DNA of 20,255 nt, from positions 1 through 20,255 of the IMG/VR virus record IMGVR_UViG_3300032333_000158; one strand, written 5' to 3'. This document shows, one piece after another, positions 1-20,255 of this stretch; positions within the stretch are counted from its first letter, which is position 1, and the number at the start of each line of letters is the position of its first letter. The notes beneath the pieces were generated by a model. That model worked only from the letters and a program-made list of their open reading frames with translations. It was not told the DNA's origin and did not search any database. The stretch is from a virus. Made by a program: the position numbers and the translations under genes.

Positions 1-45
1 AGCGTTATTTTGCGGATCCAGTTGTACATTTAAGTCATTGATTTT

Positions 46-52
46 AAAGGAG
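46..52 (+). promoter_or_regulatory. Shine-Dalgarno site that fixes the terS start
   Basis: AAAGGAG lies 6 nt before the ATG at 59. It selects that ATG over the in-frame TTG at 38, which sits upstream of the site and has no ribosome binding sequence of its own. Confidence 0.7.
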
Positions 53-58
53 ATTTCC

Positions 59-484
59 ATGTCAAACCCAAGAAAGTTAGATGCACTAAAAAAACTCGAA
101 GGAACACTCAAGAAAAGCAGGGAGGTCGAGTCAATACCGCTGCCAACTGTTGCAGCACTTCCGCAGCCGCCAGAGTGGCTTAGAAACCGCCACGCAATCA
201 CAGAGTGGTATAGACTCACGCCGATTTTGTTCCGCGTTGGTGTGTTAACAGAGGCGGGAATCCCTGCATTAGCTGTGCTATGTGCAGTCCACGGCAGTAT
301 AGTTTCCGCGTTTGATGGTGGAGAAGTTCCAAGCGCAGCAGAACTTGCGCAATACAGAAACTTGATTAATGATTTCGGCCTGACGCCAGTAGCACAAACA
401 AAAGTAAAAGCTCCAAAAGACCCGGGGGAGGGTGCAAATAATGTCTTCACAAATCACTCACGACTTCGTGAGCGTAGCAATTGA
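59..484 (+). CDS. terS: Terminase small subunit, P27-like
   Basis: Probable small terminase, the DNA-recognition subunit that passes the packaging substrate to the large terminase. The protein is 141 residues from the ATG at 59, preceded by AAAGGAG at 46-52. It opens with a basic stretch (SNPRKLDALKKLEGTLKKSRE), followed by a proline-rich P..LPQPPEWL segment and a helical middle with EWYRLTPIL and LAQYRNLINDFGLTP. This layout is typical of the phage P27 terminase small subunit family. The gene overlaps the start of the large terminase by 44 nt, the usual terS-terL arrangement. The family call rests on the overall pattern and on position; there is no single catalytic motif to confirm it. Confidence 0.85.
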   Translation: MSNPRKLDALKKLEGTLKKSREVESIPLPTVAALPQPPEWLRNRHAITEWYRLTPILFRVGVLTEAGIPALAVLCAVHGSIVSAFDGGEVPSAAELAQYRNLINDFGLTPVAQTKVKAPKDPGEGANNVFTNHSRLRERSN

Positions 485-2132
485 TTATGCAAAAAGTAAT
501 TTGCTAGACGAAAACAAAAGAGTTGGTAAGTGGATAAAGCTAGCAAGCAAAAGGTTTTTGGATGATTTAGAAAAATGCAAGAACAAAGAGGTTGATTATT
601 TTTTTAGCGAAGATCATGCGAATGATGTTTGTTATTTTGCATCTAACTTGCCGCACGCGGAGGGTAATTGGAGCACGCGAAATATCGTGCTCCATGAGTC
701 GCACATTTTTTTCTTAGTTCAACTGTTTGGATTTAGAAAACATGATTTAACCAGACGCTTCACAACAGCACTATTTGCGGTCGCTAGAAAGAACGCGAAG
801 AGCACGCTGGCTGCAATAATTTTGCTTTACTGCATGACGAGCGAAGGAGAGAATAGCCCGCAGGTTATTACAGCAGCAACGACGGGACAGCAAGCGCGTA
901 TCATATTTAACATTGCAAAACGTATGGTTGATATGACGCCCGATTTTAAATCGGCTTTCTCAGTTAAGACATTCGCTAACTCTATCGTGTGTTATCAAAA
1001 CGCAGGATCATTTAAGCCGATCAACTCTAAAGCAAGTACGCAGGACGGATTGAACCCAAGCTGTGTTGGCATCGATGAGATACACGCGCACAAAGATCAT
1101 TCGTTGATTAACGTTTTGAAGTCAGCGGCGGGGGCGAGAAACAATCCTCTGTTTTTATATACAACAACAGAGGGCTATGACAGCCCAGGGCCGTGGGGCG
1201 AGATGCGGAAGTTTGCAAAACAATTGCTAGAAGATACGGTGCAAGCTGAGCATTACTTAGTTTTGTACTATGCGATTGACGAAGAAGACAGCGAGTTTGA
1301 CGAAACCGCATGGGTCAAAGCTAATCCGCTGTCAGACGTTAACCCGCTTTTAATTAAAGAGATTGCGAAAGAGTCGCTCGAAGCAAAACAAATGCCTGGC
1401 AAGCGTGCGGAATTTTTAATCAAGCGTTGCAATAGACCGTCGTCGTCAGATAAATCAGAGATTGATTTGCAGAAATGGAACCAATGCGAAGGGGAAGTTA
1501 ATTTAGATTTTCTAAAAAATCATAGGTGCTATGGTGCGCTCGATCTATCTAGCACTCGTGATATGTCATCGTTCAGCTTGCTATGGTTAGTTGACGGAAA
1601 ATTTTATACAAAAGTTTGGTACTGGGTACCATCACATCAAGTTTGGCAAAGGACAGAACGCGGCTCGATAACATACGAAGCATGGGTAAATGCAGGTTTG
1701 ATTAAGCAGTTACCGGGAGAAATTATTAACTCAGAATATATTAAAAATGACTTACTCGATTTGATTAAATCATATAAAATACAAGCAATTGCTTTCGACC
1801 CGTGGAATGCGAACGACATTATAAATCACATGATAGATGCCGGAATAAATATGATTCAGTACATACAAGGTGGCAAGTCATATGCACCGGCATTCAATGC
1901 GCTTGAGAAGAGCTACTTATCAAAGTCATTAGTACACGATGGCAACCCCGTGCTTGCGTGGAATGCAAGCAACTTAATTGCTAGGGTTGACGCAAACATG
2001 AATCGTGCACCGGATCGTAAGCGAAGCACGGACAAGATCGACGGCATAGTATGTTTGCTTATGTGCTTCGGGCTTTGGGTTAGTAACGAACACACGTCTA
2101 TCTACGAGACAGAGGAATTATTAGTCTTATGA
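441..2132 (+). CDS. terL: Terminase large subunit
   Basis: ATPase-nuclease motor that pumps DNA into the prohead and cuts the concatemer. The protein is 563 residues from the ATG at 441, which has GGGGGAGG about 9 nt upstream. A GTG at 432 is in frame but overlaps that site. The ATPase half shows a Walker A variant ARKNAKST (residues about 115-122) and a Walker B strand CVGIDEIHAH (about 208-217) whose D-E pair fits Mg2+ binding and catalysis. The nuclease half carries the expected spaced acidic residues: ALDLSST (D near 368), AFDPWN (D near 453) and KIDGIV (D near 534). Length and motifs match the HK97/P27-type Terminase_1 family. The stop overlaps the portal start (ATGA). Confidence 0.95.
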   Translation: MSSQITHDFVSVAIDYAKSNLLDENKRVGKWIKLASKRFLDDLEKCKNKEVDYFFSEDHANDVCYFASNLPHAEGNWSTRNIVLHESHIFFLVQLFGFRKHDLTRRFTTALFAVARKNAKSTLAAIILLYCMTSEGENSPQVITAATTGQQARIIFNIAKRMVDMTPDFKSAFSVKTFANSIVCYQNAGSFKPINSKASTQDGLNPSCVGIDEIHAHKDHSLINVLKSAAGARNNPLFLYTTTEGYDSPGPWGEMRKFAKQLLEDTVQAEHYLVLYYAIDEEDSEFDETAWVKANPLSDVNPLLIKEIAKESLEAKQMPGKRAEFLIKRCNRPSSSDKSEIDLQKWNQCEGEVNLDFLKNHRCYGALDLSSTRDMSSFSLLWLVDGKFYTKVWYWVPSHQVWQRTERGSITYEAWVNAGLIKQLPGEIINSEYIKNDLLDLIKSYKIQAIAFDPWNANDIINHMIDAGINMIQYIQGGKSYAPAFNALEKSYLSKSLVHDGNPVLAWNASNLIARVDANMNRAPDRKRSTDKIDGIVCLLMCFGLWVSNEHTSIYETEELLVL

Positions 2133-3394
2133 AAATCATGGATAGAATTTTTGGGAGAAACGAAGCCAGAGAGCCGGAGACTAGAAGTCTAGAAAATCCA
2201 TCTGTTGACACAGTGCGTTCGCTTGTTGGAGACATTGGATACGGCAACAACAATTCAATAAGAGTTAATCAAAATAACGCGCTCACTTCTTCGGTTGTGT
2301 ATACCTGCATTCGAGTGCTAGCCGAGGAATTTGCAGCGCTACCGTTCAATGTTTACAAAAGAATTGATGGCGGTGGAAAGATTGTTGATAGAACGCATAA
2401 GCTTTATAAGACGTTGCATATATCGCCGAACATTTATTCGACAAGTTATGTTTTCCGTGAGTTGATGATTGTTCAATCTTGCATATTTAATAAAGCTGTC
2501 GCGTTGATTTATCGAGACGGGTCTAGAACTTCTCTGATTAATATCCATCCCGAGTTAGTAAAGATTGAATACATCGATGGGCAGAAAAAGTTTTTGATAA
2601 AAAACCAAAGCGCAGGTTATGACGTATTCGATGACAGCGAAATAATTTATATACCTGGGCTATCTCTCGACGGTAATAAGACTATCTCACCAGTTTTAGA
2701 GGCCGGGCGCAAAGCGATATCTCTCGCTTTGGAAACGCAGGAATATACAAGCACGTTCTTCTCGAATGGGGCGCGTCCAAGCGGTTTGCTTACAACTAAG
2801 ACACCTCTTAGCGCCGAAGGTAGATTGCGTATTAAGGAAGCATGGGAGAAAGCGCAGGGCGGCTTAAGCAATACTTATAAAACCGCAGTACTCGATAGCG
2901 AGTTAAGCTATCAATCATTAAGCACTGATGCGGATAAGTCACAGCTAATTGAAACCAGAAGGTTTCAGGTTGAGGACATTTGCCGGTTCTTTCGAATCCC
3001 TCCGGTGTTTGCTGGCGACTATAGCCGCTCAACTTATGCGAACGTTGAGCAGCAAGATTTGCACTTTTCTAAACATTGCATACTTCCGCTTACTGTCAAG
3101 TTCGAACAAGAATTTAATAGAAAATTATTTAACGATGACGAAGAATCTTTTTGCGAATTTAACTTAGACGGTTTGCAGCGCGGGGATTTTGAAACAAGAA
3201 TAAATGGCTTTGCGCGTGGCATACAAACTTCTATATTTACGCCGAACGAAGTTCGCTCAATGATGAACATGCCGCCAATGGAAGGCGGAGATAAGCTTTA
3301 CATTCAAGGCGCAACTGTTGAACTTACAGATACAACAAAACAACAAGATAATCCAAATGGCGGAGTAAGCGCAGATGAGCAACAAAATAGCTAG
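2129..3394 (+). CDS. Portal protein, HK97 family
   Basis: Forms the dodecameric ring at one head vertex through which DNA enters and leaves, and to which the connector and tail attach. The protein is 421 residues, normal for this family. Family-like segments are SSVVYTCIRVLAEEFAALPF (residues about 54-73), RDGSRTSLINIHPELVKIEY, SPVLEAGRKAISLALETQEY, FFSNGARPSGLL, and FRIPPVFAGDYSRSTYANVE with QQDLHF after it; the last set is very characteristic of HK97-type portals. The ATG at 2129 overlaps the terL stop by 4 nt. A second in-frame ATG at 2138 (MDRIFGR) is possible, and neither start has a strong Shine-Dalgarno. The 3' end overlaps the protease gene by 20 nt. Confidence 0.95.
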   Translation: MKIMDRIFGRNEAREPETRSLENPSVDTVRSLVGDIGYGNNNSIRVNQNNALTSSVVYTCIRVLAEEFAALPFNVYKRIDGGGKIVDRTHKLYKTLHISPNIYSTSYVFRELMIVQSCIFNKAVALIYRDGSRTSLINIHPELVKIEYIDGQKKFLIKNQSAGYDVFDDSEIIYIPGLSLDGNKTISPVLEAGRKAISLALETQEYTSTFFSNGARPSGLLTTKTPLSAEGRLRIKEAWEKAQGGLSNTYKTAVLDSELSYQSLSTDADKSQLIETRRFQVEDICRFFRIPPVFAGDYSRSTYANVEQQDLHFSKHCILPLTVKFEQEFNRKLFNDDEESFCEFNLDGLQRGDFETRINGFARGIQTSIFTPNEVRSMMNMPPMEGGDKLYIQGATVELTDTTKQQDNPNGGVSADEQQNS

Positions 3395-4010
3395 TGATTT
3401 AGAGCGTAGGTTTTTTTGCGCTGAAGATTTGGCGATAGAAACAAGAGAGGCTGACAGCAATAAAACTGTATTGCGCGGCCATGCCGCTGTATTCAATCAA
3501 CTGTCTGTTGACCTTGGAGGCTTCCGCGAACAAATTGCGCCGGGAGCTTTTCTAGATGCTATCAATCAAGATGACATTCGCGCACTATTCAATCATGACC
3601 CTAACATGATTCTCGGCCGCAAGCAGTCCGGCACATTAAGATTGCAGGAAGACTCTCATGGCCTGCTGGTTGAGCTAGACATCCCTGATACAAATGCAGG
3701 ACGCGATTTGATTACCAGTATTAAACGCGGTGACGTTAATCAAATGTCCTTCGGCTTTAGAGTCAAGCCAGGCGGTCAGGACTGGGCGAAGGATGAAGAA
3801 GGAAGGATGATAAGAACGCTTAAGAAAGTTGGTTTGTTGGATGTATCGCCAGTTACTTTTCCAGCTTATCCGCAAACTGACATTGCTGTACGTGAGATGA
3901 GAAGTTACTTAGATGCAATTAATCAAACTAATGTAGAAGACACACATAAAAATAAAAATAAAATGCTCTTAAAGCTGAAGCTTGCGGGGCGTGTTTTGTC
4001 CACGGTCTAA
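3375..4010 (+). CDS. Prohead protease, HK97 family (U35/S78)
   Basis: Maturation serine protease that digests the scaffold part of the capsid protein inside the prohead. The protein is 211 residues, starting at an ATG with GGAG 9 nt upstream inside the portal gene. Family motifs are VLRGHAAVFNQLS (about 32-44), REQIAPGAFLDAI (about 51-63), FNHDPNMILGR with the putative catalytic His at 74, and VNQMSFGFRV with the putative nucleophile Ser at 125. VGLLDVSPVTFPAYPQT is also typical. The last about 25 residues (lysine/asparagine-rich, then LLKLKLAG) lie beyond the conserved fold, and their DNA is A-rich. The stop codon lies in the loop of a terminator-like hairpin. Confidence 0.93.
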   Translation: MSNKIASDLERRFFCAEDLAIETREADSNKTVLRGHAAVFNQLSVDLGGFREQIAPGAFLDAINQDDIRALFNHDPNMILGRKQSGTLRLQEDSHGLLVELDIPDTNAGRDLITSIKRGDVNQMSFGFRVKPGGQDWAKDEEGRMIRTLKKVGLLDVSPVTFPAYPQTDIAVREMRSYLDAINQTNVEDTHKNKNKMLLKLKLAGRVLSTV

Positions 4011-4025
4011 ATGATCGTGTTTTTT
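4001..4025 (+). terminator. Terminator-like hairpin before the capsid gene
   Basis: CACGGTC (4001-4007) can pair with GATCGTG (4013-4019), giving seven base pairs including one G-U, around a TAAAT loop, followed directly by six T (4020-4025). The protease stop codon TAA is in the loop. This has the form of an intrinsic terminator but the stem is short, so it is probably leaky. It could instead be an mRNA end or processing structure that isolates the capsid message. Confidence 0.5.
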
Positions 4026-4044
4026 AGTCAGAAGGAAAATAAAA

Positions 4045-5316
4045 ATGAATAACAGCAACATTAAAAAACTGCAGGACGAGCACGCACGCCTTGTAACAGA
4101 AGCGCGTAGTTTGCTCGAGGGTGATGTATCAAAAGAAAACGAAGAGCGTTTTGATAAGTTGATGGCTGATGCTGATGGCATCGAAGCTCGGGTTAAGCGT
4201 GAGCAACGAGCAGAAGCAGCAGAAAAAGCGATGGTCGGCAAGATTCATCAAGCTGCTGAGAAGAAAGGCATTACTCGTTCAGAAGCAGAAGGGCGAGAAG
4301 TTGAGTATAGAGATGCGTTTAGGAACTGGGCTAAGTTCGGCGAAGCTGGATTAAATGACGAATCACGAAGCATTCTTTCCTCACGTCAAGTAAATATTGA
4401 TGGTTCTGAGTTACGTGCGCAGTCAGTATCGGGCGGTTCGCCTGTTGGCATTTACGGCGGTTACACTGTGCCACCCGAAATGGTTATGAACATCGAGGAA
4501 GCATTAAAGTCATATAGTGGCGTGATGCAAATCGCTGATGAGTTCACGACTACAAGCGGTGTTGATTTGCCATGGCCGAACACCAATGACACATCGAACA
4601 AAGGTGCGATCCTCGGTGAAAATCAGCCAGTCGATGAACAAGACATTACGTTCTCGACAACCACATTCAAATCATTTTTGTACTACTCGAAATTGATTCG
4701 ATGCAGTTATCAATTGTTGCAAGATTCGGGATTCAATTTAGAAGATCACATTACACGTGTTGCTGCTGAGCGAATCGGCCGCAAACTAAATGAAGACTTC
4801 ACCACCGGCGTTGGTGTAACCACACCGCTTGGCGTCGTTAGTGGCTCTACGCTTGGCTATACGGGATTAACTCAACTCTCTATAACTTATGATGCGCTAG
4901 TACAACTAGAACACTCTGTAGACCCAGCTTATCGCTCAAGCCCAAAAGCTGCCTGGATGTTTAATGATCAAACATTAAAAGCTCTTCGCTTGATGAAAGA
5001 CTCAACAGGCCGTCCCCTTATCTGGGGACAAGACGGAAACTTAGGGCAAGGCGCTGTACCTTCGCTTTTTGGTAAGCCTTATTATATCAATCAAGATATG
5101 GCTTCACTTGGCGCAGCAAGCAAAAGCGTTTTGTTTGGTGATTTCAGTAAGTACAAAATCCGCAAGGCTCGCGAGTATGTAATGGTTCGCCTCAATGAGC
5201 GTTACGCAGACCGCTTGCAAGTTGGTTGGTTTATGTATTGCCGATTTGATGGACGTTTAATCGATGCCGGTACGCATCCATTAAAGTACTTACAACAAGC
5301 AGCATCTTCGCCTTAA
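4045..5316 (+). CDS. Major capsid protein, HK97 fold
   Basis: Main shell protein, 423 residues, starting at an ATG with AGAAGGAAA upstream. Residues about 5-75 are charged and strongly helical (EHARLVTEARSLLEG, ERFDKLMADADGIEARVKRE), which fits the scaffold-like delta domain removed by the upstream protease. The shell domain appears to begin around 125-135, near SVSGGSPVG; I infer cleavage there but cannot see the exact site. Family signatures are GGYTVPPEMVMNIEEAL, AILGENQPVDEQDITFS, YYSKLIRCSYQLLQDS, AAERIGRKLNEDFTTG, AAWMFNDQTLKALRLMKD, GKPYYINQDMASLG and LFGDFSKYKIRKAREYVMVR. The gene is flanked by terminator-like hairpins on both sides, unlike its densely overlapping neighbours. Confidence 0.96.
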   Translation: MNNSNIKKLQDEHARLVTEARSLLEGDVSKENEERFDKLMADADGIEARVKREQRAEAAEKAMVGKIHQAAEKKGITRSEAEGREVEYRDAFRNWAKFGEAGLNDESRSILSSRQVNIDGSELRAQSVSGGSPVGIYGGYTVPPEMVMNIEEALKSYSGVMQIADEFTTTSGVDLPWPNTNDTSNKGAILGENQPVDEQDITFSTTTFKSFLYYSKLIRCSYQLLQDSGFNLEDHITRVAAERIGRKLNEDFTTGVGVTTPLGVVSGSTLGYTGLTQLSITYDALVQLEHSVDPAYRSSPKAAWMFNDQTLKALRLMKDSTGRPLIWGQDGNLGQGAVPSLFGKPYYINQDMASLGAASKSVLFGDFSKYKIRKAREYVMVRLNERYADRLQVGWFMYCRFDGRLIDAGTHPLKYLQQAASSP

Positions 5317-5337
5317 TCTGTTTAATGTTTCAATACT

Positions 5338-5367
5338 CAACCCCGCGCAATGCGGGGTTGTTTATTT
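5338..5367 (+). terminator. Intrinsic terminator after the capsid gene
   Basis: CAACCCCGC (5338-5346) pairs perfectly with GCGGGGTTG (5352-5360) around a GCAAT loop and is followed by TTTATTT. The nine-base-pair GC-rich stem and U-rich tail make this the clearest terminator in the window. It lies 22 nt after the capsid stop and before the small gene at 5381, so it should lower transcription of the inserted cassette relative to the capsid gene unless it is antiterminated. Confidence 0.8.
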
Positions 5368-5380
5368 AGGAGTTTTAAAA

Positions 5381-5623
5381 ATGAAAATACTAAGATTTAC
5401 TGAATCAGTAGCGGGCTTAGATTTTAGCTACAACATCGGGCAGGTCGCTTTAGTCAAAGATTCTTTAGCCAAAGATTTCTTGCGCGGCAAATGTGCAATT
5501 CAGGTTGAGCAAGACGGAGAGGTAGAAGAAGCAACAACAAATAGTTTGCCCGGCTCTGAGGTGTCGGCTTTAGTAAATACGAAAAGTAAGCGTAGATATA
5601 CTAAAAAAACCTTGGCGCAATGA
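5381..5623 (+). CDS. Small head-region protein, first copy (upstream part of a possible frameshift fusion)
   Basis: Protein of 80 residues with a clear TAGGAG 8 nt before its ATG. I do not recognise a named family. It begins MKILRFTESVAGLDFSYNIG, then a segment ending KDSLAKDFLRGKCAIQVEQ, and then an acidic to basic linker ending SKRRYTKKTLAQ. It resembles the protein at 6221 (same MKI start, a G...V....A.D..R...A pattern, same length), so the two are probably paralogues. Small proteins of this type are commonly encoded just after the capsid gene. Five codons before its stop it crosses a run of seven A (5603-5609), where another frame carrying a GT42-like domain begins. It may therefore exist both alone and as the N-terminus of a fusion of about 280 residues. 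Confidence 0.75.
   Translation: MKILRFTESVAGLDFSYNIGQVALVKDSLAKDFLRGKCAIQVEQDGEVEEATTNSLPGSEVSALVNTKSKRRYTKKTLAQ
5603..5609 (+). promoter_or_regulatory. Candidate slippage site (A7) joining 5381 to the GT42-like frame
   Basis: The sequence reads ACT AAA AAA ACC in the frame of the upstream gene. A +1 shift of Lys-tRNA from 5606-5608 to 5607-5609 keeps perfect AAA pairing and continues CCT TGG CGC into the enzyme frame; a -2 shift would give one more Lys. Equivalently, six or nine A in the DNA or mRNA would fuse the frames. No stimulatory structure was identified. This is inferred from frame geometry and the position of conserved motifs. Confidence 0.45.
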
Positions 5624-5654
5624 TATCGTTTGTTGCATCGCTACCGGCCCATCT

Positions 5655-6224
5655 TTGACCGTTGAAGATGTTGAGTACGTTAAAAACAAATGCAAGATAG
5701 TTGCAGTAAATAACGCTTACAAAATAGCGCCGTTTGCCGATGCGCTGGTGGCTTTAGATACGGACTGGTGGGCTACGAATTGGAAAGACGAAGAGCTAAG
5801 AAATTTTAAAGGTTTAAAGTTTGCAACTGACCCTGATGTGCGTGACAGATTTGGCGCGCACTGGGTGCATGGCGTGATAAGGAATGGTTTATCGACTGAC
5901 TGGGATAATGTAGCCGTGGGCGCCGACTCAGGTTACTATGCGCTTGCAATAGCTGTGCTTATGGGGAGCACAAAAATAATCATGCTGGGCTATGACATGG
6001 GACATGCAAGTGACGGTAAAACTCATTTCTTTGGCGATCATCCTAGCAACTTACGTAACTGTAGTCCGTATGACTTATTTATTGAAAGGTATGAAACGAT
6101 ACCTACTTGGTGCGGTGAAAACGGTGTGCAGATTTTTAACAGCACGAGGCAAACAAGATTAAATTGTTTTAATCGTGCAAACGTTAGAGATGCTTATTCA
6201 AATTTAATAGGTAACTTCAAATGA
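5655..6224 (+). CDS. GT42/DUF115-like glycosyltransferase domain, first copy
   Basis: The part downstream of the first possible start (TTG at 5655) is 189 residues, but the true coding frame is open from 5577. Upstream codons read KKPWRNDIVCCIATGPSL, and ATGPSL is the nucleotide-sugar-binding loop expected at the N-terminus of GT42 sialyltransferase-like and DUF115/MptE-like proteins. Residues counted from the TTG show KIVAVNNAYKIAPFADALVALDTDWW (14-39, given in pieces: VNNAY, ALDTDWW), then DSGYYALAIAVLMGSTKIIM (91-110) and LGYDMG, matching the SG..A..IA...G...I.L.G.D pattern of GT42 enzymes, and HFFGDHP. The TTG has no Shine-Dalgarno and would cut off GPSL, so a fusion to the 5381 protein is more likely. 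The donor and acceptor sugars are unknown. Confidence 0.72.
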   Translation: MTVEDVEYVKNKCKIVAVNNAYKIAPFADALVALDTDWWATNWKDEELRNFKGLKFATDPDVRDRFGAHWVHGVIRNGLSTDWDNVAVGADSGYYALAIAVLMGSTKIIMLGYDMGHASDGKTHFFGDHPSNLRNCSPYDLFIERYETIPTWCGENGVQIFNSTRQTRLNCFNRANVRDAYSNLIGNFK

Positions 6225-6478
6225 AAATAAAAATCATTCGTGATTTCGTAAGCGCTGAGACTGGCGGTAGAAATATTAAAGCGGGCGAAACTTTAGAAGT
6301 CAGCAACGATTATGCAAATGATCTTGTTAGATTCGGCATTGCCGTTGTGTTTAAGCAAGAAAAAAAAACGGCAGAAGTAAAGCCAGAGTTCTTGGCAAGT
6401 GGGAAAAAGCCGCGATCATCGGCACGGGGCACAGTGCGAAAAATGCTAGGACTGAAGAGCTTAGAAGAGAAGGAATAA
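6221..6478 (+). CDS. Small head-region protein, second copy (upstream part of a possible frameshift fusion)
   Basis: Protein of 85 residues; its ATG overlaps the previous stop (ATGA). The first about 47 residues (MKIKIIRDFVSAETG, NIKAGETLEVSNDYANDLVR, FGIAVVFKQ) look like a compact beta-rich domain and resemble the start of the protein at 5381. At codons 47-49 the gene runs through nine A (6360-6368). Beyond this the zero frame continues for 36 basic, low-complexity residues, while the -1 frame carries the conserved start of a GT42-like domain. The tail after the A run may therefore only be what is made when no frameshift occurs. I cannot name a family. A role as a head-associated or carrier domain is inferred from position only. 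Confidence 0.72.
   Translation: MKIKIIRDFVSAETGGRNIKAGETLEVSNDYANDLVRFGIAVVFKQEKKTAEVKPEFLASGKKPRSSARGTVRKMLGLKSLEEKE
6361..6367 (+). promoter_or_regulatory. Candidate -1 frameshift site A_AAA_AAA (within A9)
   Basis: In the frame of the 6221 gene the codons are GAA AAA AAA ACG. The heptamer A_AAA_AAA fits the X_XXY_YYZ rule for -1 slippage, and a -1 shift continues AAC GGC AGA straight into the enzyme frame that encodes IIGTGHSA. The full A run is 6360-6368, so transcriptional slippage to ten A would do the same. A weak stem GCCAG/TTGGC (6382-6386 with 6392-6396) lies about 14 nt downstream. This is inferred from frame geometry. Confidence 0.55.
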
Positions 6479-6507
6479 AAATAGTTTGCGTTAATGATGC
6501 TGTTAAT

Positions 6508-6960
6508 TTGTTTGATAGCTATGATTTGCACTATGCCGCTGATTTAGAATATTGGGTTAAATATTTCAGCGTACACAACATTGATAATTTAAGTAAGCGC
6601 TGGACTTGCAACGATATAGCCGCACACGTGTATGGCATTAATCATGTTTCTGTTGTTCAGCAAGATGTATTCTCAAAACAAAATAATTGTGTTTCGTCAG
6701 GCGGTAATAGTGCGTTCCAAGCTTTTAATCTGTGTTTACATTTCGGCGTAAAAGATTTTTATTTGTTTGGCTTAGATATGGGTGGCGGTCATTTTTTTGG
6801 TGAGCGCTCAGGTGATTTTAAATCAGCGAATAAAACAGATTACGAAAGATGGGCCATTAATTTCAATTTTGCAATCGAGCAATATCAAGAAGAATTAAAA
6901 GTATATAACTGTTCTGCGCCATCATTACTCAGGGGGATGAAGTGCGAGCGTTTTGTTTAA
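6508..6960 (+). CDS. GT42/DUF115-like glycosyltransferase domain, second copy
   Basis: The first possible start (TTG 6508) gives 150 residues, but the frame is open from 6355, and the upstream codons encode GKWEKAAIIGTGHSA and then GIKIVCVNDAV, the conserved N-terminal half of the fold. No ATG, GTG or TTG exists in that extension and the TTG has no Shine-Dalgarno. Downstream are YAADLEYW (residues about 9-16), SSGGNSAFQAFNLCLHFGVK (about 63-82), DFYLFGLDMGGGHFFGE, and a C-terminal VYNCSAPSLLRGM. The SG..A...A...G.K..YLFG.DM core and the late N.S...L element match GT42 sialyltransferase-like proteins and mirror the copy at 5655. It is probably made as a fusion of about 246 residues with the 6221 protein. 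Substrates cannot be inferred. Confidence 0.72.
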   Translation: MFDSYDLHYAADLEYWVKYFSVHNIDNLSKRWTCNDIAAHVYGINHVSVVQQDVFSKQNNCVSSGGNSAFQAFNLCLHFGVKDFYLFGLDMGGGHFFGERSGDFKSANKTDYERWAINFNFAIEQYQEELKVYNCSAPSLLRGMKCERFV

Positions 6961-7718
6961 TAAAAGAAGAACCGCATTACAGAAGAGAAGCCTTTGTTTC
7001 AGGTTTGCAAAAACTTGGTTACAAAGTTTTCTTTGATGTCGATTTGCGCGACATTAGAAAAGATGACTTGCTTGTGATCTGGAATAGATACGGACACTTT
7101 GACGAATTCGCAAAGCTCTATGAAGCAAAAGGCTGCAAAGTCATAGTTGTTGAGAACGGATATCTAGGCGTTCAATACAATGATAAAGTTTGGTACTCGA
7201 TAGCATTAAGTCACCATAATGGCTATGGAAAATATAGATTAATTGCGGATAGATTTTTTGATCAAAATCTAAAATTTTCAGAATGGAAAACAACGGGAAG
7301 AGAAGTCGTTGTTTTAGCCCAGCGTGGCATCGGTGAGAAATCAATCGCAAGCCCTGACAACTGGGAATACTACGCTAAAGATTTGATCGAACATAAGACT
7401 GGCTTACCTGTTCGCATTCGACAGCACCCAGGGCTTACTTACGCGATCGATCTCGCTGAGGATTTGAAGAACGCAAAGTTTGCGGTTACGTGGGGGTCAG
7501 GTGCAGGAATAAAAGCCATCACGCTCGGCGTTCCCGTAGTGCACGGTTTGCAAAACTGGATAGCGAAAGATTCATCCCTGCATATCTCAGAATTTGATAT
7601 GAAAAAATTATTCAGAGGCGATAGAACAAAAACATTCTGCAATGTTTTTTCAGCTATGTGGAATCTGCAAGAAATATACGATGCGCGGCCATTCGTGGAG
7701 CTGTTGAATGAAAACTGA
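6942..7718 (+). CDS. KpsS/KpsC-like capsule-type glycosyltransferase, first copy
   Basis: Protein of 258 residues starting at GTG 6942, with AGGGGGA at 6931-6937; it overlaps the previous gene by 19 nt. The N-terminus (EAFVSGLQKLGYKVFFD, LLVIWNRYGHFDEFA, KVIVVENGYLG) and the C-terminal half (VLAQRGIGEKSIASP, RIRQHPGL near 158-165, FAVTWGSGAGIKAITLGVPV at about 180-199) have the GT-B-like layout of the KpsS/KpsC capsule polysaccharide transferases and related CDP-glycerol/Kdo-type enzymes. These add sugars at the cytoplasmic side during surface-polysaccharide synthesis. The specific sugar is unknown. It is paralogous in layout to the gene at 9089 and opens the first of two transferase-methyltransferase-glycosyltransferase trios. 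Confidence 0.72.
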   Translation: MRAFCLIKEEPHYRREAFVSGLQKLGYKVFFDVDLRDIRKDDLLVIWNRYGHFDEFAKLYEAKGCKVIVVENGYLGVQYNDKVWYSIALSHHNGYGKYRLIADRFFDQNLKFSEWKTTGREVVVLAQRGIGEKSIASPDNWEYYAKDLIEHKTGLPVRIRQHPGLTYAIDLAEDLKNAKFAVTWGSGAGIKAITLGVPVVHGLQNWIAKDSSLHISEFDMKKLFRGDRTKTFCNVFSAMWNLQEIYDARPFVELLNEN

Positions 7719-8253
7719 TTGTGATGATTTTTATAATAGTTTCGTGAAGCCAAAGCCAGGTCAAGCCTTGGTTGTTGGCTCTAAAATTTATCCAGGACGC
7801 ACAGACCAGCGCAAGAAGTTCGAGCAGTGTATCGGCTTAGACATGCTGGAAGGTGACGGGGTTGATCTGGTTTGGGATTTAGAAAACCCGCTACCGAAGC
7901 AATACTATAATTTCTCGCATGTTGAATGCTGTTCTGTTTTAGAGCATGCGCGCCGTCCATGGTTAGTTGCGAAGAACATAGAGAATTCTTTACGCAACGG
8001 CGGAACGTTGTTTGTTTCTGTGCCGTTCGTTTGGCGAATTCATGCTTACCCAAATGATTATTTCAGATTCACACCTGAAGGACTGAAAAGTCTTTTTGAT
8101 AAAATAACATTTTCAGAAATACGGATGATCGTCAAAGGTAAGATGTTTAATTACCTTGATGCGCCATCATTCACAATAGACGATGACGGCAAAGAAGCTG
8201 TTACTTTTGAACGATGCTTAGTGATGGGGTTCGGTAAAAAATGCGGATCCTAA
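7708..8253 (+). CDS. Class I SAM-dependent methyltransferase, first copy
   Basis: Protein of 181 residues; the ATG at 7708 follows GGAG and overlaps the previous stop. Rossmann-type methyltransferase elements are in order: a degenerate motif I strand (ALVVGSKIYPG, residues 20-30), motif II IGLDMLEGDGVDLVWDLENP (42-61, D45), SVLEHARRPW (76-85), LRNGGTLFVSVPFVWRIHA (95-113) and NDYFRFTPEGLKSLF (116-130). This is the Methyltransf_11 pattern seen in sugar or small-molecule O-methyltransferases of polysaccharide clusters. Motif I lacks the usual G.G.G, which is notable but occurs in this subgroup. Flanked by two transferases, it most likely methylates a sugar; a DNA or protein target is less likely because no such recognition domain is present. 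Confidence 0.8.
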   Translation: MKTDCDDFYNSFVKPKPGQALVVGSKIYPGRTDQRKKFEQCIGLDMLEGDGVDLVWDLENPLPKQYYNFSHVECCSVLEHARRPWLVAKNIENSLRNGGTLFVSVPFVWRIHAYPNDYFRFTPEGLKSLFDKITFSEIRMIVKGKMFNYLDAPSFTIDDDGKEAVTFERCLVMGFGKKCGS

Positions 8254-9092
8254 TTACCGGCAAACCCAACCAAGGCTCGTGGAAAATAAGAGCCGAACAG
8301 CTAGGCGGAGCAATATCGGCGAAGGTTATACCCGATGCGAGAATTGAAGACATCAGAAAATGCGATGTCGTCATCGTAGTTAAAAACTTCACAGTAGGTT
8401 TGCTAGATAGAATACGCTCGCTTAAAAAGCCAATCGTTTGGGATTGCGTGGACTTCTGGCCGCAGCCGCTTGGCAATACTTGGGATCGTGAGAAGTGCTT
8501 GCAGTTTTTACGCAAGAAACTATCAGGCGTTGGCCCGCAGATGGCTATAGCTGCAACAAAGCAGATGGCCGACGACATGAAAGAATGCAGGCTACCAATT
8601 AAGATTGGTTATCTAAAACACCACGCAAGACCAGACCAAAGAAAGAACGAGATACGCGACCAAATCAAAGTGATAGGTTATGAGGGCTCGCCTCGTTATT
8701 TAGATTTTTGGCGCGAGCACATCGATGACATATGCGAGCAGGCTAAATACAGATTCGTGATTAACCCAGATCATTTGGCTGATGTCGATGTGTGCCTTGC
8801 ATTGCGCGGCGGTGAGTGGGACGGATACGCAACGAGGAATTGGAAATCTAACGTTAAGCTCGCCAACATGCATGACACTGGAACGCCAGGAATACTTGGG
8901 CCTGAGGCTGGCTACTTAGAAAACCGCACGGGCGCAGAGTACCTAGTATCTGACCCAAGGCATTTAAAGTATGCGATGAAGTGGCTAGAACCAAGGGAAG
9001 TCAGACAAGAAATTAGCGAAAGGTTTTTATCTGTTGATACAAGCTTGGAATCTGTAGCAAAAGAATATTTAAAAATACTGAGCAGCTTATGA
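8241..9092 (+). CDS. GT-B-like glycosyltransferase
   Basis: Protein of 283 residues from ATG 8241, overlapping the methyltransferase by 13 nt. It starts MRILITGKPNQGSWKIRAEQ, a first strand and loop as in GT-B enzymes, followed by CDVVIVVKNF, KKPIVWDCVDFWPQPLG (62-78) and IAATKQMADDM (103-113). The second half has IKVIGYEGSPRYLDFW (142-157), VDVCLALRGG, then NVKLANMHDTGTPGILGPEA (204-223), equivalent to the donor-binding K..N....G.P.I.......E region of GT4-like enzymes. It probably transfers a sugar from an activated donor; donor and acceptor are unknown. The stop overlaps the next start (ATGA), so it is cotranslated with its neighbours. Confidence 0.65.
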   Translation: MRILITGKPNQGSWKIRAEQLGGAISAKVIPDARIEDIRKCDVVIVVKNFTVGLLDRIRSLKKPIVWDCVDFWPQPLGNTWDREKCLQFLRKKLSGVGPQMAIAATKQMADDMKECRLPIKIGYLKHHARPDQRKNEIRDQIKVIGYEGSPRYLDFWREHIDDICEQAKYRFVINPDHLADVDVCLALRGGEWDGYATRNWKSNVKLANMHDTGTPGILGPEAGYLENRTGAEYLVSDPRHLKYAMKWLEPREVRQEISERFLSVDTSLESVAKEYLKILSSL

Positions 9093-9943
9093 TTGAAGTC
9101 GAGATGTTAATCAACGAGAACACTAGAAAGCGCGGCGATATCATGCTTCGCTCGCTTGCATGTTCTGCGCAAGAGAACGGCATAACGTGCAAGATAACTA
9201 AAAAGTATTCGAGCAAGTTAAAAAATATAATGCTCTGGGGTGTCGGTGATCACGATAGAAATTTAATTTTCTTAGATCACATAAAAAACGGCGGGGATGC
9301 GTTTTGCTGGGATATGGGCTACTGGCATTCTCGCTCGGGCTCAGATGTTAGCAACGCTTATAATAGATTCTCAAAAAATCATTTCCATCCGCAAGCTTTA
9401 TTGCTCGATTTAGAACTAAAGGAAGGCTACAAAGACAGATTCGACTTGCATGATTCGCTAGTTTTTAGAGATGTCTATGATGAGAATGGCCCGATAATTT
9501 TGGTTGGGAATGGGCCTAAAACGTGCGCGCACTTGGGAATAAACAGGGGTTCTTGGGAGGCCAAAGCCTTGGCGAGAATCGTAGAAAAGTTTGGCAAAAA
9601 AAAGAAAATAATATTTAGGCCGAAACCTAACAACGACTACGAAAGTTTAGACGGAGTGACCGTTGATCAGCTTAGCTCTATTGATGATCTGATGTGCGGC
9701 GCATCGCTTGTTGTATGCCGCCACTCTAACGTTGCGGTGGATGCAATCAGAAACGGTATAGCGGTTAGCTGTGAAGATGGCGCGGCCAATGCTGTATATA
9801 ATGACGACTTATCAAACAAGCCGATAAGTCTTGATATTGCAAAAGATTTTCTAGCCAAGCTTGCGTGGTTTAATTACTCTCAGGTACAGGGTGCAACAGG
9901 GGTTTTTTGGAAGTTCGCTATAGAGCATGGGGTGATTTCATGA
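9089..9943 (+). CDS. KpsS-like capsule-type glycosyltransferase, second copy
   Basis: Protein of 284 residues from ATG 9089, overlapping the previous stop. Elements are NIMLWGVGDHDRN (46-58), AFCWDMGYWHSRSG (71-84), IILVGNGPKT (136-145), KKIIFRPKP (172-180) and CRHSNVAVDAIRNGIAVSCE (210-229). The R.KP followed by C.HSN...DAI..GI.V matches the donor-binding half of KpsS/capsule-type GT-B enzymes and parallels QHPGL and TWGSGAG...ITLGVPV in the protein at 6942, though the two have diverged strongly. It contains eight A at 9596-9603 (coding KKKK) with its reading frame intact, a useful control for the A-run frameshifts at 5603 and 6360. It opens the second trio. Confidence 0.65.
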   Translation: MIEVEMLINENTRKRGDIMLRSLACSAQENGITCKITKKYSSKLKNIMLWGVGDHDRNLIFLDHIKNGGDAFCWDMGYWHSRSGSDVSNAYNRFSKNHFHPQALLLDLELKEGYKDRFDLHDSLVFRDVYDENGPIILVGNGPKTCAHLGINRGSWEAKALARIVEKFGKKKKIIFRPKPNNDYESLDGVTVDQLSSIDDLMCGASLVVCRHSNVAVDAIRNGIAVSCEDGAANAVYNDDLSNKPISLDIAKDFLAKLAWFNYSQVQGATGVFWKFAIEHGVIS

Positions 9944-10431
9944 GACTAAATTTAGGATGCGGGCGCAAGGTTTTAGATGGCTGGTTCAACATAGATATTT
10001 CAAGATCGGATTTGGCGACTAGAGACCCAGAATTATTTTGCGATTTAAAGAAATTAAAACTTGCTGATAACGTCGCAGACGAAGCAATGGCGATACATGT
10101 CATCGAACACTTTTACGAATGGGAAGTTATTCCGCTGCTAAAAGAGTGGCTAAGAGTTTTAAAGCCTGGCGCAATGCTAGCGATTGAGTGCCCCGACGTC
10201 ATGAAGTCAGCTAAAAATTTAGTTGACGGTACGGCGTTTCAAGAAAGCATGTGGGGCTTGTACGGCGACCCGCGTCACTGCGATGAATACATGGTGCATC
10301 GTTGGGGCTGGACACCTGAGACGCTCACAGAGTATTTGAAAGACGCAGGATTTAGAAAAATAAAATCTTGTGATCCGCAATGGCATGGCAAGCGAGTGCA
10401 CAGGGATATGAGGCTGGAGGCTTACAAATGA
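9940..10431 (+). CDS. Class I SAM-dependent methyltransferase, second copy
   Basis: Protein of 163 residues. I choose ATG 9940, which overlaps the previous stop (ATGA) and is preceded by GGGGTGA; an upstream in-frame ATG at 9907 would only add 11 residues unlike the family. Motif I RLNLGCGRK (2-10), WFNIDIS (15-21), AIHVIEHF (51-58), EWLRVLKPGAMLAIECPD (69-86), and a C-terminal WTPETLTEYLKDAGFRKIK segment give a complete small Methyltransf_11-type enzyme. Methylation of a glycan or its precursor is inferred from the neighbours. It is not obviously closer to the methyltransferase at 7708 than two random members of the superfamily would be, so it may be an independent acquisition. Confidence 0.85.
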   Translation: MRLNLGCGRKVLDGWFNIDISRSDLATRDPELFCDLKKLKLADNVADEAMAIHVIEHFYEWEVIPLLKEWLRVLKPGAMLAIECPDVMKSAKNLVDGTAFQESMWGLYGDPRHCDEYMVHRWGWTPETLTEYLKDAGFRKIKSCDPQWHGKRVHRDMRLEAYK

Positions 10432-11129
10432 AAATCTATATCGGCTACGATGAAAGAGAAAAAGAGGCGTATTCAGTAGCTAGAAAATCACTCGAAAAAT
10501 ACTCAAGCGCTCGGCATGAAGTTGTAGCGCTTGATGAGCAAAACTTAAGAAAGAGCGGATTACTATCTAGGAATGTAGATAAGCGTGATAAAAAATACGA
10601 TTTAATTAGCAACGCTTATTGCTCGACCGACTTTGCAAACTCGAGGTTTCTGACTCCCATACTTGCACAAAGCGGTTGGGCTTTATTTGTAGACTGTGAT
10701 GTTCTATTCCTCGATGACGTTAGCAAAATAATACCTGACGCTTTGGCTAATAATCCGGGCCACGCTAAAGCTGTCTACGTCGTGAAGCATGACCACGTGC
10801 CGGATAAGCTGCAAAAGATGGATAACCAAATGCAAGTGAAATACTCGCGCAAGAATTGGTCTAGCGTGATGCTATTTAACTGCGATCATAAAGCTAATAA
10901 ACGACTATCATTGAGAGACGTCAACGAAAGAAGCGGCCTTGAGTTGCACCAATTCTATTGGCTCTCAGATGATGAAATCGGCGGCTTGCCGCATGGCTGG
11001 AATTGGCTTGTCGATGTACATAAAAAACCTGAAAATTTGAAGCTGGCACACTATACTTTAGGCGGCCCCTGGTTTGAGGGCTACGAATCAGAGCATAACA
11101 AGTTGTGGTTGGATCACAAAAATGAATGA
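10428..11129 (+). CDS. GT-A glycosyltransferase, GT8-like
   Basis: Protein of 233 residues from ATG 10428, with GGAGG at 10416-10420; it overlaps the previous stop. The start MKIYIGYDEREKEAYSVARK is the nucleotide-binding strand seen in GT8-like enzymes. STDFANSRFLTPILAQSGWA (66-85) precedes LFVDCDVLFLDD (86-97), whose D.D (89-91) should bind the divalent metal and sugar nucleotide. YSRKNWSSVMLFNCDH (139-154) and LAHYTLGGPWFEGY (206-219) complete the fold, the latter in the place of the HxxGxxKPW element of GT8. This protein type is common in phage and host polysaccharide loci. It is the last cassette gene, and its 3' end overlaps the connector gene by 8 nt. Confidence 0.85.
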   Translation: MKIYIGYDEREKEAYSVARKSLEKYSSARHEVVALDEQNLRKSGLLSRNVDKRDKKYDLISNAYCSTDFANSRFLTPILAQSGWALFVDCDVLFLDDVSKIIPDALANNPGHAKAVYVVKHDHVPDKLQKMDNQMQVKYSRKNWSSVMLFNCDHKANKRLSLRDVNERSGLELHQFYWLSDDEIGGLPHGWNWLVDVHKKPENLKLAHYTLGGPWFEGYESEHNKLWLDHKNE

Positions 11130-11715
11130 CTACATTTTAGATGTAATAACGCCACCGCCCGTTGAGCCTGTAACTTTAACTGAAGTTAAGTTGCACTTGC
11201 GCGTTACATCAGTTGATCTTGATGCAACAATATCTGGTTATATAAAGTCGGCTAGAGAGTATGTTGAATCGTTTTTAGATCGAAGCATAATAAGCCAAAC
11301 TTTAAAAATAACTTTACCTTATTTTTGCGATGATTTGGTTTTGCCTCGCGGCATGGTCCGAAGCATAGCTAATGTTGTTTATTACAACAGCAGCAACGTA
11401 TTGACTGGTTTAACGATAGCTGATTATGCAAATTTAATTTCTAGCAACGTTAGCGCCAATAGATTGCAACGCAAGCCATACGTAAGTTGGCCATTGCCAA
11501 TTGCGCGTCGTGACGCCGTGCAGATAACTTACGTTGCAGGTTACGCACCAACAGCAACCAGCGACCCAGACTATGTTGCCAACGTACCGGAAGAAATAAA
11601 AACAGCAATAAAGTTTTTGGTGCAATCAGATTACGACGATCTGATGGCGGATGATAAAGCCGCTGTGATGCGTCACGTGCACGCCAAGTTGTCAATGCTT
11701 AAGCTGAATTGGTGA
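11122..11715 (+). CDS. Head-tail connector protein, HK97 gp6-like
   Basis: Adaptor that docks under the portal ring and extends the DNA channel toward the tail. The protein is 197 residues from ATG 11122; longer in-frame starts lie inside the previous gene and add an unrelated peptide. The N-terminus PPPVEPVTLTEVKLHLRVTS followed by ATISGYIKSAREYVESFLDR and SIISQTLKITLPYF is diagnostic of the gp6-like/YqbG family. VQITYVAGYAP and VPEEIKTAIKFLVQSDYDDL near the C-terminus also fit. It marks the return to the standard structural gene order after the 5.7 kb cassette, and overlaps the preceding glycosyltransferase gene by 8 nt. Confidence 0.9.
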   Translation: MNDYILDVITPPPVEPVTLTEVKLHLRVTSVDLDATISGYIKSAREYVESFLDRSIISQTLKITLPYFCDDLVLPRGMVRSIANVVYYNSSNVLTGLTIADYANLISSNVSANRLQRKPYVSWPLPIARRDAVQITYVAGYAPTATSDPDYVANVPEEIKTAIKFLVQSDYDDLMADDKAAVMRHVHAKLSMLKLNW

Positions 11716-11719
11716 TCCA

Positions 11720-12055
11720 ATGCTAGCGCAAAGATTGCGGCATAAAATATCAATACAATTTAAAAGCACAAGCCTTGATGCGTATGGCGAAAATAGCGGC
11801 GGGACGTGGGCTACAACGGCTAGCGTATTCGCGGCTATAGAGCCATTGACTGCAAAAGAGATAACCTCGGCTGGGTCAACATTAAGTATAAATACGGTTA
11901 AAATAATAATAAGATATTTACCTAATTTAACAACCGAATATCGTATAATTGCGCTTAACAAAATATATGATATTAAATCTGTTTCTAATTTTGCAGAAAA
12001 AAATAGATACATGACTTTGATGTGTGAGCAAGGCGCGAATCAAGGGGGGAATTAA
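11720..12055 (+). CDS. Head-tail joining (head closure) protein, SPP1 gp16-like
   Basis: Protein of 111 residues, 4 nt after the connector gene. It begins MLAQRLRHKISIQFKSTSLD followed by AYGENSGGTWATTASVFAAI and EPLTAKE, the pattern of the Phage_H_T_join family (basic start, I.I......D..G......W). The later segments VKIIIRYLPN, EYRIIALNKIYDIKSVSN and YMTLMCEQG form the expected small beta-barrel. The protein closes the head after packaging and provides the docking site for the tail. Length and position are normal. No strong Shine-Dalgarno, so translational coupling with the connector gene is likely. Confidence 0.85.
   Translation: MLAQRLRHKISIQFKSTSLDAYGENSGGTWATTASVFAAIEPLTAKEITSAGSTLSINTVKIIIRYLPNLTTEYRIIALNKIYDIKSVSNFAEKNRYMTLMCEQGANQGGN
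12043..12050 (+). promoter_or_regulatory. Shine-Dalgarno site selecting a GTG start
   Basis: AGGGGGGA ends 6 nt before GTG 12057 and selects it over the in-frame GTG at 12024, which lies further inside the joining-protein gene. An ATG at 12055 is out of frame and closes after about a dozen codons. Confidence 0.65.
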
Positions 12056-12056
12056 T

Positions 12057-12551
12057 GTGGCTGAAATTGAAGTTAAGGGCTTGTCTGATTTAGCAAAAGC
12101 ACTTAAAGAACTGCCCGCGGAAATTGCCTCGAGAAACGGTGGACCTCTGGCTAGAGCGCTCGCTAAGTCAGCGAGAGTTTTTCGCAATAGAGCGCAACAA
12201 TTGGCGCCTTCAGCGCCAGGTCCTTATATGGTTGGCGGCGTTCTTTTAGAGCCTGGCAGACTGAAGGAATCAATAAGAGCTGTAAGAGCAAGAAAACCTG
12301 ATGCTACGGAACAATATGTAGTTAAACCTTTTTCAAAACAAATAAGAAAAAAATATGGATCAGGTGTTAGGTACTGGCATTTAGTAGAGTTTGGATTCAC
12401 CCATGAGAGCGGCAAAACGATTGGGCCTAGGTCTTTTTTATCTGCTGCTTATGAGTCGGAAAAAACAAATGCGCTTGATGTATTTAAGAAGTCATTAGGC
12501 GAGGGTATCGAGCGAGCGCGTAAAAAAATATATAAGAAAAAAAATGGCTGA
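12057..12551 (+). CDS. HK97 gp10-like tail protein (neck/tail completion)
   Basis: Protein of 164 residues from GTG 12057. It begins with an acidic-basic VAEIEVKGLSDLAKALKELP (GTG read as Met), followed by ALAKSARVFRNRAQQLAPSA, GRLKESIRAVRARK, YWHLVEFGFTHESGKTIGPR and SFLSAAYESEK. The pattern of a helical N-terminus, R..A..LAP......G.L..SI and then W.H..EFG......P..FL.PA is that of the HK97 gp10/tail terminator-adjacent family. It acts at the head-tail interface or in tail completion. It ends in a lysine-rich run (KKIYKKKNG) encoded by an A8 tract that also holds the next gene's ATG. Confidence 0.88.
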   Translation: MAEIEVKGLSDLAKALKELPAEIASRNGGPLARALAKSARVFRNRAQQLAPSAPGPYMVGGVLLEPGRLKESIRAVRARKPDATEQYVVKPFSKQIRKKYGSGVRYWHLVEFGFTHESGKTIGPRSFLSAAYESEKTNALDVFKKSLGEGIERARKKIYKKKNG

Positions 12552-12912
12552 CGAATCTTCAATTAGAACTTTGCTATTAGCTGATGCAACTGTAAATTCC
12601 CTCATCTCTAATAGATTATACGATCAGAGAAAGCCGGAGAATTTGGCCGGGCCTGCTTCTGAGTCTTACGTTATAATGACAGTGATATCGACAACACCTG
12701 AAAACATGCTTGATGCCGCACCCGGAGTTGATCAATACAGAATACAGTTTGATATATACGCGCTTAATAAATCAGCCTGCAAAACTATTTTGACTGCTTT
12801 TAGAAATGTATTAGCGGGCGTAGGTTATGAAGCATTAAGCCAAGATTTCTTGGATGAAAATACAGACTTAAAAAGGATTCTTTTACACTTTGATTTTTTT
12901 ATAGCTAGATAA
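12544..12912 (+). CDS. DUF3168-like tail completion protein
   Basis: Protein of 122 residues that overlaps the previous gene by 8 nt. It shows ESSIRTLLLADATVNSLISN, RLYDQRKPEN, ESYVIMTVISTTPENMLDAA, YRIQFDIYALNKSACKTILT and a C-terminal RILLHFDFFI strand, the layout of the DUF3168 family (phage tail terminator/completion, lambda gpU-like fold). Its place between the gp10-like gene and the tail tube is standard. It would cap the tail and set the joining interface to the head. Confidence 0.82.
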   Translation: MADESSIRTLLLADATVNSLISNRLYDQRKPENLAGPASESYVIMTVISTTPENMLDAAPGVDQYRIQFDIYALNKSACKTILTAFRNVLAGVGYEALSQDFLDENTDLKRILLHFDFFIAR

Positions 12913-12927
12913 TAAGGAATAAAAAAA

Positions 12928-13359
12928 ATGGCTACGTATAGACTTTCACAACTAGCAAAAATTGCCGTCTCGTCTTCTGACTCGCCTTCAGTTTTTACCA
13001 ACATTAAAAACGTAACAACCATCAATGAGTCAGGCGCGCAGCGCTCGGAAATTGATGTAACGAATTTAGATAGTACAGCAATGGAATTTGCACCCGGTCT
13101 TGTTGACTTCGGTTCGATGACTTTTGAAGTCAACTGGGATCCGCTAGAAGCAACTCACGTCACGCTAGATAGTATATTTTTAAGCGGTGCAGTAAGAGAT
13201 TGGCGCATCACCGAATCACCTCGCGTCACTCCGCCAACTGGCGAAACCACATACTTTAAAGGATATGTGTCTGCTTTAACTAAAACACGAGCAGTCAATC
13301 AAGTTGTAAAAGCTTCTGTAACGATCCGCGTAACTGGTGCAACAAATATTACTTATTAA
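12928..13359 (+). CDS. Major tail tube protein
   Basis: Protein of 143 residues, starting at an ATG preceded by AAGGAA and a run of A. It begins MATYRLSQLAKIAVSSSDSP, followed by FTNIKNVTTINESGAQRSEI, DVTNLDSTAMEFAPGLVDFG, SMTFEVNWDP, TYFKGYVSALTKTRAVN and VVKASVTIRVTGATNI. N.....N..G...EIDVTNLDS......PGL.D.G.M.F is the typical pattern of siphovirus tail tube subunits, which stack as hexamers around the tape measure protein. The length is normal for a tube subunit without an Ig-like add-on. A short 17-nt gap separates it from the chaperone gene. Confidence 0.9.
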   Translation: MATYRLSQLAKIAVSSSDSPSVFTNIKNVTTINESGAQRSEIDVTNLDSTAMEFAPGLVDFGSMTFEVNWDPLEATHVTLDSIFLSGAVRDWRITESPRVTPPTGETTYFKGYVSALTKTRAVNQVVKASVTIRVTGATNITY

Positions 13360-13376
13360 TAGATAACGGGGGAATT

Positions 13377-13736
13377 ATGAGCAATGTAATTAGTAGAGTT
13401 AGTCTTTTAAACTTTTGCAAAAAGCCGCCAGAGCTTCGAGCTATTAACGCGCTCGGCGGCGCAGAGGTTTACATCAAGCACATGTCAACGAGTGAGAAAT
13501 ACGATTGGGAATTATCAGTGCTAGACGAAGAAGGGAAAGTTAGCAAAGATTTATTGCCTAATTCTTCTTTCACGCTGATTTCAAAGTGTGTGCTAGATGA
13601 GAACCATGTTCCTTTTTTTGCAACTACAAAAGAGGTGGCAGACATCGACGCAGATTTAGCAATGGAACTGCGCGAAGTATGCCAAGAAGTAAATGCAGTA
13701 AAACCTAAGGCTACTAGCGAAGCGGGAAAGTCTTAA
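13377..13736 (+). CDS. Tail assembly chaperone, gpG-like
   Basis: Protein of 119 residues with a strong GGGGGAA before its ATG. NCKK-type start (SLLNFCKKPPELRAINALGG), EVYIKHMSTSEKYDWELSVL, VLDENHVPFF and DADLAMELREVCQEVNA fit the short tail assembly chaperone that keeps the tape measure protein soluble while the tube polymerises on it. Near its end it crosses GCG GGA AAG TCT TAA; G_GGA_AAG is the same heptamer used by lambda G/GT. A minority of ribosomes should shift to the -1 frame and make the longer GT form of about 241 residues. Confidence 0.85.
   Translation: MSNVISRVSLLNFCKKPPELRAINALGGAEVYIKHMSTSEKYDWELSVLDEEGKVSKDLLPNSSFTLISKCVLDENHVPFFATTKEVADIDADLAMELREVCQEVNAVKPKATSEAGKS
13724..13730 (+). 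promoter_or_regulatory. Programmed -1 frameshift site GGGAAAG (G/GT type)
   Basis: GGGAAAG read as G_GGA_AAG in the gpG frame matches the X_XXY_YYZ rule and is identical to the lambda G/GT slippery sequence. A -1 shift reads on as GTC TTA ATC GAT into the frame that runs to 14101. The -1 frame has a stop at 13715-13717 just before, and no ATG, GTG or TTG between there and 13781, so frameshifting is the natural route. Confidence 0.9.
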
Positions 13737-14101
13737 TCGATAACCCTAAACTGCACTTCTTATTTAAGTTAGCGCTTGGCTTGGGAATGAGTGTAGAAAG
13801 AGTTGTCAAAGAAATTTCGGCGGACGAGATCTTATACTGGGAAGCTATGTACATGATTGACCCATGGGACATAGAGCGGATCGAGCGTAGCATTGCCACG
13901 CTCACCGCAATAACTTATAACTTGCAGCTTACAAAAGAAACAAAAGACAAGGCGGTTAAAGTAAGTGATTACATGCCGTGGCTAAAAATCAGGGAAGCAT
14001 CAAAAGATAAGCAAGAAGATTTGTCACCGACATTTACGTCAAGACTGCATCAGATGAGAAAAGTTTTTAAAGCGCGACAAGAGCAAGACAAGGAATTGTA
14101 A
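13730..14101 (+). CDS. Frameshift extension of the tail chaperone, gpT-like
   Basis: The T part of a GT fusion, listed from the shift point; it has no start of its own with a Shine-Dalgarno (the first TTG is at 13781). Translation after the shift begins VLIDNPKLHFLFKLALGLGM, followed by SVERVVKEISADEILYWEAM and YMIDPWDIERIERSIATLTA, the S.....ISA.E...W.A.....PW....ID pattern common to T-type domains. The T domain binds the tape measure protein and recruits tube subunits. The full fusion starts at 13377. Three bases separate this stop from the tape measure ATG. Confidence 0.85.
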   Translation, partial: VLIDNPKLHFLFKLALGLGMSVERVVKEISADEILYWEAMYMIDPWDIERIERSIATLTAITYNLQLTKETKDKAVKVSDYMPWLKIREASKDKQEDLSPTFTSRLHQMRKVFKARQEQDKEL

Positions 14102-14104
14102 GAC

Positions 14105-17100
14105 ATGGCCAATTCACTAGCAGACCTTGCGATTAATCTCACCGCAAACATCGCCGGGTTTACTAGTGACCTCGGTCGCGCGCAACGCGAGGCTGAAAAA
14201 AGAACTAAGGCTATAAGCAAAGAGTTTAAACAACTAGGCGCAGCAATCATCGGTGCGGTGTCAGTTAGAGCGCTATCATCATTTGCTAAATCATCTATAG
14301 ACGCTGCTGATTCGTTGCGCGATCTAAGCAAACAGTTCGGCATTTCTGTAACGCAATTAAGTCAATACAAAGTCATCGCAGAACAGTCCGGCACTAGTAT
14401 TCAATCACTAGCGCTTGGGTTTAAGAAATTATCTAAAGAAGCCGCAGACGGGTCGGTTGCATTGCAAGCAATGGGCATACAGGCTGAAGACTCAAGCGGC
14501 GGGGTAAAAGATTTAAATTCGCTGATGGGTGAAATAGCCGATAAGTTTGCTGGGTACAAAGACGGCATAAAAAAAGCAGCCCTTGCGCAAGAGCTTTTCG
14601 GGAAGTCTGGCGCGCAACTAATACCGCTGCTTAATGAAGGGTCGGCTGGCATTAATAAAATGCGGGATGCTGCGGACAAGCTTGGCATAACAATTGATGA
14701 TCAACTGGCGGACGCATCAGATCAATTCAACGACAATTTAGTTTTATTGCAAGGATCAGTGCAGGGCTTGGCTAATAACTTTCTTAAAGAGTTGCTACCA
14801 TCGATTAATTCTTTAGTGTCTGAGTTTATCGAATTTCAGAAAGAGACCGGAGCGGCCGGAGCTTCAACAAATGTTTTGGCCGAATCAATTAAGTACGTAA
14901 TAGCTGCTTTCTCTATAGCTAAAAATGTAATCGAAACCTTTGTTGATTTAATTGCTATGTCTGCCGATATGGCTGGCGCGGCTGGCAATCAATTTAAAGT
15001 TTTCGGTGAAACAATCAAAGATGCTTTCGTAGCTAATGCAAAATTATTGACCGGAGATTTTTCGGGCGCGTTTGATTCGATAACGGAAGGTTCAGCGGAA
15101 GCAGCAGAAGGAACGAAGCAATCGTTAGACCAGGTAGCCGCATCTTGGGAAGCATTCAAAGGTGGGCTGTCTAACAACACTGAAGACGTACAAAACTCCT
15201 TGCTCGCACTATTTCACCCGCTCGAAGATATCGACAAGCAAATAAAGAATACGAAAGATTCGAGCGGCAAAGCAGCGCCTAGCGTTAAGAAGTTCGGCGA
15301 CTCGATGAAAGAAGCCGCAGCGCACGCAGAAAAAATGCGGGCTGTAATGGCTGAACAAAAAGATCAGATGCGCGAATACAACGAAGAAGTTAAAAAGTCA
15401 GCGCAGGAATTAATGGAGTTTTTAAATCCGCTTAAGGGCGTTGAAGAAGAATACAAGCGAAACAAAGCAGTAATTGAAGAAGCTATTTATTTGCGCGAGC
15501 GTGAGAATAAATCAACAGCAGATTTAGAAAAGGCTCTAACGCAACTTGCTAAGAAGCGAGATGAAGACGCGCAAGCAATTAAAGACCAACTAAACCCGAT
15601 TGAAAAATTAATCAGCGAATTAAAATTTGAAGCCGAAGTGTCGAGCCTCGGAAACGTAGAGCGCCAACGCGAGATAATGTTGAGACACGCGGGAGCTAAC
15701 GCAACGCTTGATCAAGTTCGAGCAATGGATGAGCTCATCAAGAAGGCTGAGCTTGCAAACAACCAAGGTTTGTTTGGCGCCGCATTCGATGCGGAAGGAT
15801 TAGCACAGCCGCTTGATACGTTCGAAGATTTGCTCGGCGCTAGCATTGACTCTGCATTTAAAGACGGGATCAAGAGCGGCTTAGATATTTTACGAAATGG
15901 TATAAGCGCTGCTTTTAAAGATGCAAAGACAAGCGCCGAATCGATAGCCAGCATTGCGAACTTTGCGGCTGATGCAGCGTCACAGTTTAGACAAAACCCA
16001 GATGCACCACTTCGTGCGCTGACTAATATAGCGACAAAGATACCCGGCATTGTTGGCAGCATAGCAAGCGCAGTAAGTGCCGTTGATTCGCTCTTTGGCG
16101 GACGATTGTTAGGCACTAACTACCAGCGCCAAAGCTCGACTAGCGGCTTTGCCATTGGCCCAGGTGGCGCAACCGGCAGCACGTCAATGACTGAGACAAG
16201 GCAGCGTGCGTTATTCGGCGGAACAGCTCGACGCACAACGACATCACAGCTAGACGCGCAAGCGATGTCTGACATAAACAAATTCTACGAGCAGCTAAAA
16301 AAATCAATCGCGGAAGCAGGGCGAATGCTGGGCGTAGAGTCTGGCGATCTAATAGCTGGTTCATTCAAACAAGAATTCGACAAGAGCGGAAACTTAGTTA
16401 AACAGTTTTCAAGCGTCATGGGGCGCACGTTTAACGAGAGCATAGAAGAATTTCAAAAGCGAATCACCGGCGAAAACTTAATTTCAGTTTTGCAAAAATC
16501 ATTAGGTGCAAGTTCAGAGATCAATAGCATTGTCGAGGCTTGGAGAGGTAACGCTAGTAAATTACTAGAAGGCGCACAGATGCTTTTAGTTGTGCAAACA
16601 TCTATTAAGCAAGGCGTTGAGCTGTTTGGTTCTAGCTTGTCAGAAACGGCAGAACTTGTGCAGCGCTTGACGCAAGCGGGCGAAACGCTAAGCGAAACTT
16701 ATATAAGATTAAATCAATCGACAGAACTATTAGAGCGTGCTTTATCGCTAACTAATAACTCACTAGATTTGACCCGCGAACAATTTATTGTATTTGCCGC
16801 TGACATCACCGACAGCGCTGGCGGATTGCAGCGAGCGCAAGAACTATGGCAAAGCTATTTTGAAACATTTTACTCGGCGTCTGAAAATATATCGAACGCA
16901 ATAACTAGAGCACGCGAGACAGCTAGCGAATTGCTAGCAAATGTTGGCATAACTGACTCAACGAGCGTAAGCAGTTTCCGTGCAGCATTCGAAGCAGCTT
17001 TGCCAAGTCTGAGCGGTGAAGAGGTTGCGGAATGGTTAAGAGCTGGTGAAGCGCTATCTCAATTAATCGCCGCACAAAGCCAGTTAACTTCTGCACGCAA

Positions 17101-18679
17101 TGAAGAAATAACAGCGGCTAATGAGTTAGCGCAGCTCATGGATTCTTTAGCGAATGAATCGACAACAGAATTTGCGCAAGACTTGGCGGACATCAATTCG
17201 AGAATGCGGGAAGTCGCGCAGCAAGCTAACGATTTAGCTATCGCAGCCGGAAGAGCCGGAGCATCTCAAGAAGAGCTAGCACAAATAACAACCTGGGCGG
17301 CTCGGCAATACGGCATGGCTGTTGATAGATTGAAAGATCGCGTGCAGTCGCTTGCTAATGAGTTATACGGATCACAGCTCGATAACATTAACTCGCAAAT
17401 AGACGCGCTGCAAAGCTCAAGTGAAGATGCGGCTACATCAGTGCAAGACCTTGGCGAAGCAAACAGACAGCGCTACGAGCAAGAGCTTAGTTATATTGAA
17501 TCGATTCAGCAGTTCGTAGATTCTTTGATGCTTAGTGATTTATCGCCGCTAAATCCACAACAAAAATTCAACGAAGCGCAAACTCAATTTGCGGACTTGT
17601 TGAGCAGATCACGCGGCGGTGATGTTGAAGCGCTTGGACAATTGCAGGGCGCAGCTCAATCATTGCTAGAACAGGGCCGCTCATTCCTCGGGCCTTCAGA
17701 TGAATTTACAAGACTGTTCGATGATGTGACATCTCAGTTAAGCGGACTTACGCCCGGAGCTGACCCAGGCTACGGAGGCGGCGGCGGTGTTGCTGGTGCT
17801 GTATCTGTAGTTCCATCAGCAGAACTAGAAGAATTGTTTGCGCGTCGTGAGGCAATCTTGCTTGAGCAAGAGCAAGCGAACAGGAATGCGCTAGCCGAAA
17901 ATTTGGCTGTACAAATTGGCGAGCTATCGATTGCTACAAGACAAAGTGCAATTGATCTTGCTGAAGAAATGGGGATCAACTTACAAAGCTTAGTTACCGA
18001 TCTTGGAATAAGCTTAGATAATTTATCTGTCGATACTGCACGCGAGCTTGCAGATGTTGCGCGCACTCTAAACTTAAGCGTTTCTGATTTAGCCAACGCT
18101 GTCGGTGTATCGCTCGGTGAATTAACAGAAACTAATAGTTTGCTCAATGATGCTTTCGAAGCTGAGCTTTCAAGACTGCCGCAAGAGATTCAAGATGAGC
18201 TATTCCCACTACTTCGTGCCGTTGAGTCGGCAGTCGGCGAGGCAGACGCTAATAGCGCGATTAACGCATTGCGTAATAATGTAAGTAATCTTGCGCCTGA
18301 ATTTGCAAACAGCTTGGCCGGGTTTTTAAATTTAGATTACTCGATAGCAGAGCCGCTAGCATCGCTCGAAGATGTCATTACAGAATACAGCGAAGAGCAA
18401 ATTGATTTACTAGAACAAATCAATGATGCGCTAGAAAGAATCGCAACCAATACCGCCCCGGCCGAACCGCCATCCGTGGGCGATGCAGGAATGAACCCCG
18501 CCCCTGGCTCTATTGATCCGTCGATTCCCCCGTCGGCGCCATTTTCTCCGGAGCCAGGCGGCGGGACTATTGGCAATTTAATATCGCAATTAATTGTTGA
18601 AGTAAAAAATGCTGGAAATAAACAAGCGCAAGCGACAGTATTGGCAGCTGAAAAAATGATGTCAGGCCGGGGGCGTTAA
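14105..18679 (+). CDS. Tape measure protein
   Basis: Protein of 1,524 residues; AAGGAA lies 9 nt before the ATG. It fixes tail length, fills the tube and is ejected with the DNA. The N-terminus MANSLADLAINLTANIAGFT followed by SDLGRAQREAEKRTKAISKE is characteristic. Long helical, coiled-coil-rich stretches dominate. Hydrophobic segments lie near residues 262-295 (IKYVIAAFSIAKNVIETFVD) and 637-665 (IATKIPGIVGSIASAVSAVD), possibly used for membrane insertion on ejection. A glycine-rich break (about 1217-1236), an LGISL-type repeat region (about 1284-1343) and a proline-rich linker (about 1447-1490) divide the C-terminal part. At about 0.15 nm per residue it predicts a tail of up to about 230 nm, less if it is cleaved. 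Confidence 0.95.
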   Translation: MANSLADLAINLTANIAGFTSDLGRAQREAEKRTKAISKEFKQLGAAIIGAVSVRALSSFAKSSIDAADSLRDLSKQFGISVTQLSQYKVIAEQSGTSIQSLALGFKKLSKEAADGSVALQAMGIQAEDSSGGVKDLNSLMGEIADKFAGYKDGIKKAALAQELFGKSGAQLIPLLNEGSAGINKMRDAADKLGITIDDQLADASDQFNDNLVLLQGSVQGLANNFLKELLPSINSLVSEFIEFQKETGAAGASTNVLAESIKYVIAAFSIAKNVIETFVDLIAMSADMAGAAGNQFKVFGETIKDAFVANAKLLTGDFSGAFDSITEGSAEAAEGTKQSLDQVAASWEAFKGGLSNNTEDVQNSLLALFHPLEDIDKQIKNTKDSSGKAAPSVKKFGDSMKEAAAHAEKMRAVMAEQKDQMREYNEEVKKSAQELMEFLNPLKGVEEEYKRNKAVIEEAIYLRERENKSTADLEKALTQLAKKRDEDAQAIKDQLNPIEKLISELKFEAEVSSLGNVERQREIMLRHAGANATLDQVRAMDELIKKAELANNQGLFGAAFDAEGLAQPLDTFEDLLGASIDSAFKDGIKSGLDILRNGISAAFKDAKTSAESIASIANFAADAASQFRQNPDAPLRALTNIATKIPGIVGSIASAVSAVDSLFGGRLLGTNYQRQSSTSGFAIGPGGATGSTSMTETRQRALFGGTARRTTTSQLDAQAMSDINKFYEQLKKSIAEAGRMLGVESGDLIAGSFKQEFDKSGNLVKQFSSVMGRTFNESIEEFQKRITGENLISVLQKSLGASSEINSIVEAWRGNASKLLEGAQMLLVVQTSIKQGVELFGSSLSETAELVQRLTQAGETLSETYIRLNQSTELLERALSLTNNSLDLTREQFIVFAADITDSAGGLQRAQELWQSYFETFYSASENISNAITRARETASELLANVGITDSTSVSSFRAAFEAALPSLSGEEVAEWLRAGEALSQLIAAQSQLTSARNEEITAANELAQLMDSLANESTTEFAQDLADINSRMREVAQQANDLAIAAGRAGASQEELAQITTWAARQYGMAVDRLKDRVQSLANELYGSQLDNINSQIDALQSSSEDAATSVQDLGEANRQRYEQELSYIESIQQFVDSLMLSDLSPLNPQQKFNEAQTQFADLLSRSRGGDVEALGQLQGAAQSLLEQGRSFLGPSDEFTRLFDDVTSQLSGLTPGADPGYGGGGGVAGAVSVVPSAELEELFARREAILLEQEQANRNALAENLAVQIGELSIATRQSAIDLAEEMGINLQSLVTDLGISLDNLSVDTARELADVARTLNLSVSDLANAVGVSLGELTETNSLLNDAFEAELSRLPQEIQDELFPLLRAVESAVGEADANSAINALRNNVSNLAPEFANSLAGFLNLDYSIAEPLASLEDVITEYSEEQIDLLEQINDALERIATNTAPAEPPSVGDAGMNPAPGSIDPSIPPSAPFSPEPGGGTIGNLISQLIVEVKNAGNKQAQATVLAAEKMMSGRGR
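17954..18131 (+). repeat. Degenerate protein repeat inside the tape measure gene
   Basis: The translation contains four imperfect units of the form DLA...G(I/V)(S/N)L..L: DLAEEMGINLQSLVT, DLGISLDNLSV, DVARTLNLSVS and DLANAVGVSLGELTE. Unit length varies from 11 to 15 residues and the DNA itself has diverged, so this is a protein-level repeat only, probably an amphipathic helical stretch. Confidence 0.5.
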
Positions 18680-20255
18680 TGAGCAAAACATTAATTATGT
18701 GTGTAGAGCTAGACCTTGGCGGTTCTAGCAAAGTTTATTTATCGACTAGCTATTACACGACCACGCCAAGCGATACACCAGCAAGTCAGGTTTTCCAACC
18801 GCGATTAGTAGATCAATTAGAATTCGAGCGCTCGGTCGATTGCGTGATTTGGAGCGGGTCGTCACGCGGAAGCCAAAGCTTCGGCGCGATAAAGATCGCA
18901 AACCCGGACGGCGCTTTTGATTCATATGCAGGATCATCTCTTAGAGACTTTCCGGTTTTGATTAAGCGTGGATATGACGATAGCGCTTATTCTACATTTA
19001 CCGATGTTGCATCATTAATTATAGATCGTGTTGAATTTAGCGATGAGTTAATCATGACTCTGTATGTAAGAGACTTAAGCGCAAAGCTTGAGAGATCATT
19101 ACAGCAAAGCTTATATCCGATCACTATTAGCAATAGCGCGATTAGATCAACGCCTAAGCCCGTGTGCTTTGGTAGATGCTTTCAAATACCGCTCACGCAG
19201 CCAGAAACAACCGGCAATGGGCACTTTGATTTTCACGATAATTTAAATTTTATCGGTGCCGAAGAAGTTTTTGACAACGGCGCTAATCTTACTGAAAGCC
19301 TAGGTTATCGAAGATCAAGAAAAACAAACATTTCTGGCATTGAAAGATTGACGTCATCGCAGGGCAAGCAGTGCGCAACAGTCCTAGGCGCATTCAAAAT
19401 TGCTAGCACAGAAATAAACGAAACGTTTACTAGTCTTGCGAATTGGACAGAGAGCAACGGTGGTGTTGCTGGACGTGATGCGTCGATAGTTTCAAACAGA
19501 TTAAGTTTGGTAAATACTTACGGCGCGTTAAACTTATCGATAGCATATAGTGCAGCAACTCCAACCGGAACTGACAGCACGTATTGGTATTACCAGTTTT
19601 CATGTGTGGGAGTAACTTCAGGTTATGCACAATTTAGATTCTCTACTGGCACTGTTGTTCAAGAAAAAATAGATACGGTCGGTACGTATAGCGGAATAAT
19701 CAAACACGATTCAGATGTAGTGCCGGAATTTTGGGCTGTTAACGGCTCTAATTGTAATGTGTTAATCGATGATTTTATATTACGTAAAGTCACCCCGCTG
19801 TCGGGGCTTCTTGATGCTGTAAAGTATTTTGCAACTAACGATACAGACGTGGGCGGGAAAGGTCCGCTTGCATTAACTGATTTAAATAGTAGTTCGATAA
19901 GCTCACTAGAAGCTTTAGCGCCTTACGAAATAGGGTTTTTTACTAATCAGCAAATACAAGTCGCTGAGGTGCTAGATCAAGTCATGTCTACGTACGCTGG
20001 CTGGTGGTACATAGATAGACTTGGAAAATTAACGGTCGGTAGACTATCAGCGCCAACTGGCACACCTTCGTTTTTCTTTAACGAGAAAAACATCATGCAG
20101 GGCATGCGCATTGATTTTGATGAAGCTAAAAATTTAAGCAATGTCGGGTTGGCGAAAAAGAATTTCTCGGTATACGATCAATCAGAAATAGTATCTAGTT
20201 TGCGTTACGTCGCGATGAATGATGCTGACAAATCAGCAAACATATCACTAGCAAA
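18679..20255 (+). CDS. Tail-tip/baseplate protein, partial (runs off the window)
   Basis: The ATG at 18679 overlaps the tape measure stop, and the frame stays open for 525 codons to the window edge. I do not recognise a named family. The start VELDLGGSSKVYLSTSYYTT, then FERSVDCVIWSGSSRGSQSF, GAIKIANPDGAFD, DRVEFSDELIMTLYVRDLSA and later VAEVLDQVMSTYAGWWYIDR with LGKLTVGRLS resemble tail proteins that sit after the tape measure and form the distal hub. Residues about 250-370 (FTSLANWTESNGG to IDDFILRK) look like a separate beta-sandwich of the carbohydrate-binding type inserted into that frame. A hub protein with a surface-binding domain is plausible; the function is inferred from position and composition. 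Confidence 0.75.
   Translation, partial: MSKTLIMCVELDLGGSSKVYLSTSYYTTTPSDTPASQVFQPRLVDQLEFERSVDCVIWSGSSRGSQSFGAIKIANPDGAFDSYAGSSLRDFPVLIKRGYDDSAYSTFTDVASLIIDRVEFSDELIMTLYVRDLSAKLERSLQQSLYPITISNSAIRSTPKPVCFGRCFQIPLTQPETTGNGHFDFHDNLNFIGAEEVFDNGANLTESLGYRRSRKTNISGIERLTSSQGKQCATVLGAFKIASTEINETFTSLANWTESNGGVAGRDASIVSNRLSLVNTYGALNLSIAYSAATPTGTDSTYWYYQFSCVGVTSGYAQFRFSTGTVVQEKIDTVGTYSGIIKHDSDVVPEFWAVNGSNCNVLIDDFILRKVTPLSGLLDAVKYFATNDTDVGGKGPLALTDLNSSSISSLEALAPYEIGFFTNQQIQVAEVLDQVMSTYAGWWYIDRLGKLTVGRLSAPTGTPSFFFNEKNIMQGMRIDFDEAKNLSNVGLAKKNFSVYDQSEIVSSLRYVAMNDADKSANISLA

Follow-up and report, generated by a model that had tools for sequence, protein, structure and literature searches.

Putative programmed frameshifting to a GT42/Maf-like glycosyltransferase domain behind the capsid gene of tailed phages

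Several phage virion proteins are known to acquire a C-terminal domain by a change of reading frame, including the Ig-like domains of phage T3 and of Lactobacillus phage A2, gene 10 of phage T7, and proteins of the Listeria phages PSA, A118 and A500 (PMC5009743). In the tail assembly chaperone family (G/GT), which is represented in lambda and other phages, −1, −2 and +1 shifts all occur, the −2 shift being that of phage Mu (PMC5009743).

Here, we are discussing a locus from a 20,255-nucleotide stretch of viral DNA (“the window”; IMG/VR record IMGVR_UViG_3300032333_000158), at which programmed −1 frameshifting would produce, as a minority product, a small head-module protein carrying a glycosyltransferase (GT). 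To judge from sequence, the probability of this reading is roughly 80%, with the first of two tandem units in the window (unit 1) constituting an exception in shift polarity. As in the frameshift-appended virion domains, a fraction of the protein would gain a C-terminal domain by a −1 or +1 shift, the direction of which may vary among relatives. In contrast to those systems, the appended domain is predicted to have a glycosyltransferase fold and not an Ig-like one, the base is a small ORF behind the capsid gene that resembles the N-terminal domain of ribosomal protein L9 (NTL9) rather than a capsid or tail protein, and there is no start codon for the domain on its own. With the G/GT system, the locus has in common a conserved frameshift across overlapping ORFs in a morphogenesis operon of tailed phages; however, the proteins are different, and the site is located behind the major capsid gene instead of between the major tail protein and the tape measure.

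In the openly licensed literature, no description of a frameshift that appends a GT was found—recoding databases, for instance, may hold one—and the main text of the PRFect paper mentions neither a sialyltransferase nor a glycosyltransferase (PMC10885494). That this is an undescribed and widespread frameshift of tailed phages, by which a virion or assembly intermediate bears its own GT and adjacent paralogous cassettes operate with opposite polarities (+1/−2 and −1), is a tentative and rather doubtful proposition. Many tailed phages, including the laboratory phage D3 of Pseudomonas, would have a conserved programmed frameshift in their head module. Provided that the fusion is synthesised and packaged, a catalytic and not only a binding domain would be dosed onto a component of the phage head by frameshifting, which would offer a clue as to how phages bring about the glycosylation of their virions.

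Tandem cassettes behind the major capsid gene

The coordinates of the relevant features are compiled in Table 1. Unit 1 is directly followed by a second, divergent cassette of the same arrangement (unit 2, 6221–6960), which was absent from the preliminary description of this DNA.

Table 1. Features of the two cassettes and their surroundings in the window.
Feature	Position	Strand	Basis
Gene for an HK97-type major capsid protein, immediately preceding unit 1	4045..5316	+	tblastn matches to major capsid proteins annotated in phages
Unit 1 small ORF (80 aa), 0-frame product with NTL9/DUF7210-like N-terminal domain and linker	5381..5623	+	ORF list; small-domain HMM E=4e-14 (the sequence itself is part of the seed alignment)
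Unit 1 GT42/Maf-like glycosyltransferase frame (domain 5610-6221)	5577..6224	+	Startless before motif; phrog_4603 E=4.7e-36; fold model and structure comparison
Unit 1 shift site, A7 tract, 0-frame ACT AAA AAA ACC; +1 or −2 as sequenced	5603..5609	+	Sequence; homologous A8 in L037/L153 and L155
GPSL motif of unit 1	5646..5657	+	Sequence; TTG 5655 (start of the ORF finder) is the Leu codon of the motif
Unit 2 small ORF (85 aa), ATGA overlap with the stop of the unit 1 GT	6221..6478	+	ORF list; phrog_2616 E=4.9e-10; structure model
GT42/Maf-like frame of unit 2, in −1 relation to its small ORF; shifted translation would enter it at 6367	6355..6960	+	phrog_4603 E=8.9e-19
Unit 2 slippery heptamer A AAA AAA within A9 (6360-6368), −1 shift	6361..6367	+	Sequence; register of the small ORF
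Additional ORFs that separate the GT units from the head-tail connector region, two of them methyltransferase-like	6942..11129	+	Several without assigned family

The GT frame of unit 1, which begins with IRKVSVDILKKPWRNDIVCCIATGPSLTVEDVEY..., contains no ATG, GTG or TTG ahead of the GPSL motif. This had already been reported in the preliminary description, together with the lack of a Shine-Dalgarno sequence at TTG 5655; on re-reading, the coordinates hold, and nothing resembling such a sequence is discernible by eye ahead of this TTG. An AGGAG precedes the ATG of the small ORF. The further proposal that the stretch upstream of 5655 is real coding sequence is corroborated by an AlphaFold2 model of the GT domain, calculated from 5610 (pLDDT 90, pTM 0.89), which places the first β-strand (residues 6–10) and the GPSL loop next to it in exactly this stretch; hence, it belongs to the modelled GT fold. 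The joining of the small ORF to the GT frame at the A7 tract by a +1 or −2 shift, as originally described, stands likewise.

The modelled fold of the unit 1 GT is GT42/Maf-like, with an N-terminal GxGPSL nucleotide loop; the predicted activity would be glycosyl transfer from a CMP-sugar. Foldseek alone returned no confident match for the model; later structural comparison revealed similarity to the Maf protein 5mu5 (Z 15.6, rmsd 3.7 over 182) and to the Campylobacter sialyltransferase CstII (1ro8; Z 11.1, rmsd 3.5 over 168), besides the MptE-like HPPK 8sd5 (Z 10.4 over 142). At the sequence level, the GT profile reaches CstII weakly (E 0.005), a Pfam MptE-like match remains below the cut-off (28 vs 34.6 bits), and both GTs of the window match phrog_4603, annotated as alpha-2,3-sialyltransferase. 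The GPSL loop is shared with CstII and Maf; in contrast to them, the GT of the window is shorter (~200 aa), is only 12–18% identical, and would be fused via a frame change.

In unit 2, residues 1–45 of the modelled small protein are ordered and followed by a disordered linker. The downstream GT frame lies at −1, overlaps the upstream ORF, and is devoid of any start codon before the motif (Gly codon 6427), and the heptamer is in the 0-frame register of the small ORF. A single-sequence scan with the unit 2 GT yielded no relatives in viral contigs and three weak phage matches.

In the arrangement that we propose, each tandem unit would be a single gene spread over two frames. In the 0-frame, it would yield a small protein, encoded right after the capsid gene and composed of a 45-residue NTL9/DUF7210-like domain and a disordered basic linker. 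At the slippery run in the linker, some ribosomes would change frame, resulting in a fusion with the C-terminal GT42/Maf-like glycosyltransferase, which would be obtainable in no other way. In the family, this would be a −1 shift on an X XXY YYZ heptamer, a pattern that the A AAA AAA of unit 2 fits; in unit 1, the same design would be present at the homologous spot, with A7 in place of the A8 of a related locus (L037), implying +1 or −2 as sequenced.

Frame relation and slippery heptamers in the family

GT loci were gathered by scans that returned 22 and 80 loci from viral contigs and 34 from genomes, supplemented by annotated phages; pooling all 21 GTs made the profile too diverse for scanning, and a tighter set worked. 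Among 124 distinct loci that were classified, 42—unit 2 and 41 further ones—have a GT at −1 that is startless before the motif, with the motif covered by the small ORF. In 75 loci, the GT has some start, and seven belong to other classes, including unit 1 of the window.

An HMM of the small domain detected this domain directly upstream of the GT in 39 loci at −1 (35 of them startless, the other four having a start codon at some point of the GT frame), in one locus at +1/−2 (unit 1), and in none in-frame; these counts are not independent of the HMM, because it was built from 15 of the loci that it later scored, and several of the loci are closely related to one another. In a later-fetched set of 47 new distinct loci, all eight startless GTs with a small domain were again at −1, and three GTs were in +1/−2 relation, all of them with a start. 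In loci without a detected small domain, the GT mostly possesses its own start (64 loci in the HMM-scored set and 31 in the later one). Altogether, startless GTs that are directly preceded by an NTL9-like small domain are almost always at −1 (about 45 loci), with unit 1 as the one at +1/−2 and none in-frame.

In five loci (L006, L010, L013, L016 and L025), the GT's own start is close to, or overlaps, the stop of the upstream ORF; frame-change fusion and separate, coupled genes thus alternate within one family. The loci L002–L005 contain a second GT in another frame (~4512–5138 in L003 coordinates), which overlaps the end of the first and has only TTG or GTG as candidate starts. In L041 (2446–2697), a startless GT is preceded by an apparent leader (ATG 2446) in +1/−2 relation, which resembles that of L042; it was rejected as another +1 case, since no small domain was found there and the locus may be a short-leader GT affected by an indel.

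After dereplication at 80% identity, 30 overlapping loci were searched for slippery heptamers in the stretch that extends from where the GT frame opens to the motif. Of these loci, 26 have one or more X XXY YYZ heptamers in register with the 0-frame, as opposed to eight and seven in the other registers, and 2000 codon shuffles gave a mean of 7.8 and a maximum of 17 loci; in the scanned stretch of the remaining four, no canonical heptamer was found. Per position, in-register heptamers are more than four times as frequent in this stretch (0.032) as upstream of it and after the motif (0.007), and they recur at defined offsets according to their kind, i.e., A AAC CCT or C CCA AAC at −87, A AAA AAC at −63, and A AAA AAG at −27. 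In the held-out later set, seven of the eight startless small-domain loci contain one.

The position at which the coding frame switches was followed within clusters of related loci. In cluster A (eight sequences), the variable codon position is position 3 of the 0-frame up to about −63 and position 3 of the −1 frame thereafter, with a maximum-likelihood breakpoint at −64 (support −72 to −63) and the heptamer A AAA AAC at −63. The breakpoint of cluster B is at −72 (support −91 to −71) with a heptamer at −87, and that of cluster D at −32 (support −38 to −18) with a heptamer at −27, some of these intervals adjoining the heptamer rather than covering it. In these three clusters, the wobble breakpoint moves along with the heptamer; cluster E is a poorer fit, its breakpoint at −40 not matching its varied heptamer positions. 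A search for close relatives of the window that would be suitable for this comparison returned none; the switch is shown in clusters A, B and D.

Just 3′ of its A AAA AAC, cluster A has a stable, conserved stem-loop with one compensatory pair. As a general feature of the family, a stimulatory structure is not supported, given that cluster A alone stands out clearly; in neither unit of the window was significant downstream RNA structure seen (z −0.5 and −0.1).

Alternative readings and the unit 1 shift site

For the family and for unit 2, programmed −1 frameshifting is the best-supported reading. We infer that the ribosome is the slipping agent; polymerase slippage, which can occur at runs of nine A or T (PMC5009743), could contribute in A9-type tracts. 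The GT might, instead, be a separate protein with an internal start, either TTG 5655 or some non-standard codon, used through translational coupling, as would be in line with more than half of the family GTs having some start, partly in ATGA-type overlaps, and with an in-frame GTG 66 nt ahead of the Gly codon in phage D3. However, this TTG is the Leu codon of GPSL; therefore, a start there would drop G-P-S and cut the first strand together with the GPSL loop from the predicted fold, and the ATG at 5620 is out of the GT frame. Moreover, the constraint on the GT frame starts near the slip site, and ahead of the motif, ATG, GTG and TTG are all absent from the GT frame in 42 distinct loci. On the missing starts and the frame counts, separate initiation was rejected as a general explanation, and we consider it unlikely overall. 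Still more improbable is a phase-variable tract, the length changes of which would switch the fusion on and off. Both A7 and A9 are homopolymeric, in keeping with such a tract, but the relatives with A6–A9, as well as those with A AAC CCT, C CCA AAC or G GGA AAA, are all at −1, and since not a single relative with the small domain is in-frame, phase variation is disfavoured as a general explanation. From the three possibilities raised in the preliminary description—a programmed shift, a phase-variable tract or an indel—the programmed shift has emerged as strongly supported for the architecture of the family and for unit 2.

Within the preferred reading of programmed frameshifting, the A7 tract of unit 1 calls for an explanation of its own, and a real +1/−2 site or transcriptional slippage, on the one hand, and the loss of one base, on the other, are nearly balanced. 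In L037, the GT of which is 42% identical to that of unit 1, ACT plus A8 is situated exactly 36 nt before the Gly codon, and unit 1 has ACT plus A7 at the identical distance; with a single A less, a −1 site becomes a +1/−2 site. An A8 at the homologous spot, at this same 36-nt distance, is found in L037/L153 and in L155, i.e., in contigs from two metagenomes, with L155 from the second one. The tract length in related phages, to which the preliminary description had pointed as a check, could thereby be read in these relatives, while a search for near-identical records in which to read the A7 itself found none. At close to even odds, unit 1 is an ordinary ancestral −1 site that is one base short, either by a sequencing or assembly error or by natural deletion. 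This is also in agreement with all other startless loci with the small domain requiring −1 and none of them +1 or −2, which speaks against a genuine +1/−2 shift. On the other side, the remaining runs of at least seven A or T within long ORFs of the window leave those ORFs intact by our reading, so that homopolymer miscalls are not general there, and switches of direction within one conserved phage frameshift family are on record (PMC5009743). With a chance somewhat below even, unit 1 may truly shift by +1 or −2 on the ribosome, or RNA polymerase may slip on A7, with −1 being used in unit 2. The tract would permit re-pairing of the cognate Lys-tRNA at +1 as well as at −2, as deduced from the nucleotide sequence, the homopolymers elsewhere in the window look sound, and phage tail genes do switch direction, with −2 used by phage Mu (PMC5009743); a stimulatory structure, however, was not seen at unit 1.

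Genomic neighbourhood, annotation and possible role

The major capsid gene is located directly upstream in 37 of the 39 startless loci with enough flank; that of the window matches, e.g., Rhizobium phage RHph_Y3_1 (37% over 98%, tblastn). The small protein consists of an ordered 45-residue domain, similar to NTL9 and to DUF7210 phage proteins, and of a disordered basic linker, which contains the slip site. Frequently, the 0-frame small proteins end in a basic, AT-hook-like RGRP/GRP tail (L024 2840–3127, L037 2211–2513, L060 2048–2308, L082 2316–2756, L112 1657–1914), which is sometimes encoded beyond the GT motif, suggesting that the short product has a function of its own.

According to our proposal, most copies of the small protein would act in or on the head, whereas the minority fusion would bring the enzyme to the virion or to its assembly site, where, together with neighbouring glycan genes, it would glycosylate a structural protein. 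Recruitment to the virion or assembly site and glycosylation of a structural protein are likely on the basis of the gene order, the Maf-like fold, the label of the PAJU2 homologue, and the ORFs behind the GTs, which, from their context, probably form a glycan module. This PAJU2 homologue is a separate gene with its own ATG, for which the depositors chose the label “structural protein”.

Pseudomonas phage D3 (orf6.5/orf7) and the Psp6 counterparts share with the window the gene order and the position of the GPSL motif inside the small ORF; their overlap is −1, as in unit 2 and in the family. The small ORF and the GT are annotated there as separate ORFs, or the GT is omitted. In D3-type records, the annotated GT begins either behind the motif or at an internal GTG, or the GT is missing, and none of the records examined annotates a join of both; at such loci, gene callers yield a truncated, mis-started or no GT. 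As a rule for annotation, a phrog_4603 match behind a capsid gene should be checked for a −1 join with a small ORF. In D3, a connector gene is found directly behind the GT, where the window has its run of further ORFs. In Rhizobium phage 16-3 (L144 2498–3764), the major head protein itself is annotated with a ribosomal slip and two products, and a small ORF behind the head gene (3812–4042) aligns with the small domain, with no GT after it.

Follow-up and report, generated by a model that had tools for sequence, protein, structure and literature searches.

In the tail chaperone pair G/GT of phage lambda, a short main product is accompanied by a longer product of -1 frameshifting, and the pair precedes the tape measure gene. 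In T7/T3 gene 10, phage A2 and Listeria phage PSA, a minority form of a head protein, with an added domain, arises by frameshifting (PMC5009743); the base protein in these phages is the capsid protein itself, its extension being Ig-like or unrelated, and non-enzymatic. A different head protein, lambda gpFI (DNA-packaging chaperone FI), is encoded directly 3' of the capsid gene in lambda, N15 and phi80 and, in the account of Popovic 2012 as cited in PMC7889075 and PMC4493119, acts through or binds the major head protein. As to sugars on phage heads, glycans are present on the capsids of some mycobacteriophages (PMC11256854); for the glycosylated capsids of Che8 and Rita, the glycosyltransferase genes of the relative Maravista are found near the 3' end of the genome, and neither a docking domain nor a frameshift is reported for this group.

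The locus that we describe here consists of two tandem units, each formed from a small ORF and a start-less, sialyltransferase-like frame that overlaps it. As with G/GT, such a unit would yield mostly the short protein and, by -1 shifting, a longer one, and C_CCA_AAG, G_GGA_AAA and A_AAA_AAG are found at the junctions of its family; unlike G/GT, it follows the capsid gene and its extension is an enzyme. The same arrangement is present in Pseudomonas phage D3 as orf6.5/orf7 (L023 3840-4558), where a small-domain/enzyme unit with C_CCA_AAG comes after the capsid gene orf6; there, however, it is annotated as two overlapping genes, the second starting inside a conserved domain, and the record carries no frameshift. 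Two broad sources on frameshifting that we compared (PMC5009743 is one) mention no such gene; an earlier mention of the D3 overlap is possible. Our preferred reading is that -1 frameshifting in this family yields a minority, head-docked glycosyltransferase that likely acts on the capsid, with copy 2 of the locus fitting and copy 1 standing apart; we give it a probability of roughly 0.62.

Organisation of the locus

The ‘window’—that is, the whole stretch of DNA analysed, a phage contig of 20,255 bases from IMG/VR—carries, in order, genes for terminase, portal, protease and capsid, the two units, a row of sugar-enzyme or methyltransferase-like genes, and then the head-tail and tail genes. The features that concern us are:

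4045..5316, + strand: major capsid protein (HK97-type), from the ORF list; directly 5' of the two units
5381..5623, + strand: small ORF 1, 80 amino acids; gpFI-CTD/DUF7210-like domain at about residues 1-49, then a basic tail
5577..6224, + strand: enzyme frame 1, sialyltransferase-like (phrog_4603, E = 5e-36)
5603..5609, + strand: A7 run at the copy 1 junction; +1 (or -2) offset, as assembled without a canonical -1 route
6221..6478, + strand: small ORF 2, 85 amino acids; gpFI-CTD/DUF7210-like domain, then a tail (phrog_2616, E = 5e-10)
6355..6960, + strand: enzyme frame 2, divergent sialyltransferase-like domain at -1 offset (phrog_4603, E = 7e-19; relatives in alignment A3)
6361..6367, + strand: A_AAA_AAA slippery heptamer of copy 2, within the A9 run 6360-6368 and in the frame of small ORF 2

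Translation, together with the phrog_4603 matches, bears out the preliminary description of two tandem small-domain/enzyme units split at A runs, placed just after the capsid gene and with small domains of 80-85 residues that possess their own start. Small ORF 1 begins with an ATG preceded by an AGGAG-like site and matches the small-domain HMM (E = 7e-6; the sequence is included in alignment A4 of small domains), while small ORF 2 starts within the stop codon of enzyme frame 1, its ATG sharing bases with the TGA as ATGA. In the enzyme frames, by comparison, ATG, GTG and TTG are all absent: in frame 1 ahead of the GPSLT motif of the translated frame, and in frame 2 ahead of its conserved motif. 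Chance can be excluded for this arrangement, because both enzyme frames match phrog_4603 (alpha-2,3-sialyltransferase-like phage proteins) over most of their length and the split recurs in dozens of unrelated contigs and in sequenced isolates.

Elsewhere in the window (13377-14101), directly 5' of the tape measure gene, there is a lambda-type tail chaperone pair: its first ORF (13377-13736) ends GCG GGA AAG TCT TAA, containing G_GGA_AAG, and the -1 frame runs on to 14101. Judged by its sequence, this pair is an internal example of -1 frameshifting in the same phage. The stretch separating the head genes from the head-tail connectors (6942-11129) holds six sugar-enzyme or methyltransferase-like genes, several of which have no family match; compared with the orf12/orf13 cassette of D3 they give weak or no matches, and we do not claim them as homologues. 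An Rfam search of the window returned no match.

A sialyltransferase-like enzyme

The AlphaFold2 model of enzyme 1 (pLDDT 94.9) is Rossmann-like, and its best Foldseek matches are human sialyltransferases, albeit weak ones (E = 3e-3). The GxGPSL and SG..A..LG..I.L.G.D motifs align with Campylobacter CstII, again in a weak match (E = 0.02). Similarity to the Maf/MptE-like family PF01973, which we take to include the Maf flagellin enzymes, remains below the Pfam cut-off (28 bits versus 34.6), with E <= 0.001 in 30/42 relatives. Pfam CST-I (PF06002) has no match in the window; this is a soft negative, as the control genomes gave none either. The label ‘GT42-like’, under which the domain had been introduced, stands as a resemblance, carried by the PHROG match, the sub-threshold MptE/Maf-like similarity and the weak match to CstII; strict GT42 membership, for which the CST-I family gives no match, is not claimed.

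PAJU2, a relative of D3, has a stand-alone copy of the enzyme (ORF010; L204 7780-8349) that was deposited as a ‘structural protein’, possibly from virion analysis.

How the two domains are joined in relatives

Enzyme relatives are found by tblastn in 53 records of annotated phages, Pseudomonas phage D3 among them, and scans of viral and genome contigs add some 250 further loci; for the genome contigs, the initial scan returned 0 loci and a later profile scan 12. Direct searches with the copy-2 enzyme, and with the copy-2 small domain in phages, gave no relatives at that sensitivity. The final census comprises 307 enzyme domains in 159 non-redundant clusters at 70% identity, with loci picked by similarity to the queries, such that its proportions are not population estimates. 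Within it, the survey of join types that had been called for places the small domain at -1 in 56 clusters, at +1 in five and in frame in one, with none detected in the remaining 97.

The profile behind these counts was seeded mostly from -1 loci; the presence or absence of an enzyme start is a test independent of it. In 51 of the 56 clusters at -1, neither ATG nor GTG nor TTG occurs in the enzyme frame ahead of the domain, and in many loci the start-less frame is overlapped in the -1 register by the upstream small ORF. By eye, an open -1 ORF can also be seen in 12 of 13 start-less clusters where the profile detects no small domain. Homologues in which the partners are always independent genes with their own starts, which had been named as the observation that would speak against a joined product, were looked for among these relatives, and this is not how they are built. 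Most of the other enzyme clusters (84) have an enzyme start of their own and no small domain, so docking is not required for every member.

At one locus (L094) the small domain and the enzyme share one frame; from this natural in-frame fusion it follows that the two halves work as one protein. Two further loci look in-frame by eye: L067, and L250 (via an A10 run, around 2440-2507), the latter being among the nearest relatives of copy 2. Four relatives (L035, L092, L110 and L222) have the small domain at +1, but their enzyme has its own ATG or GTG/TTG start, located close to where the small ORF ends.

In nine loci (L001, L002, L003, L004, L038, L040, L083, L089 and L091) the first enzyme copy is succeeded by another, divergent one, which as a rule has a start of its own and is not accompanied by another small domain; a pair of complete units side by side, as in the window, looks unusual. 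At L040 (2953-3004), a capsid-like ORF is immediately followed by a start-less enzyme frame, and no small domain can be made out there. Annotation of the enzyme also varies: in D3, where its conserved region begins inside orf6.5, and in phPA-G and D14Q it is annotated from an internal start with loss of the conserved N-terminus, and in phi1 it is unannotated.

Slip motifs at the junction

Between the two domains, all 56 of the -1 clusters carry a slip motif, either a heptamer (34 clusters) or a C_CCT, C_CCC or C_CCA tetramer (22 clusters). Codon shuffles produce the heptamer in a mean of 3.9 clusters (maximum 12), and a heptamer or C_CCN in a mean of 22.5 (maximum 35) as against the 56 observed. 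The canonical form, X_XXY_YYZ with Y = A or T, was seen in a first set in 21/27 start-less clusters with a -1 ORF but in just 1/15 clusters where an own-ATG enzyme overlaps a -1 ORF (Fisher P = 1e-5). In a set of 35 clusters, 26 have the heptamer versus 3.4 expected (2000 codon-order shuffles, maximum 9); equal stretches just upstream give 0/35, and the other phases 8/35 and 9/35. Chance overlap of ORFs is ruled out by these codon-order shuffles and by the other-phase and upstream controls.

As to position, the tetramers mostly sit 11 codons ahead of the enzyme, which is the place of C_CCA_AAG in D3, and that heptamer is unchanged in 52 D3-like sequences whilst surrounding positions vary. These motifs shift in E. 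coli, where frameshifting at heptamers is most efficient with C_CC.A_AA.G, G_GG.A_AA.G and A_AA.A_AA.G, and where C_CC.U and C_CC.C belong to the tetramers prone to shift, given a stimulator (PMC4066793); A_AAA_AAA, the motif of copy 2, is one of the 18 shift-prone, underrepresented heptamers selected in the same study (PMC4066793). As for possible stimulators in our set, downstream folding shows no more than a slight gain (mean z of -0.98 versus -0.29 in the control) and SD-like sites precede only 14 of 49 slip sites.

The comparison of sequences therefore strongly supports programmed -1 shifting for the family and for copy 2, which, with its A_AAA_AAA and -1 offset, fits the family rule. Because the same backward slip recurs in dozens of unrelated phages, the arrangement of copy 2 is most likely real and not a sequencing error. 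Copy 1 has no slip motif in the zero frame between its two ORFs that would serve -1 shifting, and no start-less +1 counterpart among the relatives; the programmed shift originally proposed for both copies is thus upheld for one of them.

A small domain resembling the C-terminal domain of gpFI

Modelled by AlphaFold2 with 36 relatives, residues 1-50 of small ORF 2 adopt a confidently predicted small fold (pLDDT 87.5). Fold matches in the PDB are led by ribosomal L9 N-terminal domains, with the C-terminal domain of gpFI (2lsm) at rank 31 and YqbF (2hjq) also present; among viral models they comprise numerous uncharacterised small proteins of phages, DUF7210 among them, plus the D3-like PP9W2. 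Aligned by hhalign with the lambda FI family, the small-domain profile matches 28 residues of the C-terminal domain (gpFI 104-131; probability 82, E = 1e-5), reportedly the part of gpFI that binds the head, whereas eight other lambda head/tail proteins do not exceed 2.2, nor do 200 shuffled alignments exceed 3.8. The match to DUF7210 (PF23843) is below the Pfam cut-off (19.2 bits versus 27), with E <= 0.01 in 5/36 members. The likeness to gpFI extends to gene position, right after the capsid gene; the difference is that the N-terminal region of gpFI is absent from the small ORFs, which begin at the domain itself and are extended by an enzyme that gpFI does not have.

Scored with a profile built from the D3 and Psp6 capsids, a capsid gene lies <=1 kb upstream in 45/47 testable -1 clusters versus 10/45 clusters without a small domain. 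The idea, put forward in the preliminary description, that the small domain docks the enzyme on the phage head is supported because of the gpFI-like profile and this conserved place after the capsid gene; we regard it as plausible rather than proven. The enzyme may act on proheads during assembly only, rather than sit in finished virions.

Discussion

Taking these observations together, we propose that a unit of this kind would act as one gene with two products. Normal reading would give the small protein, with its domain resembling the head-binding C-terminal domain of gpFI, and a minority of ribosomes would slip back by one base at the motif between the domains and so enter the start-less, sialyltransferase-like frame. 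In the resulting fusion, present in sub-stoichiometric amounts, the small domain would hold the enzyme on the head, or on the prohead during assembly, from where it would transfer a sugar, probably to the capsid protein. Sequence comparison shows the split itself, the -1 rule with its slip motifs, the natural in-frame fusion, the place beside the capsid gene and the gpFI-like profile; we infer how efficient the shift is, that the small domain docks physically, and what the enzyme uses as donor and acceptor. As a best guess the enzyme is a capsid-directed glycosyltransferase, the group transferred to the capsid protein most likely being a sugar and probably a nonulosonic/sialic-type acid.

Several other readings bear on parts of this mechanism. 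RNA polymerase might slip at A runs in this phage and its A/T-rich relatives, any register then giving some fusion; such slippage would cover both copies, +1 included, and in addition to the A7 and A9 runs of the window there are relatives with A9 at -1 (L221) and A10 in frame (L250). Against it, A7 is short for efficient polymerase slippage, and many relatives without a long homopolymer at the junction (C_CCA_AAG, C_CCT_TTG, G_GGA_AAA, C_CCT) are still at -1. We think this explanation unlikely, even though AAAAAAA can give indels by transcriptional slippage (PMC4066793). The proposal that the enzyme is a separate protein, started at a non-canonical codon through coupling to the small ORF and with no frameshift involved, is highly improbable: it could appeal to the four +1 relatives with an enzyme start near the end of the small ORF and to the GTG or TTG found 19 codons upstream in D3-like phages, but it is opposed by the lack of any start in nearly all -1 clusters, by the consistency of that register, by the enrichment of slip motifs at the junction and by the in-frame fusion. 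With respect to the target, D3 converts the O-antigen of its host, and among the enzyme's relatives CstII acts on lipooligosaccharide; the fusion might accordingly glycosylate something other than the capsid (a host surface sugar or the tail), the small domain giving only solubility or timing. The conserved position next to the capsid gene, together with the gpFI-like domain, makes this rather doubtful, as do the Maf proteins, similar to the enzyme, which put nonulosonic acids on flagellin, itself a self-assembling protein (PMC11339370).

Copy 1 is a separate matter. The differing offsets of the two copies had been taken as evidence against a shared error, an argument that falls away, as start-less relatives are consistently at -1 and copy 1, the only start-less pair in the +1 register among the 159 clusters, is for that reason the anomaly that needs explaining. 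A shared sequencing error as the whole explanation is rejected, since dozens of clusters and ~50 D3-like sequences show the split as well. For copy 1 by itself, the chance that it is an artefact or a recent mutation, with an A7 run whose length is off its natural, functional state and a +1 offset that is not real biology, comes close to even without quite reaching it. Every other start-less pair that we found is at -1, including the nearest, weakly supported relative of copy 1 (L058, with A_AAA_AAG). On the other hand, runs of A6-A8 elsewhere in the window sit in intact genes, among them the A8 previously pointed out at 9596 (9596-9603, inside an intact ORF); enzyme frame 1 is uninterrupted for ~200 codons and shows strong conservation; and small domains of the copy 1 subtype (L035, L092) are also at +1, though there the enzyme has its own start. 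Given this unbroken frame, the unit was working until recently. Candidate explanations of its +1 register are an assembly error, a mutation in run length, RNA-polymerase slippage and a private +1 shift, and the enzyme may also not be expressed at all.

Returning to the -1 reading, one may generalise it, tentatively and at somewhat less than even odds, to a widespread and undescribed class of phage gene in which the shift would determine how much capsid-docked glycosyltransferase is made: the small product by itself would serve as a head protein of gpFI type, and the minority that has shifted would bring the enzyme to the head surface, there to glycosylate the capsid whilst it is being built. 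If true, this would be a third site of programmed frameshifting in the structural genes of tailed phages, after those in the tail chaperone and the capsid, and we know of no earlier case in which a frameshift joins an enzyme to a docking domain. The annotation of D3, a classic phage, and of its relatives is corrected, the enzyme having been cut short or overlooked there, and the natural slip sites collected across the family, both heptamers and C_CCY tetramers within a single gene family, should be useful for research on frameshifting. For the phages themselves, the unit is a possible route by which some of them could glycosylate their heads, with relevance to the immune recognition of phages.

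Follow-up and report, generated by a model that had tools for sequence, protein, structure and literature searches.

Glycan-modifying enzymes encoded in the middle of a phage structural operon raise two questions: how the first of them is translated, and what they modify. The locus examined here lies in a window of 20,255 bases (the whole stretch of DNA analyzed), which is the complete IMG/VR record IMGVR_UViG_3300032333_000158 and a fragment of a siphophage-like genome. Genes for terminase, portal, protease, and an HK97-type major capsid protein (MCP) lie 5' of the cassette, and genes for a head-tail adaptor, head closure protein Hc1, neck, tail terminator, and major tail protein follow it from position 11122. 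An earlier note had placed a sugar-modification cassette of eight enzyme genes or domains at positions 5381 to 11129, inside the structural operon between the MCP and adaptor genes. The flanking genes and the enzyme profiles confirmed both the location and the content: two GT42-like sialyltransferase-like (ST) domains, two KpsC-like proteins, one GT4-type GT-B protein, one GT8-like protein, and two methyltransferases (Table 1). We think it rather probable that the cassette is a conserved glycan module of the late operon, that its entry gene is read with a -1 frameshift, and that its most likely acceptor is a protein of the virion.

Table 1. Features of the cassette and its surroundings in the window
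Feature	Positions	Strand	Evidence or remark
MCP, HK97 type	4045..5316	+	phrog_10, E 1e-63
Terminator-like hairpin, MCP/cassette gap	5338..5360	+	10 pairs, 7 of them G-C; T-rich tail
Small capsid-side domain, copy a (0-frame ORF)	5381..5623	+	Small-domain HMM built here, 43 bits (copy a in build set)
STa, GT42-like sialyltransferase-like domain, +1 frame of copy a	5577..6224	+	phrog_4603, E 4e-36; A7 run at 5603-5609
Small capsid-side domain, copy b (0-frame ORF)	6221..6478	+	Weakly DUF7210-like, phrog_2616; small-domain HMM
STb, sialyltransferase-like domain, -1 frame of copy b	6355..6960	+	phrog_4603, E 7e-19
Predicted slippery heptamer A_AAA_AAA	6361..6367	+	In A9 run 6360-6368; register 2 of copy b
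G3, KpsC/WbbB-like, retaining beta-Kdo transferase fold (predicted)	6942..7718	+	AF2 model, Foldseek
MT4, SAM methyltransferase-like	7708..8253	+	Methyltransf_12, E 0.016, below cutoff (weak)
G5, GT4-type GT-B glycosyltransferase (predicted fold)	8241..9092	+	AF2 pLDDT 95; Foldseek Gtf3/GtfC, E 2e-8
G6, distant G3 homologue	9089..9943	+	hhalign probability 98.7, E 3e-16
MT7, SAM methyltransferase	9907..10431 (alternative start 9940)	+	Pfam Methyltransf_11, E 1e-6 (clear match)
GT8-like GT-A transferase, DCD motif (DxD)	10380..11129 (alternative start 10425)	+	phrog_28018, E 7e-44
Head-tail adaptor, first post-cassette gene	11122..11715	+	phrog_442, E 5e-22; 8-nt overlap with GT8
Tail assembly chaperone slippery site G_GGA_AAG	13724..13730	+	Usual type; internal comparison

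Cassette enzymes and their place in the operon

The phrog_4603 family to which both ST domains were matched is annotated as alpha-2,3-sialyltransferase. When the ST family profile was compared with the PDB, GT42 CstII entries were the top three matches (E = 0.0011 to 0.0015), which supports a GT42-like, sialyltransferase-like assignment, with CMP-sialic acid as a candidate donor. The phage domains share with GT42 CstII and with the MptE/Maf family (PF01973) a glycine/serine nucleotide motif near the N terminus but are shorter proteins. Pfam searches of the small ORFs yielded nothing useful, the DUF7210 match of copy b being below the cutoff.

Profiles of G3, G5, and G6 gave no convincing match to PDB sequences, and the folds of G3 and G5 were therefore predicted. 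The AF2 model of G3 (pLDDT, 95.5) matched the KpsC/WbbB fold in Foldseek (E = 7e-7), and comparison with KpsC, WbbB, and KrkA structures gave Z scores of 10.2 to 13.7, against 7.7 for the next unrelated fold; the best superposition (Z, 13.7) covered 224 aligned residues with an rmsd of 3.8. Sequence identity to these proteins is about 11%. The likeness to these retaining beta-Kdo transferases (Z of 10 to 14) extends over most of the length of G3 but is one of predicted fold, with no sequence-level match. No PF05159 sequence for a comparison of catalytic residues was found in the three genomes searched. The profile link to G3 supports a probable KpsC-like identity for G6 as well. The G5 model, with two Rossmann-like domains, aligned with GT-B structures at Z scores of about 20 (20.5 at best) over 259 to 267 residues, and the predicted fold is that of a GT4-type GT-B transferase. 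MT4 is conserved in loci L017, L022 to L026, and L034 to L036; NCBIfam searches of the cassette returned methyltransferase matches only, far below the cutoff. A bacterial homologue of the cassette GT8 protein matches Pfam GT8. Among cultured phages, neither a nucleotide search with the cassette nor a protein search with G5 gave a match.

The GT8 scan, from which 80 viral loci were kept, and the accompanying comparisons revealed about 17 distinct contigs, viral or prophage, that carry a syntenic module near the head-tail junction. These loci share the order ST, G3, (MT4), G5, G6, MT7, GT8, partially or fully in L009 to L036; since the same order recurs in distinct contigs, the gene order of the window is not due to chance. 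The closest layout is that of L017, which has the full order ST-G3-MT4-G5-G6-MT7-GT8 and the same frameshift arrangement. The module precedes the adaptor gene in the window, L017, L031, and L034, lies between the head closure and neck genes in L009, L018, L019, and L024, and follows the major tail gene in the Variovorax locus L088. ST-only scans added further loci, most of them with ST in the head-tail region, while a search of the viral contigs (viral_contigs) by peptide patterns found no relatives of the MCP.

The earlier note had regarded the position of the cassette as unusual, and this view was rejected: most of the loci examined have ST after the capsid gene or at another place in the head-tail region, the slot near the head-tail junction is recurrent across contigs, and Corndog-group mycobacteriophages had already been noted to carry glycosyltransferase and methyltransferase genes among structural genes (PMC4351075). 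Its proposal of translational coupling stood in part. The cassette genes overlap from position 6221 onward, but the cassette is separated from the MCP gene by a 64-nt gap that holds the terminator-like hairpin, so full coupling to the capsid gene was rejected. A similar hairpin is visible after the MCP gene in the sequence of Psp6, a P. putida phage.

Out-of-frame ST domains and slippery heptamers

Neither STa nor STb has an ATG, GTG, or TTG codon before its N-terminal nucleotide motif, and each is in a frame different from that of the preceding small ORF. Pair b fits a -1 frameshift rule: the predicted fusion would be read from 6221 to 6367 and then, one base back, to 6957, giving a protein of about 246 amino acids. 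Pair a is off this rule, STa being in frame +1 relative to copy a at the A7 run. This may be explained by a homopolymer whose length differs, whether in the virus itself or through assembly, or by a rarer shift of another size.

The arrangement was surveyed across ST loci, a frameshift arrangement being defined as no start within 14 codons of the ST motif together with an ST domain in the -1 frame of the overlapping ORF. Heptamers of the form X_XXY_YYZ were counted in register within the permitted stretch, and expected counts were obtained by codon shuffling. The first sample comprised 117 ST domains in 68 clusters (60% identity), and 23 of the 68 clusters had the -1 arrangement without a near start. 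An in-register heptamer was present in 21 of these 23 clusters, against 5.4 expected (p = 9e-12; this value and the one below overstate independence, because the loci share ancestry), while the other two registers held a heptamer in 6 and 7 clusters, mostly as A runs. The first ST alignment was too divergent to serve as a scan profile. A second sample, from two new scans, consisted of 42 clusters without any member of the first set; the arrangement was found in 18 of the 42, a share that is not a prevalence because the new loci are related to frameshift loci by construction, and 17 of the 18 had the heptamer (6.2 expected; p = 2e-7). When clusters were pooled, the in-register heptamer occurred in 37 of 40, against 11.5 expected and 10 and 11 in the other registers. 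The -1 frame was used in all 40 pooled clusters, and only one locus had ST in the +1 frame alone.

The heptamers found include A_AAA_AAG, A_AAA_AAA, G_GGA_AAA, G_GGA_AAC, C_CCT_TTG, C_CCA_AAG (the heptamer of phage D3), and T_TTT_TTG. The same kind of out-of-frame ST occurs in Tetraselmis-associated virus S20 and in phages D3 and Psp6, the latter two with ST immediately after the capsid gene. In D3, a single GTG, 18 codons upstream of the ST motif, is a possible start. In L164, only 6 codons precede the motif, and an A run lies within those 6. RNA structure 3' of the heptamers was weakly above background (mean z, -0.6), with no strong signal, and a Shine-Dalgarno-like motif upstream of the heptamer was seen in some loci only. 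From these patterns in the sequences, a programmed -1 frameshift appears to join the small capsid-side domain to the GT42-like transferase in divergent phages, and frameshifting in cells is what we infer. Fusion of the small domain to ST is not obligatory, since the majority of ST relatives in full cassettes begin at a start codon of their own.

Substitution phase was analyzed in five pairs of related loci; the window has no close relative and so was not among them. Before the heptamer, substitutions at the three codon positions of the 0-frame numbered 69, 52, and 115, with the peak at position 3. After the end of the small ORF, the counts were 186, 142, and 361 in the ST frame, again with the peak at position 3, and the overlap was intermediate (36, 29, and 49 in the ST frame). 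Selection acts on both frames and switches at the junction. The 0-frame remained open for more than 21 nt past the ST motif in 27 of 27 frameshift loci, whereas 47 of 84 control loci with a self-starting ST reached a stop within 21 nt in the corresponding frame, and the tail of the small ORF was more basic in frameshift loci (mean charge, +4.4, versus +2.4 in controls). Given the phase switch, the open 0-frame, and the basic tail, both the short product and the fusion look selected.

The small ORFs belong to a single, weakly conserved family. Where an MCP was found, the small ORF almost always comes directly after it, and the ST domain usually lies 155 to 290 bases downstream. The small domain is in frame with ST in L144, where the match is weak.

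Two proposed products, the probable acceptor, and competing explanations

We propose that the entry gene would yield a pair of products that share a start. The short capsid-side protein with its basic tail would come from most ribosomes, and a minority would slip -1 at the heptamer and so append the GT42-like transferase to the same N-terminal domain; the window would have this unit twice, as pairs a and b. The two KpsC-like, GT-B, and GT-A transferases and the two methyltransferases would then build or cap a methylated glycan from nucleotide sugars presumably supplied by the host. The small domain may bind the capsid and would thereby anchor the fusion to the capsid or procapsid, which makes a virion protein the most likely acceptor.

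Could the ST domains instead be ordinary separate genes that use nonstandard starts or reinitiation, the out-of-frame overlap being incidental? Many relatives in the same position do start at their own ATG or GTG just before the motif, but separate initiation is hard to reconcile with the near-exclusive use of the -1 frame, with heptamers enriched in one register only, with a 0-frame kept open through the overlap, and with the A run that lies in the short space before the motif in L164; we regard this explanation as very unlikely. Errors of assembly or homopolymer length, with true genes that are in-frame fusions or separate, would account for two features of the window: both breaks are at or beside A runs (A7 and A9), and pair a departs from the -1 rule. 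Pair b, however, obeys a rule seen across about 40 loci that were assembled independently, D3 and Psp6 among them, and the other long homopolymers of the window lie in intact genes, so that such errors are an improbable source of the frame breaks.

A different acceptor must also be considered, since the cassette might remodel the surface polysaccharide of the host late in infection, for example, against the binding of progeny to debris or against superinfection. Modification of O antigen by phage-encoded enzymes is well known and counts for this explanation, as does the capsule/LPS Kdo-transferase fold predicted for G3. In Methyloversatilis, moreover, homologues of G5, MT7, and GT8 adjoin a putative ABC polysaccharide exporter pair (identified by eye) and have a Pfam RMNT_CmcI sugar O-methyltransferase as a neighbor, an arrangement that resembles a cluster for the export of surface polysaccharide. 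The late position of the cassette and the capsid-side domain to which many phages are predicted to fuse the entry enzyme argue against a host-surface role, as does the lack of a recognizable flippase, polymerase, or membrane protein: inspection of the cassette revealed no flippase- or polymerase-like gene, and no hydrophobic segment in its proteins reached the usual transmembrane cutoff. Remodeling of the host surface is unlikely, in our view, but deserves consideration. A virion glycan is favored by the capsid-side domain on the entry enzyme, by the lack of a strong hydrophobic segment, by phage PAJU2, whose ST homologue was annotated "structural protein" by its depositors, and by the Corndog-group precedent.

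Relation to known phage systems

The tail assembly chaperone G/GT of tailed phages uses a -1 frameshift (Xu 2004, cited in PMC3483164). It resembles the ST arrangement in having one start, a short product and a minor -1 fusion, an X_XXY_YYZ heptamer, and a place in the structural operon; the ST fusion differs in being another gene, behind the capsid gene, with an enzyme as its C-terminal part. The major head protein of Lactobacillus phage A2 is also frameshifted (Garcia 2004, cited in PMC10885494), and there too a -1 frameshift gives a second product from the capsid region, but it is the capsid protein itself that is extended, rather than a small neighboring protein joined to a glycosyltransferase. 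In the Corndog group, a capsid glycan has been proposed from glycosyltransferases and a methyltransferase among the head genes (PMC4351075). The window shares the placement of glycosyltransferase genes among structural genes; in the Corndog group, those genes lie between portal and protease, the hosts are Actinobacterial, and the relevant passages describe no frameshift fusion. The parts of the PRFect report consulted, on a frameshift predictor trained on tail chaperones, do not discuss a capsid-side ST frameshift, and no report of one was found in the open-access literature searched, which is a part of all literature. Programmed -1 frameshifting in phage structural operons is thus already known, and the capsid-side glycosyltransferase fusion would be a new form of it.

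A broader proposal, which may well be correct but which we hold only tentatively, is that many HK97-type phages, including D3, where it would have gone unnoticed in annotation, make a low-copy -1 fusion of a capsid-side protein and a glycosyltransferase that reaches the procapsid, or becomes part of it, and adds sugars to the shell as it assembles. If true, programmed frameshifting in tailed phages, known for the tail chaperone and for the capsid protein, would extend to a further class of genes, one with members in widely divergent phages. A transferase attached by frameshifting suggests, rather than proves, that phages glycosylate their own virions; whether Gram-negative phages do so, and why, becomes a question that can be tested in a laboratory phage.

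Automatic annotation of such genes drops the N-terminal nucleotide-binding motif of the transferase. In D3-type GenBank records, the two ORFs are called separately and ST is truncated to an inner ATG, so that even in D3, a phage well studied for its capsid, the transferase is annotated without its N-terminal motif.

Relatives of cassette enzymes in other probable glycan loci

Homologues of phage cassette enzymes, the GT4-type transferase G5, the methyltransferase MT7 and the GT8-like transferase, are encoded together with an MptE/sialyltransferase (ST)-like protein in a bacterial chromosomal cluster (locus L104), and the same cluster type was found at L095, L096 and L101. This cluster is likely a surface-polysaccharide locus. 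GT8 relatives were also observed in other contigs (L061-L087), partly very large, with transferases like the KpsC-like G3 and G6 in tandem arrays downstream; this arrangement is a glycan locus type distinct from the window cassette.

Small ORFs and their ST partners

Besides window pair a, only L243:2174-2504 carries ST solely in the +1 frame of the preceding small ORF, and the L243 ST may simply be an ordinary gene lying behind the small ORF, with no frameshift involved. Unshifted small-ORF products terminate in basic tails (L002:3834-4121 and relatives), some with RGRP-like motifs (RRRGRPSARTQ in Pseudomonas phage D3, RRGRPRK in L161), whose sequences are reminiscent of DNA- or RNA-binding tails.

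Mapped features

Positions of features in the window and at L104
Feature	Position	Strand	Detail
Bacterial chromosomal cluster	L104:7807-16010		GT2 - G5 - MT7 - MptE/ST-like - GT8 - ABC permease-like - ABC ATPase-like - CmcI-type methyltransferase
Terminator-like hairpin	5338-5360	+	immediately 3' of capsid gene
Tail assembly chaperone pair	13377-14101	+	canonical slippery site G_GGA_AAG at 13724-13730

A comparable hairpin is visible downstream of the phage Psp6 capsid gene (L004, around 3640-3670).

Follow-up and report, generated by a model that had tools for sequence, protein, structure and literature searches.

How does an enzyme-like domain come to be translated when no ATG, GTG or TTG precedes it in its reading frame? 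The question is raised twice in a 20,255-base virus record (the window, meaning the whole stretch of DNA analysed here), which has the usual head-to-tail gene order of terminase, portal, protease and capsid. Between the capsid gene (4045-5316) and the head-tail adaptor (about 11128) the window carries sugar-related and unassigned genes, and immediately 3′ of the capsid gene are two tandem pairs, in each of which a small gene precedes a domain matching PHROG 4603 ('alpha-2,3-sialyltransferase').

Two tandem cassettes follow the capsid gene

Copy 1 comprises a small gene at 5381-5623 on the plus strand (small-domain HMM E 4.6e-7) and a Maf/GT42-like domain frame at 5577-6224 (plus strand; PHROG 4603, E 4.3e-36) that has no start codon 5′ of the domain. 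Copy 2 comprises a small capsid-adjacent gene of 85 aa at 6221-6478 (plus strand, 0 frame), which matches the PHROG 2616 profile over residues 1-63 (E 4.9e-10) and is predicted to supply the N-terminal domain of a fusion, and an overlapping frame at 6355-6960 (plus strand) that encodes a linker and a Maf/GT42-like domain (about 6394-6957). From the cassettes to the head-tail adaptor (6942-11129) run genes with short overlaps and of unclear family, including methyltransferase-like genes at 7708 and 9940; this cluster may be an island for sugar or surface modification.

A slippery A run lies at the copy 2 junction

The domain frame of copy 2 opens after a TAA stop at 6352-6354 (plus strand), which sets the 5′ limit of the frame change, and it lies in -1 relative to the small gene, in agreement with the frames given in a preliminary description of this DNA. 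From 6355 it encodes ARKKNGRSKARVLGKWEKAAIIGTGHSAKNART..., and ATG, GTG and TTG are absent from it 5′ of 6508. Position 1 of the PHROG 4603 profile aligns at residue 22 of the -1 frame (about 6418; E 9.5e-19), so the true domain start lies upstream of 6508 and initiation at 6508 would cost the first part of the fold. The earlier claims that this frame is open back to 6355 without a start codon, and that a conserved N-terminal part of the fold is encoded ahead of 6508, are both upheld by these results.

The overlap contains a slippery motif of the type X_XXZ_ZZN/Z_ZZN in the right phase. The run at 6360-6368 (plus strand) is exactly nine A, flanked by G 6359 and C 6369, and the 0 frame of the gene starting at ATG 6221 reads CAA GAA AAA AAA ACG, which puts the heptamer A_AAA_AAA in phase at 6361-6367, as had been described; the same run is also a possible tract for transcriptional slippage. 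Alternative in-phase A_AAG tetramers occur at 6379-6382 (plus strand), a shift-prone motif by the ranking given in part of PMC4066793, and at 6406-6409 (plus strand; GGG AAA AAG CCG), where the position corresponds to the slip site of the relative L237. A shift at either would give the same product length as a shift at the A9 run, that is, 49 + 197 = 246 predicted residues, the size of fusion anticipated earlier. A single A9 run is unremarkable, 1.06 being expected in the window by chance under a dinucleotide model; its placement at the junction, with a frame relation common to dozens of relatives, is not chance. The A9 run is ranked as the best, though not the sole, candidate slip site in the window.

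The first copy was said to be shifted as well. Its domain does lie in a shifted frame with no start codon, and a seven-A run (5603-5609, plus strand) stands at the junction, but the relation to the small gene is +1 (or -2), not -1. A +1 relation and an A7 run like those of copy 1 recur at locus L226, but with TTG codons upstream. For copy 1, either a +1/-2 shift takes place, or transcriptional slippage, or the recorded length of the A7 run is wrong. Tail chaperone genes, in which phages use -1, -2 or +1 shifts for one kind of fusion according to part of PMC5009743, are a precedent for varied shift directions such as those possible for the two window copies.

The domain has a Maf/GT42-like fold

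A model of the copy 2 domain (pLDDT 90.6) matched best to the fold of the Maf flagellin glycosyltransferase 5mu5 (Z 16.2, 168 residues, 2.6 Å), followed by Cst-I/Cst-II (VIA-align Z 12.3, 172 residues aligned) and an archaeal HPPK (Z 11.3). The Maf/GT42 fold assignment comes from this second aligner; Foldseek returned for copy 2 a single PDB match below E 0.001, the archaeal HPPK, and returned none below that value for the natural fusion at L101 described below, the N-terminal small domain of which was modelled with low confidence. At the sequence level, the domain profile matched Cst-II with E 0.0017 over 70 positions, and the Pfam family MptE-like (PF01973; Maf, MptE) scored 17.6 and 27.3 bits, under its gathering cut-off of 34.6. 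Because Maf and Cst match by fold, Cst-II reaches E 0.0017 and MptE-like stays below its cut-off, 'Maf/GT42-like' is used here as a statement about the modelled fold, and the domain is taken to be Maf-like without being filed as an MptE-like member. The earlier term 'GT42-like' stands as a fold label (Z 12.3 to Cst-II/Cst-I), although the closest fold is that of Maf (Z 16.2). Maf and the GT42 enzymes Cst-I and Cst-II share this fold with the phage domain at about 16% identity, and differ from it in that the phage domain is fused to a small capsid-adjacent protein.

Maf enzymes place nonulosonic acids on flagellin Ser/Thr (a passage of PMC11339370), so that the phage domain can reasonably be guessed to transfer a sugar to proteins of the virion or the host. 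Copy 2 is among the most divergent members of the family and keeps most of the other family invariants; with GHS in place of the GPS motif, its putative activity may be altered. The standalone homologue in PAJU2 carries a structural-protein annotation, and this would fit a role in the virion.

The -1 relation is conserved among relatives

Three IMG/VR profile scans yielded 240 further loci, and a scan of a genome collection yielded four relatives only. Relatives were classified twice, first as 89 representatives at 85% identity and then, with the help of a small-domain profile, as a larger set of 155 non-redundant representatives; the two classifications agree on the -1 relation. In the larger set the domain lacks an ATG, GTG or TTG start in 60 of 155 representatives; where the overlapping small gene of such a no-start locus was recognised by its profile, the domain lies in -1 in 42 cases and in +1 in one, which is window copy 1. 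In the smaller set -1 was found in 31 of 33 no-start cases, among which L161 is doubtful, and L090, beyond these 31, was -1 too on inspection. All such counts come from related sequences, and nominal P values attached to them overstate independence.

The proposed search for natural single-frame fusions in related phages found one at L101 (2827-3570), which begins with ATG and encodes 247 aa, compared with 246 predicted in the window. The L101 gene sits in a similar cluster that runs on to a head-tail connector. In Pseudomonas phage D3, orf6.5 directly follows the capsid gene and the domain lies in its -1 frame; the annotated start of orf7 (L006, 1834-2552) falls about 90 nt past that of the domain, leaving out the GPSL motif. 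Among the D3-like loci L062-L092, almost every one has its domain in -1 of the small gene and no start codon; in the D3 subgroup a GTG or TTG of the shifted frame could act as a start. The nearest named phage with the layout, by terminase, is Psp6 (49%), also with the domain in -1 and no start. At the cassette position phages phi2 and TC7 (terminase 53%) carry two small genes, with no enzyme domain before the adaptor; the small protein thus exists alone, and the window cassettes occupy phi2's two-gene position. In phi2 (L173, 3717-4085) these standalone small genes are the tandem gp34 and gp35. The domain has its own start codon in many relatives in other gene contexts, and also in P1 PmgO, P7 and PAJU2 ORF010; P1 PmgO and PAJU2 ORF010, with starts of their own, show the N-terminal motif to be part of the domain.

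Several further loci were noted in passing. No gene is annotated at the domain position in phi1 (L008). A second virus with two tandem cassettes, both -1, is represented by L158 (about 2047-3540). The loci L095/L096, L098 and L114 form a separate subgroup with longer small proteins (about 110-130 aa) and the domain in -1, at G_GGA_AAG or G_GGC_CCC.

Slip sites in relatives follow a known ranking

In the aligned D3-like sites a CCC triplet is invariant (29/29) and lies 38 to 47 nt 5′ of the GPS codons, in the contexts C_CCA_AAG, C_CCT_TTG, A_AAC_CCT, A_AAC_CCC, T_TTC_CCT and bare C_CCT/C_CCC. The 0 frame of D3, phi1 and 5399 reads ATC CCA AAG, giving C_CCA_AAG just 5′ of the domain. At L072, L081, L156 and L076 a -1-frame stop immediately precedes the slip codon, which places the frame change there or just after. 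In the E. coli ranking given in part of PMC4066793, C_CCA_AAG is the best heptamer, C_CCU and C_CCC are shift-prone, and C_CCA and C_CCG are weak; at the relatives' sites C_CCA was seen only within C_CCA_AAG and C_CCG was never the slip codon, and the choice of motifs agrees with the measured ranking. Across 58 no-start loci, 30 X_XXZ_ZZN heptamers of the shift region have the correct phase versus 10 and 9 in the other two (nominal P 6e-5, which overstates independence because the loci are related). Lower-GC loci use A runs as the window does, namely L179 (A9; A_AAA_AAA and A_AAA_AAG), L237 and L239 (both A_AAA_AAG), in each case nearer the domain than the window's A9; L237 has six A only, and its -1 frame opens just 15 nt 5′ of the domain. 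No clear slip motif was seen in the last 75 nt of the no-start loci Psp6, L193, L217, L234, L251 and L257.

A downstream stem and a basic-tailed unshifted product

The D3-like group has a stem of about 10 bp with the consensus GGCCGCTGGC / GCCAGCGGCC, starting about 5-8 nt past the slip codon. Its cells are paired in 85.9% of cases, versus at most 55.5% when the stem is slid, and four pairs show two-sided (compensatory) changes; it beats every shuffle, and also every slid version in pairing and covariation score. Codon-preserving randomisation gave a modest mean z of -0.82 over 30 loci, with uneven values that are near zero in several C_CCA_AAG loci. On this evidence the stem is real but uneven. 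In the window, the RNA downstream of the junction has no significant structure or unusual stability (z about 0). Downstream structure is not required at every -1 frameshift site.

The 0 frame of the relatives stays open for a median of 96 nt beyond the domain start. Under synonymous randomisation of the -1 frame, the geometric mean probability of the 0 frame being kept open was 0.22 per locus (42 loci), and the tail that it encodes is basic, with a mean net charge of +4.5 over the last 20 residues versus +2.1 expected. A 0 frame kept open beyond the expectation from synonymous codon choice, and ending in a basic tail, suggests that both products, the basic-tailed unshifted protein and the shifted fusion, are under selection and probably have a role.

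Probable programmed frameshifting and its alternatives

The reading that best accounts for copy 2, with a probability of about 0.85, is that programmed -1 ribosomal frameshifting makes a putative minor, enzyme-tailed form of the capsid-adjacent protein. The small gene and the enzyme-like domain would then be one recoded gene. Most ribosomes would stop at the small gene's own stop codon and release the short protein, basic-tailed in most relatives, and a fraction would slip by one base in the 5′ direction at a stretch of identical bases just ahead of the domain (A_AAA_AAA in the window) to make the 246-residue fusion of the small N-terminal domain and the Maf/GT42-like domain. Support at the sequence level comes from the gene overlap, the -1 relation, the missing start, the conserved slip motifs, the D3-like stem and the one in-frame homologue; comparison strongly favours the programmed -1 shift proposed in the preliminary description, dozens of no-start -1 relatives having varied but shift-prone sites. 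Ribosomal slippage in the window and its efficiency are inferred, as are a location of the fusion on or in the head, brought about by the small domain, and the transfer of a nonulosonic-acid-type sugar by the enzyme-like domain, which might instead be a structural descendant of an enzyme of this kind.

A tract of nine A also lies within the length range prone to transcriptional slippage, by which the polymerase would add an A (or drop two) and the edited mRNA would encode the fusion, with slippage in the opposite direction at the copy 1 A7. Such slippage could explain -1 and +1 alike; an A run stands at both tandem junctions, and L179 has an A9 too and L226 an A7 with a +1 relation. The short mixed heptamers of most relatives (C_CCA_AAG, C_CCT_TTG, C_CCY) are, however, not expected to slip a polymerase, the relatives' motifs are in the phase needed for ribosomal slippage, and L237 manages with six A only, all of which makes a transcriptional origin unlikely. 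A sequencing or assembly error is a more mundane rival: the run might truly be ten or seven A, and the gene a plain in-frame fusion like L101, a form that does exist. The homopolymer is known from one metagenomic record, and searches for close relatives found none by DNA in the phage collection, nor in IMG/VR with the domain taken alone or the capsid protein as the query. An error here is nonetheless improbable, as dozens of independent records show the -1 relation again, finished phage genomes with no homopolymer at the site among them, and as fourteen other A/T homopolymers of at least seven bases lie in intact window genes, the two small-gene/domain junctions being the only places with breaks.

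Were the domain translated separately, from a non-standard start codon (for example, ATC 6415 or 6418) and by coupling to the gene upstream, the slippery motifs, the -1 stops directly 5′ of them and the downstream stem would be left without a role, and initiation at ATC would truncate the first strand. The gene overlap does resemble that of translational coupling and the D3 subgroup has GTG or TTG upstream of the domain, but ATG, GTG and TTG are all missing in 60/155 representatives, and we regard a separate start as very improbable. That the domain is a decaying pseudogene is hardly credible: copy 2 is a highly divergent member that has lost the P of GPS, yet its frame is open for 606 nt, its model reaches pLDDT 90.6, most other invariants are kept and relatives whose motifs are canonical retain the split.

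Beyond programmed -1 frameshifting at copy 2, the comparison points tentatively, at a little under even odds, to a widespread recoding system of tailed phages in which a capsid-adjacent protein is made in basic-tailed and glycosyltransferase-like forms, the two tandem copies of the window shifting in opposite directions (-1 and +1/-2). If true, this would fix the proportion of enzyme-bearing copies on or in the head, which could glycosylate virion or host components, and the attachment of the enzyme to the phage head at a set, sub-stoichiometric ratio is a testable claim. It would also mean that a class of phage glycosyltransferase-like proteins, D3 orf7 included, is missing or truncated in databases, because the GPSL motif lies in the part that gene callers overlook, and it would add a conserved frameshift in the head module to the known G-GT shift of the tail module. 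The loci would form a natural series of slip sites, from strong heptamers to a bare C_CCY with a stem, useful for the study of bacterial recoding.

Relation to known recoding systems

Within the freely accessible literature searched, no paper links a phage sialyltransferase-like gene to frameshifting. Main-text passages of PMC5009743, PMC3711429, PMC4066793 and PMC10885494 (PRFect) do not mention a frameshift between the small gene and the domain. In the literature searched the recoding system appears undescribed: the mechanism, -1 programmed ribosomal frameshifting, is known, and the gene pair, its place and its product are new.

Homologous domains (PHROG 4603) are found in D3 orf6.5/orf7, P1 PmgO, P7 HdmB and PAJU2 ORF010. 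D3 has the same -1 layout with C_CCA_AAG, but is annotated as two genes with orf7 starting after GPSL, whereas the P1, P7 and PAJU2 genes each have their own start codon. Head-protein extensions (the coat proteins of A2 and T3, and Listeria A118, A500 and PSA, as covered in part of PMC5009743) likewise add a minor recoded C-terminal domain, and PSA shifts on a proline codon; as presented there, it is the major coat protein that is lengthened, often by Ig-like domains, whereas here a separate small protein carries a glycosyltransferase-like domain. The -1 sites A_AAA_AAG and C_CCA_AAG of IS3/IS911-type elements use the same motifs with a stimulatory downstream structure (part of PMC4066793), but are in transposase genes with unrelated products.

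The gpG-gpGT tail assembly chaperone is, like the cassette, a phage morphogenesis gene with a conserved -1 shift, varied heptamers and a C-terminal addition. The cassette differs in sitting between the capsid and the head-tail connector, in producing a small protein and an enzyme-like domain, and, in D3-like phages, in using C_CCY/C_CCA_AAG with a 10-bp stem. The window also carries a tail chaperone pair of its own (13377-14101), with G_GGA_AAG at 13724-13730 and the T part in -1 (KVLIDNPKLHFLFKLALG...), an ordinary G-GT frameshift.
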